Shown here: one piece after another, positions 1-64,000 of the stretch
Layout of the letters: every line of letters begins with the position of its first letter
How positions within the stretch are numbered: position 1 is the stretch's first letter
Source: Sulfuricaulis limicola
Lineage (GTDB): Bacteria; Pseudomonadota; Gammaproteobacteria; Acidiferrobacterales; Sulfurifustaceae
Assembly (NCBI RefSeq): GCF_002355735.1
Contig: NZ_AP014879.1
Span: forward strand, 496,001 to 560,000
Length of the DNA: 64,000 bases
Direction of reading: 5' to 3'
The notes under the pieces: model-generated
What the model was told of the DNA's origin: nothing
Seen by the model: the letters and a program-made list of their open reading frames with translations, nothing else
Database searches by the model: none
Made by a program: the position numbers and the translations under genes

Positions 1-4
1 AAAT

Positions 5-664
5 ATGACCATGCGTTTTCCGGTGCTCGGCGTAATGCTCTGTTCCAGTCTGCTGTTGGCGTCGAATACCGCCGCAGCAGTGGAGAGTATTTCCCTGCAG
101 GCCCTGTTCAAGGACAAGGCGATCGTCGTCGTGGACGGCGCGCGCCGGGTCTTGCGAAGCGGCGAGGAAAGCCCGGAGGGCGTCAAGCTGCTGGCCACCG
201 ACACGCAGGAGGAAAAGGCCGAGATCGAGATCGGCGGCAAGCGCGAGGTGTTGAAGCTGGGCGTGGTGATTGCCGGTTTCGCCTCCCAGGGCAGGGGCAA
301 CGTGACGCTTTATCCCGATCGCGGCGGACACTTTTTCGTTGATGGGCTGGTGAACGGAACCAGTGTCCGCTTCATGGTGGATACCGGCGCCACCGTGATT
401 GCGATGAACAGCGTCGTCGCCAATCGTATCGGGATCGATTACCGCAAGACTGGTCAGCCCGGGATGGCCAGTACACCCGCCGGTTACGTGCAGACCTATA
501 ACGTTACGCTAGGCAGCGTGCAGGTAGGGGGCATCACGCTGCATAACGTCGCAGGAAGTGTCATCGAGGGAAACCACCCACGCGAAGCCCTGCTCGGCAT
601 GTCCTTCCTCGGCCATCTCGACATGAAGCGGGATAACGAAAAAATGGAGTTGAGCGAGCGCTGA
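5..664 (+). CDS. Retropepsin-like aspartic protease (clan AA, TIGR02281 type), exported
   Basis: A 219-residue protein starting with a signal peptide (hydrophobic stretch about residues 6-19, likely cleavage after the Ala run near 25). A single pepsin/retropepsin active-site motif D-T-G-A lies at residues 126-129, inside FMVDTGAT, and a second family motif LLGMSFLG lies near the C-terminus, the usual shape of one-lobed bacterial clan AA proteases. The family is widespread in proteobacteria and its substrates are mostly unknown; it probably works as a dimer in the periplasm. The start could also be the second ATG at base 11. Only four bases lie upstream in the window, so the ribosome binding site and operon context cannot be seen. 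It converges with the next gene, with 3 bases between the stop codons. Confidence 0.85.
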   Translation: MTMRFPVLGVMLCSSLLLASNTAAAVESISLQALFKDKAIVVVDGARRVLRSGEESPEGVKLLATDTQEEKAEIEIGGKREVLKLGVVIAGFASQGRGNVTLYPDRGGHFFVDGLVNGTSVRFMVDTGATVIAMNSVVANRIGIDYRKTGQPGMASTPAGYVQTYNVTLGSVQVGGITLHNVAGSVIEGNHPREALLGMSFLGHLDMKRDNEKMELSER

Positions 665-667
665 GGC

Positions 668-1387
668 TCAGAAGCGGAAGCCGAGCTTGGCGTTATAGGA
701 AGCGGCGTCACCGGTTTTGTCGGCTTCGAGCGCGAGATTGATCAGGCCCAGATTGACATTGCCGCCGACAAAATATTTCCCCTGGGTAAATTCCTCCTTG
801 CTGACGTTCGTGACGCCCACCGGTTCGGATACCGTCCACACCCGCCCCACGCCGGCGTACGGTGTGAAAATGGCAAAGCCCTTGGAGACGAGCAGCTCCA
901 GGCCCCGGGTGTGAAAATCGAGCTGATCCACGCCCGACAGTTTTGTATAAGTGCCGCGCAGACCGAGCGCCGGCGTGAGGGCGCCGCCCTTGATGATGGC
1001 GTAGCGCAGCTCGGCACCCCAGAGCTGGATGTTGCTGCCCGGAACCGAGGTGTAGAAGGCCCCGATATCAAAGCCGAGCGGCAGCCCTTTGTGCAGATGC
1101 AGTTTGGGGACGTACAGCGTGTCGGGCGCGGTGCTGGAGCTGGCGCGGTCCCAGGCGTCGCGGTTTTCCAGCTGCGTGGCCGTGACCTCTACGCCGAGAT
1201 CGAAACCGGTCAGGCCGAGCGGCGTGGCCGGGATCACGGCCTTGTAGCTCAGTGCCGCACCGAGGTCTTCCGACAGCCGGCGGAAGTCCGCCTGGATCAG
1301 CTGGTTGATCTGGTCGATGTTATCGGCCGCGTTGGCGGACGGGATGGCGAGCAGAAAGACGGCGAGCGATGCCAGCGTGCGTTTCAT
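668..1387 (-). CDS. Putative outer-membrane beta-barrel protein, unknown function
   Basis: 239 residues with a clear signal peptide (MKRTLASLAVFLLAIPSANA, cleavage about residue 20). The mature part has alternating hydrophobic strands and many Gly/aromatic residues, and the last residue is Phe in ...AKLGFRF, the usual BAM-recognition end of outer-membrane barrels. There is no enzymatic motif. I do not recognise the family by name; the localisation is inference from the signal peptide and C-terminal signature. A monocistronic gene, convergent with the upstream protease gene. Confidence 0.75.
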   Translation of the reverse strand: MKRTLASLAVFLLAIPSANAADNIDQINQLIQADFRRLSEDLGAALSYKAVIPATPLGLTGFDLGVEVTATQLENRDAWDRASSSTAPDTLYVPKLHLHKGLPLGFDIGAFYTSVPGSNIQLWGAELRYAIIKGGALTPALGLRGTYTKLSGVDQLDFHTRGLELLVSKGFAIFTPYAGVGRVWTVSEPVGVTNVSKEEFTQGKYFVGGNVNLGLINLALEADKTGDAASYNAKLGFRF

Positions 1388-1524
1388 TTCATATTCTCCA
1401 TGGTTTCCATTCCAGGCCGGCCGGACGCGGCGGCCCCAATGGTTTTATCGTACGAGTAAATGCGGTATGGAGCCCTACCGCCCGTCCGCCCGAAACCGGC
1501 GTGTAGCAGCGTGCATGACATGAA

Positions 1525-2940
1525 TCACGGCGGTGGAAAGATTTTGTCGGGATTCAGGATTCCCCGCGGATCGAACTGGCGCTTGATCGCGCGCATCAGG
1601 TCCAGCGTCACCGGGTCGATGGCGCGATTGATGTAATCCCGTTTGGCCACCCCGATGCCGTGTTCGCCGGAGAGCGTGCCCCCGAGCGCCAGCACCAGGT
1701 CGAATACTTTCGACACACAGGGCAGGGCGTTGCGCTCCTGTTGCGGGTCCTGCGTGTCGTACAGCAGGTTCACGTGGATGTTGCCGTTGCCGGCATGCCC
1801 GAAATTGACGATCGGGATACCGTACTCGCGCGAGAGCTTTTCCAGCCCGTCAATGAGCTCCGGGATGCGCGACACCGGAACCACCACGTCCTCGTTCAGC
1901 TTGTTCGGCGCGATGTTGCGCAGCGCCGGCGACAGCGCCTTGCGCGTGGCCCACAGCGCCGTAGCCTCGTCTTTGGTCTTTGCCGCCGCCAGGTTTAACA
2001 ACCCCTCGCCACGCGCGGCGGCTGATATTTTCGTCACGGCCGCATCCATCGCCGCTTCCGGCCCGTCCAGCTCGATCATGAGCAGCGCACCGGCGTCCTG
2101 CGGCAATTCCGCCTGCGAGTAGTTTCGTATCATCTCGATCGCGGCCGCGTCCATGAATTCCAGTGCACAGGGCGTGACCGGCTGCGCCATGAGGCGCGAC
2201 ACCGCCGTCGCCGCCGCGCGCACGCTGTCGTACACCGCCTGCAGGGTGCGGCGCGCTTCGGGCAACGGCGTGAGCTTGAGCGTCGCCTGCGTGACGATGG
2301 CGAGCGTGCCTTCCGAACCTATAAGGAGACGCGTCAGGTCATAGCCGACCACGCCCTTGGTGGTGTAGGTCCCGGTGTGGATCTCGTCACCCTTGCCGGT
2401 CACAGCGACGAGCCCGAGCACGTTCTCGCGCGTGCTGCCGTATTTAAGCGCGCGCGGGCCGGCTGCGTTGAGCGCGATGTTGCCGCCGACCGTGCAGTAG
2501 GCGCTGCTGGTGGGATCGGGCGGCCAGAAAAAACCGTGTTGCGCGGCCTGGTCCTGGATCGCCTGGTTGATCGCGCCGGGTTCGACGCGCATGACGCGGT
2601 TGGCGGCATCCATTTCGATGATGCGGTCCATGCGTTCGAGCGACAACACCAGCCCGCCGCGCACGGGAATGGCGCTGCCGGTGGTGCCGGTGCCGCGCCC
2701 GCGCGCGAGCAGGGGGACGCTGTATTGATTGCACAACCGCACCGCTTCCTGCACCTGTGCGTGGGTGGTGGCGAAGGCCACGGCGTCGGGCAGCGTGTGC
2801 TTGCGCGAGTTGTCCTGTCCGTAGGGCCAGCAGTCGGCGGGATCGGTCAGTACGTTGCCTGCGCCCAACACCTGCTTCAGCCGTTCCGTGAACGGGCCGG
2901 GAAGTTCACTCGAAACGGAAGCCCTGTCCGCCGCGCTCAT
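1525..2940 (-). CDS. FAD-binding oxidase, GlcD / D-lactate dehydrogenase family
   Basis: 471 residues. The N-terminal half is a PCMH-type FAD-binding domain: GRGTGTTG at residues 81-88 and PDPTSS at 141-146 followed by the [10 protein letters not shown] loop are typical. The C-terminal half has [11 protein letters not shown] and SGEHGIG, conserved in glycolate oxidase GlcD, D-lactate and D-2-hydroxyglutarate dehydrogenases. It probably oxidises a D-2-hydroxyacid and passes electrons to the quinone pool or a cytochrome; the exact substrate cannot be read from the sequence. The first codon overlaps the stop of the upstream heptose-phosphate adenylyltransferase by 4 bases (ATGA), so it is the last gene of the lpoA operon. 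No GlcE/GlcF partners are adjacent. Confidence 0.85.
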
Positions 2941-3416
2941 GACGAACGGATACGGCGCAGCAGTTCCGTGGTGGAGCGGTCGAAGCGGAAGGGGATGGAG
3001 TGCACCTGGCCGCCGTAACCGTTCACGACATCCGCGCCGACGATTTTGTCCGGTGTCCAGTCGCCGCCCTTGACCAGATGATCCGGGCGCACGCGCCTGA
3101 TCAATTCGAGCGGCGTGTCGTCCTCGAAGGGCGTCACCAGCGACACGCAGCCGAGCGCGGCCAGCACCGCCAGGCGGTCGTCGAGTGCATTGACCGGGCG
3201 GTCCTCGCCCTTTTCGAGGCGGCGCACGGAGGTGTCGCTGTTGACGCCGACGACCAGGGATTTTCCGAGCGCGGCGGCCTCCTCGAGGTAGGCGACATGC
3301 CCGCGATGCAGGATGTCGAAACAGCCGTTGGTGAAGACCACGGGCCGGGCGAGTTGCGCCAGCCGTGCCATGAGTTGCGCGGGGTCGCGGACGATCTTGC
3401 TTTCGCTGCCGGTCAA
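2937..3416 (-). CDS. hldE: D-glycero-beta-D-manno-heptose 1-phosphate adenylyltransferase (stand-alone HldE C-terminal domain)
   Basis: 159 residues, equal to only the second domain of E. coli HldE (RfaE domain II). The nucleotidyltransferase signature [13 protein letters not shown] occupies residues 28-40 with H37-x-G39-H40 as the catalytic HxGH. It transfers AMP from ATP to heptose-1-phosphate, giving ADP-heptose for the LPS inner core. The kinase half is not fused and is not elsewhere in the window. It overlaps the BON gene upstream and the FAD oxidase downstream by 4 bases each, so translational coupling is likely. With the SIS isomerase two genes upstream, two ADP-heptose steps are encoded in one operon. 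Confidence 0.9.
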
Positions 3417-3991
3417 TCCGTGTACTCGAACAGCTTGACGACGCGTTTCACGCCGCCGACGGCGCGCGTGGCTTCGGCCGCGAGTTCACCTTCCTTCTGC
3501 GTCACCAGGCCCATGAGATAGACCGCTCCATTTTCCGTGACCACCTTCACCCGGCGCCCGGTGATTTTTTCATCGGCCAGCAGCTTGGCCTTGACCCGGC
3601 CGGTGATCCAGCTGTCGTTGGTGCGGCTGGCGAAGGCCGTGGGTTCGGTTACGATGATTTCGTTCACGACGCGCTTCACGCCCTGGAGGATCCCCGCCAG
3701 CGACACCACGATATCACGCTGTTCGGCCGTGGTGGCTTCGCCGGTCAGCAGCATGGTGCCGTTGAAGCAGGTGATGTTGACGTGGACATCGTCGCCGAGC
3801 CGGTTGTCGTCGTTGATCTTCCGGCGCGCCGTGAGCTCGATGTTTTCGTCATCGAGCTGCGTGCCGACGCTGCGCCGGTCGGCGGCAGCCACCGCCGCGG
3901 TCGCGCCGCCGGCGACGATGACCGGGGCACAGGCCTGCAGCGGCGTGATGCCGCCGAGGATGATCACAAGAACGAGAAATTGTCCGCGCAT
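3413..3991 (-). CDS. BON-domain lipoprotein (YraP/DolP-like)
   Basis: 192 residues. A lipoprotein signal peptide ends at LQAC with Cys21 as the lipidation site. Two BON domains follow, about residues 46-112 and 118-186, as in E. coli DolP (YraP). DolP binds anionic phospholipid at division sites and supports outer-membrane integrity and BAM function; the same is expected here. The position next to SIS/YraN/LpoA matches the E. coli yraM-yraN-diaA-yraP order. It starts one base after the stop of the isomerase gene and overlaps hldE by 4 bases. Confidence 0.88.
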
Positions 3992-3992
3992 T

Positions 3993-4631
<639 letters not shown>

Positions 4632-4997
4632 TCAGAAAACATCACGCAACCAGCGAAAATCGCCGTCTTCGCCGTCACCAGTGATGGCTACGATATCAAA
4701 TCGGCAGGCTTTCTTGGAGGCCTGCGGCGTATTCTGCCGGTAGTGTTCGGCGGTGGCGCGCAAGCGGGCCTGTTTGCGGGTGTCCACCGTCTCGGCGGCC
4801 GAGCCGAAATCGGGGCGGGCGCGGTAACGGACCTCGACGAACACCAGGGTGTTACGTTCCTGCATGACCAGATCTATCTCCCCGAAAGGGCTGCGGTAAT
4901 TGCGCTGCGTGAGCGCCAGCCCCTGCCGTTGCAAATGACGGCAGGCGCGTTCCTCCGCCTCACGTCCGCGGTTGAGATTGTCCCGGGGATTCCGCAT
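4632..4997 (-). CDS. yraN: YraN / UPF0102 family, endonuclease-like protein
   Basis: 121 residues, the full family length. It shows the restriction-endonuclease-like fold signature: G-x-x-AE near residue 14, then FGEIDLV and, about 13 residues on, FVEVRYR, giving the E...D...E-x-K/R pattern (GEID, EVR). The biochemical role is unsettled; family members are often proposed to process recombination intermediates. It overlaps the end of lpoA by 38 bases, an overlap also reflecting the conserved lpoA-yraN pair in E. coli. Confidence 0.9.
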   Translation of the reverse strand: MRNPRDNLNRGREAEERACRHLQRQGLALTQRNYRSPFGEIDLVMQERNTLVFVEVRYRARPDFGSAAETVDTRKQARLRATAEHYRQNTPQASKKACRFDIVAITGDGEDGDFRWLRDVF

Positions 4998-6891
4998 CGT
5001 TCTCGATCTTGAACTGGTCCTGGTGCTTGAGGAAGGTGTCGACCAGGCGCGGCACGCCGCGGTTGAAGCGTGCCCACAGCAGTTGCCGCTGCAGGCGGCC
5101 GTGCTGATCTACCGAGAGTCCGCTGGTGACGCCGTTGAAGCGCGCGCCCGATTCCATGCCAATGCGCCCCAGGTGCGGCAGAATAGCGTAACTGTCCACG
5201 CCGAGCGCGTACAGGCGGTCGAGATCGGTGTGAACATGCGGCCAGTCGCGCTGCAGTTTCTGCCGCAGCTCCTGGATTTTGCCGTCTCCCACCAGCATCC
5301 ACGGCATGTCGCCGAACTGGATGCCGTCGAGGTCGATGTCGCGCATGGCGTCGCCCGCGCCGGTGAAGATGTGCGAGGTCGAGTACACCGGAACGCGCGC
5401 GGCGTGATAGAAGTTGAGCTGCGGCTTGATCAGTCGCCCATGTTTGGCGTCGGCGGCGAGGAAAATGAAATCGATATCCTGCCGCGCGCGCGTCTCGAAG
5501 CGCAGTTTCTGCCCGACGGTTTTTTCGATCTCCTCCTTGCGCGCCTCGCTCTGGGTGATGTTGAGCAGGTTCTTGATTGGCTCGGAGAAGTCCACGTCCG
5601 TGTCGTTGTAAGCCTGGTTCGCGACCACCACCCCGCCGAGACGCTGCCAGTGGCTTGACCATGCTGCTACCATGCGCTCGCCCCATGGCGTCTTGGGGTA
5701 AAGCACGGCCGCCTGCCGGTGCCCGTCGAGCCAGGCGCGTTCGGCTGCCTGTCGCGCCTCCTGTTCCGGCGACAGGCCGAACTGGAAAAGATATTTCGAC
5801 GTCGATCCCGGTTCTTCGTCGCTGTAATTCAGCATCAGGGTCGGGGCCCGGATGCTGGCCTGGCGCATGATGGCCTCCGCGGCCTCGCGCCCGAGCGGGC
5901 CGACGACGAATTGTGCGCCGTCATTGACCGCCTGCTCGTAGAAATCGGGCGCCTTCGCGGGGTCGGGTCCGGTGTCGTAGACGCTGATTTTCGGCTTGTC
6001 CGGGTCGGTGTTGGCGGCGTCCATCGCCAGGAACCCGTCGCGCACCGCCTGGGCCGCGACGGCGTAACCGGAAGACAACGGCAACAGCAGCGCGATGCGA
6101 TCGACGCGGCCGATCATGGGTGCCTGGCTGATCAGCGCGCCGAGAATGGTTTCCCCCGCCGGGTGGGCCGGATTGGTCTTTCTCCATTGTTCCACGGCGG
6201 CATTCATGCGCAGCGGCTGGCCGGCGTTTTCCACCGCGATCAGGGCCAGCTCGATCCAGCCTGACAACACCGGGTCGCGCGCCATGTTGAGCGCGGTGGC
6301 GAGCCGCGCGCGCGGCAGCGACACCAGGATTTTCCATAATTGCTGCTGATTCCCGGCGACAGCCTCCTTGCCGACGATGTACTGCTCGCGGGCGATGAGA
6401 TTGCGCACCGCGCCCACGGGGTTGTCGAGCGCGAGTTCCGCCTGCGCGCGCACCTCGCTGATCTCGGAAAGCAGCGCCGGGCTCAGATTGCGTACCGCGC
6501 TGGCCTCGTTCAGCTGGCGTATCGCCCTTTCATGCGCGCCCTCGACGATCAGCACGCGCGCCTGGAGAATGCGCTTGCGCGCGCTGAACGAGGTATCCAG
6601 CGACAGGACATTGATCATCTCGACGCGCGTGCGCGCCTCATACAGCTGCCCGGCCTTGAGCAGGGCGGCCACGGCGCGCAATTCGTAATCCTGTTTCTGC
6701 GGCGATTGGGCGGTTTCGGCGAGGCGCGTGTATTCGCGCGCGGCCAGCAGGTATTCCCCGTCACGCTCGGCTCTTTCCGCAGTGTCCGTGCTGACCGGCG
6801 GCAACCCCGTGGGTGTGACCGGCACGGTCTCGCAACCGGCGAGGAGCGCCGCGCATATTACAGGTATGGCCAGCCAGCGGATGGGTTTCAT
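4960..6891 (-). CDS. lpoA: Penicillin-binding protein activator LpoA (outer-membrane lipoprotein)
   Basis: 643 residues. A lipoprotein signal ends at LLAGC, Cys20 being lipidated. The N-terminal part (about 35-255) is helical and TPR-like; the C-terminal part (about 260-620) resembles a type I periplasmic binding protein, for example IALLLPLSSGYAVAA and FVVGPLGREA. LpoA reaches through the peptidoglycan from the outer membrane to stimulate PBP1A. The gene heads the minus-strand envelope operon and is divergent from rsmI with 46 bases between start codons, as in E. coli yraM/yraL. Confidence 0.92.
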   Translation of the reverse strand: MKPIRWLAIPVICAALLAGCETVPVTPTGLPPVSTDTAERAERDGEYLLAAREYTRLAETAQSPQKQDYELRAVAALLKAGQLYEARTRVEMINVLSLDTSFSARKRILQARVLIVEGAHERAIRQLNEASAVRNLSPALLSEISEVRAQAELALDNPVGAVRNLIAREQYIVGKEAVAGNQQQLWKILVSLPRARLATALNMARDPVLSGWIELALIAVENAGQPLRMNAAVEQWRKTNPAHPAGETILGALISQAPMIGRVDRIALLLPLSSGYAVAAQAVRDGFLAMDAANTDPDKPKISVYDTGPDPAKAPDFYEQAVNDGAQFVVGPLGREAAEAIMRQASIRAPTLMLNYSDEEPGSTSKYLFQFGLSPEQEARQAAERAWLDGHRQAAVLYPKTPWGERMVAAWSSHWQRLGGVVVANQAYNDTDVDFSEPIKNLLNITQSEARKEEIEKTVGQKLRFETRARQDIDFIFLAADAKHGRLIKPQLNFYHAARVPVYSTSHIFTGAGDAMRDIDLDGIQFGDMPWMLVGDGKIQELRQKLQRDWPHVHTDLDRLYALGVDSYAILPHLGRIGMESGARFNGVTSGLSVDQHGRLQRQLLWARFNRGVPRLVDTFLKHQDQFKIENDAESPGQSQPRT

Positions 6892-6937
6892 GCGGTTTCC
6901 TGTTTAGAATGCGCCAAGATATCGAACGGAGACTTTT

Positions 6938-7786
6938 GTGTCAGACGCCGGCACGCTATACGTCGTGGCCACGCCGATCGGCAATCTCGAAGACATGACG
7001 CCGCGCGCGTTGCGGATCCTGTCCGAGGCCGACCTGATCGCGGCCGAGGACACGCGCCACAGCGGCAAGCTGCTGCGGCATTTCGGTATCGGCACCAAGA
7101 CGGAAGCCATCCATGAGCATAACGAGCGCAGCCAGGTTCCCAGACTTGTTGAAATCCTGAAGGGTGGTAAGTCTATCGCATTTATCACCGACGCTGGTAC
7201 CCCGCTGGTGAGCGACCCCGGCTTCCTTCTGGTGCGCGCCGCCCGACAGGCGGGTATCCGCGTGGTGCCCGTGCCCGGCGCCTGCGCCGCGATTGCCGCC
7301 CTGTCGGCCGCCGGCCTGCCTTCCGACCGCTTCGTGTTCGAGGGGTTCCCGCCGGCCAAATCCGCCGCGCGCCGCGCCGTGTTCGAGAAGCTGCGCGAGG
7401 ACGGTCGCACACTCATCTTTTATGAAAGTCCGCATCGCATTCTGGAGAGCCTGAAGGACATGAGCGAAGTCTTCGGAGGCGCGCGCGAGGCGGTGCTGGC
7501 GCGCGAGCTTACCAAGCAGTTCGAAACCCTCCATGCCGGCACCTTGGTGGAGCTTCTGGCATGGGTCGGTCGCGACACGAATCAGCAGCTCGGTGAGTTT
7601 GTCATCCTCATCCACGGTGTGCCGCGCGTGGAACAGGAGGCCATGGACGAAGAAGCTGGGCGCGTGCTCAGAATCCTGCTCGATGAGCTGCCCGTGAGTC
7701 AGGCCGCGGCGCTGGCGGCCAGAATCACTGGGCTGAAGAAGAACCTCTTGTATGATTACGCCCTGGGCATCAAGCAGGAACCTTAA
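6938..7786 (+). CDS. rsmI: 16S rRNA (cytidine1402-2'-O)-methyltransferase RsmI
   Basis: 282 residues. Tetrapyrrole-methylase-type fold: LYVVATPIGNLEDMTPRAL at the N-terminus, then AEDTRHSGKLL and DAGTPLVSDPG, all hallmark RsmI motifs; the C-terminal helical domain of about 50 residues is present. It uses SAM to methylate the 2'-OH of C1402 in the 30S decoding centre. The start is GTG at 6938, preceded by CGGAGA at good spacing. Divergent from lpoA. Confidence 0.95.
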   Translation: MSDAGTLYVVATPIGNLEDMTPRALRILSEADLIAAEDTRHSGKLLRHFGIGTKTEAIHEHNERSQVPRLVEILKGGKSIAFITDAGTPLVSDPGFLLVRAARQAGIRVVPVPGACAAIAALSAAGLPSDRFVFEGFPPAKSAARRAVFEKLREDGRTLIFYESPHRILESLKDMSEVFGGAREAVLARELTKQFETLHAGTLVELLAWVGRDTNQQLGEFVILIHGVPRVEQEAMDEEAGRVLRILLDELPVSQAAALAARITGLKKNLLYDYALGIKQEP

Positions 7787-7958
7787 GTTGTGCCGCGCTT
7801 TTTCTGTCGCATTTGCCTTCTCCCGGCAATCCGGTTAAGCATTCATCGCCAGTTACCACTGGCGCACGCTGGAAATCGGCGTATCGTGATTCTGCGTTGA
7901 ATCCGGATTGACACGCGATTTACCTCTATCCGACATTTACACCCGATGGAGACTGAAC

Positions 7959-8372
7959 ATGACCATGCTCGATGAAATGGTTGGGGCGGTAGTGAAAAAC
8001 CTGGTTGGCGGCGCGACACAGGGCGGGCTGATGCAGCAAGCGCTGTCTCTGGTAAACAATCCGGAGACCGGCGGTCTGGCGGGGTTGGTGCAGCGATTCA
8101 GTAATAGCGGCCTGGACAAGGTGGTGTCGTCCTGGATCGGAACGGGCGGCAATCTTCCCATTGAACCGCAACAGATTCAGCAGGCTCTCGGCAGCCAGCA
8201 AATCAACGATCTGGCCTCCAGGGCCGGGATAACGCCTGATGCGGCGACGCGCGGACTGGCGGAAATGCTGCCGCAGATCATCGACAAGCTTACACCGGAC
8301 GGCAATCTGCCAACGAACCAGATGCTCGAGCAGGGCTTGAGCATGCTCAGGCAAAAATTTCCGGGTTCCTAA
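7959..8372 (+). CDS. YidB-like DUF937 protein
   Basis: 137 residues. Small, soluble-looking protein of the YidB/DUF937 family: N-terminal MLDEMVGAVV, then ALGSQQINDLASRAGI and a C-terminal LPQIIDKLTPDG block. The function of the family is unknown. I chose the ATG at 7959 because GGAGA at 7948-7952 is a good ribosome binding site 6 bases upstream; an in-frame upstream start at 7908 has no such support. It stands alone, 172 bases after rsmI. Confidence 0.85.
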   Translation: MTMLDEMVGAVVKNLVGGATQGGLMQQALSLVNNPETGGLAGLVQRFSNSGLDKVVSSWIGTGGNLPIEPQQIQQALGSQQINDLASRAGITPDAATRGLAEMLPQIIDKLTPDGNLPTNQMLEQGLSMLRQKFPGS

Positions 8373-8499
8373 CCGGAGCCGGAGTCGCTGCGAATAAAAT
8401 ATCCGGGCGGGACAGGCTGGCGTGGAAAGCGCCGGATTCCGGTAATCACCGGCGCATCACTTGATATTATCGACCTCAGTCATTACCGGGCAACGACCC

Positions 8500-9117
8500 A
8501 TGTCCGCCTTTTTCGTGATCGGAATTGTCCTGAATGTCGTGCTCACCGGGCTGGCACTCTACTGGCTGTGGCGCCAGCGCATCCCGAAGCCGGTCAGGAA
8601 TGAAGCCGGACATTCGCGGAACGATCACGGGCAGAAACAGCATGAACCCGTCGGCGCACCCGATGAATCCAATGGTTATCTGGCGGAACATGTTTATCTG
8701 CTGACCAGCAGCTATCGCCATTGGACCGGTCGCGATCTGGTTGATGCCGGCTTGTCCGCGGTGGAGCAGGCGCGGGTGCTGTACGAGGCGCCGTTCGTGG
8801 TGGCCTCGCACGGAACCGGCGACGATCCGGTCTTCAGTTACGCCAACCGCGCGGCGCTCGCGCTGTTCGAAACCGGCTGGCCGGATTTCACCGCCATGCC
8901 TTCGCGCCTGTCGGCGGAGCCGATGGAACGCGCGCCGCGGGCGCAATTGCTGGAGCGCGTGAGCCGCCGCGGCTTCATCGACGATTACAGCGGCATTCGC
9001 ATCTCCGCTGCCGGTCGGCGCTTCCGGGTCCGGAACGCCACGGTGTGGAATCTCATGGATGCGCGCGGCGCGCCGGCCGGGCAGGCGGTGATGTTCCGCG
9101 ACTGGGAATATCTTTGA
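8500..9117 (+). CDS. MEKHLA domain protein with N-terminal membrane anchor
   Basis: 205 residues from the ATG at 8500. Residues about 2-20 form a transmembrane segment (FFVIGIVLNVVLTGLALYWL), followed by a polar linker and a MEKHLA domain: SYRHWTGRDL, then VVASHGTGDDPVFSYANRAAL and ISAAGRRFRVRNATVWNL. MEKHLA is a PAS-like sensory fold found alone in bacteria and at the end of plant HD-ZIP III factors; its ligand is unknown. The membrane anchor is unusual for the stand-alone bacterial form. Its stop lies 2 bases before the next start, so the two genes are probably cotranscribed. Confidence 0.82.
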   Translation: MSAFFVIGIVLNVVLTGLALYWLWRQRIPKPVRNEAGHSRNDHGQKQHEPVGAPDESNGYLAEHVYLLTSSYRHWTGRDLVDAGLSAVEQARVLYEAPFVVASHGTGDDPVFSYANRAALALFETGWPDFTAMPSRLSAEPMERAPRAQLLERVSRRGFIDDYSGIRISAAGRRFRVRNATVWNLMDARGAPAGQAVMFRDWEYL

Positions 9118-9119
9118 GC

Positions 9120-9755
9120 ATGACGTCACAACGAATCCTGTGGTACTTCGCCGATCCCATGTGTTCCTGGTGCTGGGGCTTCGCGCCGGTGATCAGCGCC
9201 ATCCGGGACGCCTATGCGGATCGCGTGAAGATTGCCCTGATGCTGGGCGGCCTGCGGCCCGGGACGACCGAACCCATGATGCCAAAAGGGCGCGAGGAGA
9301 TTCTGCAACACTGGCGCGACGTGCACCGCATGACCGGTCAGGCTTTCATTTTCGACGGCGCGTTGCCCGGGGGTTTTGTCTACGACACCGAGCCACCCAG
9401 TCGCGCGGTGATCGCCGTCGGCGAGATCAGCCCCGAAGCCGTCTTTCCCTATTTCAAATCGGTGCAGGAGGCGTTTTACGCGCATGGACGCAATGTCGTG
9501 CAGACGGACACGCTGGCGGACCTGGCACAGCAACATAATATAGAGAGCCGCCTGTTCCTCGACCGGTTCCATTCGGAAGCTGTCCGGAACAAGACCCGGA
9601 CGCATTTCGAGATAACACGCCAATCCGGGGTGCGTGGCTTCCCGACCGTGCTACTGCAGGACGGCGCCGGAGCCACCGGCCTGATGCTGACCAATGGGTA
9701 TCGCCCGTTCGCCGAGTTGCAGCCGGTCATCGAGAACTGGCTGGCAGCATCATGA
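9120..9755 (+). CDS. DsbA-family thioredoxin-fold protein (FrnE-like), cytoplasmic
   Basis: 211 residues, no signal peptide. CSWC at residues 15-18 within YFADPMCSWCWGF is the CxxC active site of DsbA/FrnE-type proteins; a helical insertion and a conserved GVRGFPTVLL (cis-Pro loop) follow. It likely handles thiol-disulfide exchange or is a protein-disulfide isomerase of the cytoplasm; some relatives are 2-hydroxychromene-2-carboxylate isomerases. The start ATG at 9120 is two bases after the MEKHLA stop. Confidence 0.85.
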   Translation: MTSQRILWYFADPMCSWCWGFAPVISAIRDAYADRVKIALMLGGLRPGTTEPMMPKGREEILQHWRDVHRMTGQAFIFDGALPGGFVYDTEPPSRAVIAVGEISPEAVFPYFKSVQEAFYAHGRNVVQTDTLADLAQQHNIESRLFLDRFHSEAVRNKTRTHFEITRQSGVRGFPTVLLQDGAGATGLMLTNGYRPFAELQPVIENWLAAS

Positions 9756-10126
9756 CACGGTGAAAAAATCCGCGCCGCGTCTGCAAAAATTGCCGACGTC
9801 GTTTTCATTCGTTTTTCATCGGCCTGAGCGCCTTGTTCTTCTTGACTTTCAAGGGCGACGCCATAAACTTTCCCGCGACCTGCTTCCTTGGAGATTCATC
9901 GGATTGAGCTCGGGGTTGCCAGCCACATCATCCCGTCCCGCGGGGCGACATCCCGCCCGTCCTTTTTCTTTCGCCGCATCGGTTTTCCCCCGTGTGAGCC
10001 GCTGTGCGCGGCAGGCCGCGACCTGTCCTCCACGCCGGCGCCGAAGCCGGGCGGTGACCGGGATGGAACCAGGGGAGCCAGTCGTTGCTCCCCTTTTTAT
10101 TGCCCAAAGCCGGAGGTGCCACTGAC
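9756..10126 (+). other. 371-base intergenic leader without a convincing gene
   Basis: Short open frames here have no ribosome binding site or family resemblance. The region holds a possible sigma70 promoter (TTGACT 9842-9847, 16-base spacer, TAAACT 9864-9869), several GC-rich hairpins (for example CGCGGC 10007-10012 with GCCGCG 10015-10020) and an intrinsic terminator at 10072-10098. This looks like a structured leader of about 250 nt for the downstream ParA-CBM gene, or a separate small RNA. I recognise no known riboswitch core. Confidence 0.45.
10072..10100 (+). terminator. Intrinsic terminator inside the leader of the ParA-CBM gene
   Basis: Perfect 7-bp stem GGGGAGC (10072-10078) / GCTCCCC (10087-10093), 8-base loop, then TTTTTATT. 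It ends only 26 bases before the start codon and upstream of the ribosome binding site, so it is either an attenuator or the end of an upstream transcript. Confidence 0.7.
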
Positions 10127-11374
10127 ATGAAAGTCATCGCGGTAGCCAACCAGAAGGGCGGGTGCGGCAAGACCACCACCGCCATCAATCTCGCCGCCTG
10201 TCTCGGAAAAAAGCAACAGCGGGTGCTGCTGCTCGATCTCGATCCGCAGGGACACTGTACGCTCGGGTTCGGAGTGTTCAACGAGGACGCACGCGATCTC
10301 TACGATGTCTTTACCGGCGAGATTACCCTTGAAGAAATCATCCTGCCGGATGTTTTCACCGGCGTGGACGTGGTGCCGGCCACCAAAACGCTGCAGGCCG
10401 CGGAGAACCTTCCGGTGCGCCGGGATGAACGCGACCGGCTGCTGGCAAAATACCTAGCGCCGGTCCGCGACCGCTACGATTACGTCGTCATCGACTGCCC
10501 GCCTTCGATGGGGCTGCTCTGTTTCAATGCGCTGGCGGCGGCCGACTTGGTGCTGATCCCGATCGAGATGAGCCTGTTCGGTATGCACGGCATCGATCGC
10601 ATGTACGAAATCATCCGCGAGCTGCGCGAGCGCCACGGGCGCGACATCCCGGTGCGCGTGCTGCCAACGCTGGTCGACAGCCGCACGCGCCTGTGCCGGC
10701 AATTCCTGCGCGAGATCGGAGAGCGCTTCGCCGACGACGTGCTGCCGGTGATGGTGCAGTTCACGGTGCGCCTGAAGGAGGCCACGCGCCAGGGAATGCC
10801 GGTCATTGCCTACGACCCTGCCTCCACCGTTGCCGTACAGTACGGTCGCCTGGCGAACGAAACCATATCCATGTTGCAGGACCATGCCACGACAGACGGC
10901 GCGGGCGAACTCGGGACCCGCCTTCCCGATCCCGCCGTTGCCGTGCAGCCCGACCACCCGGCGAGCGAGACAACGACGCCTGTGCTGCAGAGCGATGTCG
11001 CCACAGACGGCACGGGCGAACTCAAGCCTCGCCTTGGCACCATGAAGCGCGTTTTCGAAGAGGCGCGCTCACGGCTGAGCCGGCAAGGAGGATTGCAGAA
11101 GGTGGTGCTGCGCTTCTACGACTTCACCGGCCGCGACGTGAAACTCGCCGGCAGTTTCAACGACTGGCGACCGGATCAGGGCGTCGTGACCCGCACGGAA
11201 AACGGCGTCGTGGAGAAGATCGTGATGCTGATGCCGGGGACTTATCAGTATCGCCTGGTCGTTGATGGCCTGTGGCAGGAGGATCCCTCCAATCCCGAGC
11301 AGGTGCCGAATTACTCGGGAGGATACAACTCGGTCCTGCAGGTCGAGGAGGAGCACGAAACAGAACACGCCTGA
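10127..11374 (+). CDS. ParA/Soj-type ATPase fused to a C-terminal glycogen-binding (CBM48/AMPK-beta-like) domain
   Basis: 415 residues. Residues 1-250 are a ParA ATPase: deviant Walker A KGGCGKTT (10-17) with the signature Lys10, LLLDLDPQGH, and Walker B YVVIDCPPSMGLL. Residues about 250-320 form a low-complexity linker containing a 36-residue direct repeat. Residues about 325-410 (VVLRFYDF...VKLAGSFNDWRPD...PGTYQYRLVVDG.W..DP) match the early-set/AMPK-beta CBM48 fold that binds alpha-glucans. ParA proteins position cargo on the nucleoid; the fusion suggests that the cargo is a glycogen granule or another glucan-associated body, which is inference. The ATG at 10127 follows CGGAGG at 10111-10116; the upstream in-frame start would lie inside the terminator. 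No ParB or parS is nearby. The next gene is a hexose-6-phosphate mutarotase. Confidence 0.88.
   Translation: MKVIAVANQKGGCGKTTTAINLAACLGKKQQRVLLLDLDPQGHCTLGFGVFNEDARDLYDVFTGEITLEEIILPDVFTGVDVVPATKTLQAAENLPVRRDERDRLLAKYLAPVRDRYDYVVIDCPPSMGLLCFNALAAADLVLIPIEMSLFGMHGIDRMYEIIRELRERHGRDIPVRVLPTLVDSRTRLCRQFLREIGERFADDVLPVMVQFTVRLKEATRQGMPVIAYDPASTVAVQYGRLANETISMLQDHATTDGAGELGTRLPDPAVAVQPDHPASETTTPVLQSDVATDGTGELKPRLGTMKRVFEEARSRLSRQGGLQKVVLRFYDFTGRDVKLAGSFNDWRPDQGVVTRTENGVVEKIVMLMPGTYQYRLVVDGLWQEDPSNPEQVPNYSGGYNSVLQVEEEHETEHA
10829..11035 (+). repeat. 108-bp degenerate direct repeat in the ParA-CBM linker
   Basis: Two in-frame units starting at 10829 and 10937. The first encodes VAVQYGRLANET...TDGAGELGTRL, the second VAVQPDHPASET...TDGTGELKPRL. 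A linker duplication within the gene, the second unit slightly shorter. Confidence 0.65.
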
Positions 11375-11440
11375 CGCCAGCTTGCGTCAGCGAGAATCCT
11401 CGCCCCTTGTTTTCTGACTGGCAGACCTGGCCATGGCTTT

Positions 11441-11467
11441 TTGTCAGGGCGTCGCAACCGGTACAAT
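11441..11467 (+). promoter_or_regulatory. Possible sigma70 promoter for the mutarotase gene
   Basis: TTGTCA at 11441-11446 and TACAAT at 11462-11467, spacer 15 bases (short; 16 if the -35 is shifted by one). It lies about 60 bases before the start codon. Weak candidate. Confidence 0.35.
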
Positions 11468-11529
11468 GGATTACATAACCTGACGTCCCATAAACCCTTC
11501 GTCGCCGATTCCGGCAGGAAACTTCCAGC

Positions 11530-12444
11530 ATGACCGATTTATCCGCAGCAAACGCGCGTTTTGGCCTGTCCGGCCGCATACGTTTCAAGGAAATTCCCGG
11601 CGGGCTGGTGGTCATGGAAGTTTCAAATATTCACGGCAACGCCGCCATTGCTATGCAAGGCGGGCATGTCATGAGCTGGCATCCGAAATCGCAGGTGGAG
11701 CCGGTGGTATGGCTGTCGCGCTTCGCCAAATTCGCGCCTGGCAAATCCATCCGCGGTGGCGTGCCGGTGTGTTGGCCGTGGTTCGGACCGCATCCGGCGG
11801 ATCCCGCGTTGCCGGCGCACGGCTTCGCCCGCACCGTGCCGTGGGAAGTAACGGCCACGCGCGAACTCGAGAATGGCGCGAGCGAAATCGCGCTGGCGCT
11901 GACCGAAACCGGCCAGGCGCGCGCCATGTGGCCGCATCGCGTCGGAGTTTCCCTGCGGGTTACCGTCGGTGCCACGCTCGAGATCGCGCTGATCACGCAA
12001 AACCGGGACGATCATGACCTCGTCATCGGCGAGGCCCTGCACACCTATTTCCAGATTGGCGATATCGGTGACATCCGCATCCGCGGCCTGGAGGGTTGCG
12101 AATACCTCGACAAGGCCGGTGGCGGCAGCGCGCGCCGGCGTCAGGACGGGCCGGTGGTTCTTTCCGCCGAGACCGATCGGATCTATCTGAACACGGAAGC
12201 CGAGTGCGTGATCGAGGATGCGCGCCTGCAGCGGCGCATCCGGGTGGCGAAATCGGGCAGCCGTTCGACCGTGGTATGGAATCCCTGGACCGCGAAGGCC
12301 GACAAGATGGGTGATTTCGGTCCGGACGGCTGGCGCCGCATGGTCTGCGTCGAGAGCGCCAACGCGGCGGAGAATCTCGTGACCCTGGTTCCGGGCGCTG
12401 AGCATCGTCTGTGGGTTCGATATGCCGCCGAAGCTTTGCCCTGA
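11530..12444 (+). CDS. D-hexose-6-phosphate mutarotase (YeaD-like aldose epimerase)
   Basis: 304 residues, the full length of the family. Conserved blocks: GGHVMSWHP, the RGGVPVCWPWFGPH signature, AHGFARTVPWEV with the catalytic His, and EALHTYFQIGDI. It interconverts alpha and beta anomers of glucose-6-phosphate and related sugars, feeding glycolysis and glycogen metabolism. It lies 155 bases after the ParA-CBM gene on the same strand, probably with its own promoter. Confidence 0.9.
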   Translation: MTDLSAANARFGLSGRIRFKEIPGGLVVMEVSNIHGNAAIAMQGGHVMSWHPKSQVEPVVWLSRFAKFAPGKSIRGGVPVCWPWFGPHPADPALPAHGFARTVPWEVTATRELENGASEIALALTETGQARAMWPHRVGVSLRVTVGATLEIALITQNRDDHDLVIGEALHTYFQIGDIGDIRIRGLEGCEYLDKAGGGSARRRQDGPVVLSAETDRIYLNTEAECVIEDARLQRRIRVAKSGSRSTVVWNPWTAKADKMGDFGPDGWRRMVCVESANAAENLVTLVPGAEHRLWVRYAAEALP

Positions 12445-12709
12445 TCGGCGCACACCAGGCGCCACGGACATTTTGCAACCAGACAAGGCCACAAAAAGGA
12501 AGCATTAAAGACGGATTCAGAGTAGTGGCAATGGACGCGGATCCCGCCACCGGAACCGGCCTGTCCTCAGGAAACGCGCGCGAATCCGGGACTAGTAATT
12601 TTTGTTGCCGTATCGAATATTGTGAATTGCGATCGGGTCCCGGGCTTAGTATCGTAACCGCTGTCAGTATCCAGATGCCCAACATTTTTTCCGGATTGAC
12701 CCCTCTCCC

Positions 12710-15586
12710 ATGACGCCAACAGCCTCCGGCCGCGAGACCAAGAACACGACCTGCTACATGTGTGCTTGCCGCTGCGGCATCCGCGTGACGCTCAAGGATG
12801 GCGAGATAAAATACATCGAGGGCAATCCCGATCATCCCATCAACAAAGGCGTGATTTGCGCCAAGGGCGCCTCGGGCATCATGAAGCAACACTCGCCGGC
12901 GCGCCTGACCAAACCGCTGCGGCGCAAACCGGGCAGTGAGCGTGGCGCCAACGAATTCGAGGCGATTTCCTGGGACGAGGCCTTCGCCATGCTGGAAGAG
13001 CGCCTCGGAAAAATCCGCGCCACCGATCCGAAAAAATTCGCCCTGTTCACCGGACGCGACCAGATGCAGGCGCTCACCGGCCTGTTCGCCAAGCAGTTCG
13101 GCACGCCGAACTATGCGGCACACGGCGGCTTCTGCTCGGTCAACATGGCGGCCGGCATGATCTACACCATCGGCGGCTCGTTCTGGGAGTTCGGCGGGCC
13201 GGACCTCGATCGCGCCAAGCTGTTCGTGATGATCGGCACCGCCGAGGACCATCACTCGAATCCGCTCAAGATCGCCATCTCCAAGTTCAAGCGCAACGGC
13301 GGCAAATTCATCTCGGTCAATCCGGTGCGCACCGGCTACTCGGCGATCGCCGACGAGTGGGTGCCGATCAAGCCCGGCACCGACGGGGCGCTGTTCCTGG
13401 CGCTGATCCACGTGCTCATCAAGCAGGGCCTGTACGACCGCGACTTCCTGGTGCAGTACACCAATGCCGCGCAGCTGGTGAACGTCAACAAGGACTCGAC
13501 CGAGTTCGGCATGTTCGTGCGCGCCGAGGTACCGGTGGAAGAGGGCTGTTTCGACCCGCAGAACAAGCTGTGGTGGGACCGCCATGCCGACAAGGCCGTG
13601 GTCACGCATACCCCCGGCGTTGATCCGTTCCTGCGCGGCGAGTTCGCGCTGCCGGATGGAACCAAGGTCAAGCCGGCGTTCCAGCTGCTGGTGGAACGCG
13701 TCAAGGACTACACGCCGGAATGGGCCAGCGCCATTACCGGTATTCCGGTGGAGACCATCACGCGCCTGGCCAATGAAATGGGCGTGACCGCGCGCGACCA
13801 GAAGATCGAGCTGCCCATCGCCTGGACCGACATCTGGGGCAAGGACCATGAAACCGTGACCGGCAACCCGGTGGCGTTCCACGCCATGCGCGGGCTGGCC
13901 GCGCACTCGAACGGTTTTCACACCATCCGCGCGCTATCGATACTGATGAGTATCCTCGGCACCATCGACCGGCCCGGAGGCTTCCGCCACAAGGCGCCGT
14001 TCCCGCGCCCGATCCCGCCCTGCGCCAAGACGCCGAAGGGCCCGGAAGGCGTGCGCCCCGGCAAGCCGCTGGATGGCATGGCGCTCGGCTGGCCGGCCGA
14101 CCCGGATGACCTGTTCGTCGACCCGGACGGCACGCCGGTGCGCATCGACAAGGCCTTTTCCTGGGAATATCCGCTGTCGGTGCACGGCCTGATGCACAAC
14201 GTCATCACCAACGCCTGGCGCGGCGATCCGTACAAGATCGACACGCTGCTGATCTTCATGGCCAACATGGCGTGGAACTCGACCATGAACACGGTCGAGG
14301 TACGCAAGATGCTGAACGACAAGGACGAGAACGGCGAATTCAAAATTCCGTTCCTGGTCGTGTGTGACGCATTCCAGTCGGAAATGGTGAGCTACGCCGA
14401 TCTGGTGCTGCCGGATACGACTTACCTCGAGCGCCATGACGTGATGAGCATGCTCGACCGGCCGATCTCCGAGTTCGACGGCCCGGTGGATGCGGTGCGT
14501 ATCCCGGTGGTGCCACCCAAGGGCGAGTGCAAGCCGTTCCAGGAAGTGCTGATCGAGCTTGGCACGCGCCTCAAGTTCCCGGCGTTCGTGGACGGCAAGG
14601 GGAACCGCAAGTTCAAAAACTATCCGGACTTCATCATCAACTACGAGATCGAGCCTGGCGCCGGCATCGGTTTCCTGGCCGGCTGGCGCGGCAAGGGCGG
14701 CGAGAAATTCATGAAGGGCGAGCCCAACCCGAACCAGTGGGAAATGTACGCCAAGAACAATTGCGTGTACCACCACGAGCTGCCCAGGTCGTTCCAGTAC
14801 ATGCGTAACTGGAACAAGGGCTATCTCGAATGGGCGCAACGCCACCGCCTGACGCGCTATGCCGAGCCGATCCTGATCCACATTTACTCGGACGTGTTGC
14901 AGCAGTTCCGGCTCGCGGCGCAGGGCAAGACCCAGGGCAAACAACCCCCGGCGCATCTGCGCAAGCGCATCGAAACTTACTTCGATCCGCTGCCGTTTTA
15001 CTATGAACCGCTCGAGGCCCAGCTCACCGACAAGCGCAAATACCCGCTCAACGCGGTGACGCAGCGGCCGATGGCGATGTATCACTCGTGGGATTCGCAG
15101 AATGCCTGGCTGCGCCAGATCCACACGCACAACTATCTGTTCGTGAATCCGAAGACCGCCGCCACCCAGGGCATCAGAGACGGCGACTGGGTGTGGGTGG
15201 AGTCGCCGTGGGGCAAGGTGCGCGGCATGTGCCGCTACAGCGAGGCCACCGAACCCGGCACGGTCTGGACCTGGAACGCCATCGGCAAGCAACCCGGCGC
15301 CTGGAATCTCGAACCGCGCGCGAACGAGGCGCGCAAGGGCTTTCTGCTCAATCACCTGATCTCGGAAGAACTGCCGTCGATGCCGGAAGGCGAACATCTT
15401 TCCAACTCCGATCCGGTGACTGGCCAGGCCGGTTGGTACGACGTGCGCGTGCGCCTCTACAAGGCCGACCCGGCGGAGGAAAAAGTCACCTGGCCCCAAT
15501 TCGCGACGCTGGCGCCGGTTCCCGGCCAGCCGGTACGGCATAAAAACTGGATGGCCTACGTGGCCGGCAAGATCCTGGGGGATTAG
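12710..15586 (+). CDS. soeA: Sulfite-oxidising enzyme molybdopterin subunit SoeA (DMSO reductase superfamily)
   Basis: 958 residues. An N-terminal [4Fe-4S] motif C15-x2-C18-x3-C22 is followed by the fourth Cys in GVICAKGASG; blocks such as FALFTGRDQMQALTGLFAKQFGT and the molybdopterin-binding C-terminal domain (HTHNYLFVNP...GIRDGDWVWVESPWG) follow. There is no twin-arginine signal, fitting a cytoplasmic enzyme. Length and the three-gene arrangement match SoeA of Allochromatium, which oxidises sulfite to sulfate in the cytoplasm and feeds electrons to quinone. Thiosulfate, polysulfide or tetrathionate reductase relatives are the alternatives. No clear ribosome binding site precedes this ATG. 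Confidence 0.85.
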   Translation: MTPTASGRETKNTTCYMCACRCGIRVTLKDGEIKYIEGNPDHPINKGVICAKGASGIMKQHSPARLTKPLRRKPGSERGANEFEAISWDEAFAMLEERLGKIRATDPKKFALFTGRDQMQALTGLFAKQFGTPNYAAHGGFCSVNMAAGMIYTIGGSFWEFGGPDLDRAKLFVMIGTAEDHHSNPLKIAISKFKRNGGKFISVNPVRTGYSAIADEWVPIKPGTDGALFLALIHVLIKQGLYDRDFLVQYTNAAQLVNVNKDSTEFGMFVRAEVPVEEGCFDPQNKLWWDRHADKAVVTHTPGVDPFLRGEFALPDGTKVKPAFQLLVERVKDYTPEWASAITGIPVETITRLANEMGVTARDQKIELPIAWTDIWGKDHETVTGNPVAFHAMRGLAAHSNGFHTIRALSILMSILGTIDRPGGFRHKAPFPRPIPPCAKTPKGPEGVRPGKPLDGMALGWPADPDDLFVDPDGTPVRIDKAFSWEYPLSVHGLMHNVITNAWRGDPYKIDTLLIFMANMAWNSTMNTVEVRKMLNDKDENGEFKIPFLVVCDAFQSEMVSYADLVLPDTTYLERHDVMSMLDRPISEFDGPVDAVRIPVVPPKGECKPFQEVLIELGTRLKFPAFVDGKGNRKFKNYPDFIINYEIEPGAGIGFLAGWRGKGGEKFMKGEPNPNQWEMYAKNNCVYHHELPRSFQYMRNWNKGYLEWAQRHRLTRYAEPILIHIYSDVLQQFRLAAQGKTQGKQPPAHLRKRIETYFDPLPFYYEPLEAQLTDKRKYPLNAVTQRPMAMYHSWDSQNAWLRQIHTHNYLFVNPKTAATQGIRDGDWVWVESPWGKVRGMCRYSEATEPGTVWTWNAIGKQPGAWNLEPRANEARKGFLLNHLISEELPSMPEGEHLSNSDPVTGQAGWYDVRVRLYKADPAEEKVTWPQFATLAPVPGQPVRHKNWMAYVAGKILGD

Positions 15587-15621
15587 TCTTATGAAAGGAC
15601 GAACGAAGTAGGGCTTCCGTT

Positions 15622-16353
15622 ATGACTCAACTCGCCTTGGTGATCGATCTCAACGTATGCGTGGGTTGCCACGCCTGCGTCACCAGCTGCAAGGAATGGA
15701 ACACCTCGGGCGCGGCCGGCTATATGTCCGACGACCGTCCGTACGGCGAGGACCCGACCGGTAATTTCTTCAACCGGGTGCAGACCTTCGAGGTGGGCGA
15801 GTTTCCCAACACCGAGACCGTGCATTTCCCGAAGTCCTGCCTGCACTGCGAGGACCCGCCGTGCGTGCCGGTCTGCCCCACCGGCGCCAGCTACAAGCGT
15901 CCCGAGGACGGCATCGTGCTGGTCGATTATGACAAGTGCATCGGCTGCAAGTACTGCGCCTGGGCCTGCCCCTATGGTGTGCGCGAAATCGACGAGCACC
16001 AGAAGGTCATGAAGAAATGCACCCTGTGCGTGGACCGTATTTACGATGCGACCCTGCCCGAGGCGGAACGCAAGCCGGCTTGCGTGATGGCGTGCCCGAC
16101 CAGCGCGCGCCTGTTCGGCGACGTGCACGATCCGAATTCAGCGGTGTCGATCGCCATCAGCGAGAACGGCGGTTATGCGCTGATGCCGGAGTGGGGCACC
16201 AAGCCGGCCAACCATTATCTGCCGCGTCGCAAGACGCGCATCAGGATCCACCCCGACGAACTGGTGCGCGCCGATAATCCGCTCAAGAAAGAAGGCGTGC
16301 AGCCCAAGCCGGATTTCCGCGAGCCGTCGCTGGACGACGTCACGAGCTGGTAG
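15622..16353 (+). CDS. soeB: SoeB, four-cluster iron-sulfur electron-transfer subunit
   Basis: 243 residues. Four ferredoxin-like cysteine groups: CVGCHACVTSCK, CLHCEDPPCVPVCP, CIGCKYCAWACP and CTLCVDRI...CVMACP, the DmsB/PsrB/NrfC pattern with four [4Fe-4S] clusters. It carries electrons between SoeA and the membrane subunit. No export signal. It begins 35 bases after soeA and is followed 18 bases later by soeC, so one operon. Confidence 0.9.
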   Translation: MTQLALVIDLNVCVGCHACVTSCKEWNTSGAAGYMSDDRPYGEDPTGNFFNRVQTFEVGEFPNTETVHFPKSCLHCEDPPCVPVCPTGASYKRPEDGIVLVDYDKCIGCKYCAWACPYGVREIDEHQKVMKKCTLCVDRIYDATLPEAERKPACVMACPTSARLFGDVHDPNSAVSIAISENGGYALMPEWGTKPANHYLPRRKTRIRIHPDELVRADNPLKKEGVQPKPDFREPSLDDVTSW

Positions 16354-16371
16354 CCACCCGGGGTCACGGCA

Positions 16372-17349
16372 ATGAATCCAGCATTCTCGGTTATTTTTCT
16401 GACGACCCTGATCGGCACCGGTCAGGGTCTGTTTCTGGCGCTGTACACCGCGCAGGCCTATTCGACCGTCGCGTTATTGCCGGCGCAGCCCGGCAGTTTC
16501 TATGCAGTGGGCAGCGCTATCGCACTGGCGCTGCTGATCGCGGGACTGATTGCATCGTTTTTCCATCTCGGACACCCGGAGCGTGCCTGGCGTTCGGCGG
16601 CGCGCTGGCGCACTTCCTGGCTGTCGCGCGAGGTGATTGTGCTGCCGGCGCTGATGGGCGCGGTGGCGGCCTATGGCCTGGTGCATTATTACGGTTGGGG
16701 CCTGGGCCTCATCGGGATCAACACCCCGGTCGAAGGCGATCTGGCGCTGGTCATCGGCGCCGGAGGCGTGGCGCTGGCGTTTCTGCTGTTTCTGTGCACC
16801 GGCATGATCTACGCCTGCATCAAGTTTCTGCAGGAATGGGCGACGTGGCTGACGGTGGTGAATTACACCCTGTTCGGTCTGGCCTCGGGGTTCCTGCTGG
16901 CGACCGCGTATGCTGCCTGGCGCGCGCCGGCGCTCATGTATTTCTATGGGGGCTGGACCGTGGTCGCCACGCTGGCCGTACTGGTCACGCGCGTGGTTTC
17001 GCTGATCCGTAATCGCCGCCTCAAGCACAAGTCGACCATCCAGACTGCCATCGGCGTGCGGCATGCGCGGATCGTCCAGAAGTCCCAGGGCTTCATGGGC
17101 GGGTCGTTCAATACGCGTGATTTTTTCCACGGCGTCGCGCCGCGGCTGTTCCGCTCGATCAAGTGGATATTCCTGGTGCTGGTGTTTCCGGTGCCGCTGG
17201 CGCTGCTGTTCGCCGGAATGATCCGGAACAGCCCCGTGCTGATTGCCGCCGCCTTTGTGGTTCAGTACCTGGGCCTGCTGGCGGAGCGTTGGTTCTTCTT
17301 CGCCCAGGCCAATCATCCCCAGAACCTCTATTACCAGACCATCTCCTGA
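16372..17349 (+). CDS. soeC: SoeC, DmsC-type membrane anchor subunit
   Basis: 325 residues with about eight hydrophobic helices (for example 5-30, 45-70, 88-110, 125-150, 160-185 and a C-terminal pair). SFFHLGHPERAWR is the DmsC/SoeC loop signature. It anchors SoeAB at the cytoplasmic face of the inner membrane and exchanges electrons with quinone. DmsC type rather than NrfD/PsrC type, which supports the SoeABC reading. Confidence 0.87.
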   Translation: MNPAFSVIFLTTLIGTGQGLFLALYTAQAYSTVALLPAQPGSFYAVGSAIALALLIAGLIASFFHLGHPERAWRSAARWRTSWLSREVIVLPALMGAVAAYGLVHYYGWGLGLIGINTPVEGDLALVIGAGGVALAFLLFLCTGMIYACIKFLQEWATWLTVVNYTLFGLASGFLLATAYAAWRAPALMYFYGGWTVVATLAVLVTRVVSLIRNRRLKHKSTIQTAIGVRHARIVQKSQGFMGGSFNTRDFFHGVAPRLFRSIKWIFLVLVFPVPLALLFAGMIRNSPVLIAAAFVVQYLGLLAERWFFFAQANHPQNLYYQTIS

Positions 17350-17426
17350 ACCGGCGGGGCCAGGCTGACATGAAGGACCTGCCGCTGCGCACGCATGAAC
17401 CATGCGAAACGCGACGGGGTCCGGGG

Positions 17427-17447
17427 CAGGAAATCCCCTGTTTTTTG
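17427..17447 (+). terminator. Weak terminator candidate after soeC
   Basis: Short stem CAGG/CCTG (17427-17430 with 17437-17440) with a 6-base loop followed by six T. The stem is short, so only a tentative call, but the position 78 bases after the soeC stop is reasonable. Confidence 0.35.
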
Positions 17448-17528
17448 CGACAAGTCAAAAGTTGATTGATTTAGTCTTCTATTATGGGATAATCAACCAT
17501 CAAATTTCTTTATCAGGGTGAGTTCAGT

Positions 17529-17822
17529 ATGCAAATTCCGCAACGTGACGGTGATGGTTATCTGGTCGATCGCGACGCGTGGACGCCAGAAATCGGGCGC
17601 GCCATGGCCGAGGCCGACGGTATCGCGCTCGACGACGTGAAGTGGTCCCATATCACGAAAGCGCGCGATTATTATGAAGAGTTCGGCGTGGTCCCGCCGA
17701 TTCGCAAATTCGCCAAGTTCATCGAGGAGGATCAGCAGGGCCTGTTCAAGCTCTGGATGACCGGCCCGATGAAACCGATCACCAAATACGGCGGATTACC
17801 AAAGCCAACTGGTTGCGTCTGA
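17529..17822 (+). CDS. tusE: TusE/DsrC-family sulfur carrier protein with one C-terminal cysteine
   Basis: 97 residues. DsrC/TusE fold: RDGDGYLVDRDAWTPEIG at the N-terminus, and the C-terminal arm ends GLPKPTGCV with the penultimate Cys96 that carries persulfide. The second DsrC cysteine, expected 11 residues earlier, is Thr (KPITKYGG region), so this is a TusE-type rather than a true DsrC protein. TusE takes part in sulfur relay to tRNA 2-thiolation; in sulfur oxidisers such proteins may also move sulfane sulfur to oxidation enzymes. Good ribosome binding site AGGGTGAG. It follows soeABC by 180 bases. Confidence 0.88.
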   Translation: MQIPQRDGDGYLVDRDAWTPEIGRAMAEADGIALDDVKWSHITKARDYYEEFGVVPPIRKFAKFIEEDQQGLFKLWMTGPMKPITKYGGLPKPTGCV

Positions 17823-17845
17823 ACAGATTGTGGTAAAGGCCTGAA

Positions 17846-17877
17846 ACAAAAAACCCCGCCATGGCGGGGTTTTTTGT
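17846..17877. terminator. Bidirectional intrinsic terminator between tusE and the convergent small gene
   Basis: CCCCGCC (17854-17860), AT loop, GGCGGGG (17863-17869), flanked by an A run on the left and TTTTTT on the right, so it can stop transcription from both sides. Confidence 0.9.
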
Positions 17878-17892
17878 TGGTGTAGCTGAAAT

Positions 17893-18207
17893 TTACTGGT
17901 TTTCTTTAGGAGCCGCAGCAATCGCGGCCGCGGGTTTGCGCCCGCGCGGGCTCCAAATGGATTGCCCCGTGAGTCCGCGGGTGTTCAGCTGTTCGGCGCA
18001 CTGCGTGGCATAGGCCAGCACGTCCTTGCGCGATCCGCAGCGATGTCCGGTGATGGTGGAACGGCCGCTTTCCAGCACATAGCGATACCAGTCCTGTCCT
18101 TGACCGCCATCCGGGGCGTCGGTTTTCTCGACGCGCGCAACCTTGAACGGGCGCGGCATGGAGGGGGAGGGGCGGCTGGTTTTTGCGCTGGCGGTAGTGT
18201 CGGTCAT
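17893..18207 (-). CDS. Small hypothetical protein
   Basis: About 104 residues from the ATG at 18207; a TTG at 18219 would add MAQT. Unrecognised. The middle part (WYRYVLESGRSTITGHRCGSRKDVLAYA...) looks folded, with two Cys and aromatic residues; both ends are polar and Ala/Pro/Lys rich. No signal peptide or membrane helix. It is convergent with tusE and shares its terminator. The ribosome binding site is weak for either start. Confidence 0.6.
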   Translation of the reverse strand: MTDTTASAKTSRPSPSMPRPFKVARVEKTDAPDGGQGQDWYRYVLESGRSTITGHRCGSRKDVLAYATQCAEQLNTRGLTGQSIWSPRGRKPAAAIAAAPKENQ

Positions 18208-18461
18208 CGTCTGGGCCAATGTCGTATTCCGCGATAAAGCCTGCGGAAGGGGTTAACACAGTAATAAATCAGGGAAAACGCGGCAAAACCGGTTGTCTGG
18301 AGCTGCCGTGACAACGAAAAATGCATTCTACCACAATGAGTTCCCCGATGGGACCCCTTGCGGACGGATATTTTCCAGTCGCCGGCTCTGAACCGCCTTT
18401 TGACGGGTCTTAAAGCCCCGGCAATGGAGGGTATTTGCGGGAATTCCGGAGTGTCCGGCGT

Positions 18462-20963
18462 CTACAGCTCGCGCAATACGGTCAGGGGGCTCTGGCTGAC
18501 CACGCGGCGCGTGCCGATATAACCGGCCAGCCCGATCAGCAGTCCGCCGGCCAGCGGCGTCAGGACCCATACCGGCCATTTGAAGCGGTATTCGAGTTCG
18601 AAGGCGCGCGTGTAGAGGACCCAAGCGATGAGTTCGGTACCGATCGCGGCGAGCACGCCGGCCAGCATACCGAGCACGGCGAATTCGGCGAAATGCGCGG
18701 CGCGCAACTGCCGGCGCCCGGCGCCGAGCGTGCGCAGCAGCGCGCCTTCGTGGAAACGCTCATCGAGGCTCGCGGACAGCACCGCGAACAACACCGCGAA
18801 GCCGGCGGCGAGCACGAACAGCAGCACCAGCTCCACGGCGGCCGTGACCTGGGCGAGGATGGTGCGCACCTGTGCCAGCACCTGATCCATCTCCAGTACC
18901 GTCACCGCCGGGAACGCGCGCACCAGCGAAGTCAGTAGCGGCTTCTGCTCCGGCTCCAGATGGAAGCTCGTGAGATAGGTGGCCGGCAGGCCATCGAGCG
19001 CCCCTGGCGGGAAGATCATGTAGAAGTTGGGATGGAACGAGTCCCACTGAACCGAGCGGATGCTGGCGACTTGGGCGCGCCGTTCGCTGCCGGCAATCGA
19101 GAACGTCAGTTCGTCGCCGATTTCAATTCCCAGTTTCTTCGCGAGTTTTTCCTCGACCGATACCGGATTGGCGGTTGCCGTGTTGTTCCACCAGGCCCCG
19201 CGCACCAGGCGATTGTCGGACGGCAGCGTGTCGGTCCAGGTGAGATTGAGCTCGCGCCGGATTGCCTCGTTACCATCGTCCTCCTTGGTGACCGCCTGGG
19301 TCACCGGCCTGCCGTTTATTTCGGTCAAGCGTCCACGCACCATAGGATAGAGATCGCTCGCCGGAATCCGGTTTGCCGCGAAGAAGCCCTGCATGGCGGC
19401 AACATTCTGCGGCAGGATGTTGAACGCGAAATGGTTCGGCGTATCCGGCGGGAGTTGCGTCTGCCAAGTGTTGAGCAGATCGGTGCGCAGCAGCGCGATC
19501 ACTGCCATGGCCATGAGCACCAGACCGAAGGCGAGGATCTGGCCGATGCTGGTGCGGGTGCGGCGCCATAAATTGTTCATGCCGAAACGCCAGGCCACGC
19601 CGACGCGCCGGTGCACGCGCCGGCTCAGGGCCAGCAGCGCCCCGGCGAAGGCCGCCAGCGCGGCCGCGGCCGCGAGACTCCCGGCCAGCACCGCGGCCGT
19701 GAGCAGCAGGCTGCCGGTGAAACGCCACATCAGGATCAGGATCGCCGCCGCGGCGGAGCCGTAGACCAGCCAGGCCGCCGGCGGCAGCGGCGCCATTTCG
19801 CGGCGTATCACCCGCAACGGCGGCACCTGCCGCAAGCGCATCAGCGGCGGCAAGGCGAAACCCGCGAGCGCCAGCAGGCCGGTGAAAAATCCGAAGGCCA
19901 CCGGCGCCAGACCGGCCGGCGGCAGGCGCACCGGGTACACCTCCCGCAGCAGATAAAACACCGCTTCCTGCGTGAGCCATCCGAGCGCGCAGCCGGCGGC
20001 GCTCGCGACCAGCCCGAGCAGCAGGAATTGCGGTACGAACAGCCGCACCAGATCGCCTTGTGTCGCGCCGAAGCAGCGCAGCATGGCGGCGGTGTCGAAG
20101 TGCCGCTCGCTGTAGCGGCGCGCGCCCATGGCGATGGCCACGCCCGCGAGCAGCACCGCCAGCAGGCTGGTGAGCCCGAGATAACGCTCAGCGCGCCCGA
20201 GCGCGCGCCCGATGGAGCTGCCGGCGTCGCGCACGTCGAACAGCCGGTGATGCGGCCCGAGACGCGTCTTGAGCCATTCCTGGTAGCGCGCCAGATCGGT
20301 GTCGGCGCCGGCAAAGAGATAGCTGTAAGTCACGCGACTGCCCGGCTGGACCACGGCGGTGGCGGCGACGTCGTCACGGTGCATCAACACGCGCGGCGCC
20401 ATGGTAAAGAAGCTGCCGCCGCGTCCCGGCTCGTAGGTGAGCACGCGTGTGACGGTGAATGCGGCGCTGCCGATTTCGATGCGCGCGCCAATCGCCAGCC
20501 CCAGCGCCTGCAGGATGCGCGCTTCCACCCATGCGGTGCCGGGCGCGGGAATATCGACAGTGTCGGTTTCCGCGGCATACAGGGCCGGCGCCGTGCGCAG
20601 CGTGCCGCGCAGCGGGTAGCCCGGCGCCGCCGCCTTGATGCTGGCCAGTTGCAGCTTGTCGCCGTGCACGACCACGCTCGCGAAATCAAGGGTTTCGACG
20701 TGGCGCAGGCCGTGGTCCGCGGCGGACCTGATCCACTCCGCCGGCACCGGCTCGGCGCCGGTCAGGCGCAGATCCGCGCCCAGCAGGTCGGCCGACTGAT
20801 AGGTCATGGCGCGGTTCAGGCGGTCGCTGAAGAAACCGATGGCGGTGACCGCGCCGACGGCGATGACCAGCGCGGCGGCCAGAACGCGCAACTCGCCGGC
20901 GCGCCAGTCGCGCGTCAGCAGGCGCCAGGCCAGGCGCACATGACGCAGGTTGTGCATCGTCAA
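18462..20963 (-). CDS. ybbP: YbbP-like ABC transporter permease (FtsX/MacB fold)
   Basis: 833 residues, ten predicted membrane helices in two FtsX-type blocks plus an N-terminal one, with large periplasmic domains (about 50-260 and 510-690). It resembles E. coli YbbP; with YbbA it forms a mechanotransmission-type ABC system whose substrate is not established, possibly lipid or lipoprotein handling together with the neighbouring TesA. The start overlaps the ybbA stop by 4 bases (ATGA). Confidence 0.88.
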   Translation of the reverse strand: MTMHNLRHVRLAWRLLTRDWRAGELRVLAAALVIAVGAVTAIGFFSDRLNRAMTYQSADLLGADLRLTGAEPVPAEWIRSAADHGLRHVETLDFASVVVHGDKLQLASIKAAAPGYPLRGTLRTAPALYAAETDTVDIPAPGTAWVEARILQALGLAIGARIEIGSAAFTVTRVLTYEPGRGGSFFTMAPRVLMHRDDVAATAVVQPGSRVTYSYLFAGADTDLARYQEWLKTRLGPHHRLFDVRDAGSSIGRALGRAERYLGLTSLLAVLLAGVAIAMGARRYSERHFDTAAMLRCFGATQGDLVRLFVPQFLLLGLVASAAGCALGWLTQEAVFYLLREVYPVRLPPAGLAPVAFGFFTGLLALAGFALPPLMRLRQVPPLRVIRREMAPLPPAAWLVYGSAAAAILILMWRFTGSLLLTAAVLAGSLAAAAALAAFAGALLALSRRVHRRVGVAWRFGMNNLWRRTRTSIGQILAFGLVLMAMAVIALLRTDLLNTWQTQLPPDTPNHFAFNILPQNVAAMQGFFAANRIPASDLYPMVRGRLTEINGRPVTQAVTKEDDGNEAIRRELNLTWTDTLPSDNRLVRGAWWNNTATANPVSVEEKLAKKLGIEIGDELTFSIAGSERRAQVASIRSVQWDSFHPNFYMIFPPGALDGLPATYLTSFHLEPEQKPLLTSLVRAFPAVTVLEMDQVLAQVRTILAQVTAAVELVLLFVLAAGFAVLFAVLSASLDERFHEGALLRTLGAGRRQLRAAHFAEFAVLGMLAGVLAAIGTELIAWVLYTRAFELEYRFKWPVWVLTPLAGGLLIGLAGYIGTRRVVSQSPLTVLREL

Positions 20964-21649
20964 TGGTCCTTCACGATGCGTCCGGCATCGAGATGGATGT
21001 GGCGTTCGCAGCGCGCGGCGAGGTTCTCGTCGTGTGTCACCAGCACCAGCGTGGTGCGGTGCTCGCGGTTGAGATCGAACAGCAGGTCGATGACGCGCGC
21101 GCCGGTGGCGCTGTCGAGATTGCCGGTGGGTTCGTCGGCGAACAGGATCGCGGGATTCACGGCAAACGCGCGCGCCATCGCCACGCGCTGCTGCTCGCCG
21201 CCAGAAAGCTGGCGCGGGTAGTGTGACAGTCTTTCACCGAGGCCGACGCGCGTGAGCAGCCCGCGCGCGCTGTTTCCCGCATCGGCGATGCCGGCGAGTT
21301 CGAGCGGCAGCATGACGTTTTCCAGCGCGGTCAGGCCGGGGAGCAGCTGGAAATTCTGGAACACGAATCCGACGCGCCCGGCGCGCACACGCGCGCGGCC
21401 GTCCTCGTCGAGCCGGTCAAGGCGTTCGCCGGCGAGCGTCACCTCGCCGGCGGTGGGGGAATCGAGCCCGGCCAGCAGCCCGAGCAGGGTGGATTTGCCG
21501 GAGCCGGACACACCGATGATCGCCACGCGCTCGCCGGCCTTGATCTCGAGATTCACACCCGACAAGATGTCGAGGAAGCCCTCGGCGGTGCCGACCCGTT
21601 TTGAAAGTTCGGTGGCGGAGACAATCGTTCCATTCAGGTGTTCAGACAT
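20960..21649 (-). CDS. ybbA: YbbA-like ABC transporter ATP-binding protein (LolD/MacB family)
   Basis: 229 residues from the ATG at 21647-21649. Walker A GVSGSGKST, Q loop, signature LSGGEQQRVAMARAF, Walker B ILFADEPTGNLD and the H-loop VTHDENLAARC are all intact. It supplies ATP hydrolysis for the YbbP permease. The start codon overlaps the divergent tesA start within CATG; a longer frame upstream would run into tesA and is not needed. Confidence 0.92.
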   Translation of the reverse strand: MSEHLNGTIVSATELSKRVGTAEGFLDILSGVNLEIKAGERVAIIGVSGSGKSTLLGLLAGLDSPTAGEVTLAGERLDRLDEDGRARVRAGRVGFVFQNFQLLPGLTALENVMLPLELAGIADAGNSARGLLTRVGLGERLSHYPRQLSGGEQQRVAMARAFAVNPAILFADEPTGNLDSATGARVIDLLFDLNREHRTTLVLVTHDENLAARCERHIHLDAGRIVKDH

Positions 21650-22253
21650 GCGTCGTATCTTATTAGTCGTACTGTTGTTGGTCGGATTATTTCCCGTGCC
21701 CGCCGCGGCGCGCACCTTGCTCGTGGTTGGCGACAGTCTGAGCGCGGCCTATGGCATGGAAGTGCCGTCCGGCTGGGTGGCGCTGCTCGGCCAGCGCCTG
21801 AAGCAGGAGAAACCCGGTTACCGGGTCGTCAATGCCAGCATCAGTGGCGACACCACGGCGAACGGCCTGACGCGCTTGCCCCGGCTGCTCGCGGAACACA
21901 AGCCTGCGGTGGTCATCATCGAGCTTGGCGGCAATGACGGATTGCGCGGACTTTCGCTGGAGCAGATGAAACATAATATCAATGCCATGGTCGCCAAGGC
22001 CAAGGCCCGCCGCGCACGGGTATTGCTGGTCGGGATACAGCTACCGCCCAACTATGGCAAAAGCTACACCGAAAGGTTCCAATCCATCTTCCGCGAAGTC
22101 GCCGCCGGGCAGGGCGTGGCCCTGGTGCCGTCCCTGCTCGACGGTGTCGCCACCCGCGACGATCTCATGCAGCCGGACCGGATTCACGCCAATGTCTTGG
22201 CCCAGCCGCGCCTGCTGGAAAATGTCTGGCCGCATTTGCGGCCCTTGCTCTGA
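21648..22253 (+). CDS. tesA: TesA-type multifunctional esterase / lysophospholipase L1 (SGNH hydrolase)
   Basis: 201 residues with a signal peptide (about 1-20, MRRILLVVLLLVGLFPVPAA). SGNH blocks: GDSLSAAYGM with the nucleophile Ser, ISGDTTANG, GGNDGLRG with the Asn, and the catalytic D-x-x-H in PDRIHAN. A periplasmic acyl-CoA thioesterase, arylesterase and lysophospholipase in E. coli. Start chosen at MRRILLV; upstream in-frame sequence is antisense to ybbA. The ybbAP/tesA divergence is conserved in E. coli. Confidence 0.93.
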   Translation: MRRILLVVLLLVGLFPVPAAARTLLVVGDSLSAAYGMEVPSGWVALLGQRLKQEKPGYRVVNASISGDTTANGLTRLPRLLAEHKPAVVIIELGGNDGLRGLSLEQMKHNINAMVAKAKARRARVLLVGIQLPPNYGKSYTERFQSIFREVAAGQGVALVPSLLDGVATRDDLMQPDRIHANVLAQPRLLENVWPHLRPLL

Positions 22254-22460
22254 CAAAAGTCCCGCCAGGGGCGACCGTGGTTTGGCTCGACGCAGGCCGA
22301 AAAAGCCAGCATAACCGCCGTAATCCGGGCTTTTAGGCCCATCAACTCCTCCCGGGACAGCGACGTCATGCGTGACCCCGATTTATGGAAAATCCCGTCA
22401 AACCAACTATATAAGAAGTGTCATTTAACGATTTCTCAAATTCCACTACGGACGACATTT

Positions 22461-23660
22461 ATGCGCAAAAAAATACTGGGGTTATTGTGTTTCAGTCTGG
22501 CCTGGCAGGCCCTGCCCGCCGCGGCGGCCGGCGGACTTGAGGGCGTTTCCGTCAGCGGCTTCCTGACCGTGGGTACGACCTATGGCGACAAGCAGCTGCT
22601 GTCCACTACCGAGGCTGTGTCGCAGGATGCAACGATTGAAAACACGCCCGGCTTCACCGCCGATTCGCGCCTGGGCTTGCAGATATCGGCCAAGGTGAAC
22701 GAGGACATCTCCATCACCGGACAGTTGCTGGCCAAGGCGCGCTCGGAGAACTCCAACGTCGAGGCCGATTGGGCGTTCATCAACTATCGATTGAGCGAAC
22801 AGTTCAGTGTCCGCGCCGGTAAAATCAAATTCCCGACCTTCCTGATCTCGGACTATTACGAGGTCGGTTACGCCTATCCGTGGATCCGCCCGCCGCAGGA
22901 GGTGTACAGCTCCAATCCCATCACTACCCTGAACGGCGTGGACCTGCTGGCGCGCTTCCGCTTCGGCGACCTGTCGCTGCTGGTGCAGCCGTATTTCGGC
23001 GTGAGCCGCGGCGCCCAGGCACTGGTGCCGCAGGAAGCTGTAACCAACCCCGCGTATAGTCTTTGTTACAATGCCCAAACTGCCAGCTTTTACACATGCT
23101 TGCCGGGCACGCTGTTATACACCGACTTCACGGCCGATGCCCTGCGCGGTATTAACGTAAGTCTCAGCTCCGACATATTCACCGTTCGTGTCGGTACGTT
23201 GAAAACCAAGGTCAATGTCCCCGGCTTCAATGTGTTCCAGGACGACGTCAAATTTTCCAGCGCGGGCCTGAGCATGGATTGGCACAATGTCGTGCTTTAT
23301 TCGGAGTATTTCGAACGCGACATTAAAGGGTTGGCGAATTCGGCCTTCCCCAACCAGAAAGGCTCGTATACCACGCTGGGTTACCGTATCGGCAAGTGGC
23401 TACCGCATTTCACTGCCGCACAGATCAAGGATAACGATAATCCGGTAGGCGCGACCTCGGGTATTCCGCTCGACCAGAAATCCAAGACGCTGGGATTGCG
23501 CCACGAGGTGGGCAGCGGCGCCGCCCTCAAGTTCGAGGTGCAGAAGGTGACTCCGAAGGACGGGACGCGCGGCCTGCTGATCGCCGCGCCGAGCGCGGCG
23601 CCCAAGGATCCGGGCAATGACGTGATGATCTACGGCATTTCGCTGGACGTCGTGTTCTAG
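22461..23660 (+). CDS. Porin-like outer-membrane protein
   Basis: 399 residues. Signal peptide ends after LPAAAA near residue 23. The mature protein has a porin-like series of amphipathic strands (for example VSGFLTVGTTYG, SVRAGKIKFPTFLISDYYEVGYAYPWIRPP) and ends in ...ISLDVVF with the terminal Phe typical of BAM substrates. The family is a gammaproteobacterial porin-like group; selectivity is not known. The next gene starts 11 bases later and encodes a small phosphate-binding-like protein, suggesting a joint role in anion uptake (inference). Confidence 0.85.
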   Translation: MRKKILGLLCFSLAWQALPAAAAGGLEGVSVSGFLTVGTTYGDKQLLSTTEAVSQDATIENTPGFTADSRLGLQISAKVNEDISITGQLLAKARSENSNVEADWAFINYRLSEQFSVRAGKIKFPTFLISDYYEVGYAYPWIRPPQEVYSSNPITTLNGVDLLARFRFGDLSLLVQPYFGVSRGAQALVPQEAVTNPAYSLCYNAQTASFYTCLPGTLLYTDFTADALRGINVSLSSDIFTVRVGTLKTKVNVPGFNVFQDDVKFSSAGLSMDWHNVVLYSEYFERDIKGLANSAFPNQKGSYTTLGYRIGKWLPHFTAAQIKDNDNPVGATSGIPLDQKSKTLGLRHEVGSGAALKFEVQKVTPKDGTRGLLIAAPSAAPKDPGNDVMIYGISLDVVF

Positions 23661-23671
23661 GAGAGATCTAA

Positions 23672-24106
23672 ATGAAAACACTAAAACAGGTTTGGGCGGC
23701 ACTGCTCCTGCTGGTGCTCTGGGCGGGGTCGGTACCGGCCCACGCGGCGCTGGCGATCATCGTGCATCCGAGCAACAATCTGTCGGGCATATCGGCCGAC
23801 GAGGCGGCGGACATCTACCTTGCCAAGGCCGGTGTATTCTCCAACGGCAAGCGCGCCATCCCGGTGGATCAGGCCGCCAGCAGCCCGGTGCGCAAGAAGT
23901 TCTACAGCGCGGTGATCAAGAAGGATGACTCTACACTCAAGGTGTACTGGTCGAAGCTGATGTTCACCGGCAAGGCCAACCCCCCGCGGGAGTTCGGCGA
24001 CGATGCCGCGGTAAAAAGCTGGGTCGCGGGCAACCCCGACGCGATCGGTTATGTGGACGGAAAGTTCGTCGACAGCAGCGTCAAGGTGCTGCTTATCATT
24101 CCCTGA
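23672..24106 (+). CDS. Small periplasmic PstS-like (phosphate-binding-like) protein
   Basis: 144 residues with a signal peptide (about 1-27). The mature part (IIVHPSNNLSGISADEAADIYLAKAGVFSNGKRAIPVDQ, then WSKLMFTGKANPP and DAIGYVDGKFV) matches the short PBP-like domain group related to PstS. It is about half the size of PstS, so probably only one lobe. Good ribosome binding site GGAGAG. In an operon with the porin gene and closed by a strong terminator. Confidence 0.82.
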   Translation: MKTLKQVWAALLLLVLWAGSVPAHAALAIIVHPSNNLSGISADEAADIYLAKAGVFSNGKRAIPVDQAASSPVRKKFYSAVIKKDDSTLKVYWSKLMFTGKANPPREFGDDAAVKSWVAGNPDAIGYVDGKFVDSSVKVLLIIP

Positions 24107-24424
24107 TCTGAATATCCTTGAATCACAAAATAAAAAACCCGGCTATGCCGGGTTTTTTATTTTGGTCTTCCCGCCAGCATCGCCGCTGTTTTGCCTGGCA
24201 TATCAAAGCACGAGGGATTCGGATTACAGAAAAAATTTGTTTAGAATTAACGGCTTGAATCGTCGTCCCGGGTCCGGCGATTGATTCGGCACGGCCAGTC
24301 CCGCAGAATGAATAAAAACATGACATAACCGGATGATGCCGATCCGGAACCGGCGGACACCGAAGGCGCACGCAGAGGCGCCGCCAAGGTCGCCGCACAA
24401 TGAGGGTGAGGAGCCAAGCCGACC
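24107..24424. other. 318-base intergenic region
   Basis: It holds the terminator at 24131-24160. Beyond this I see a weak promoter-like pair, TTCGGA (24218-24223) and TAGAAT (24242-24247) with 18 bases between, which might serve the ATPase gene downstream. No gene is visible. Confidence 0.5.
24131..24160. terminator. Strong intrinsic terminator after the PstS-like gene
   Basis: CCCGGC (24138-24143), TAT loop, GCCGGG (24147-24152), flanked by an A run and TTTTTT, extending the stem with A-T pairs. It can act in both directions. Confidence 0.9.
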
Positions 24425-26404
24425 ATGTATGAATCCTTCTACGGGTTGAAGGAAAAGCCGTTTTCCCTGCTGCCCGATCCGGCCTTTCTCTATCTGAGCC
24501 GTCAGCACGAAATGGCCATTACGCTGCTGGAGTACAGCCTGGAAAACCAGGCCGGCTTCTGCGTCATCACCGGCAAGGCCGGCACGGGCAAGACCACCCT
24601 GTTGCGCCGGCTGCTGAACCAGATCGGTGACGATGTCTCGATCGGTCTGATCACCAATACCCACCATTCCTTCGGCGAGTTGCAGCGCTGGATCCTGCAT
24701 GCTTTCAGTCTCGACGATGGCGGCGACAACCGCGCCCGGCAGCACCAAATCTTTACCGATTACCTGATCGGACAGTATGCGAAGAACCGGCGCACCATGC
24801 TGATCATCGACGAGGCGCAGAACATGTCGGCCGCGGCGCTGGAAGAGCTGCGCATGCTGTCCAACATCAATTCCGAGAAGGACCTGCTGTTGCAGGTGAT
24901 CCTGGTCGGCCAGCCGCCGTTGCGCGAGCTGTTGCGGCATCCGGAGCTGGAACAATTCGCACAGCGGGTGGCGGTGGATTACCACCTGGATGGCCTGAGC
25001 AGCGAGGAGACGCGTGGCTACATCCGCCATCGCCTGCGGGTCGCAGGCGGTGAGCACGAATTGTTCACCGACGATGCCTGCGAGGGAGTGTTCGTCCACA
25101 GCGGCGGCATCCCGCGGCTGATCAATCTCCTGTGCGATCTGGCGCTGGTCTATGCGTATGGCGGACAGGCGGCGGTCGTCACCGGAGAACTTGTCGAACA
25201 GGTCGTCAGCGAGCGCGAACAGCATGGTGCCTTGCCGGTGTTTGCCGCGGTCCCGGAAGCGCGGACGCGGCAACACCTGACGTTGAAGCAGGCGCCGGCG
25301 TCCATGGCAGTAAACATATCTGAGGCCGTGGTGACGCATGGTGCGCCTCGGCTTGTCGGCGAAGCCGGCCGAGTGCTGACGATGGAAGAAAAAGCAAGCG
25401 TCTCACGACCGGCAACGGATGCGAAAAAGACGCGTGTGCATGCTGTCAGGAGCGCTCCGGCCAGAGAGGATAAAAATCCCGGTGCGATGCTGGAACCTGG
25501 CGCGCCCGGGACGAACCCGGATATGGCGCCGCCGCCGGAGACCGCGGTGTCCGATACGGCGGAGATCAACCCGGCACCGGCCACGGTGCTCGACGCACCG
25601 CCCGTGGCAGACCGGCGCAAGGCAAACGAACCGTCAACCGCCCTGTCAGTGCCCGCGCCCGAGCCGGCGCGCCGTGCCGATGCCGGCAAGCGCACCAGGA
25701 CTTGGCGTTACATCGCTGCAGGCGTATTCGTCTTTCTGATTTCCGCCACCGTGCTTGGTTGGCGTTTCCTTGATTGGACGCACCTGACGACGGCCGCTCC
25801 CGCGCAGACCTCGCCCGCGCACGTGACATCGATACGCCGGAATCCTGAACCGAAGCCGGTGGACGCGACACCGGTGAGCACATCATCCCCGGCATCCCGG
25901 TCTGTGCCGGATGCCTCGCTGACGCAGCTGGCGGTCGGCATTTCTGCCGTTCCCGGCAAGGATGCCGCCGAAGAAGCGAGGCTGAGGCAGATCCAGCGTG
26001 AACGCGACGCGGCTGTGGCCGTTGCCGAGGCTGCGACGCGCGAACGCGAATCTCTGCGGAATGCCGCGCTGGCGCGCGAACGCGTCCTGGCGCAGGAGCA
26101 CGAGGCGGCGCTGGCGCGCGAGCGCGAACGGGCGAAGCAACTGACCAAAGCCGCGGAAATGGCGATTCTGCAGGCACACGAAGCGGAAGTGGCGGCAGAG
26201 GCGAAAGTCGCCGAACCCGCAGCGCCCGCGCTGAAAGTGAAGGTGGATGATACGCCGGCGACCCGGGCGACCGGCAGCGGAGCGGCGTCTCAGAATGCGA
26301 ATATTGAAGTGGTTCCCGAACTCGGCGACGCCAAAGCGGCGGCTGCCTTTACCACCAATCCCTGCAAAGGCCCATCCGCGAGATTTCTCTCGACCTGTGA
26401 GTGA
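24425..26404 (+). CDS. ExeA-type AAA ATPase with transmembrane segment, coiled coil and C-terminal cysteine motif
   Basis: 659 residues. Residues 1-270 are an ExeA/MshM-like AAA domain: MYESFYGLKEKPFSLLPDP start, Walker A GKAGTGKTT (50-58), Walker B LIIDEAQ (126-132), and a C-terminal lid GGIPRLINLLCDLAL. Residues about 270-425 are Pro/Ala-rich and disordered; one membrane helix lies about 428-448 (RYIAAGVFVFLISATVLGW); a charged coiled coil spans about 515-600; the last 16 residues are NPCKGPSARFLSTC-E. The ATPase would be cytoplasmic and the coiled coil periplasmic. ExeA-type ATPases help assemble secretins through peptidoglycan, but no exeB, secretin or PG-binding domain is seen here. The neighbouring Sel1 protein ends in the same Cys motif. 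Confidence 0.87.
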   Translation: MYESFYGLKEKPFSLLPDPAFLYLSRQHEMAITLLEYSLENQAGFCVITGKAGTGKTTLLRRLLNQIGDDVSIGLITNTHHSFGELQRWILHAFSLDDGGDNRARQHQIFTDYLIGQYAKNRRTMLIIDEAQNMSAAALEELRMLSNINSEKDLLLQVILVGQPPLRELLRHPELEQFAQRVAVDYHLDGLSSEETRGYIRHRLRVAGGEHELFTDDACEGVFVHSGGIPRLINLLCDLALVYAYGGQAAVVTGELVEQVVSEREQHGALPVFAAVPEARTRQHLTLKQAPASMAVNISEAVVTHGAPRLVGEAGRVLTMEEKASVSRPATDAKKTRVHAVRSAPAREDKNPGAMLEPGAPGTNPDMAPPPETAVSDTAEINPAPATVLDAPPVADRRKANEPSTALSVPAPEPARRADAGKRTRTWRYIAAGVFVFLISATVLGWRFLDWTHLTTAAPAQTSPAHVTSIRRNPEPKPVDATPVSTSSPASRSVPDASLTQLAVGISAVPGKDAAEEARLRQIQRERDAAVAVAEAATRERESLRNAALARERVLAQEHEAALARERERAKQLTKAAEMAILQAHEAEVAAEAKVAEPAAPALKVKVDDTPATRATGSGAASQNANIEVVPELGDAKAAAAFTTNPCKGPSARFLSTCE

Positions 26405-26430
26405 AGACGGCCGCCAACCCCGGCATCAGG

Positions 26431-27219
26431 TTACTGGCAGACAGAGGTGAATTTGGCTGTGGGCGTATTGCACGGATTGGCGCGGAATTCTTCCGAGCCC
26501 TTCTCGGCGCTTTTCGCGGTCGTTTCCTTCGATTTGTCCCTGGGCTGTCCGGACTGAACATCTTTCGCTGGCGGCGGAGACACGCTTGCCTTGGTAGTTT
26601 TGGCAGCCTCCTCGCTCGCCGCTTTGGCCGTGGCAGCGGCCGCCGCGGCCGCGGCGGCTTCAGCCTGACGGCGTTTCTGTTCTTCGGCAGCGGCGCGTTC
26701 ACGCGCGGCCTTGGCGGCGGCCTCTTCGCGCGCGGCCTTGGCCGCGGCAGCAGCAGTTGCCTCAGCCTGACGGCGTTTCTGTTCTTCGGCGGCGGCGCGT
26801 TCACGCGCGGCCTTGGCGGCGGCCTCTTCGCGCGCGGCCTTGGCCGCGGCAGCAGCAGTTGCCTCAGCCTGACGGCGTTTCTGTTCTTCGGCGGCGCGCT
26901 CCTGTGCGAGGCTGTCTGACTCCTGTCTGGCCTTCTCCCAGTTGTCGAGTTTTTCGACCGCCGGCGCATAGCCCTGTTTGGCGGACTTGGTGTACCACAG
27001 ATGGGCCATGCGCAGATTCTGGGGCGTGCCCACGCCTTGTTCGTACATTTGCGCGACCAGGAATTGAGCTTCGCGGTCGTTGTTCAATGCCGCGGTCAAC
27101 TGGATGCCGAACCGGACCTCGGCGTCCTGTTCATTGCTGTTCGCGGCCTGGCTGAGGGCTGGCGCAGCAAGAAAGATCGCTGTCGCCAGGGCCATTACTG
27201 CTTTAAGTGTTCTGCTCAT
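26431..27219 (-). CDS. Secreted Sel1-repeat protein with Ala/Glu/Lys coiled coil and C-terminal cysteine motif
   Basis: 262 residues. Signal peptide ends near ALSQA (residue 25). One to two Sel1-like repeats lie about 45-95 (DREAQFLVAQMYEQGVGTPQNLRMAHLWYTKSA). Residues about 100-200 are a low-complexity helical region built from 34-residue units with the core EEQKRRQAEA, encoded by 102-bp tandem repeats. The C-terminus is NPCNTPTAKFTSVC-Q, closely similar to the end of the convergent ATPase. The periplasmic helix and Cys pair suggest interaction or disulfide formation with that protein (inference). Second gene of a two-gene operon, 48 bases after the next Sel1 gene. Confidence 0.82.
   Translation of the reverse strand: MSRTLKAVMALATAIFLAAPALSQAANSNEQDAEVRFGIQLTAALNNDREAQFLVAQMYEQGVGTPQNLRMAHLWYTKSAKQGYAPAVEKLDNWEKARQESDSLAQERAAEEQKRRQAEATAAAAAKAAREEAAAKAARERAAAEEQKRRQAEATAAAAAKAAREEAAAKAARERAAAEEQKRRQAEAAAAAAAAATAKAASEEAAKTTKASVSPPPAKDVQSGQPRDKSKETTAKSAEKGSEEFRANPCNTPTAKFTSVCQ
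26661..26896 (-). repeat. 102-bp tandem repeat within the Sel1 protein gene
   Basis: The 27-base block that begins CAGCCTGACGGCGTTTCTG recurs at 26661, 26763 and 26865, exactly 102 bases (34 codons) apart; the two full units are nearly identical and the third is partial. It keeps the reading frame, so the coiled coil can grow or shrink by whole units. Confidence 0.9.
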
Positions 27220-27267
27220 AAGTCACCCGTGTTCCTTTTGCTCATCTGCGTGACGGATGTTCCTGAT

Positions 27268-28260
27268 CTATTCGCGCACGAATTGATAAGTCATTCTGCG
27301 GTCGTTCCGGGTGCAGCTGAGGGAATGTTCGTCGCGCAGGCGGCATTCCATCGCAACCCCCGGTTCCTGCCAGCCGGTTTTCACGGCCATGTCATTTATC
27401 TCGCTGGACATGCCATTCGGCGCGGCATGCGGCTTGCCGGCAACATGCACCACGTTGTAGACATAGCGCAGGTTGAACTTCGCTTCTTTGTTGTTGAAGC
27501 CGGAGATGACGGATTTGACGTTGTAGGTCAGCCCGGCATTGTCGACGTTGCGTGTCAGTTCCCCGGAAAAGCAGGTGATCTCGGTGTTGCTGCTCTGGAG
27601 GCAGGCGACGTTCGCGGAGGGCAGGTATTCCGCCTCTTCCTGGTTGCGTTTCCATTTTCCGGCGAGCAGCGCCTGTGTCACGTTGATATCGGGCTTCGGT
27701 GCTTCCACAACGGGCGCCGCCTTGGCCACGACGATCTCCGGCACCGGGGCCCGGGCTTCCTGTTTCGGTTCTTCCTTGCGCGCGGCGGGTTTCGCCGGCT
27801 TGGGAGGGCTGACATCAGCCGTCACGGCAACGGCCGTTACTTCCGGCGCCTTGGCCGGTTTCGGTTTGGGTTGGCTGGGGACAGGTGCCGGCGGTTTTTT
27901 TGCCGGCTCCTTTTTCACCGCCACCGGGGGCGGGGTTGGCGCCGGGGCGGACACCGCCGCGGCTGCCGGCGGTTCCACCTTCGCCGCCGCCTTGTCGCGC
28001 GCCTCGAGCTTCACCAGCGCCAGCGGGTAGTTCTGTTTGGCCGCCATTTCGTACCAGTAGTAGGCTTTTTCCATATCCTTCCCGGTACCCTTGCCGGTTT
28101 CGTAGCGCTGCGCCACCACGTATTGCGCCACTACGTCGCCCTCGTTGGCGAGCTTGAGATAGGAATCGAAGATGCCCTGCTGGACATCGTTGTTGTCGGC
28201 CGCGCTCACGCCCAGTGTGGCGGCGAAATAAAACAGAGTTATCGCAACGATTTGTCGCAT
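27268..28260 (-). CDS. Secreted Sel1-repeat protein with Pro-rich linker and C-terminal Cys domain
   Basis: 330 residues from the ATG at 28260. Signal peptide ends near GVSAA (residue 20). A Sel1 repeat region lies about 28-85 (NEGDVVAQYVVAQRYETGKGTGKDMEKAYYWYEMAAKQNY), then a Pro/Ala/Lys-rich linker of about 110 residues. The last 130 residues look like a compact domain with four Cys (ACLQSSNTEITCF and MECRLRDEHSLSC) that probably pair in the periplasm; I do not recognise this domain. The start is supported by AAGAGG on the minus strand; in-frame ATGs further upstream lack a signal-peptide context. Confidence 0.78.
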   Translation of the reverse strand: MRQIVAITLFYFAATLGVSAADNNDVQQGIFDSYLKLANEGDVVAQYVVAQRYETGKGTGKDMEKAYYWYEMAAKQNYPLALVKLEARDKAAAKVEPPAAAAVSAPAPTPPPVAVKKEPAKKPPAPVPSQPKPKPAKAPEVTAVAVTADVSPPKPAKPAARKEEPKQEARAPVPEIVVAKAAPVVEAPKPDINVTQALLAGKWKRNQEEAEYLPSANVACLQSSNTEITCFSGELTRNVDNAGLTYNVKSVISGFNNKEAKFNLRYVYNVVHVAGKPHAAPNGMSSEINDMAVKTGWQEPGVAMECRLRDEHSLSCTRNDRRMTYQFVRE

Positions 28261-28682
28261 GACAGGTAAACCTCTTAAATTAATGAACCGGTCCATATAC
28301 CAATAATAGTCAGTCAGACTTCGGGCATGCCGGTCTGACGGGTGAATAGTTGCCACTCCGGCAGTATTAACGGCTTTCCCTTGGGGATATATGCAATATT
28401 GGTGCCGCCGCCGGCTTTTGCAGACCCGGGGTTCCCAGTGGATAAATCGGCTATAGAACCCGGTTTATAGGCAAAATCCGGGGGTTTTCGAGGGTTCTGC
28501 CGGGGCTTGACGGCGCAGCTCGCCTTGGTCACCCATGCCCCGGCGGCAGAGGGCGCGGCCCATGAGAAAAAATGCCAAAGTCTCGCTCGGGGTTGACCCG
28601 GTTCGGCAACGAACAAAGAAAAAGGCCGGTACGCATCCCGCCAGAGCGGCAGGTGCATACCGGCCTTTTCGGATTACTTAGA
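28261..28682. other. 422-base intergenic region
   Basis: It contains the control region of the Sel1 operon (minus strand) and, at its right end, the adk terminator. Short frames inside look like noise. I see no further gene or RNA. Confidence 0.5.
28616..28674. terminator. Intrinsic terminator after adk
   Basis: Long stem AAGGCCGGTA...GC / GC...TACCGGCCTT with about 25 bases between the arms, and T-rich tails on both strands. It lies directly after the adk stop on the minus strand. Confidence 0.75.
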
Positions 28683-29330
28683 TCAGGCGCGGAGTTTCTT
28701 TTTGATCGCGTCGATCACGGCCTCGCTCGAGGTGGCGCTGACCGTCAGCAGCATGCCTTCCTTGTCGTAGAAACCGATGAGCGGGGCGGTTTTCTTATTA
28801 TAGGTATCGAGCCGGTGGCTGATGGCGGCCTCGGTCTCGTCCTCGCGCTGCACCACGGGGCTGCCGCACTTGTCACAGATGCCTTCCTTCTTGGGCGGCA
28901 TGCTTTTGACGTTGTAGATCGCCTGGCACTTGGTATTCGAGCAGGTGCGGCGGGTGGTGAGGCGGTCGAGGATGACGTTGCGCGGTACGTCGATGTTGAC
29001 CGCCATGTCGAGCTTGATGCCGAGTTTCACCAGCAGTTTTTTCAGGTCCTCGGCCTGGGGAATAGTGCGCGGAAAGCCGTCCAGCAGAAAGCCCTTTTTG
29101 CAATCGGGATCCTGCAGGCGTTTTTCCATGATGCCCATGATCAGTTCATCCGGCACCAGGTCGCCGCGGTCCATGTAGGCCTTGGCCTGCTTGCCGAGAT
29201 CGGAGCCGGCCTGCACCGCGCCACGCAGGATGTCACCGGTGGAAATCTGCACCGAGCCGTCCAGCTGTGTCAGCTGTTTCGCGACCGTGCCCTTGCCCGC
29301 GCCCGGGGCGCCCAACAGAATCAACTTCAT
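28683..29330 (-). CDS. adk: Adenylate kinase with zinc-type LID domain
   Basis: 215 residues. P-loop GAPGAGKGT at 7-15, NMP-binding ISTGDILRGAV, FLLDGFPRT motif, and LID with TRRTCSNTKC...GICDKCG: four Cys in a C-x4-C and C-x2-C arrangement that should hold zinc. E. coli Adk has a hydrogen-bonded LID instead, so this is the zinc variant. It equilibrates ATP, ADP and AMP. The ATG at 29330 has GAGAGG 8 bases upstream; the longer frame is not supported. Monocistronic. Confidence 0.95.
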   Translation of the reverse strand: MKLILLGAPGAGKGTVAKQLTQLDGSVQISTGDILRGAVQAGSDLGKQAKAYMDRGDLVPDELIMGIMEKRLQDPDCKKGFLLDGFPRTIPQAEDLKKLLVKLGIKLDMAVNIDVPRNVILDRLTTRRTCSNTKCQAIYNVKSMPPKKEGICDKCGSPVVQREDETEAAISHRLDTYNKKTAPLIGFYDKEGMLLTVSATSSEAVIDAIKKKLRA

Positions 29331-29481
29331 GGATTTTTCCTCTCTTGATTTGAGCCAATGATGAAACCGGAATCCGGCGGCGGCCCTGGCTGGCCCGGCC
29401 GCGAAGGGGCGCATTTTGCCCCCTAGTTGCGGTTCAGATCAACCTGAAAGTGGGGGCCGCGTGATTGCCGCTAAAATGCTG

Positions 29482-30579
29482 CTACTTGGAGGTCAGTCCG
29501 GCGATCAGGCCTTTCAGATCCCGCTCGCCGGCCTCGATGCCGGCCGTCAGCCGGAACTGGACCAGGGCGCGGTGCAGGTTCTGGCCGGGCCGGTCGGTCT
29601 TGAAATAGTGATCGCCTTCGAGATGATCGGTGAGAAAGCGCAGACCCAGCTCGAAAGGAACGAGGCGGATCGCTTCATACAAGTATTCACAGTCATGCCG
29701 TGTGAGAAAGTGCCGGGTTTCGGACAGGTAATTTTTCAGCAACGCGCGGGCGATATCCAGATCGAAGCGTACCGCGTCAAGATTCTGCGGTGATTCGCCG
29801 GCGGGGTTGGCGCAGGAGCGCAGGCAGTCGCCGATGTCATAATGAATCAGTCCCGGTTGCACGGTATCGAGATCGATCAGGCTGACCACCTTGCCGGTGC
29901 GGGTATCGAAAAGAAAATTATTGAGCTTGGTGTCGCCGTGGATGGGCCGCGTTACCAGTTTTCCTTCGCGCTGGGCCTGTTCCAGAGCGCGCGTCAGACT
30001 CCAACGCGTTTCCACAAACGACAGGGCGCGCACCAGCTCGCCGCTTGCGGCGGTGACGCGCGGCCGGGCCGAGGCGCGCAGAAAATTCGCAAAATAACCC
30101 GGCGCATCGTGAAAGCCGGGCAGGGTCCGGTGCAGCCGCGCGGGATCGAGATCGTGGATCAGGTCATGGAAACGGCCGAGCGCGGAACCGACTTCCCCGG
30201 CCTGGTCGATATCACGGATGGTATCGAGCGTGCGCGTATGTTCGATGAACTCCTGCGCGCGCCAGAACCCACCCTCGGCGTCGATGGCAAAATCCCTGTC
30301 GTCGCGGGCCGGCAGTATCCCGGGTAGCCGCAGCGTGCGCGTGCTGGCATTGCCGGTGGTGGCGCGCTGACGAATGTGTCCGCTCAGTACGCGCAGGTTT
30401 TCCATGATGCGCTCGGGATGCGGGAAGACGTGACGGTTGATCCGCTGCAGAATGAACTGGCGGTTGCGATCGACGGTCACGATAAAGGTATCGTTGATCA
30501 GCCCGTGACCATGCGGGCGGATGGCGCTTATTTTTGCGTCCGGAAGAAACTGGCCGGCAATGACTTGCTCAAGGGGCAT
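29482..30579 (-). CDS. Phosphotransferase of the APH / N-acetylhexosamine kinase-like family
   Basis: 365 residues. Protein-kinase-like fold of the aminoglycoside phosphotransferase superfamily: HGLINDTFIV nucleotide loop, catalytic HGDTKLNNFLFD (Brenner-type HGD..NN) and SLIDLDTVQPG with the metal-binding Asp. The long form with DTKLNN and DLDT is typical of NahK-like sugar kinases and mucin-desulfatase-like annotations. It most likely phosphorylates an amino sugar or sugar alcohol. Small gaps on both sides; no sugar operon around it. Confidence 0.8.
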   Translation of the reverse strand: MPLEQVIAGQFLPDAKISAIRPHGHGLINDTFIVTVDRNRQFILQRINRHVFPHPERIMENLRVLSGHIRQRATTGNASTRTLRLPGILPARDDRDFAIDAEGGFWRAQEFIEHTRTLDTIRDIDQAGEVGSALGRFHDLIHDLDPARLHRTLPGFHDAPGYFANFLRASARPRVTAASGELVRALSFVETRWSLTRALEQAQREGKLVTRPIHGDTKLNNFLFDTRTGKVVSLIDLDTVQPGLIHYDIGDCLRSCANPAGESPQNLDAVRFDLDIARALLKNYLSETRHFLTRHDCEYLYEAIRLVPFELGLRFLTDHLEGDHYFKTDRPGQNLHRALVQFRLTAGIEAGERDLKGLIAGLTSK

Positions 30580-30768
30580 GCGGGTAAGGTAAATGTTATC
30601 GACCGGTCCGATGATTGATTAATACGCTGGCCTGGCGTCGCCCGTACGCCGATTCCGGCGTTTGACGGGCAAGCCCGCGCGGCATTAGGCTGAGTCTAGC
30701 CTTTGGGCCGATTCTGCGAAATGTGCTCGAGGGCTTACGGAACAACAGCCAGGACAAGGAGACGAATC

Positions 30769-31557
30769 ATGCGGAGATTGATATCAGCTGTTCTGATGGG
30801 TTTGGTCGGACTGGCCCCGGTACAGGCGGCGATCAAGGGAGAAGAGGTCGAATACAAGGCCGGCGACACGGCGCTCCGGGGTTATCTGGTTTATGACGAC
30901 GCCGTGAAGGCCAGGCGCCCGGGCGTGCTGGTGGTGCATGAATGGTGGGGACACAACGAGCATGCGCGCAACAGCGCCCGCAAGCTCGCGGAGGCAGGTT
31001 ACGTGGCACTGGCGCTTGATATGTACGGCGATGGCAAGCAGGCGAACCATCCTGACCAGGCCGGAAAATTTTCCGGCGAGGTGGGCAAGAATCTGCCGCT
31101 CATGAAATCGCGCTTCGAGGCCGGCATGAAGCTGTTGCGCAAGCAGGCGCAGGTTGACGACAAGCGCATGGCGGCGATCGGCTATTGTTTCGGCGGCAGT
31201 GTCGTGCTCCAGATGGCGCGCGAGGGCGAGAACCTTCGCGGCGTGGCGAGCTTTCACGGCGGACTGGCTACCGAACATCCGGCCAAGCCAGGCAAGGTCA
31301 AGGCCAAGGTGCTGGTGATGAACGGCGCGGAAGATCCTTTCGTGCCGGCAGAGCAGATTGCCGGCTTCAAGAAGGAAATGGAAAGTGCCAAGGTCGATTA
31401 CAAGTTCGTGAACTATCCGGGTGCCAGGCACAGCTTCACCAACCCTGACGCGGACACCAATGGCGCCAAATTCAATCTGCCGCTTGCCTATAACGCCAAG
31501 GTTGATCAGGAGTCATGGGCCGAGCTGCAATCTTTTCTCAAACTTGTCTTTAAATAA
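30769..31557 (+). CDS. Dienelactone hydrolase family protein, exported
   Basis: 262 residues. Signal peptide (MRRLISAVLMGLVGLAPVQA). Alpha/beta-hydrolase with the DLH triad: nucleophile Cys in IGYCFGGSV, Asp in NGAEDPFVP and His in PGARHSFTNP. Conserved HEWWGHNEHARNSARKLAE. Periplasmic relatives have broad ester and lactone hydrolase activity; the physiological substrate is unknown. ATG at 30769 follows AAGGAGA at good spacing. Confidence 0.88.
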   Translation: MRRLISAVLMGLVGLAPVQAAIKGEEVEYKAGDTALRGYLVYDDAVKARRPGVLVVHEWWGHNEHARNSARKLAEAGYVALALDMYGDGKQANHPDQAGKFSGEVGKNLPLMKSRFEAGMKLLRKQAQVDDKRMAAIGYCFGGSVVLQMAREGENLRGVASFHGGLATEHPAKPGKVKAKVLVMNGAEDPFVPAEQIAGFKKEMESAKVDYKFVNYPGARHSFTNPDADTNGAKFNLPLAYNAKVDQESWAELQSFLKLVFK

Positions 31558-31567
31558 TTATGAGTTT

Positions 31568-31640
31568 TAACCACAGAGATCACAGAGAAACGCAATCTGT
31601 TTTTTATTTTACCTCTGTGTTCTCTGTGCCCCCTGTGGTT
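31568..31640. repeat. Dispersed inverted repeat of the CCACAGAG type
   Basis: Left arm AACCACAGAGATCACAGAGA starts at 31568, right arm TTCTCTGTG...CCTGTGGTT ends at 31640; AT-rich loop of about 28 bases. It directly follows the dienelactone hydrolase stop. A similar element is seen at about 57017-57100. Confidence 0.75.
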
Positions 31641-31662
31641 GATGATCATATCTATAATCTAA

Positions 31663-32049
31663 ATGCGCTTCGCGACGGACCTGGTTTGCTGGAAATGCGG
31701 CGCTGCACTGGCAGCATTACCTATGCCTTTGAGTCGCGAGGCGGAATGTCCGAAGTGCCGCGCCTGGCTGCATAGTTGTCGCCTGTGCCATTTCCATAAT
31801 CCGCGTCTGACGAGTCAGTGCGACGAAGAACGCGCTGAAGAAGTGCGTGACAAGGAGGGCGCGAATTTCTGCGACTGGTTCAGGCCTCGCCCCGAGGCGC
31901 ACCGTCCGCGCGGCGGGGAGAAAACGCAAGCTGCCAAGGCGAGGCTTGATGATCTGTTTGGCGGCACACAAACCGCCAACACTAAGCCGGAATCGGCACG
32001 AGATAAACTGGGTGATCTTTTTGGGGCCGGTAAAAAACCCGGAAAGTAA
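31663..32049 (+). CDS. Small zinc-ribbon protein, conserved hypothetical
   Basis: 128 residues. N-terminal half is Cys rich: CWKCG, CPKC, CRLC and two further Cys (SQCDEE, FCDWF), which can form two zinc knuckles. The C-terminal half is charged and contains two copies of a short DLFG motif (LDDLFGG, LGDLFGAG). Reminiscent of conserved proteobacterial proteins of unknown function. The downstream 2OG-oxygenase-like gene begins inside this one in another frame. Confidence 0.75.
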   Translation: MRFATDLVCWKCGAALAALPMPLSREAECPKCRAWLHSCRLCHFHNPRLTSQCDEERAEEVRDKEGANFCDWFRPRPEAHRPRGGEKTQAAKARLDDLFGGTQTANTKPESARDKLGDLFGAGKKPGK

Positions 32050-32566
32050 TGCAGGCTCATCGCTGTATCGAATCGGTGAGTGCCGGGATTGTGATGCGCT
32101 CAATGCCGCGCTGCTCGCGCGGATCAAGCTGTTGTCGCAGGACGAAATCGTGCGTCGCCACCATTATCTGGGCGGACGCTATGAAAATATTTATCTGAAG
32201 CTCGAGTCGGTTCCGGAACTGCGCGTGATCCTGGATCTGGCGACGGCGCAGGCGGCGCATCTCCTGAGCCGCCCGAAACAGCATCTGCGCCTGGGATGGT
32301 GGCTCAACATCATGCAACCCGGCGATATCACTTATCCGCATACTCACGATGAAGGCGATGAACTGCTTTCCGGTGTTTATTACATCGAGGCCCCGCCACG
32401 TTCCGGGAGACTGTTGCTGATGCAGGACGCGCAGCGCGCGGAAATTGAACCGCAAGCAGGAAGATTCGTGTATTTCGCGCCGGATGTAATACACGAAGTT
32501 ACGCGCAACGAATCCGGCCATCCCCGGATATCCATTGGATTCAATCTCGGGCCGGCGCAGGCCTGA
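32012..32566 (+). CDS. Putative 2OG-Fe(II) oxygenase-like (double-stranded beta-helix) protein
   Basis: About 184 residues from a GTG at 32012; an ATG at 31949 preceded by GAGG is an alternative. The core has YPHTHDEGDELLSGVYYIEAP (metal ligands His-x-His) and FAPDVIHEVTRNESGHPRISIGFNL (distal His and substrate-binding Arg), the pattern of the putative 2OG-FeII_Oxy_5 group. Possible protein or small-molecule hydroxylase. The first half of the frame before about 32050 overlaps the zinc-ribbon gene, so the true start is unsure; no ATG lies in the first conserved part. Confidence 0.75.
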   Translation: MIFLGPVKNPESNAGSSLYRIGECRDCDALNAALLARIKLLSQDEIVRRHHYLGGRYENIYLKLESVPELRVILDLATAQAAHLLSRPKQHLRLGWWLNIMQPGDITYPHTHDEGDELLSGVYYIEAPPRSGRLLLMQDAQRAEIEPQAGRFVYFAPDVIHEVTRNESGHPRISIGFNLGPAQA

Positions 32567-32596
32567 GGTTTTCGGAAATGAATCAACCATGACTGG

Positions 32597-32602
32597 TATA
32601 AT
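32597..32602 (+). promoter_or_regulatory. Extended -10 of the rnpB promoter
   Basis: TATAAT preceded by TGG, that is TGnTATAAT, a perfect extended -10. The -35 region is poor. Transcription would start at about 32609-32610, which is the first base of the RNase P RNA. Confidence 0.8.
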
Positions 32603-32609
32603 GGCGACT

Positions 32610-32970
32610 GGAGTTGGCCAGACAGCCGCTGCCCAGCCACGTTCGCGTGGCCGGGTGGAGGAAAGTCCGGGCTCCGCAGGGCAGGGTGCCAGGTAACGCC
32701 TGGGCGGCGTGAGCCGATGGAAAGCGCCACAGAAAATATACCGCCGAAGTCCGCAAGGACTGGTAAGGGTGAAATGGTGCGGTAAGAGCGCACCGCGCGG
32801 GTGGCAACATCCCGTGGCAGGGCAAGCCCCACCCGGAGTAAGGCCAAATAGGGGAACGATAGTGCTGCCCGCACTGTTCCCGGGTAGGCCGCATGAGGCG
32901 TCTGGCGACAGGCGTCCCAGATGAATGGCTGTCCACGACAGAACCCGGCTTACCGGCCAACTCCTTTTTT
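32610..32970 (+). ncRNA. rnpB: RNase P RNA, bacterial class A
   Basis: The conserved core is unmistakable: GGAGGAAAGTCCGGGCTCC near the 5' end, GCCAGGTAACGCCTGG, AGAGCGCACCG, GGTAAGGGTGAAA, and at the 3' end CGACAGAACCCGGCTTA. The P1 arms GGAGTTGGCC (32610-32619) and GGCCAACTCC (32955-32964) pair perfectly, followed by a T run that ends transcription. It processes the 5' end of tRNA precursors. Location just before mraZ is shared with other gammaproteobacteria such as Pseudomonas. Confidence 0.97.
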
Positions 32971-33153
32971 CACATTAACTTAGTTGTTTAATTTTTTGTT
33001 TTTCCTCCAGTTTTTGGTTCAACTTCCTGCAACAAATGCAGTCGCTTTGGGTCGCAAAAGCGCGCCGCGGTGCTTTCGTCCCTAAAATTCCACCTTCCGT
33101 CACTAACTCACTGTCCTGAAAAGAAGAAATATCCGGGAAATGGCAATTTTGTC

Positions 33154-33183
33154 TTGACACCTCTCATTCCCGCTATCTATAGT
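33154..33183 (+). promoter_or_regulatory. Promoter of the mra/dcw cluster
   Basis: TTGACA at 33154-33159 and TATAGT at 33178-33183, spacer 18 bases. Transcription start expected near 33190, giving a leader of about 50 bases to the mraZ start. Confidence 0.85.
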
Positions 33184-33191
33184 GTCAATAA

Positions 33192-33241
33192 GTGGATAAA
33201 TGTGGTTTTTTGTGGACGAGAGCGGGAAATAGCGGGGAAAA
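33192..33241 (+). promoter_or_regulatory. MraZ-type operator: five 10-bp direct repeats
   Basis: GTGG/GCGGG boxes start at 33192, 33202, 33212, 33222 and 33232, exactly 10 bases apart, the last one adjoining the mraZ ATG and doubling as ribosome binding site. E. coli MraZ binds TGGGN repeats with 5-base gaps in the same position; binding here is inferred. Confidence 0.75.
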
Positions 33242-33706
33242 ATGTTTCGCGGTGTCAACACATTGTCGCTCGACAGCAAGGGACGCATGGCGATCCCGAC
33301 GCGCTATCGCGACCAGCTGGCGCGCAGCTGCAACGGTCAAATGGTGCTCACCGTCAACGCGCTCGACAGCGACCACTGCCTGCTGCTGTATCCGCAGCCG
33401 GAGTGGGAGGAGATCGAGCGCAAGATCATGAAGCTGTCGAGTTTCAACAAACAGACGCGCAAGTTGCAGCGCATGCTCGTGGGTCACGCCACCGAATGTG
33501 AAATGGATGGCAACGGCCGCATTCTGCTGCCGCCGCCGTTGCGCGAGTTTTCCGGGCTCAACAAGGAAGTGGTGCTGATCGGCCAGGGCAACAAATTCGA
33601 AATCTGGGACGACGGCATGTGGAACACGCGCCGCGGCGAATGGCTCAAGGACGAAGGCACGGGCGATGACAAGCTGCCGCCGGATCTCGAGTCGCTCTCG
33701 CTGTAG
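33242..33706 (+). CDS. mraZ: Transcriptional regulator MraZ
   Basis: 154 residues, AbrB-like double fold. MFRGVNTLSLDSKGRMAIPTRYRD (first D-x3-R motif) and ATECEMDGNGRILLPPPLRE (second). MraZ forms a ring and represses its own operon by binding repeats in the leader. First gene of the division cluster; the binding boxes run up to its start codon. Confidence 0.96.
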   Translation: MFRGVNTLSLDSKGRMAIPTRYRDQLARSCNGQMVLTVNALDSDHCLLLYPQPEWEEIERKIMKLSSFNKQTRKLQRMLVGHATECEMDGNGRILLPPPLREFSGLNKEVVLIGQGNKFEIWDDGMWNTRRGEWLKDEGTGDDKLPPDLESLSL

Positions 33707-33715
33707 CAGGAAAAC

Positions 33716-34660
33716 GTGAATGAACATCACCATGTTCCGGTATTGCTGGAGGAGGCATTGCAGGCTCTACAGGTGAAGGATGACGGAGTATATGTGGATG
33801 CCACTTACGGACGAGGCGGGCACGCGCAAAAAATTCTAGAAAAAATCGGCGAGCGGGGACGGCTGCTGATGTTCGACCGGGACCCGCGCGCCTGCGAGGA
33901 CGCGCGCCGGCGTTTCGGCGCGGACGCACGCGTCAGCATCCAGCAAGCTCCGTTCTCGACGATTGGCCGGATGATTGAAGGCCTGGGCCTCGCGGGAAAA
34001 ATCAACGGTATTCTGTTCGATCTCGGCGTATCCTCGCCACAGCTTGACGATCCCGGTCGTGGTTTCAGTTTTCGCGCCGAAGGCCCGCTCGACATGCGCA
34101 TGGACCCGGGCAGCGGAGAGTCCGCCGCCGACTGGCTCAACCGTGCGGAGGAAAACGAGATCGTGCGCGTCCTGCGCGACTATGGCGAGGAACGTTTTGC
34201 CAGGCGTATCGCGCGCGCCATCCTGCGCGAACGTTCCATCGAACCGATTGCAACCACACGTCGTCTCGCCGAGATCGTCGCGCGCGCCGTGCCCGTTCGC
34301 GAGAAAAGCAAAGACCCGGCCACGCGCACCTTTCAGGCAATTCGGCTTCACGTCAACCGCGAACTCGAGGAATTGACGGCAGTGCTGCCGCAGACGGTGC
34401 CGGCGCTCGCCCCCGGCGGGCGTCTGGCGGTGATCAGTTTTCATTCGCTCGAAGACCGCCTGGTGAAGCATTTTATGCGCGTCGAGGCCAAGGGCCGGGA
34501 GCTGCCGCCCGGGCTGCCGGTGCGCCACGATCAGTTCCGCGCGCGCCTCAAAGTCATCGGCAAGGCGATCCGCGCCGGGGTCGTGGAAACGCAGCGCAAC
34601 CCGCGCGCCCGCAGTGCCGTGCTGCGCGTGGCCGAGCGTACTGCGGAGGGAGCGGCATGA
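33716..34660 (+). CDS. rsmH: 16S rRNA (cytosine1402-N4)-methyltransferase RsmH
   Basis: 314 residues, begins with GTG (AGGAAAAC upstream). HVPVLLEEALQAL start, SAM loop DATYGRGGHA, DLGVSSPQLDD, and RPEGPLDMRMD type block plus NRELEELTAVLP. It methylates N4 of C1402; together with RsmI (also in this window, at 6.9 kb) it makes m4Cm1402. Nine bases after mraZ. Confidence 0.96.
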   Translation: MNEHHHVPVLLEEALQALQVKDDGVYVDATYGRGGHAQKILEKIGERGRLLMFDRDPRACEDARRRFGADARVSIQQAPFSTIGRMIEGLGLAGKINGILFDLGVSSPQLDDPGRGFSFRAEGPLDMRMDPGSGESAADWLNRAEENEIVRVLRDYGEERFARRIARAILRERSIEPIATTRRLAEIVARAVPVREKSKDPATRTFQAIRLHVNRELEELTAVLPQTVPALAPGGRLAVISFHSLEDRLVKHFMRVEAKGRELPPGLPVRHDQFRARLKVIGKAIRAGVVETQRNPRARSAVLRVAERTAEGAA

Positions 34661-34705
34661 GACGCGGAGATGGCGACCGCACAGCTTTCACGGAGGCATC
34701 GCTCC

Positions 34706-34984
34706 ATGTCTAGGCGCCTGGCGATCCTGTTTGCCGCGGTGATCGTGGTGTCGATGGCGGTGGTGGAGACGCGTCACGAAAGCCGCCAGCTGTTCGCGCG
34801 ACTGCAGGCACAGCAGGCGGAACGGGACGCGCTCAACACCGAGTGGGGCAAATTGCTGCTCGAAGATGGCGCGTGGTCGCAGCATCGGCGCATCGAAACC
34901 ATGGCGCGCAACCGCCTCGCCATGGACACGCCCGAGGCCGCGGACATCCGCGTCGTGCGGGTACTGCCGGATTCTGTGCCATGA
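34706..34984 (+). CDS. ftsL: Cell division protein FtsL
   Basis: 92 residues. Short cytoplasmic tail, one membrane helix (LAILFAAVIVVSMAVVE), then a periplasmic leucine-zipper-like coil (SRQLFARLQAQQAERDALNTEW). It links FtsQ and FtsB to FtsWI in the divisome. The ATG at 34706 has GGAGG nine bases before it, better than the upstream ATG at 34670, which would add 12 residues. Overlaps ftsI by 4 bases. Confidence 0.9.
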   Translation: MSRRLAILFAAVIVVSMAVVETRHESRQLFARLQAQQAERDALNTEWGKLLLEDGAWSQHRRIETMARNRLAMDTPEAADIRVVRVLPDSVP

Positions 34985-36693
34985 GCCGCCACGCCAAAAG
35001 CCGCTACCCGGTACGCAACGCCATCGTGCTGTTGTTCTTCCTGAGCGGACTCGTGCTGCTGGCGGCGCGCGCCGTGTACCTGCAGGTGTTCAATTCCGAT
35101 TTTCTCCAGGGCCAGGGCAATCAGCGGCACTCGCGCCTGGTCAAGGACAACTCGCACCGGGGCATGATCCTCGATCGTCACGGCTCGCCGCTCGCCGTCA
35201 GCACGCCGGTGGATTCGGTGTGGGCGCATCCGCCCACGCTGGCGGGCGAGCGGGGCAAGTGGGCACGGCTGGCGGCGTTGCTCGACATCAGTCCGCGCGA
35301 GTTCGCACAGCTGGTACGCAAGCACGAAGACCGCGAATTCATGTACCTCAAGCGGCATGCCACGCCGGCGCTGGCCGAACGCGTGATGGCGCTCAAGATC
35401 CCGGGTGTGGCATTGCAGCGCGAATACCGCCGTTATTACCCGCTCGGTTCCGTGGCCGGTCACGTGATCGGTTTCACCAATATCGATGACCAGGGACAGG
35501 AAGGTGTCGAGCTGGCCTATGACGCCTCCTTGCGCGCCGTGCCCGGCACCAAGCGCCTGCTGCGCGACCTGCAGGGGAACGCGGTCGAGGTGGCCGAGAG
35601 CGTGGTATTGCCCAAGCCGGGCCGGGACCTGGTGCTTTCCATCGACCGGCGCATCCAGTACCTCGCGTATCGTGAACTCAAGGCCGCGGTGATCGAGCAT
35701 GGCGCGCGCGCCGGCAGCGCCGTGGTGCTGGATGCGAGCACCGGCGAAGTTCTGGCGCTGGTCAACGAGCCGGACTTCAATCCCAATAACCGCGCCGGCC
35801 TGCGTAACGGTGTTTTCCGCAATCGCGCCGTGACGGATCTCTTCGAGCCGGGCTCGACGATCAAGCCCTTCACCGTCGCGGTGGCGCTGGAAAGCGGGAA
35901 ATATTCGCCCGGCAGCGTGATCGACACCACGCCGGGCACGTTGCGGGTCGGTGACCGCACGTTCCGCGATGTACACAACTACGGCGTGCTGACGGTCGCG
36001 GGCGTGATCGGGAAGTCGAGCAATGTCGGCATGTCCAAGATCGCGCTGGCGCTCGACAAGAAGAACATGTGGGAAATGCTGCGCCATGCCGGGTTCGGAC
36101 AGTCCACCGGCGTGCAGCTGCCGGGTGAAGTGGCGGGGTTGCTCAATCCGTACTCGAAATGGGTTCCGGTCGATCAGGCGAGCATTTCCTTCGGCTACGG
36201 CATCTCGGTTACGCCGTTGCAGCTCGCGCGTGCCTATCTCGCGCTCGCCAACGACGGCATGGCACTGCCGTTGACGCTGCAACACGTCGAAACCGTGCCG
36301 GAGGGCGAACGCATCATGTCCGTCAAAACCGCGCGCCAGCTCCAGTCCATGCTGGAACTGGCCGTGAGCGATGCCGGTACCGGCCGGGCGGCACAGGTGG
36401 CGGATTATCGCGTGGCCGGCAAGACCGGCACGGTGCGCAAGCTCATGCCGGACGGATATTCCGAGGACAAATACGTCGCCTGGTTCGCCGGCTTCGCGCC
36501 CATCCATTCGCCGCGCCTGGTGATGGTGATCACGGTGGACGAACCGGCGGGTGCCTACTACGGCGGCGAAGTCGCCGCGCCGGTGTTCGGCCATGTGATG
36601 ACCGGCGCGCTGCGCCTGCTTGATATCCCGCCGGATGCACCGCGCAAGGAAACGCGCATCCTGACCGTGAAAAGCGATCGGGTGACCGAATGA
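34981..36693 (+). CDS. ftsI: Peptidoglycan D,D-transpeptidase FtsI (PBP3)
   Basis: 570 residues. N-terminal membrane helix (NAIVLLFFLSGLVLLAARAVYL), pedestal region with RGMILDRHGSPLA, and transpeptidase domain with S292-T-I-K295, S346-S-N348 and K481-T-G483 active-site motifs. Septal cross-linking enzyme that works with FtsW and is activated by FtsQLB/FtsN. Start ATG in an ATGA overlap with ftsL. Confidence 0.96.
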   Translation: MSRHAKSRYPVRNAIVLLFFLSGLVLLAARAVYLQVFNSDFLQGQGNQRHSRLVKDNSHRGMILDRHGSPLAVSTPVDSVWAHPPTLAGERGKWARLAALLDISPREFAQLVRKHEDREFMYLKRHATPALAERVMALKIPGVALQREYRRYYPLGSVAGHVIGFTNIDDQGQEGVELAYDASLRAVPGTKRLLRDLQGNAVEVAESVVLPKPGRDLVLSIDRRIQYLAYRELKAAVIEHGARAGSAVVLDASTGEVLALVNEPDFNPNNRAGLRNGVFRNRAVTDLFEPGSTIKPFTVAVALESGKYSPGSVIDTTPGTLRVGDRTFRDVHNYGVLTVAGVIGKSSNVGMSKIALALDKKNMWEMLRHAGFGQSTGVQLPGEVAGLLNPYSKWVPVDQASISFGYGISVTPLQLARAYLALANDGMALPLTLQHVETVPEGERIMSVKTARQLQSMLELAVSDAGTGRAAQVADYRVAGKTGTVRKLMPDGYSEDKYVAWFAGFAPIHSPRLVMVITVDEPAGAYYGGEVAAPVFGHVMTGALRLLDIPPDAPRKETRILTVKSDRVTE

Positions 36694-38159
36694 CGCACCC
36701 GACGACGGATCTGCGTGAACTGCTCGAGGGGATGGCGCGCGTGCCGGGCGTGGCCAACCGCGGGGTGCGCGGCCTGCAAACCGACAGCCGGCGCGTGCAA
36801 CCGGGCGATCTGTTCCTGGCGCTGCCGGGCATGCTGGCGGACGGCCGCGATTACATCGGCGATGCCGTGGCTTCGGGCGCCGGCGCGATCGCTTATGAAA
36901 CCGACGATGGATATCTGCTGCGCGGCGCGCCGGTGCCGGCGTTCGGCGTTTCCGGCCTGCGCCACAAGATCGGCGTGATCGCGGACCGTTTTTACGGCGC
37001 GCCCTCGCGCCGGCTGGTGGTGGTCGGCGTTACCGGCACCAACGGCAAGACCACCTGTACGCAACTGCTGGCGCAGGCGCTGGATCAACCACCGAAGCGT
37101 TGCGCCGTGATCGGCACGCTCGGCAGCGGTTTCCCCGGCGCGCTCAATGCCTCGATCCACACCACGCCGGATGCCGTCACGGTGCAGCGCCTGCTGGGGG
37201 ATTACCGCGACCTCGGCGCGGCGCACGTGGCCATGGAAGTCTCGTCGCACGCGCTCGAGCAGGGACGGGTGAACGGGGTGCGGTTCCATGTCGCGGTGTT
37301 CACCAATCTCACGCGCGACCATCTCGATTATCACGGCGACATGACGGCCTACGGCCAGGCCAAGGCGAAATTGTTCGCGCACGAAGGATTGAAATACGCC
37401 GTGATCAATCACGATGATGATTTCGGACGCCGGTTGCTGGCCGGGGTCGGCGCACCGGTGGCCTGCCTGAGCTACGGCATCGAGGGCGGCGACGTGCGCG
37501 CGCGCGAGGTGCGGCCTTCGTCCGAGGGGCTGTGGTTGCGTATCCAGACGCCTCATGGCGAGACCGAACTTCGCAGCCCGCTTATCGGGCACTTCAACGT
37601 GTACAACCTGCTGGCGGTGCTGGCGACCCTGCTGGCCCTGGGAGTGGAGCTGCGCGATGCCGCCGCGCGCCTGACGCGGGCGCAGGCGCCGGCTGGCCGC
37701 GCCGAGCGTTTCGGCGGCGCCAGGGGTCTGCCGCTGGTGGTGGTGGATTATGCGCACACACCGGACGCGCTGGAAAAAATCCTGACCGCCCTGCGCGAAC
37801 ACACGCGCGGAAAACTCTGGTGCGTTTTCGGCTGCGGCGGCGACCGTGACCGCGGCAAGCGCCCGGTGATGGGCGAAATCGCCGAGCGCCTGGCGGACAC
37901 GGTGTTGCTGACCGACGATAACCCGCGGCATGAATCGGGCGACGCCATCATCGCCGACATCGTCGGCGGCATGCGCGCCGCGCCGCGCATCATCCGCGAT
38001 CGCCGCAACGCGATCGCGACGGCGATCGGGGGCGCGACGGAAGGCGACATCGTACTCATCGCCGGCAAGGGTCACGAGGATTACCAGCAGGTAGGCGATG
38101 AGCGCCGGCCATACAGTGATCGCGACACCGTGCGAACATTACTGGGGGAAGCCGCGTGA
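36690..38159 (+). CDS. murE: UDP-MurNAc-L-Ala-D-Glu:meso-diaminopimelate ligase MurE
   Basis: 489 residues. Mur ligase with ATP loop GVTGTNGKTTCTQLL, UDP-binding N-domain (RGLQTDSRRVQPGDLFLALPG) and the DNPRHE motif near residue 412, whose Arg reads the carboxylate of meso-DAP, so the wall is of DAP type. Start overlaps ftsI by 4 bases (ATGA). Confidence 0.96.
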   Translation: MTHPTTDLRELLEGMARVPGVANRGVRGLQTDSRRVQPGDLFLALPGMLADGRDYIGDAVASGAGAIAYETDDGYLLRGAPVPAFGVSGLRHKIGVIADRFYGAPSRRLVVVGVTGTNGKTTCTQLLAQALDQPPKRCAVIGTLGSGFPGALNASIHTTPDAVTVQRLLGDYRDLGAAHVAMEVSSHALEQGRVNGVRFHVAVFTNLTRDHLDYHGDMTAYGQAKAKLFAHEGLKYAVINHDDDFGRRLLAGVGAPVACLSYGIEGGDVRAREVRPSSEGLWLRIQTPHGETELRSPLIGHFNVYNLLAVLATLLALGVELRDAAARLTRAQAPAGRAERFGGARGLPLVVVDYAHTPDALEKILTALREHTRGKLWCVFGCGGDRDRGKRPVMGEIAERLADTVLLTDDNPRHESGDAIIADIVGGMRAAPRIIRDRRNAIATAIGGATEGDIVLIAGKGHEDYQQVGDERRPYSDRDTVRTLLGEAA

Positions 38160-39526
38160 TGTCGCTCGCGATTCTCGCCGACGTACTCAAATGCCCGCAC
38201 CACGGGTCGGACGCCGTGTTCACCGGCGTGTGCCACGACACGCGCAGTCTGCAGCCAGGCGATCTGTACGTCGCGATCAAGGGCGAACGCTTTGACGGGC
38301 ACAATTTCCTGGCCGAGGCCATCAGCGCGGGGGCGGTAGGTGCCCTGCTGGCGCGTGACATGGAGACGCCGCTGCCCTACGTGCGCGTGCCGAACACGCG
38401 GCTGGCGCTCGGAAATCTCGGTGCGTTCTGGCGCAACCAGTTCCAGATTCCGGTCATCGCCGTCACCGGCAGCAACGGCAAGACCACGGTCAAGGAAATG
38501 ATCGGCGCGATCCTGGGCGAGACCGGCCCCGGCTGCGTCACGCGCGGCAATCTCAACAACGACATCGGCGTGCCGCTCACGCTCACGCGCATGCGCGCCA
38601 GCGACCGCTACGCCGTGATCGAGATGGGCATGAACCATTTCGGCGAGATCGAATATCTTTCGCGCCTGACGCGCCCGACGGTGGCGCTCATCACCAACGC
38701 CGGCGAGGCGCATCTGGCGGGCGTCGGTTCGCTCGAGGGCGTGGCGCGGGCCAAGGGCGAGATTTTCACCGGCCTGCGCACGGCCGGCACCGCGGTGCTT
38801 AACGCCGACGACCCGTATTTTCCGTACTGGAAGACGCTGGTGGCCACGCGCAAGCACCTGACTTTCGGCCTGGAAGCCGGGGCCGACGTGAGCGCGGAAT
38901 ACCGGCTCACCGACAACGGCAGTCTCATGCATCTCAAAACCACCACTCATGGAGACATCGACATGCGCGTACCCCTGTTGGGCCGACACAATGTCATGAA
39001 CGCCCTGGCGGGCGCGGGCGCGGCGATCGCGGCCGGCGCCTCGCTCGAGCAGGTCAAGTCCGGGCTCGAAAAACTCAAGACGGTTTCCGGCCGTCTCGAG
39101 GTGAAGCGCGGCATCAGCGGCGCGCGCATCATCGACGACACCTACAACGCCAACCCTGCTTCAGTGGCGGCGGGACTGCAGGTGCTCCGGGAATTCAAGG
39201 GCGAACGCGTACTGGTGCTGGGCGACATGGGCGAGCTCGGGCCGTCCGCCGCCGACATTCATTTCCGCGTCGGCGAGCTGGCCGGCCGCCTCGGCATCCA
39301 GCGCCTTTTCGCCATCGGCGAACTGGCGCGTATCGCTGTCGGCGCCTTCGGCAAGGGCGCGCGGCATTTTGACAGCCACGAGGCACTGATCGAGGCGCTG
39401 CAGGACTGTCTGCACGCGGACATGACGGTGCTGGTGAAAGGGTCGCGCCTGATGCGCATGGAGCGGATCGTCGCCGGCATCACCAGGCCGTCGCCGGCCG
39501 TCACCGAAAACGGGGGGAGCCGCTAA
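38156..39526 (+). CDS. murF: UDP-MurNAc-tripeptide:D-Ala-D-Ala ligase MurF
   Basis: 456 residues. ATP loop AVTGSNGKTTVKEMI, EMGMNHFGEI and DDTYNANPASVAAGL, all MurF hallmarks. Adds D-Ala-D-Ala to the tripeptide precursor. Starts as GTG-ATG; either codon is possible (38156 or 38159), both overlapping the murE stop. Confidence 0.96.
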   Translation: MMSLAILADVLKCPHHGSDAVFTGVCHDTRSLQPGDLYVAIKGERFDGHNFLAEAISAGAVGALLARDMETPLPYVRVPNTRLALGNLGAFWRNQFQIPVIAVTGSNGKTTVKEMIGAILGETGPGCVTRGNLNNDIGVPLTLTRMRASDRYAVIEMGMNHFGEIEYLSRLTRPTVALITNAGEAHLAGVGSLEGVARAKGEIFTGLRTAGTAVLNADDPYFPYWKTLVATRKHLTFGLEAGADVSAEYRLTDNGSLMHLKTTTHGDIDMRVPLLGRHNVMNALAGAGAAIAAGASLEQVKSGLEKLKTVSGRLEVKRGISGARIIDDTYNANPASVAAGLQVLREFKGERVLVLGDMGELGPSAADIHFRVGELAGRLGIQRLFAIGELARIAVGAFGKGARHFDSHEALIEALQDCLHADMTVLVKGSRLMRMERIVAGITRPSPAVTENGGSR

Positions 39527-40609
<1,083 letters not shown>

Positions 40610-40616
40610 GAACGTG

Positions 40617-41969
40617 ATGGCCGGGGCAATGAAAAAGACGGAGACAAAACGCGCGCTGGTGGTGGGCCTCGGGCTCACCGGTATTTCCTGCGTGCGTCAT
40701 CTGGTTGCGCGCGGTTATGACGTCACGGTGGCGGACACGCGCGAACAACCGCCGAAGCTGGAGGAGCTGCGGCGCGAGTTTCCGCGGGTGACGGCGCACA
40801 CCGGCGGCCTGCCCGCGGCGCTGCTCGAGGACCCGGGCCTGCTGGTGGTCAGTCCCGGCGTGTCGGTCAAGGAGGCCGGGATCGCGCGCGCGGTGGAACG
40901 CGGCGCCGAAGTCGCCGGCGACATCGAGCTGTTCGCGCGCGAGGCGACCGCCCCGGTCATCGCCATCACCGGCGCCAACGGCAAGAGTACGGTGACGGCG
41001 CTGGCCGGCGAGATGTGCCGGCAGGCGGGCCTTGAGACCGCCGTCGGCGGCAACATCGGCGTGCCGGCGTTGTCGCTGCTGGCGGACCCCGAACCGGACG
41101 TCTACGTGCTCGAACTGTCGAGTTTCCAGCTCGAGACGACGGCGAGTCTCAATGCGCGCGCCGCCACGGTGCTCAACATCACGCCGGATCACATGGACCG
41201 TTACCACGACATCGACGAATACGCCGGGGCCAAGGCGCGCATCTTCCGCGGCAACGGCACCATGGTGCTCAACACCGACGACCCCCGGGTGATGCGCATG
41301 CGTGAACCGGGCCGGCGCCTGGCCGGATTCGGGCTCGGCCGGCCGCTGGCGGCGCAGGACTATGGCCTCGATGAAGTCAACGGCGAGACCTGGCTGGTGC
41401 ATGGCAAGCAGCCGCTCATGCCCGCGCGCGAGGTGCCGCTCGCCGGCCGGCACAACCTGGCGAACGTGCTCGCGGCCATGGCGCTGGCCGAGGCCGTCGG
41501 TGTCACGCCCGAAGCGGCCTGTGCCGCCGTGCGTGCGTTCAAGGGGCTGGAGCACCGCACCCAGCTGGTGGCCGAGCATCGGGGTGTGCGCTGGTATGAC
41601 GATTCCAAGGGAACCAACGTCGGCGCCACGGTGGCGGCCCTGAACGGCATGACTGCGCCGGTGATTCTCATCGCCGGTGGTGACGGCAAGGGCCAGGATT
41701 TCAGCGATCTGAAACCGGCCTGCGCCCGTCACGCGCGCGCCGTGGTGCTGATCGGGCGCGATGCGCCGCAGATCGAGGCCGCGCTCGACCGGGCGGTGCC
41801 GGTGCATTACGCGAAAGACATGCATGATGCCGTGCATATCGCCAAAGGACTGGCGCAAGCGAAAGATGTGGTGCTGCTGTCGCCGGCCTGCGCCAGCTTC
41901 GACATGTTCCGCAATTATGAACACCGCGCCGAAGTTTTTCGTCAGGCCGTGCAAGAGGTAACGACATGA
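40617..41969 (+). CDS. murD: UDP-MurNAc-L-Ala:D-Glu ligase MurD
   Basis: 450 residues. N-terminal Rossmann-like domain (ALVVGLGLTGISCVRHL), ATP loop ITGANGKSTVTAL, NITPDHMDRY and WYDDSKGTNVGAT. Adds D-glutamate. ATG at 40617, with a GTG three bases earlier as alternative. Eight bases after mraY. Confidence 0.96.
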   Translation: MAGAMKKTETKRALVVGLGLTGISCVRHLVARGYDVTVADTREQPPKLEELRREFPRVTAHTGGLPAALLEDPGLLVVSPGVSVKEAGIARAVERGAEVAGDIELFAREATAPVIAITGANGKSTVTALAGEMCRQAGLETAVGGNIGVPALSLLADPEPDVYVLELSSFQLETTASLNARAATVLNITPDHMDRYHDIDEYAGAKARIFRGNGTMVLNTDDPRVMRMREPGRRLAGFGLGRPLAAQDYGLDEVNGETWLVHGKQPLMPAREVPLAGRHNLANVLAAMALAEAVGVTPEAACAAVRAFKGLEHRTQLVAEHRGVRWYDDSKGTNVGATVAALNGMTAPVILIAGGDGKGQDFSDLKPACARHARAVVLIGRDAPQIEAALDRAVPVHYAKDMHDAVHIAKGLAQAKDVVLLSPACASFDMFRNYEHRAEVFRQAVQEVTT

Positions 41970-43129
41970 TGGCTGCGGTCATGACAGGCGACGTGCGCGC
42001 GGCCGGCCGGGCCCGGCCGGCGTGGGATCCGTGGCTGCTGGGCAGCACCTTCGTGCTGCTCGCCACCGGCGTGATCATGGTGTATTCGGCGTCGGTCGCC
42101 TACGCCGATCGCGAGATGAACAACAGCGTCTATTTCCTCATCCGGCACGCGTCCTCCGCCATCCTGGGCCTGGCGCTCATGGCGTTCACGATGCGCACGC
42201 GCGTGCGCTGGTGGGAAAAGGCCGGTCCGTATCTGCTGCTGATCGGCATCGTCGCGTTGTCCGTGGTGCTGCTGCCGGGCATCGGCGCGCACGTCAACGG
42301 AAGCTCGCGCTGGATCCGGCTCGGCATCTTCAACGTGCAACCGTCGGAGTTCATGAAACTCTTCGCTGTGGTGTACGTCGCGGGCTACCTGGTGCGCAAA
42401 CAGGAGGCGCTCAGGAATTTCACCCAGGGCATTGTCATGGTCAGTCTCGTGGTGGCGGTGATCGGTGCGTTGCTGCTGATGGAGCCCGACCTGGGTTCGC
42501 TGGTGGTCATCACCGTGACGGTGTTCGCCATGCTGTTTCTCGGGGGCGTGCGTTTCTGGCACTTCATGATGGTGCTCGGTGCCGGCGTCGGCAGCATGGT
42601 GCTGCTCACGATCGTCTCGCCGTATCGCATGGCGCGTGCGACGAGCTTCATGGACCCGTTCGCCGATCCCTTCAATACCGGCTTTCAGCTGGTGCAGGCG
42701 CTGATCGCCTTCGGGCGCGGCGAATGGTTCGGCGTGGGACTGGGCGCCAGCGTGCAGAAGCTGTTTTATCTGCCGGCGGCGCACACCGATTTCGTGTTCG
42801 CCGTAATGGCCGAGGAACTCGGGCTGCTGGCCGTGCTCGGCATGATGGTGGTGTTCGGCATCGTCCTGGTGCGCGCCTTCGCCATCGCGCGCCAGGCGGA
42901 GGCCGCGGGACAGATCTACGGTGCGCGTCTGGCGCAGGGCATCGGGCTGCTGCTCGGCGGCCAGGGCATGATCAACATGGGCGTGAACATGGGCCTGCTC
43001 CCGACCAAGGGGCTGACACTGCCGTTCGTAAGCTATGGCGGTTCCAGCATGCTGGTGAGCTGCATCGCCATGGGCCTGCTGCTCCTGATCGGGCGTGAGG
43101 CGCGTGGCGGTAATTGGGGGAATCAATGA
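41966..43129 (+). CDS. ftsW: Lipid II polymerase FtsW (SEDS glycosyltransferase)
   Basis: 387 residues, ten membrane helices. SEDS motifs: VMVYSASVA near the start, GIGAHVNGSSRWI, IFNVQPSEFMKL and C-terminal LTLPFVSYGGSSML. Polymerises septal glycan with FtsI. Overlaps murD by 4 bases. Confidence 0.96.
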   Translation: MMAAVMTGDVRAAGRARPAWDPWLLGSTFVLLATGVIMVYSASVAYADREMNNSVYFLIRHASSAILGLALMAFTMRTRVRWWEKAGPYLLLIGIVALSVVLLPGIGAHVNGSSRWIRLGIFNVQPSEFMKLFAVVYVAGYLVRKQEALRNFTQGIVMVSLVVAVIGALLLMEPDLGSLVVITVTVFAMLFLGGVRFWHFMMVLGAGVGSMVLLTIVSPYRMARATSFMDPFADPFNTGFQLVQALIAFGRGEWFGVGLGASVQKLFYLPAAHTDFVFAVMAEELGLLAVLGMMVVFGIVLVRAFAIARQAEAAGQIYGARLAQGIGLLLGGQGMINMGVNMGLLPTKGLTLPFVSYGGSSMLVSCIAMGLLLLIGREARGGNWGNQ

Positions 43130-44199
43130 GTCGCGTGCTGATCATGGCGGGCGGTACCGGCGGGCATGTGTTCCCGGGGCTGGCCGTGGCGCGCCGGCTG
43201 CTGGAGAAGCGCGTGCAGGTCGTGTGGCTGGGCACGCGCCGGGGGCTGGAGGCGCATGCGGTGCCGGCCTCGGGGCTGGCCATCGACATGGAGTGGCTCA
43301 ACATCCAGGGCGTGCGGCGCAAGGGCTGGCTGCGCTGGCTGCAGTTTCCGTTCACGCTTGCGTATGCCATGGCGCAGGCGTTCCGCGTGTTGCGTCGCCG
43401 CAAGCCGGACGCGGTGCTGTCCCTGGGCGGGTTCGTCGCGGGGCCTGGCGGCCTGATGGCGTGGTTGACGCGCACGCCGCTGCTGATCCACGAACAGAAC
43501 GCGATTCCCGGCATGACTAACAAGTGGCTGGCGCCGCTCGCCGATCAGGTGCTGAGCGGTTTTCCCAATGCCTTCGGGCGGCACGTGGTGGCGCGCCCCG
43601 TGGGCAATCCGGTGCGCGACGAGATCGCCGCGTTGCCGCCGCCCGAGGAAAGGCTGAAGGATCGTCGCGGACGCCTGCGGCTGCTGGTCGTCGGCGGCAG
43701 TTTGGGCGCCAGGATTTTCAACGATGTCATGCCCGACGCGGTGCACGAACTGTCCGCTGACTTGCGACCGGAAATCTGGCATCAGTGCGGGCGCGGCAAT
43801 GCCGAGGTCGTACAGCGCGCCTACGGCGACGTGCCGGCCAAGGTGACGGAATTCATCGACGACATGGCGCAGGCCTATGCCTGGGCCGACGTGGTGCTGT
43901 GCCGCGCCGGGGCCATGACCGTTGCCGAGCTCGCCGCTTCGGGCTCGGCGGCGATCCTGGTTCCCTATCTCTATGCGGTAGACGATCACCAGACTGCCAA
44001 CGCGCGCTTTCTGTCCGAGCGCAATGCCGCGGTGCTGGTGCCGACGGCGGAATTCAACAACGCCCGTTTGTGCGAATTGCTCGCCGGATTTTCCGGCAAC
44101 CGCGAACTCCTGTTAAAGATGGCGCAGGCGGCGCGGCATCTGGCCGTGACCGATGCCGCCGAAACCGTGGCGACGTTATGCCTGGAGGCGGCGACATGA
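43126..44199 (+). CDS. murG: UDP-GlcNAc:lipid I N-acetylglucosaminyltransferase MurG
   Basis: 357 residues. GT28 fold: MAGGTGGHVFPGLAVA lipid/membrane loop, LLIHEQNAIPG, and C-domain GGSLGARIFN and EFIDDMAQAYAWADVVLCRAGAMTVAEL for UDP-GlcNAc. Makes lipid II. The ATG at 43126 overlaps the ftsW stop (ATGA) and has GGGGGA upstream; the TTG 12 bases earlier is less likely. Confidence 0.96.
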   Translation: MSRVLIMAGGTGGHVFPGLAVARRLLEKRVQVVWLGTRRGLEAHAVPASGLAIDMEWLNIQGVRRKGWLRWLQFPFTLAYAMAQAFRVLRRRKPDAVLSLGGFVAGPGGLMAWLTRTPLLIHEQNAIPGMTNKWLAPLADQVLSGFPNAFGRHVVARPVGNPVRDEIAALPPPEERLKDRRGRLRLLVVGGSLGARIFNDVMPDAVHELSADLRPEIWHQCGRGNAEVVQRAYGDVPAKVTEFIDDMAQAYAWADVVLCRAGAMTVAELAASGSAAILVPYLYAVDDHQTANARFLSERNAAVLVPTAEFNNARLCELLAGFSGNRELLLKMAQAARHLAVTDAAETVATLCLEAAT

Positions 44200-44214
44200 G
44201 CCGGGGAGTGCCGC

Positions 44215-45618
44215 ATGCGTGACCGAGTGAAACGGGTGCATTTCGTCGGCATCGGCGGCGCTGGCATGTGCGGCATCGCCGAGGTGCTGCACAACCTGCA
44301 ATTCGAGGTATCCGGCTCGGACGTGCGTGAGTCGCCCAACACCCGGCGTCTTGCGTCGCTCGGTGCGAAGGTCACCATCGGTCACGATCCGCAACTGATT
44401 AACGCTGTGGATGTGGTGGTGGTGTCGTCGGCGGTGGACGACACCAACCCGGAGGTGCGCGCGGCGCGCGCCGCCCGGATACCGGTGATCCCGCGCGCGG
44501 AAATGCTGGGCGAGCTGATGCGCCTGCAACGCGGCATCGCCATCGCCGGCACCCACGGCAAGACCACGACCACCAGCCTGATCGCCAGCTGCCTGGCCGA
44601 GGGCGGGCTCGACCCGACCTTCGTGATCGGCGGCCGCCTCAACAGCGCCGGCACCCATGCGCGCCTCGGACGCGGGCAGTATCTGGTGGCGGAGGCCGAC
44701 GAGAGCGACGCGTCGTTTCTGCATCTGGCGCCGTTCATGGCGGTGGTGACCAACATCGACGCCGATCACATGGCCACCTACGGCGGCGATTTCAACCGCC
44801 TCAAGCAGGCATTCGTCGATTTTTTGCAGCAACTGCCGTTCTACGGCCTGGCGGTGTTGTGTCTCGACGACCCGGTGGTGCGCGAGATCCTTCCGCGCGT
44901 GCACCGCCCGGTGCTGACTTATGGCACGAGTCCCGAGGCCGATCTGCGCGCGGTGAATATCCGCCAGCAGGAAACCCGCATGCATTTCACCGCCGAGCTG
45001 CGCGACCGGAAGAGCTGGTTGCCGGTCGAGCTCAACCTGCCGGGACATCACAGCGTGCTGAACGCGCTCGCGGCCATCGGCATCGCGCACGAGCTGGGCG
45101 TGGACGAGAAAGCGATCGGCCGCGCCTTGTCGGGTTTCGGCGGCATCGGCCGGCGCTTCCAGATCAACGGACAGGTCAGGCTGAACGGCGGAGACATCAT
45201 ATTGGTTGACGACTACGCGCATCACCCGCGCGAGATCGCCGCCACGGTCGCGGCCGCGCGCGCCAGCTGGCCGCAGCGCCGCCTGGTCGTGGTGTTCCAG
45301 CCGCATCGCTACACGCGTACGCATGACCTGCTGGACGATTTCAGCACCGTGCTGGCCGGACTCGACATGCTGATCGTCACCGAAGTCTATGCCGCGGGCG
45401 AAAAGCCGGTCAGCGGCGCCGACGGCCGCGCCCTGTGCCGCGCCATTCGCGCGCGCGGCAAGGTCGATCCGGTTTTCCTGGAGGACGTGAACACGCTGCC
45501 GCAGGCGCTGGCCGATGTGCTGCGCGGCAACGATGTGCTGCTCACCCTGGGGGCGGGCTCCATCGGCGGCGTTGCCGCCGCACTGCCGCAGACGCTCAGC
45601 AAGAGAGGAAAGGCATGA
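44215..45618 (+). CDS. murC: UDP-N-acetylmuramate:L-alanine ligase MurC
   Basis: 467 residues. [20 protein letters not shown] loop [28 protein letters not shown] and [13 protein letters not shown] identify MurC. First amino acid addition in wall precursor synthesis. Starts 15 bases after murG and overlaps murB by 4. Confidence 0.97.
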
Positions 45619-46517
45619 TGCCGGCGAAATCCAGCACAAGCCTGCGCGGACGGCTGCTCCTGGATGAGCCGATGTCGCGCCACACCAGCTGGCGCGTCGG
45701 CGGGCCGGCCGACCGGCTGTACATCCCGGCGGACCTGGACGATCTCGCGGCGTTTCTGGCGTCGCTGCCGGCAGAGGAAGCGCTGCACTGGGTGGGCCTG
45801 GGCAGCAATCTGCTGGTGCGCGACGGCGGCGTGCGCGGCACGGTGATCATGACCAGTGGCGCCCTGAACGGCCTGGGCGTGCTGCGCCCCGGCGTGGTGC
45901 GCGCCGAGGCCGGCGTGGCCGGCGCCAAGGTGGCGCGGTTCTGCGCCGAGCGCGAGCTGGTGGGCGCGGAATTCCTGGCCGGCATTCCCGGCACCGTCGG
46001 CGGCGCGCTGGCCATGAACGCCGGTGCCTTCGGCGGCGAGACCTGGAGGATCGTTGAGGCGGTGGAGACCATCGACCGTCACGGCCAACGCCGCACGCGC
46101 CCGCCGGCGGATTACCAGATCGCTTATCGCAAGGTCAGCGGCCCCCGGGGCGAATGGTTTGTCGCCGCGCATTTCCGGCTCGCGAGCGGCGATACATCTC
46201 AGGGTAAGACACTTATCAAAACCCTGCTGGCCAAGCGTGGCGCCACCCAGCCGACGCAACTGCCGAATGCCGGCTCGGTGTTCAAGAACCCCGCGGGCGA
46301 TCACGCCGCGCGCCTGATCGAGGCCAGCGGACTGAAGGGCAAGTGTGAGGGCAAGGCCTGTGTCTCCGAACTGCACGCAAATTTCATCGTCAACCAGGGT
46401 GGCGCCACTGCCGCCGAGATCGAGCGCCTGATCGCGCGGATCCAGGCCACGGTGGAAAACCTGCACGGGATCAGGCTCGAGACCGAGGTGCGTGTCATCG
46501 GTGAGGCCAAGCCATGA
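45615..46517 (+). CDS. murB: UDP-N-acetylenolpyruvoylglucosamine reductase MurB
   Basis: 300 residues, FAD-binding. [64 protein letters not shown] and the [16 protein letters not shown] end are conserved. Size fits type II MurB lacking the extra C-terminal loop of E. coli MurB. Start ATG in ATGA overlap with murC. Confidence 0.95.
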
Positions 46518-47431
46518 GCAGAAATTTCGGCAAGGTGGCGGTATTGATGGGCGGCCCTTCCGCCGAGCGCGAGGTGTCGCTCAAGAGCGGCAATGCCGTG
46601 CTCGCGGCCCTGAAGCGCAAGGGGGTCGATGCGCATGGCTTCGACGCCGATAAATCCACCCTGCGCCAGCTGGAAGACGGGAAATTCGAACGCGTGTTCA
46701 TCGTGCTGCACGGACGCTGGGGCGAGGACGGCGTGATCCAGGGCGCGCTCGAAGTGCTCGACATTCCCTATACCGGCAGCGGCGTGCTCGGCTCGGCGCT
46801 CGGCATGGACAAGCTCAGAACCAAATATCTCTGGTCCGCCGCCGGCATTCCGACGCCGGAATACGCCGTGCTGGAAGCCGGGACCGATTTCGACAAGGTC
46901 GCTGCAAAACTTGGTCTGCCGGTGTTCGTGAAACCGGTGCGTGAAGGATCGAGCCTCGGCGTGAGCAAGGCCAGGACGGTGGCCGAACTGAAGGCGGCCT
47001 GGAAGAGCGCGGCCAAATACGACGATCAGGTCATCGCCGAGCGCTTCATCGACGGCGCCGAGATCACCTGCGGGATTCTCGGCGATCAGGCCTTGCCGCT
47101 GATCAGGATCGAGACCGATCGGGAATTCTACGACTACGAAGCGAAGTACATCCTCGATACCACGCGCTATCTCTGCCCCTGCGGCCTGCCCGCGGACCAG
47201 GAGCGCGCCATCCAGGCGCTGGCGCAACGCGCATTCGCCGCGCTCGGTTGCAGCGGCTGGGGCCGGGTGGATTTCATGCTCGACAAGGACGGGCGCGCGT
47301 ACGCGCTCGAGGTCAACACGGTACCGGGCATGACGGATCACAGCCTGGTGCCCAAGGCGGCGCAGCAGGCGGGCATGAATTTCGATGAACTGGTTTTGAA
47401 AATACTGGAGACGGCGGATGTCGAGCGCTGA
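46514..47431 (+). CDS. ddl: D-alanine:D-alanine ligase
   Basis: 305 residues, ATP-grasp. [49 protein letters not shown], and [27 protein letters not shown] with metal-binding Glu/Asn. Provides D-Ala-D-Ala for MurF. Type B by position in the cluster. Overlaps murB by 4 and ftsQ by 14 bases. Confidence 0.96.
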
Positions 47432-48233
47432 CACGACACGCACAAAGAATGAAGAAGGCATCAGCCTGTTCAGGGCGGCGGTGCTGCTGTTCGTGCTGTT
47501 GTCAGGGCTGCTGGCGCTGGCCTTCGGCGCCGACTGGTTGTTGCGCACCGACAATTTTCCGGTGCGGCAGGTGCGCTTCGAGGGCGAATTCAGGCACGTG
47601 ACACAGCCGGAGCTGGAAGCCGCCGTGGTCAAGGCCGTGCAGGGAAATTTTTTCCTGCTCAACCTGGACGCGGTGAAGGCGCGCGTGGAAGCGCTGCCCT
47701 GGGTCTACACGGCCTCGGTGCGGCGCCAGTGGCCGCAGGACGTGTACGTGCGGTTCACGGAGCAGCAGCTGGCCGCGCGCTGGGGCGATGGCGCCTTTCT
47801 CAACCAGGCCGGCGACGTGGTGCGCGTGACGCTGAACGACCCGGTGCCGGAACTCCCGCGGCTGGAGGGTCCCGAAGGAACCGGGCCGCAGGTACTCGAA
47901 CATTTCAGGAAGCTCGGCCAGATCCTGGCGGTGGTCGGTCTGGAGCTGGAGCGGGTTTCGCTGACGCCACGGCGTGTCTGGCATCTGGAACTCAAGGACG
48001 GAATGGTCATTGTGCTGGACCGGGACCAGCCGGAATACAAGCTGGAGCGGTTTGCGCGGGTGTATGCGCAATCGCTGCGGGACCAGCCCGCGAAAATCGC
48101 CCAGGTGGACCTGCGCTATGCCAATGGCTTTGCGGTGCAGACGGCCGGGGTGCGGGCCGCCGCTCATCGGGAAGCGCCGGGGCGCCTGGGTGCCACCGGC
48201 ACAGGAAGGACAGGAGCAGCCAAGAAGGGGTAA
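47418..48233 (+). CDS. ftsQ: Cell division protein FtsQ
   Basis: 271 residues. Cytoplasmic tail, one membrane helix (about 17-38), POTRA domain starting [15 protein letters not shown], and beta domain ([12 protein letters not shown]...RLEGPEG). The C-terminal tail after about 245 is Ala/Gly/Arg rich and probably disordered. Scaffold of the FtsQLB divisome complex. Start within the last codons of ddl, preceded by GGAG. Confidence 0.95.
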
Positions 48234-48235
48234 TC

Positions 48236-49477
48236 ATGGCAAAAAGAGACGATGAAAAACTGATCGTGGGTCTGGATATCGGCACTTCCAAGGTGCTCGC
48301 GATCGTCGGTGAAATCGCGCCGACCGGGGAGGTCGAGATCATCGGCGTGGGGCACCACCCCTCGCGCGGCATGAAAAAGGGCGTGGTGGTGAACATCGAA
48401 TCCACGGTGCAATCCATCCAGCGCGCGATCGAGGAGGCCGAGCTCATGGCCGGCTGCCAGATCCACTCGGTCTACGCCGGCATCGCGGGTTCGCATATCT
48501 CCAGCTTCAACTCGCACGGGATTGTCGCCATCAAGGACAAGGAGGTCGGGCAGGGCGACGTGGAGCGCGTGATCGAGGCGGCGCGCGCGCTCGCCATTCC
48601 GGCGGATCAGAAAATCCTGCACATCCTTCCGCAGGAATTCATCATCGACAAGCAGGAAGGCATCCGCGAACCGATCGGCATGAGCGGCGTGCGGCTCGAG
48701 GCCAAGGTGCACATCGTGACCGGCGCGGTCAGCGCGGCGCAGAACATCATCAAGTGCGTGCGCCGCTGCGGGCTGGAGGTGGACGACATCATTCTCGAAC
48801 AGCTGGCCTCCAGCATCTCCACGCTGACGGAGGATGAAAAGGAACTGGGCGTGTGTCTGGTGGACATCGGCGGCGGTACCACCGACATCTCGGTATTCAC
48901 CGACGGCGCCATCCGCCACACCGCCGTGATTCCTATTGCCGGCGACCAGGTGACGAACGACATCGCGGTGGCGCTTCGCACACCGACGCAATACGCCGAG
49001 GACATCAAGAAGAAATACGGCTGTGCCCTGACGCAGCTGGCACACCGCGACGAGACCATCGAGGTGCCGGGCGTGGGTGACCGCCCGCCGCGCAAGCTGT
49101 CGCGTCAGACGCTGGCTGAGGTGATCGAGCCGCGCATCGAGGAACTCTACAGCCTGGTGCAGGCGGAATTGCGCCGCAGCGGCTTCGAGGACGTGGTTGG
49201 CAGCGGCCTGGTGCTCACCGGCGGCAGTGCCAAGATGGAAGGCGTGGTCGATCTCGCGGAAGAGGTGTTTCACATGCCGGTGCGCCTGGGCATGCCGCAG
49301 TACGTCGGCGGCCTGAAGGGCGTGGTGCAAAACCCGATTTTCGCCACCGGCGTGGGGCTGGTGCTGTACGGGGCGCGGTGCCGGGAAGGCAAGCAGTACG
49401 TGCAAAACCCGGGTGCGGCGGTGGGGGTAAAGGGAGTCTGGAGCAGGATGAAGAGCTGGTTTCAGGGGAATTTTTGA
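48236..49477 (+). CDS. ftsA: Cell division protein FtsA
   Basis: 413 residues, actin-like. VGLDIGTSKVLAIVGE phosphate-1 loop, ISSFNSHG in the 1C region, CLVDIGGGTTDISVF phosphate-2, VLTGGSAKMEG adenosine loop, and the C-terminal amphipathic helix (GVWSRMKSWFQGNF) that binds the membrane. Tethers FtsZ. ATG two bases after ftsQ; longer frame upstream is antisense-like and rejected. Confidence 0.97.
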   Translation: MAKRDDEKLIVGLDIGTSKVLAIVGEIAPTGEVEIIGVGHHPSRGMKKGVVVNIESTVQSIQRAIEEAELMAGCQIHSVYAGIAGSHISSFNSHGIVAIKDKEVGQGDVERVIEAARALAIPADQKILHILPQEFIIDKQEGIREPIGMSGVRLEAKVHIVTGAVSAAQNIIKCVRRCGLEVDDIILEQLASSISTLTEDEKELGVCLVDIGGGTTDISVFTDGAIRHTAVIPIAGDQVTNDIAVALRTPTQYAEDIKKKYGCALTQLAHRDETIEVPGVGDRPPRKLSRQTLAEVIEPRIEELYSLVQAELRRSGFEDVVGSGLVLTGGSAKMEGVVDLAEEVFHMPVRLGMPQYVGGLKGVVQNPIFATGVGLVLYGARCREGKQYVQNPGAAVGVKGVWSRMKSWFQGNF

Positions 49478-49540
49478 CGCGGGGGAACGGGCAATTGGTT
49501 CGATCAACGGATTTAAGGAAACCTACACTGGAGGCAACAC

Positions 49541-50677
49541 ATGTTTGAATTAATGGATACTTACGGGCAACAAGCGGTTATCAAGGTCATAGGAGTAGGC
49601 GGTGGCGGCGGCAATGTCGTCGACCACATGGTCGCCGCCAGTATCGAAGGCGTGGAGTTCATCAACGCCAACACCGATTCGCAGGCGCTCAAGCGCTCGC
49701 AGGCCAAGACCATTCTGCAGTTGGGCACCAATCTCACCAAGGGTCTCGGTTGCGGCGCCAACCCCGACATCGGCCGCCAGGCTGCAGTCGAGGATCGCGA
49801 ACGCATTGCCGAGGTGCTTTCCGGCGCGGATATGGTGTTCATTACCGCCGGCATGGGCGGCGGTACCGGCACCGGCGCGGCGCCGGTGGTGGCGCAGGTC
49901 GCGAAGGACATGAACATCCTGACGGTCGCCGTTGTGACCAAGCCGTTTCCGTTCGAGGGGCGCAAGCGTATGGCGATAGCGGATCAGGGCATATCCGACC
50001 TGGGCCAATATGTCGACTCTATAATAACGATCCCGAACGAGAAGCTGCTGACGGTACTGGGCAAGGATGCGACCCTGCTGGATGCCTTCGGCAAGGCCAA
50101 CCAGGTGTTGCAGAACGCGGTGCAGGGCATTGCCGAGCTGATCACGCGGCCGGGGCTTATCAATGTGGACTTCGCCGACGTGCGCACCGTGATGTCGGAG
50201 ATGGGCATGGCCATGATGGGCGCGGCCTCCGCCAGCGGTCCGTCACGCGCGCGCGAGGCAGCCATCGCGGCGGTCTCGAGCCCGTTGCTGGAGGACATCA
50301 ATATCTCCGGCGCCCGCGGCATTCTGGTCAACATCACCGCCGGCCTCGACATGTCCATCGGCGAGTTCGAGGAGGTTGGCAACGCCATCAAGGAATTCGC
50401 CTCCGACGACGCGACCGTGGTGATCGGCACCGTGATCGAACCCGAGATGCGCGAGGAACTGCGCGTGACGGTGGTGGCGACCGGTCTCGGCCAGGAAAAG
50501 GCGCGCAAGCAGCCGTACAAGGTGGTCAAGACCGGCACCGGCACGACCGACTTCGAGGACTACGAGACCCCGACGGTGATCCGCAATCGACGCACGGAGC
50601 GGCCGCTGGCCACGGCGGCGGAGGCAGCCATCGAGTACCTGGATATCCCGGCCTTCCTGCGCAAGCAGGCGGACTAG
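49541..50677 (+). CDS. ftsZ: Cell division GTPase FtsZ
   Basis: 378 residues. Tubulin signature [13 protein letters not shown] about residues 108-120, [10 protein letters not shown], and [21 protein letters not shown]7 loop. The conserved C-terminal peptide [12 protein letters not shown] binds FtsA and ZipA. GTP-dependent Z-ring polymer. Start 63 bases after ftsA with TGGAGG upstream. Confidence 0.98.
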
Positions 50678-51023
50678 CTCCCGCCACCCGCGGCGAACGC
50701 TCCCTGACGGGGCTTCGCCACGGAGAAGGGGATTATTCTGGCGCCCTTGAGCCACCGGTAAGCGGCATTCGCCGCGTTGCCGGCCGTTTATCGGCCCCGG
50801 CTGAGCGATCATGGCCGGCAATCCGAGATTTGGCTGGACAGATGTGGGGTTTTATCCTTAAATTAGAGGCAGGGACCGATTTTTCCGTATACCTTGCCCA
50901 AGTGAATTCGTAATCGGCATGCAGGGTTGCATGCGTCAAATTAACTTAGCGTGAATATTTTCGCTCCGGCGAAGGAACGCTGGCCTTTTCGCAAGAAAGG
51001 GATCATTCAAGAAGAAGTTTTTA
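50678..51023 (+). other. 346-base intergenic region between ftsZ and lpxC
   Basis: No gene, clear terminator or RNA. The last 120 bases are more AT-rich and must carry the lpxC promoter or leader, but I cannot pick a convincing -35/-10 pair. TTGCATGC-like short palindromes occur near 50920-50935. Confidence 0.4.
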
Positions 51024-51935
51024 ATGATTAAACAACGCACTCTGAAAAACGTCATCCGCGCCACCGGCGTGGGTCTCCACACAGGCGAAAAGGTCTATCT
51101 CACCCTCCGGCCCGCTTCTTCCGATACCGGAATTGTCTTTCGCCGCATTGACTTGGCTGATCCGGTTGAAATCCGTGCCTGCCCGGAAAACGTCTCCGAC
51201 ACGCGCCTCTCGACTACACTTGAATATAACGGTGTGCGTGTTTCCACGGTGGAGCATCTTATGTCGGCATTCGCCGGTCTGGGCATCGATAACGCCTACG
51301 TCGATCTGACGGCGGCGGAAGTGCCGATCATGGACGGCAGCGCCGGGCCATTCGTGTTCCTGGTGCAGTCGGCCGGCATCGCCGAACAGAGCGCGCCGAA
51401 GCGTTTCATCCGCATCAAGAAGGAAGTGCGCGTGGACGAGGAAGACAAATGGGCCTGCTTCCAGCCGTTTGAGGGATTCAAGGTTTCCTTCGCCATCGAA
51501 TTCAATCACCCGACCTTCCGCAATTCGACCCAGAACGCCACGGTCGATTTTTCCACGACCTCTTTCGTCAAGGAAATCAGCCGTGCCCGCACCTTCGGTT
51601 TCATGGGCGATCTTGAGGCGCTGCGCGCGGTAGGGCTGGCGCGCGGTGGCGGTCTCGACAACGCCATCGTGCTGGACGAATACCGCATCCTGAATGACGA
51701 CGGTCTTCGTTATGAAGACGAATTCGTCAAGCACAAGGTGCTGGATGCCATCGGCGACCTGTACCTGCTGGGGCATCCGCTGATCGGCGCCTTCAGCGCC
51801 CACAAGTCCGGGCATTCCCTCAACAACCGTCTGTTGCGTCAATTGGTGATGAACCAGGATGCCTGGGAACTCATCACTTATGACGAAAACGACCAGGCGC
51901 CCATCGCCTTCGTGCGCACGGCCCCGGCGGCCTGA
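51024..51935 (+). CDS. lpxC: UDP-3-O-acyl-N-acetylglucosamine deacetylase LpxC
   Basis: 303 residues. Zinc ligands: His in [21 protein letters not shown], and [14 protein letters not shown] (H-x3-D); catalytic His in [12 protein letters not shown]. Committed step of lipid A synthesis. Position after ftsZ is conserved in gammaproteobacteria. Confidence 0.97.
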
Positions 51936-51977
51936 ACCGGCAACAGGTCAACGGGAAGTCGAAAGGGGAAGCACGGC

Positions 51978-52904
51978 ATGAACATCATCCTGGTACCGAA
52001 CAGCCGGCGTGGCAAGGGCCGCAATACCACGCTTTCCCATCGTCATCTTGTTCTGATCGCGCTGGTGGTTCTGGTGGCGCTGCCCGTTCTTCTGGGCGTC
52101 GTGGCCTACCACGCCCAGGACATGCTTACCGCGCACAACGCGGATTCGCTGTTGTCGGCGCAGCGCCGCGAACTGGCTGCCCAGCGCACGGCCGTGGCAG
52201 AGGCCAAGCGCAATGCCGAAGCGCACCTGAACGCACTGGCACAGCGGCTCGGCCAGATGCAGGCGCAAATGATGCGGCTCAATGCGCTGGGCTCGCGCCT
52301 GACGCGCATGGCCGGTCTGGATGCGCGTGAATTCAATTTTGCTGTCGAGGCGGCCATGGGCGGACCGGAAAAGAATGCCGCTGCCTCGAATCCGCCCGAG
52401 CTGATGTCCTCGCTCGATCACCTGGCCCGGGAAATCGAGCGTCAGCAGGAGCGCCTCAGTGCGCTCGAGAACCTGCTGCTCGATCGCAAGCTCAGCGCGG
52501 CTGTGACGCCTTCGGGCTGGCCGGTGCAGGGCGGCTGGATTTCCTCCGGTTTTGGCGCGCGCGCCGATCCTTTCAACGGCCATCAGTCCTATCATGAAGG
52601 TGTCGACATCGCCTCCAACCTGGGTTCACCGGTACTGGCCATGGGCGATGGTGTCGTGACCCACAGTGGCGAGAAATCCGGTTACGGGCTGCTGGTCGAG
52701 GTTACGCATGAATCCGGTTTGATCACCCGCTATGCCCATGCCAGCGCCGTCCTCGTCAGGGTCGGCGACCGTGTGCAGAAGGGCCAGCCCGTCGCGCAAG
52801 TTGGCACCACCGGCCGTTCCACCGGACCCCATCTGCATTTCGAGGTGGTGCGCAATGGAACTTCGGTCAACCCCATGCGCTATTTGCAGCAAGCCGGGAA
52901 ATAG
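51978..52904 (+). CDS. M23 family peptidase (LytM/DipM-like) with membrane anchor
   Basis: 308 residues. N-terminal membrane helix (about 24-44), coiled coil (about 55-170, LLSAQRRELAAQRTAVAEAKRNAEAHLNAL), and C-terminal M23 domain with H-x3-D (HEGVDIAS) and H-x-H (HLHFEV) zinc motifs, so probably an active peptidoglycan endopeptidase. It lies where E. coli has secM, between lpxC and secA. Start ATG at 51978 with AAAGGGGAAG upstream. Confidence 0.92.
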   Translation: MNIILVPNSRRGKGRNTTLSHRHLVLIALVVLVALPVLLGVVAYHAQDMLTAHNADSLLSAQRRELAAQRTAVAEAKRNAEAHLNALAQRLGQMQAQMMRLNALGSRLTRMAGLDAREFNFAVEAAMGGPEKNAAASNPPELMSSLDHLAREIERQQERLSALENLLLDRKLSAAVTPSGWPVQGGWISSGFGARADPFNGHQSYHEGVDIASNLGSPVLAMGDGVVTHSGEKSGYGLLVEVTHESGLITRYAHASAVLVRVGDRVQKGQPVAQVGTTGRSTGPHLHFEVVRNGTSVNPMRYLQQAGK

Positions 52905-52995
52905 GTCGCAACGCCGTCACGCTTCAAGTCTCTCCACTTTTCCTCCATAATTGCCGCTCTTTTGTTACGTCTCCCCGGGAGACGCACGGATTTTC

Positions 52996-55704
52996 ATGAT
53001 CACGAAAGCACTTACCAGGATATTCGGCAGCCGCAACACCCGTCTGATCAAGCGCATGCAGCAGGACGTGGCGCGCATCAACGCGCTCGAGGCAGGCATT
53101 GCGCCGCTCACCGACGAGCAGTTGCGTGCCAAGACCGCCGAATTCAGGACCCGCCTCTCGAACGGTGAGACCCTTGAGGGCCTGCTGCATGAAGCCTTCG
53201 CGGTGGTGCGCGAAGCCTCCAAGCGCACCCTGGGCATGCGCCATTTTGACGTGCAGCTGATCGGCGGCATGGTGTTGCACCAGGGTAAGATCTCGGAGAT
53301 GCGGACCGGCGAAGGCAAAACGCTGGTGGCCACGCTGCCGGTCTACCTGAACGCGCTGGCGGGCAAGGGCGTGCACGTGGTGACCGTCAACGATTACCTG
53401 GCCCGGCGCGACGCCGAGTGGATGGGACAGATCTACAAGTTTCTCGGCATGAGCGTGGGCGTGGTAGTTCCCGGACAGGATCGCCAGACCAAGCGTGAAG
53501 CCTACGCCGCCGATATCACCTACGGCACCAACAACGAATACGGTTTCGATTACCTGCGCGACAACATGGCGTTTCGCGCCGAAGAGCGCGCGCAACGGGG
53601 ACTCAACTACGCCATCGTGGACGAGGTAGACTCGATCCTGATCGACGAGGCGCGCACGCCGCTCATCATTTCCGGGCCGGCCGAAGAGAGCACCGACCTG
53701 TACGTCAAGATCAACGCGATCATTCCGCGCCTGACGAAGCAGGAAACCGAGAACGGGCCCGGTGATTTCAGCGTGGACGAGAAGACGCGCCAGGCCTACC
53801 TGACCGAGGCCGGCCACGAAACCGTGGAAAAGCTGCTGGCGCAGGCCGGGCTGCTGGAGCCGGGATCCAGCCTGTACGACGTATCGAGCCTGATATTGAT
53901 GCACCATCTGATTGCCGCGCTGCGCGCACATGCGCTGTTCAAGCGCGAGGTGGATTACATCGTGCGCGACAACGAAGTCATCATCATCGATGAATTCACC
54001 GGACGCATGATGCAGGGGCGGCGCTGGTCGGACGGTTTGCACCAGGCCGTGGAAGCGAAGGAGGGCGTGCCGATCCAGAGCGAGAACCATACGCTGGCCA
54101 CGATCACGTTCCAGAATTATTTCAGGTTGTACAGCAAGCTCGCCGGCATGACCGGCACCGCCGACACCGAAGCCTTCGAATTCCAGCAGATCTACGGACT
54201 CGAGGTAGTGGTGATTCCGACTCACCGGCCGATGGTCCGCAACGACCTTGCCGACCAGATCTACCGCACCGCGGCGGAAAAACACGCGGCGATACTGGCG
54301 GATGTCCGGGACTGCCATCAGCGCCGCCAGCCGGTGCTGGTCGGCACCGTTTCCATCGAGGCCTCGGAACATCTGTCGCGGCTGCTTGCCAGGGAAAAGA
54401 TCGAACACCAGGTGCTCAATGCCAAGCAGCACGAACGCGAGGCGCTTATCGTGGCGCAGGCCGGTCGACCCGGTGCGGTGACCATCGCCACCAACATGGC
54501 CGGTCGCGGCACCGATATCGTGCTCGGCGGCAATCTCGAGATGGAGCTCAAGGAGATCGGCGATGACCCGGCCGGCCGCGAGCGCGCGCGGGCCGAGTGG
54601 GGAAAGCGCCACCAGCAGGTCGTGGCCGCCGGCGGCCTGCACATGATCGGCACCGAACGCCACGAATCGCGCCGCATCGACAACCAGTTGCGCGGCCGTG
54701 CCGGCCGTCAGGGCGACCCCGGTTCCTCGCGTTTTTATCTCTCGCTCGAGGACAATCTGCTGCGCATTTTCGGCAGCGATCGCCTGTCCGGCCTGATGCA
54801 GAAACTCGGCATGCAGGAGGGTGAGGCCATCGAGCACCCGTGGGTGACGCGCGCCATCGAAAACGCCCAACGCAAGGTCGAGGCCCGCAACTTCGATATC
54901 CGCAAGCAGCTACTCGAATACGACGACGTGGCGAACGACCAGCGCAAGGTGATCTACGAACAGCGTAACCGGCTCATGGACGTGGAAGACATCTCGGAGA
55001 GCATCACGAGCATACGCCACGAAGTCGTCACGGAAATAATCAACCAGCATGTTCCGCCCGAGAGCCTGGAAGAGCAGTGGAACATCACGGCTCTCGAAGA
55101 GAGTCTCGATCGCGAGCTGGGTCTGAAGCTGCCTGTCGGCCAGTGGCTCAAGGACGAGACGTCCCTGGACGAGGAAAAATTGCGGGCGCGCATCCTTGCC
55201 GAAGCCGATCGCCGGCACGCCGAAAAAACCGTCTCCATCGGGCCCGAAGTCATGCGTCACCTGGAAAAGGCGATCATGTTGCAGGTGCTGGATACGCAGT
55301 GGAAGGATCACCTGGCCGCCATGGATTACCTGCGCCAGGGCATACACCTGCGCGGTTATGCCCAGAAAAACCCGAAGGAAGAATACAAGCGCGAATCGTT
55401 CGTGCTGTTTTCCGACATGCTGAACCGGGTGCGGCATGACGTGATCAATTTGCTGGCGCATGTGCAGGTGCAGGCGCCGCAGGATGTCGAAGCGCTGGAA
55501 GCCCAGAATCGCCAGCCACAGGACATGCAATTCGTGCACCCGACACTGGCTGCCGGTGGCGAGCCCGAGCAGGGTGAAGCTGGAGATGAAGTCGCTGTGG
55601 CGCAGAAACCGGTCACGCGTCGCCAGCCCAAGATCGGACGCAACGATCCCTGCCCCTGCGGTTCGGGCAAGAAATACAAACAATGTCACGGCAAACTGAC
55701 GTGA
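52996..55704 (+). CDS. secA: Preprotein translocase ATPase SecA
   Basis: 902 residues. DEAD motor: Walker [37 protein letters not shown], and C-terminal SEC-C zinc motif [14 protein letters not shown] that binds SecB. The motor drives secretory proteins through SecYEG. ATG at 52996 chosen over an upstream frame start at 52951 because it matches the family N-terminus ([14 protein letters not shown]). Confidence 0.98.
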
Positions 55705-55717
55705 GCCGTGATTCGTC

Positions 55718-55765
55718 ATTCGTGAGTCGTGGGATAGAATCAGTTACGATTCACGACTCACGGAT
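55718..55765. repeat. Inverted repeat between secA and argJ
   Basis: ATTCGTGAGTCGTG (55718-55731) pairs with CACGACTCACGGAT (55752-55765), 13 of 14 positions, loop 20 bases. No U run, so not a standard terminator; resembles dispersed palindromic repeats in intergenic gaps. Confidence 0.7.
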
Positions 55766-55782
55766 CACGATTTAGTTCTGAA

Positions 55783-57003
55783 ATGGCCGTAGGCCTGAAA
55801 GCATTGCCCGTCCTTCATCCCGTCGCCGGCATCCGACTCGGAACCGCCGCCGCCGGCATTCGCAAACAGGATCGTCGCGATCTGGTGGTGATCGAGTGCG
55901 CCCCGGGCACACTGGCAGCCGCCACCTTCACGCAAAACCGTTTCTGCGCCGCTCCCGTCACGGTGGCGCGCGAGCATCTCGCCAGGACCGCACCGCGCGC
56001 CCTGCTCATCAATACCGGGTTTGCCAATGCCGGCACCGGTGAGCCGGGCGTGGAAGACGCGCGCGCCTGTTGTGCGGCGCTGGCGCGTCAGTTGAATTGC
56101 CGGTCCGAGGAGATTCTGCCGTTTTCCACGGGCGTGATCGGCGAGCGACTTCCGCGCGAGCGAATTGTCGCCGGTCTGCCATCCTGCCTTGCCAGACTGA
56201 ATGCCAATGGCTGGGCCGAAGGCGCGCACGGCATCATGACGACCGATACCCTGCCGAAGGGCAGCTCGCGCCAGATCAGAATCGGTTCGAGCACGATCAC
56301 GGTGACGGGCATCGCCAAGGGCGCCGGCATGATCCGGCCGGACATGGCGACTATGCTGGCGTTCGTGGCCACGGATGCCGTCGTCGCCCCGGCGGTGCTT
56401 CAGGCCTGCGTCACGGCGGCGGTGAACCGGTCCTTCAATCGCATCACCATCGACGGCGATACTTCCACCAACGATGCCTGCGTGCTGCTGGCCACCGGTA
56501 CCGCCGGAAATCCCGTGATTGATCGGGTCGAGGGCGAGGCCTATGCCTTGTTGCTGGGAACCGTTATGGAGGTGTTCATGGAGCTGGCACAGGCCATCGT
56601 GCGTGACGCCGAGGGTGCCACCAAGTTCATTACCATCGATGTGAGCGGCGGGCAGAGCGAGTCCGATTGTCTCGCGGTGGCCTATACCATCGCGCACTCC
56701 CCGCTGGTGAAAACGGCATTTTTTGCCAGCGACCCCAACTGGGGGCGCATTCTGGCCGCTATCGGACGGGCGCCGATAGAACATCTGGATGTCGCCACGG
56801 TGGCGATTCATCTTAATGAGTTGTGTGTGGTGCGTAACGGTGCGTTGGATGCTGAATATACCGAGGCCAAGGGGCTTGCGGTGATGCGGCGGCCGGAAAT
56901 CCGTATCGGGGTGGAGCTGGGGACGGGCGCGGCTTCAGCGTGCGTGTGGACCTCGGATCTGTCGCACGATTATGTGCGCATCAACGCCGAATACCGAACA
57001 TAA
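55783..57003 (+). CDS. argJ: Bifunctional glutamate N-acetyltransferase / amino-acid acetyltransferase ArgJ
   Basis: 406 residues. ArgJ autoprocessing block KGAGMIRPDMATMLAF: cleavage before the Thr of A-T-M-L gives the nucleophile. Also ITIDGDTSTNDAC and DPNWGRILAAIGRAP. Transfers acetyl from N-acetylornithine to glutamate in the cyclic arginine pathway. Conserved location after secA in several gammaproteobacteria. Confidence 0.96.
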   Translation: MAVGLKALPVLHPVAGIRLGTAAAGIRKQDRRDLVVIECAPGTLAAATFTQNRFCAAPVTVAREHLARTAPRALLINTGFANAGTGEPGVEDARACCAALARQLNCRSEEILPFSTGVIGERLPRERIVAGLPSCLARLNANGWAEGAHGIMTTDTLPKGSSRQIRIGSSTITVTGIAKGAGMIRPDMATMLAFVATDAVVAPAVLQACVTAAVNRSFNRITIDGDTSTNDACVLLATGTAGNPVIDRVEGEAYALLLGTVMEVFMELAQAIVRDAEGATKFITIDVSGGQSESDCLAVAYTIAHSPLVKTAFFASDPNWGRILAAIGRAPIEHLDVATVAIHLNELCVVRNGALDAEYTEAKGLAVMRRPEIRIGVELGTGAASACVWTSDLSHDYVRINAEYRT

Positions 57004-57016
57004 CCTCTAACGCTCT

Positions 57017-57100
57017 GGCAAAAACGCGGAGGACGCAGAGGCACAGAGCACACAGAGTTTTAGGACTGAATACCCCACTCCTCTGCGTTCTCCGCGTCTC
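57017..57100. repeat. Dispersed inverted repeat of the GCAGAGG type
   Basis: CGCGGAGGACGCAGAGG near 57027 is mirrored by CCTCTGCGTTCTCCGCG near 57081; central part contains CACAGAGCACACAGAG. Lies between convergent argJ and coaE. Same family as 31568-31640. Confidence 0.7.
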
Positions 57101-57133
57101 CTCGATCTCTGCGATATTTCCAGGGCGTTTAAT

Positions 57134-57742
57134 CTAGTTTTTCTTCGTCGTCGTTGCGAGCGACAGATACCACTGGTGCATGCGCTCCACCTCGGCCTCG
57201 AGCTGCTTCCGGTCGCCATTATTTTCGATGATCTCGTTCGCCAGTTGCAGCCGTTGCGCCCGGCTTGCCTGGGCCGACATGATCTTGCGTATTTCCGGTT
57301 CGCTGAGTCCGCTGCGGGTGGCGGTACGCTGGATCTGTACATTTTCCATGGCATCGACGACCAGAACACGGTCCACAAGATCGGTAAAGCCTGATTCGAT
57401 CAGCAGCGGGACCACTACGACGACATAGGGCGCATCGAGTGCGGCCAGCCTGTCCCGGACCACAGCGCGGATGTGAGGGTGCAGAATCGTTTCGAGAAGC
57501 CGGCGCTCGTCGGCATTGTCAAAGACACGTTCGCGCAGCCGGTTGCGATCGACCCGGCGTTTTTCATCCAAAATCGCATCACCGAAGGCATGGACAATCT
57601 CATCGTAGGATTTCTGGCCCGGTTCGGTCAGGGCGTGTGCGATCTCATCGGTATCGATCACCGGCACTCCGCGCATCACGAACAGTGACGCGATGGTGGA
57701 TTTGCCACTGCCAATGCCGCCGGTCAGTCCTACGCGTAACAT
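57134..57742 (-). CDS. coaE: Dephospho-CoA kinase CoaE
   Basis: 202 residues from the ATG at 57742. P-loop GLTGGIGSGKST, DTDEIAHALTEPG, LHPHIRAVVRDRL, VVVPLLIESG and MSAQASRAQRLQLANEIIENNGD are family features. Last step of CoA synthesis. A TTG at 57772 would extend it into the pilD end; the ATG fits the family start MLRVGLTGG. Follows pilD, as in other type IV pilus loci. Confidence 0.95.
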   Translation of the reverse strand: MLRVGLTGGIGSGKSTIASLFVMRGVPVIDTDEIAHALTEPGQKSYDEIVHAFGDAILDEKRRVDRNRLRERVFDNADERRLLETILHPHIRAVVRDRLAALDAPYVVVVVPLLIESGFTDLVDRVLVVDAMENVQIQRTATRSGLSEPEIRKIMSAQASRAQRLQLANEIIENNGDRKQLEAEVERMHQWYLSLATTTKKN

Positions 57743-57752
57743 GAGGGCAGGT

Positions 57753-58637
57753 TCAGGGCGCGAGGCGGGCAAACTGCAGGTAGTAGCGCGTCAGCGTGTC
57801 ACCCCACAGGAGCGCGACCCATCCGGCCACGCACAGGAACGGGCCGAAGGGGATGGGCAGCTGGCGGTCACGGCCGAAGAAGAGAATAAAGGCAATCCCC
57901 ACGATGGCGCCGACCAGTGAAGACAGCAAGATGATCAGGGGCAGGCTCTGCCACCCGAGCCAGGCGCCCAAGGCAGCGAACAGCTTGAAGTCGCCGTAAC
58001 CCATGCCCTCCTTGCCGGTCACCAGTTTGAAAATCTGGTATACCAGCCAGAGGAAAGCGTAACCGCCGGCGGCGCCGATGACCGCCGATGACAACGGCGT
58101 GAAGACGGCGAAGACATTCAACAGCAGTCCGGCCCACAGCAACGGCAGGGTGATATCGTCCGGGAGCAGCTGCCGGTCGAAATCAATGAAGCTGAGCGCG
58201 ACGAGGCTCCAGGTCAGCACGATTCCGGCCAGCGCGGTAATTCCATATCCGAAATACCAGGCGACCATCGCCGTCAGGCCGCCCGTCAGGAGTTCTACCA
58301 GCGGGTAGCGCCAGGAGATGGGTTTGGCGCAGGCTGAACATTTTCCGCGTAGCCAGAGAAAACTCAGAACCGGGATATTTTCGAGCGCCGTGATGGCATG
58401 ACCGCAGTGCGGACAGCGCGAACCGGGCGCCACCAGATCAAACCTTTTGGCGGTATCTGGTTTTTTTTTATTCGGCTCGAGGATCTCCTGGCACTGACTG
58501 CGCCATTTCCGCTCCAGCATGACTGGAAGACGGTAAATCGCGACATTCAGAAAGCTGCCGATGGCCAGTCCGAAAAGACCGGCGATCCAGGGAAAGGCGG
58601 CGGGATAGCTGGTGAAAAAGACGGAGATATCGCTCAT
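57753..58637 (-). CDS. pilD: Prepilin leader peptidase / N-methyltransferase PilD
   Basis: 294 residues, about eight membrane helices. Cytoplasmic loop with two Cys pairs (CPHCGH and CSACAK) binds zinc; aspartyl protease residues in LSFIDFDRQLLPDD and GMGYGDFKLFAALG (G-x-G-D). Cleaves and N-methylates type IV pilins and pseudopilins. Between pilC and coaE. Confidence 0.96.
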   Translation of the reverse strand: MSDISVFFTSYPAAFPWIAGLFGLAIGSFLNVAIYRLPVMLERKWRSQCQEILEPNKKKPDTAKRFDLVAPGSRCPHCGHAITALENIPVLSFLWLRGKCSACAKPISWRYPLVELLTGGLTAMVAWYFGYGITALAGIVLTWSLVALSFIDFDRQLLPDDITLPLLWAGLLLNVFAVFTPLSSAVIGAAGGYAFLWLVYQIFKLVTGKEGMGYGDFKLFAALGAWLGWQSLPLIILLSSLVGAIVGIAFILFFGRDRQLPIPFGPFLCVAGWVALLWGDTLTRYYLQFARLAP

Positions 58638-58688
58638 CGGGCGGCATTATGCCCGAATGGACGCAAAAAGCAGTACCGGCCTGGAAGA

Positions 58689-59915
58689 TTAAACGGTGGC
58701 CGCAAGCTTGAAGATCGGCAGGTACATGGCGACGACAAGACCGCCGATGACGATGCCGAGAAAGGCCATGATGATCGGTTCGAGCAGGCTGGAGAGGCCC
58801 GCCACGGCATCATCCACTTCCGCCTCGTAGAAATCGGCGACCTTGCTCAGCATCTTATCGAGCTCGCCCGACTCCTCGCCGATCGCGACCATCTGCACCA
58901 CCATGTTGGGGAACAGCCCGGTGGCATTCATTGAGGCCTGCAATTGCATGCCGGTGCTGACGTCGGACTTGATGGCCATCGTGCCTTCGTAGTAGACGCG
59001 GTTCCCCGCGGCGCCCGCGACGGAATCCAGCGCCTCCACCAGCGGTACACCGGCGGCGAACATGGTCGCCAGCGTACGCGCGAAACGGGCGATCGTAGCC
59101 TTTTTGACGATCTCGCCGATCACCGGGGCTTTGAGCAAGATCCGATCCATCGAATGTTGCATTTTTTCGGAGCGCTTGTAGGAGTAGCTCAGGAACACCA
59201 CAGCTCCGACAATGGTGCCGATGATCGCCCACCACCATTCCTGGAATCCTTTTGACAGATTGATGACCATTTTGGTCATGGCCGGCAGGTCGGCGCCGAA
59301 ACCGGCGAACAGACTCTCGAACTGCGGGATCACGAACACCAGCAGCACGGCGGTGATGATGAATGCTACCACGATGACCGCCGTCGGATAGAACAGGGCG
59401 GATTTGATCTTGCCTTTGATGGCCTCGATCTTTTCCTTGTAGGTGGCAACCTTGTCCAGGATGCCGTCCAGAATACCGGCCTGCTCGCCGGCCTGTACCA
59501 GATTGCAGTACAGGGCATCGAAATAGAGCGGGTGTTTGCCGAGCGCCTGGGTCAGGGCGGTTCCCGACTCCACGTCATGCTTGATGGACATGATGATTTC
59601 CTGCATGGACGGGTTTTCATGTCCTTTGCCGACGATATCGAAAGACTGGGCAATGGGGATGCCCGAGGTCAGCATGGTCGCGAGCTGGCGGGTAAAGACG
59701 GCGATATCCTTGGTGGTGATCTTTTTCTTGAACTTGAAGGCCGCCTTGCGTTGCTTGGCTACCTTGACGGGGTTGATGCCCTGGCGGCGCAGCGTGGCAT
59801 TCACGAAGGCGACGCTGGCCGCTTCCATGATGCCCTTGACCTTCTTTCCCTGTTTATCGACGCCTTCCCACGTGAAAGCATCGAACTTCGGTTTCTTTAT
59901 CGCCGCTTCTGCCAT
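58689..59915 (-). CDS. pilC: Type IV pilus inner-membrane platform protein PilC
   Basis: 408 residues. Two T2SF domains with paired membrane helices (about 175-205, 225-250, 375-400); FTRQLATMLTSGIPIAQSFDIVG and FARTLATMFAAGVPLVEALDSVAG are the duplicated family signatures. Platform on which PilB/PilT act. Three bases after pilB. Confidence 0.96.
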   Translation of the reverse strand: MAEAAIKKPKFDAFTWEGVDKQGKKVKGIMEAASVAFVNATLRRQGINPVKVAKQRKAAFKFKKKITTKDIAVFTRQLATMLTSGIPIAQSFDIVGKGHENPSMQEIIMSIKHDVESGTALTQALGKHPLYFDALYCNLVQAGEQAGILDGILDKVATYKEKIEAIKGKIKSALFYPTAVIVVAFIITAVLLVFVIPQFESLFAGFGADLPAMTKMVINLSKGFQEWWWAIIGTIVGAVVFLSYSYKRSEKMQHSMDRILLKAPVIGEIVKKATIARFARTLATMFAAGVPLVEALDSVAGAAGNRVYYEGTMAIKSDVSTGMQLQASMNATGLFPNMVVQMVAIGEESGELDKMLSKVADFYEAEVDDAVAGLSSLLEPIIMAFLGIVIGGLVVAMYLPIFKLAATV

Positions 59916-59918
59916 GGT

Positions 59919-61640
59919 TTACTCGTTGGTTGCCGCTTCGACTTCTTCCAGGCTGGTGACACCAGCCTTGATCTTCATCAGACCTGCCTGCCGCAGATCG
60001 GGAACGCCTTCCTTTCTGGCCTGCTTTTCGATATCCAGCTGGTTGCCACCGCGCATGATGATGGCGCCGATTTCTTCCGTCACCGGCATGACCTGATAGA
60101 TACCCACACGTCCTTTATAGCCGCCATTGCAGGCATCGCAACCAACCGGGCCATAAACAACGAGACCGGGAAGGTCTTCTTCCCTGAAACCGGCCTTTAG
60201 CAATGCCGGTTTGGGGATGTCGAGGGGTTTCTTGCAATGCGCGCACAGTCGCCGCGCCAGGCGTTGGGCAACAATCAGATTGACCGCCGAAGCGATGTTG
60301 AACGGCGGTACCCCCATGTTGGCGAGACGGGTCAGCGTGGATGGCGCATCGTTCGTGTGCAGGGTGGAAAGCACCATGTGGCCCGTTTGTGCCGCCTTGA
60401 TGGCAATCTCGGCCGTTTCAAGATCGCGGATTTCGCCGACGAGGATGACGTCCGGGTCCTGGCGCAGGAAGGCGCGCAGCGCCGAGGCAAAATTGAGTCC
60501 GGCCTTGTCGTTGATGTTTACCTGGTTGACGCCGGACAGGTTGATTTCCACCGGGTCTTCCGCCGTGGAAATATTGGTATCCGGTGTGTTGAGTATGTTA
60601 ACCGCCGTGTAGAGGGTGACGGTTTTGCCGCTACCGGTCGGCCCGGTGACCAGCACCATGCCGTAAGGGCGATGGACGGCCTCAAGGAACAGTTGTTTCT
60701 GGAAATCCTCGAACCCAAGTTTTTCCACGCCGAGCGTGGCGGAGGTCGGGTCGAGAATACGCATCACGATTTTCTCGCCCCAAAGCGTTGGCAGCGTACT
60801 GACACGGAAATCGATCGCGCGATTCTTCGATATGCGCATCTTGATGCGGCCGTCCTGCGGAACACGTCGTTCCGCAATATCGAGCCTGGAAAGAATCTTG
60901 ATGCGCGCGGCGATGCGGGCGGACAAGGCTATCGGCGGATTGGCCACTTCGTGCAATATGCCGTCCTGCCGGTAGCGCACGCGGTAGATTTTTTCGTACG
61001 GCTCGATATGGATATCCGAGGCGCCGCGGTTGATGGCGTCCATCAGAACCTTGTTGACGAATTTGACGACCGGAGCATCGTTGACGCCCTCCTCGCCGCC
61101 AGCGGCACCCTTTGCCTCATCTTCCTCGCCAGCGACGATTTCGAGGTTTTCCAGGCTGTCATCGCCGGACAGATCGGCCAAGCTCGTATCTTGCGCGTCC
61201 AGTGACTTTTCGATGATGACAGCGAGCTTGGCCTCTTCGACGAGGATCGGCTCCGTGCCAAGCCCCGTGTGAAACTTGATTTCATCCAGAGCCTGCAGAT
61301 TGGTGGGGTCGGCGACGGCGACAAAAAGTCTCGTCCCGCGTTTGAACAGGGGCAGGACATGATGGCGCCGGATGATTTTTTCATCGACCAGCTTGACCGG
61401 GGCCATTTCCAGATCGAGCGAGTTGATTTCATACAGCGGTATGCCGAAATCCTCGGATGCCACCTTGGCGATGGTGGCGCTGTCGAGTTTCTTGCTTTCG
61501 ACCAGTTGCGTGACAAAGGAAGTTTTTTTGGAGAGCGCTTCTGTCTGGATGCGTTCCGCGTCCGCCGGACTGAGCAGATTGTCGCGCACCAGCCTCAGTG
61601 CGAGGCCGCTCAGGTTGCTTGCCGTGCTTGCGGTTGCCAT
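59919..61640 (-). CDS. pilB: Type IV pilus assembly ATPase PilB
   Basis: 573 residues. N-terminal T2SSE domain, Walker A GPTGSGKTVTLYTA, Asp box DPVEINLSGVNQVNI, Walker B ALRAFLRQDPDVILVGEIRDLETAE, His box, and a tetracysteine zinc motif CAHCKK...CDACNGG. Drives pilus extension. No pilin gene (pilA) follows or precedes it in this window. Confidence 0.97.
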   Translation of the reverse strand: MATASTASNLSGLALRLVRDNLLSPADAERIQTEALSKKTSFVTQLVESKKLDSATIAKVASEDFGIPLYEINSLDLEMAPVKLVDEKIIRRHHVLPLFKRGTRLFVAVADPTNLQALDEIKFHTGLGTEPILVEEAKLAVIIEKSLDAQDTSLADLSGDDSLENLEIVAGEEDEAKGAAGGEEGVNDAPVVKFVNKVLMDAINRGASDIHIEPYEKIYRVRYRQDGILHEVANPPIALSARIAARIKILSRLDIAERRVPQDGRIKMRISKNRAIDFRVSTLPTLWGEKIVMRILDPTSATLGVEKLGFEDFQKQLFLEAVHRPYGMVLVTGPTGSGKTVTLYTAVNILNTPDTNISTAEDPVEINLSGVNQVNINDKAGLNFASALRAFLRQDPDVILVGEIRDLETAEIAIKAAQTGHMVLSTLHTNDAPSTLTRLANMGVPPFNIASAVNLIVAQRLARRLCAHCKKPLDIPKPALLKAGFREEDLPGLVVYGPVGCDACNGGYKGRVGIYQVMPVTEEIGAIIMRGGNQLDIEKQARKEGVPDLRQAGLMKIKAGVTSLEEVEAATNE

Positions 61641-61687
61641 CGTGGTGGATTCAGGTGAGCGTCACTGCCAAGGCGCTGAATCTTTCA

Positions 61688-61717
61688 AATATAGTCTCAG
61701 ATATCCGCATGCGCCAA
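61688..61717 (-). promoter_or_regulatory. Possible pilB promoter
   Basis: On the minus strand TTGGCG (61717-61712) and TATATT (61693-61688) with 18 bases between. Transcription would start about 40 bases before the pilB ATG. Moderate match only. Confidence 0.35.
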
Positions 61718-61942
61718 ATCATTTTTCCTCCTGTTTTCCGGTAGTTGCATGCGTCTGTCATAATCTGCTCCATCCATTTCTTGCGGGCATACGACATGCC
61801 GGTCGTGACGGAGGATTGCTGTAGGTATTTTCGCCCTGCGAGCTGTCATCGCTTCCATGCAGACAGTGGATGACGTCCAAGCCTAAGAATAGCCAGATTC
61901 TCTTTAATCTCCATCTGCCTGATGAAGGCACTGCCTGTGTTG

Positions 61943-61971
61943 TTGACAGTGTATTCTCACTAATTTAGAAT
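61943..61971 (+). promoter_or_regulatory. Promoter of the rubrerythrin gene
   Basis: TTGACA (61943-61948) and TAGAAT (61966-61971) with the ideal 17-base spacer. Strong sigma70-type match. Confidence 0.82.
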
Positions 61972-61980
61972 AATTCTAAA
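61964..61980 (+). promoter_or_regulatory. PerR/Fur-like operator overlapping the -10
   Basis: TTTAGAAT-A-ATTCTAAA, perfect 8-1-8 palindrome, close to the PerR box form TTAGAATnATTCTAA. It covers the -10 hexamer, so binding would block transcription. The regulator is not in the window. Confidence 0.7.
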
Positions 61981-62097
61981 TCGAGCTATTCGATTGCTGT
62001 TTCGGTAAATTATATTGCCTTAAATCAAAGTATTTCATTTAAATTCCTTTTAAATTCATAATATTACTGTTAACTGTCTAAAAATGAGGAGTTAATC

Positions 62098-62520
62098 ATG
62101 TCAAAGCTCAAAGGAAGCAAGACCGAAACCAGCCTGAAGGAGGCCTTTGCCGGCGAATCCCAGGCCAACCGTCGTTATCTGTATTTCGCCGCCAAGGCCG
62201 ACGTGGAAGGCTTTAACGACGTTTCGGCCGTATTTCGCTCCACCGCGGAAGGCGAAACCGGCCACGCCCACGGTCACCTGGAGTACCTGGAGCAGTGTGG
62301 CGATCCGGCCACCGGCATGCCGATCGGCGCAACCTCGGACAACCTGAAGGCCGCCATTGCCGGCGAGACTCACGAGTACACCGACATGTACCCGGGCATG
62401 GCCAAGACCGCGCGCGACGAAGGCTTTGCCGAAATCGCCGACTGGTTCGAGACGCTGGCCAAGGCCGAGCGTTCCCACGCCAATCGGTTCCAGAAGGCTC
62501 TCGATACCCTGGGCAAGTAA
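62098..62520 (+). CDS. rbr: Rubrerythrin (single-domain, no rubredoxin)
   Basis: 140 residues. Four-helix diiron site: E20, E53-x2-H56, E90, E93, E124-x2-H127, matching the seven ligands of Desulfovibrio rubrerythrin. The C-terminal rubredoxin domain is absent, so electrons for H2O2 reduction must come from another protein. Cytoplasmic peroxide protection. Ribosome binding site ATGAGGAG. Followed by a terminator and then an Fe-S protein gene that may supply electrons (inference). Confidence 0.95.
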
Positions 62521-62541
62521 ATCTCGGAAATGAATGAACGG

Positions 62542-62572
62542 CGGGGTTGGTACTCCAGCCCCGTTGTTTCAT
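62542..62572 (+). terminator. Intrinsic terminator after rubrerythrin
   Basis: CGGGGTTGG (62542-62550), TACT loop, CCAGCCCCG (62555-62563) with one G-T pair, then TTGTTTC. May be leaky and allow read-through to the next gene. Confidence 0.75.
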
Positions 62573-62657
62573 TATTGCCGGCTTTGATTGCTATCAAAGC
62601 TGCGCGCACCCCCTGAGAGCAGGATGTTCTGAATTCATTGATCAGGCAGACACGACC

Positions 62658-64000
62658 ATGAGCCAACCGACTGAAGGCCGACGTGAAGGCAGTCTCCAGG
62701 CGCCGACAAGGCATCCTCTGGAGTGGCGCGATCCCGGGTTTTACAACGAAGAAGCGCTCATGGAAGAGCTCGAGCGCGTGTTCGATATCTGCCACGGATG
62801 CCGTCGCTGTGTCAGTCTGTGCCATTCTTTCCCCTCACTATTCGACCTCGTCGACAATTCGCCGACGCTGGAAATGGACGGCGTCAAGAAGGAGGATTAC
62901 TGGCAGGTCGTCGATCACTGCTATCTGTGCGACCTGTGTTTCATGACCAAGTGCCCGTACGTGCCGCCGCACGAATGGAACATCGATTTTCCGCACCTGA
63001 TGCTGCGCGCCAAGGCGGTGAAGTTCAGGAAGGGTGACATCAAAAAGCGTGACAGGCTGCTGACCAGCACCGACATGGTCGGCAAGCTGGCCGGTATTCC
63101 GGTGATTGTGCAGACGGTGAATGCCGCAAACCGGTCCGGCGCCATGCGCAAGATGCTGGACAAGGTATTAGGCGTACATCCGGATGCGGTATTGCCGGAG
63201 TATCACAGCAAGACGCTGCGCAAGCGCATGAAGAACCGGAATGGTGACGTGTTGACACCCGAGCCGGCCGGACGCACACGCGGCAAGGTCGCGCTGTTCG
63301 CCACCTGTTACGGTAACTATAACGAACCGCATGTCGGCGAAGATCTGATCGCCGTTTTCGAGCACAACGGCATTCCCGTGACACTGGCGGAGAAGGAACG
63401 TTGCTGCGGCATGCCCAAGCTGGAACTGGGTGACCTCGAGGCCGTGGCGCGCGCCAAAGAGGCCAATATCCCGGTGCTGGCCAAACTCGTGGACGCGGGC
63501 TGGGACATCGTCGCGCCGGTGCCGTCCTGCGTGCTGATGTTCAAGCAGGAACTGCCGCTCATGTTTCCCGACGATCCCGAGGTGGCCAGGGTCAGGCAGG
63601 CCATTTTCGATCCGTTCGAGTACCTGATGCTGCGGCACAAAGAGGGGAAACTGAAAACCGATTTCAGGCAGGAGCTGGGGTCTGTGGCGTACCACGTGCC
63701 GTGTCACCTGCGCGTGCAGAACATCGGTCTCAAGACCCGCGAGGCGCTGAGCCTCGTGCCCAACACCAAGATCGACACCATCGAGCGCTGTTCCGGGCAT
63801 GACGGCACCTACGCGGTGAAAAGCGAGTGCCACAAGATTTCCATGAAGATCTGCAAACCCGTGGTGAACCGGGTGGAGCAGGCCAAGCCGGATCATTATT
63901 CCAGCGATTGCCCCATGGCCGGGCACCAGATCGAGAACGGCCTGGAGGGCGACATGAAGCCGGAACATCCGATGTCGTTGTTGCGCCAAGCCTACGGCAT
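62658..64000 (+). CDS. Heterodisulfide-reductase-like Fe-S protein (partial, runs off the window)
   Basis: 447 codons to the window edge, no stop seen. Two [4Fe-4S] ferredoxin motifs: C45-x2-C48-x2-C51-x3-C55 and C88-x2-C91-x2-C94-x4-C99-P. Two CCG-type domains follow: [11 protein letters not shown]...ERCCGMPK, and [11 protein letters not shown]...ERCSGHDG, where the second has CSG instead of CCG. Resembles GlcF/HdrB-type proteins encoded beside rubrerythrin in many sulfur and iron oxidisers. It is likely to pass electrons to rubrerythrin or a quinone/thiol partner (inference). Start ATG at 62658 has no strong ribosome binding site. Confidence 0.85.

Follow-up and report, generated by a model that had tools for sequence, protein, structure and literature searches.

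A conserved ParA-type ATPase with an AMPK-β-type glycogen-binding domain, a candidate for positioning glycogen on the nucleoid

Glycogen is a widespread bacterial store, and we know of no protein that holds it on the chromosome or shares it out there. A gene in the window, by which we mean the whole 64,000-nucleotide stretch of Sulfuricaulis limicola DNA that was analysed, encodes a ParA-type ATPase fused to a glycogen-binding domain of the kind found in the β subunit of AMPK. This fusion is a real, conserved and unexpected architecture, and the evidence for its connection with glycogen is good. The best single reading, which we regard as somewhat probable, is that of an ATP-switched link between glycogen and the nucleoid that positions or partitions glycogen. 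The presence of such a domain on a ParA protein suggests that the chromosome may serve some bacteria for actively keeping their glycogen in place or distributing it.

The fusion gene (positions 10127 to 11374; like the other features of the window given with coordinates here, on the forward strand) is conserved in the genus and beyond. It begins with an ATG just downstream of a GGAGGT ribosome-binding site (10112 to 10117), which is invariant in our leader alignment A7, and its product has 415 amino acids. A predicted model of the protein, built from 17 sequences, is confident for the ATPase domain (residues 1-255, positions 10127 to 10891) and again from residue 321 to about residue 409. The stretch in between (residues 256-320, positions 10892 to 11086) has pLDDT values below 50 and is taken as a disordered, flexible linker; the nine blocks of residues 321-410 reach 79-92. 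When the whole model was submitted to a fold search, the matches listed all fell over the ATPase part. The first-pass annotation had proposed a ParA ATPase, a linker and a C-terminal glucan-type domain in one 415-residue chain, and this is borne out by Pfam and the model. It had also described a repeat in the linker. This repeat is real, a duplication of 53 nucleotides (10872 to 10924 and 10983 to 11035, 77% identity, 111 nucleotides apart) that lies mostly within the linker, yet it is particular to this copy and absent from the 13 full-length relatives (375-385 amino acids) found with the whole-protein search.

The ATPase domain is of the ParA/Soj type. It carries a deviant Walker A motif (KGGCGKTT, residues 10-17) and an IDCPP motif, and it matches the Pfam families AAA_31 (residues 1-171, E = 4.2e-53) and CbiA (E = 9.5e-22). 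Among 31 distinct fusions, 30 have KGGCGKT and one has KGGVGKT, the KGGxGK[TS] motif being part of the rule by which these sequences were extracted. In structural comparisons the modelled domain was most similar to Soj structures (Z 34.5-36.2; for Helicobacter pylori Soj, 6iub, Z 36.1 and rmsd 1.5 over 249 residues); McdA (Z 31, 23% identity) and FleN (Z 26.7-28.5) were less similar. The residue K227 contacts DNA in H. pylori ParA (PMC11229316). By the register of the alignment used, K227 corresponds to F212 of the fusion, a position occupied by Lys or Arg in none of the 31 fusions and by His in four, which counts against a simple nucleoid-binding model. Positions 215 and 217, close to F212, are basic in all 31.

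The C-terminal domain (residues 322-409, positions 11090 to 11353) matches the Pfam model AMPK1_CBM (PF16561) over residues 332-409 with 47.2 bits against a cut-off of 26.8 (E = 2.6e-12), whereas the CBM_48 model (PF02922) stays below its cut-off (15.3 versus 22.4 bits, E = 0.025). Therefore, of the earlier description as CBM48/AMPK-β-like the second half stands: the domain, referred to below as the CBM, is of the AMPK-β type and, by the strict criterion of Pfam, no CBM48. A profile built from the CBMs of the family matches structures of AMPK β-1 and β-2 at E values of 1e-12 to 1e-10, among them the β-1 structures 1z0n (1.3e-12) and 1z0m (1.8e-12). In the AMPK β-1 domain, the exchanges W100G and K126Q abolish glycogen binding, and W133L weakens it (PMC6274970). 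Loss of the glucan-contacting aromatics had been named beforehand as a refutation of the granule-positioning proposal; instead, the equivalents of both W100 and W133, as aligned with 1z0n, are invariant in our alignments A1, A2 and A5. Of the 31 distinct fusions, all 31 also retain the second tryptophan as well as the NS-motif Asn; the first tryptophan was part of the extraction rule for this set, so that its conservation there is not independent. At the position of K126, 28 fusions have Arg, two Lys and one Gln. The CBM is retained in fusions down to 38-39% overall identity.

We searched 60 relatives with the whole protein and found both parts in 14 of them, the window's own genome included. 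These are all nine members of the window's genus, one member of another genus of the same family (G019) and four of genus g16, a further member of which (G037) gave no two-part match in this search. A 15th gene, in G039, is cut by the end of a contig, with the CBM out of view. In 369 genomes of the class, the CBM profile yielded 22 matches. Fifteen were strong (E = 5e-29 or better), 14 of them ParA fusions and one, in G136, a CBM without ParA; the seven weak ones (E = 1.2e-9 to 3.1e-5) lie in frames of 77-230 amino acids. A scan of a named genome collection gave 16 loci, every one a ParA fusion, three of which belong to Omnitrophota. Judged from sequence, ParA-CBM is thus a conserved family that covers the whole window genus as sampled, scattered other Gammaproteobacteria and three Omnitrophota. 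A tree was calculated from the ATPase domains of 31 fusions together with 17 further ParA rows. In this tree, a branch with 100/100 support separates the 31 fusions and the cut gene of G039 from 16 other ParAs. The 17th of the other rows is G039 itself, whose placement among the fusions causes the two label changes counted. With a midpoint root the Omnitrophota fusions adjoin the other ParAs, the tree fixing neither the root nor the direction of any transfer.

The fusion co-occurs with glycogen synthesis. Glycogen synthase (glgA) was detected above cut-off in 15 of 15 strong CBM carriers compared to 199 of 369 genomes of the class (hypergeometric probability 7e-5 if genomes are treated as independent and kinship is ignored, roughly 0.002 at the level of 10 families). 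Fusions in genomes lacking the pathway had been named as a refutation of the granule-positioning proposal; the strong carriers instead support the co-occurrence. Seventeen of 18 further genomes tested, including the three Omnitrophota, also have glgA above cut-off, the 18th (G003) having a fragment of it at a contig edge; this set includes G039, with its cut fusion gene and unseen CBM. A CBM_48 gene is present in all 15 strong carriers and was not found in G004, G008 and G039 (82, 79 and 71% complete), which counts against the positioning reading. In the window's genome glgA, glgC, glgB and malQ all exceed their NCBIfam cut-offs; glgA, glgC and malQ are close together, and glgB lies elsewhere. 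The class sample contains many glycogen makers that lack the fusion; the pathway thus seems to be required but insufficient. The sugar theme that the first-pass annotation had drawn from a neighbouring mutarotase gene holds for the window, L072 and L075, and is weak, as these are only three of the eight genus neighbourhoods compared by clustering; in L073 a fourth such neighbour is probably masked by an antisense ORF. The adjacency not being general, we rejected the mutarotase as a functional partner.

The best clue to partners of the fusion is a gene cluster that is invisible from the window alone. We compared 19 loci of Gammaproteobacteria that do not belong to the window's family, namely 18 fusions and the lone CBM of G136. 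The gene order in most of them is MerR, ParA-CBM, c2 and c1: 15 of the 19 have a MerR gene upstream in the same orientation, 17 have c2 downstream and 15 have c1. For MerR, Pfam bore out the assignment in all 11 cases scanned, while in L079, L080, L085 and L094 it relies on likeness; in L098 the sequence ends too near upstream to judge it. Where neighbours were tabulated, the gap between the fusion and c2 ranges from -107 to 52 bases. None of the three genes accompanies the fusions of L081 and L082 (genomes G137 and G364), next to which lies, upstream, a gene that we take to encode a UvrD/Rep-type helicase; L092 and L093 lack c1, and L093 also lacks MerR. In the Omnitrophota loci L045, L046 and L047 the neighbours of the fusion differ from those in Gammaproteobacteria, and neither MerR nor c2 nor c1 was seen beside the fusion in L045 and L046.

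Both c2 and c1 (example genes at L087:3057-4408) are families without a convincing Pfam match, the best E value over all members scanned being no lower than 0.03. Positions 120-197 of the c2 profile match FleN among PDB sequences at 8e-8. When the profiles of c2 and the fusion were compared directly, no clear match emerged (probability 0.6%); the label FlhG-like therefore rests on the PDB matches. No P-loop was found in any of 15 c2 sequences. In the 369 class genomes the c2 profile scored 2e-22 or better in 14, which are 12 strong CBM carriers, G234, where c2 stands at the end of a contig, and G387. Its other matches are weak, fall mostly on positions 115-199 in frames of about 280-390 amino acids, and presumably represent FlhG itself. 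The N-terminus of c2 is short and net basic in 13 of 15 sequences (0 in L092, -4 in L044; c2 rows alone, of which L084 starts at no known start codon) and is followed by a motif resembling RLAxISHHFLS. Known partners of ParA proteins are described as interacting with their ATPase by way of an N-terminus that is disordered and positively charged (PMC10241942), and on the strength of this parallel c2 is proposed as the release factor.

For c1, the predicted topology is helix, three strands, helix, strand. VIA-align placed the model nearest to NucS (Z 9.0-9.1, next best 7.2), with Z 9.1 and rmsd 2.8 over 104 residues for 2vld. The catalytic motif of NucS/EndoMS is defined as (E/Q)xK, and this motif was absent from the strand-3 columns in 12 of 12 c1 sequences. 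A search of c1 against PDB sequences gave at best a designed protein (E = 0.085), and Foldseek nothing better than E = 0.03. The likeness to NucS comes from VIA-align and a predicted model made from five sequences (mean pLDDT 75, five versions ranging from 50 to 75), and we consider it moderate. The c1 profile matched 12 of the 369 class genomes, i.e. ten strong carriers, G387 and G189. Partial clusters were also seen. G136, on a single contig, has a 146-residue open frame consisting of the CBM without ParA between MerR and c2-c1 (L085:7480-7920), while G387 keeps c2-c1 (L113) and G189 keeps c1 (L123), both without the fusion, as apparent remnants of the cluster. The parts are therefore separable, which counts against the positioning reading.

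The window's family has a conserved element of its own in front of the gene. A terminator-like hairpin (10071 to 10094) with a U-run, together spanning 10071 to 10100, lies just upstream of the ribosome-binding site at all 10 family loci compared, some of which differ in their upstream genes; 32 nucleotides separate the hairpin from the start codon. In the alignment all 59 of 59 cells pair, compared to 52-69% in slid versions of the pairing, and one pair is changed on both sides in two rows. Shuffled alignments reached the observed paired cells, both-side-changed cells and covariation score in 9 of 500 cases, the number of doubly changed pairs in 178 and the further pair types in all 500. Folding of the window's copy gave z = -0.81 relative to its own shuffles, and four other copies gave -2.0 to -3.2. 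A known riboswitch was rejected, as Rfam gave no match in the leader up to E = 5, and a promoter scan gave one match with 0.4 expected. One possibility is that the hairpin acts as an attenuator, replacing control by MerR.

How could such a protein work? In the positioning reading, the fusion would be a ParA-family ATPase with its cargo adaptor built in. The C-terminal domain would bind glycogen and the ATP-bound ParA dimer would bind the nucleoid via a basic face, so that the protein would bridge glycogen to DNA until ATP hydrolysis released it. Such a cycle would space glycogen along the nucleoid or divide it among the daughters. In lineages with the cluster, c2, as an FlhG-like pseudo-ATPase, would stimulate or pair with ParA and act as release factor, c1, with its nuclease-like fold and no catalytic motif, could serve as an adaptor to DNA or to a protein, and expression would be under the control of MerR. 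Profile searches found no c1 or c2 in the window's genome, so that hydrolysis there would have to be intrinsic, triggered by glycogen or aided by an unlinked protein. In support of positioning we count the domain matches and the modelled structure, the kept Trp and Asn residues, the co-occurrence with glgA, the CBM_48 gene of all strong carriers, the glycogen genes of the host, the separate ParAB, the one-sided tree, the cluster and the basic N-terminus of c2. Against it we count the non-basic equivalent of K227, the missing c1 and c2 in the window's genome and the many glycogen makers that lack the fusion. Moreover, glycogen and the nucleoid exclude each other in Escherichia coli (PMC12706056), and a nucleoid tether would need to overcome this, which likewise counts against it. 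The more specific proposal is a dedicated glycogen segregation system, in which the ATPase itself serves as cargo adaptor and, together with a pair of pseudoenzymes as partners, moves or spaces glycogen condensates on the nucleoid, both daughters inheriting glycogen without a deposit at the old pole. This we put forward tentatively, as it seems to fall somewhat short of probable.

The main rival to positioning is a glycogen-sensing regulatory ATPase, whose CBM would report glycogen to a ParA/FleN-like switch over transcription or over a glycogen enzyme, with nothing being moved. AMPK uses such a domain for energy sensing (PMC6274970), c2 resembles the regulator FleN, a MerR gene heads the cluster in most loci, and the conservation of the leader hairpin points to a tightly regulated gene in the window's family. 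The ATPase domain, however, is nearest to Soj/ParA (Z about 36) and less like FleN. The neighbouring genes are annotated in part, and a regulator partner may lie among them. Overall, we consider a sensing function unlikely. Still less likely is a CBM whose target is a glycogen enzyme or some other protein instead of glucan, with the fusion serving to cluster or anchor that enzyme. A glycogen debrancher binds AMPK β independently of glycogen (PMC6274970), and most fusions have Arg in place of K126; on the other hand, the tryptophans kept are those that AMPK needs for glucan binding. We rejected as very improbable that the fusion is a ParA for chromosome or plasmid segregation to which a passenger domain is attached. 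The 40% identity between its ATPase domain and the genome's chromosomal ParA could be cited for this. Against it stand a separate parAB whose ParB_N match (2850748-2851029, beside the chromosomal ParA and outside the window at 496001-560000) is the only one in the genome, in line with the earlier remark that no ParB is nearby, the empty search of 72,556 plasmid records for the CBM part, and the retention of the CBM in distant fusions.

If the positioning reading is true, this would be a ParA system with ATPase and cargo adaptor in one chain, which would be of use in studying the evolution of such systems. The fusion is a concrete, testable candidate for how some bacteria avoid glycogen at the old pole. 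In E. coli, glycogen collects there, displaces the nucleoid and renders division asymmetric (PMC12706056), and in a csrA mutant old-pole glycogen accompanies a short replicative lifespan (PMC4836754). A 2025 review of bacterial organelle positioning covers carboxysomes, magnetosomes, PHB and polyphosphate granules, and the word glycogen does not occur in its accessible text (PMC13052382). Nor did we find a ParA with a glycogen-binding domain described in the excerpted text of open-licence papers. What is new here is the cluster of MerR, ParA-CBM, c2 and c1, seen in 15-17 of the 19 loci compared in Gammaproteobacteria beyond the window's family.

The known systems each share a part of this arrangement. 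The ParA/Soj proteins of ParABS (6iub, 8jmj and 8ray), which are among the best structural matches, have the same fold and the deviant Walker A motif; the fusion differs from them by KGGCGKT, the non-basic equivalent of K227, the extra C-terminal domain and the missing adjacent ParB. AMPK β shares the glycogen-binding domain and its key tryptophans, but is a eukaryotic kinase subunit, and its K126 is mostly Arg in the fusions. As for the cluster, c2 is similar to FlhG/FleN over part of its profile but has no P-loop, and c1 resembles NucS/EndoMS at the level of the modelled fold but has no (E/Q)xK at the expected strand. McdA-McdB, which positions carboxysomes, likewise relies on a ParA-type ATPase, and the fusion would in the same way place a metabolic body on the nucleoid, although its cargo binding would sit in the ATPase itself and McdA is more distant in structure. 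To our knowledge, PhaM, PhaF, PhaH and AlgP are no ParA ATPases, and their cargo is PHB or polyphosphate, not glycogen. They are tethers in which, as would be the case here, one protein joins a storage granule to DNA, their ATP dependence being given as unknown (PMC13052382). We propose that the ParA-CBM system falls between tethers such as PhaM, PhaF and AlgP and the gradient of McdAB.
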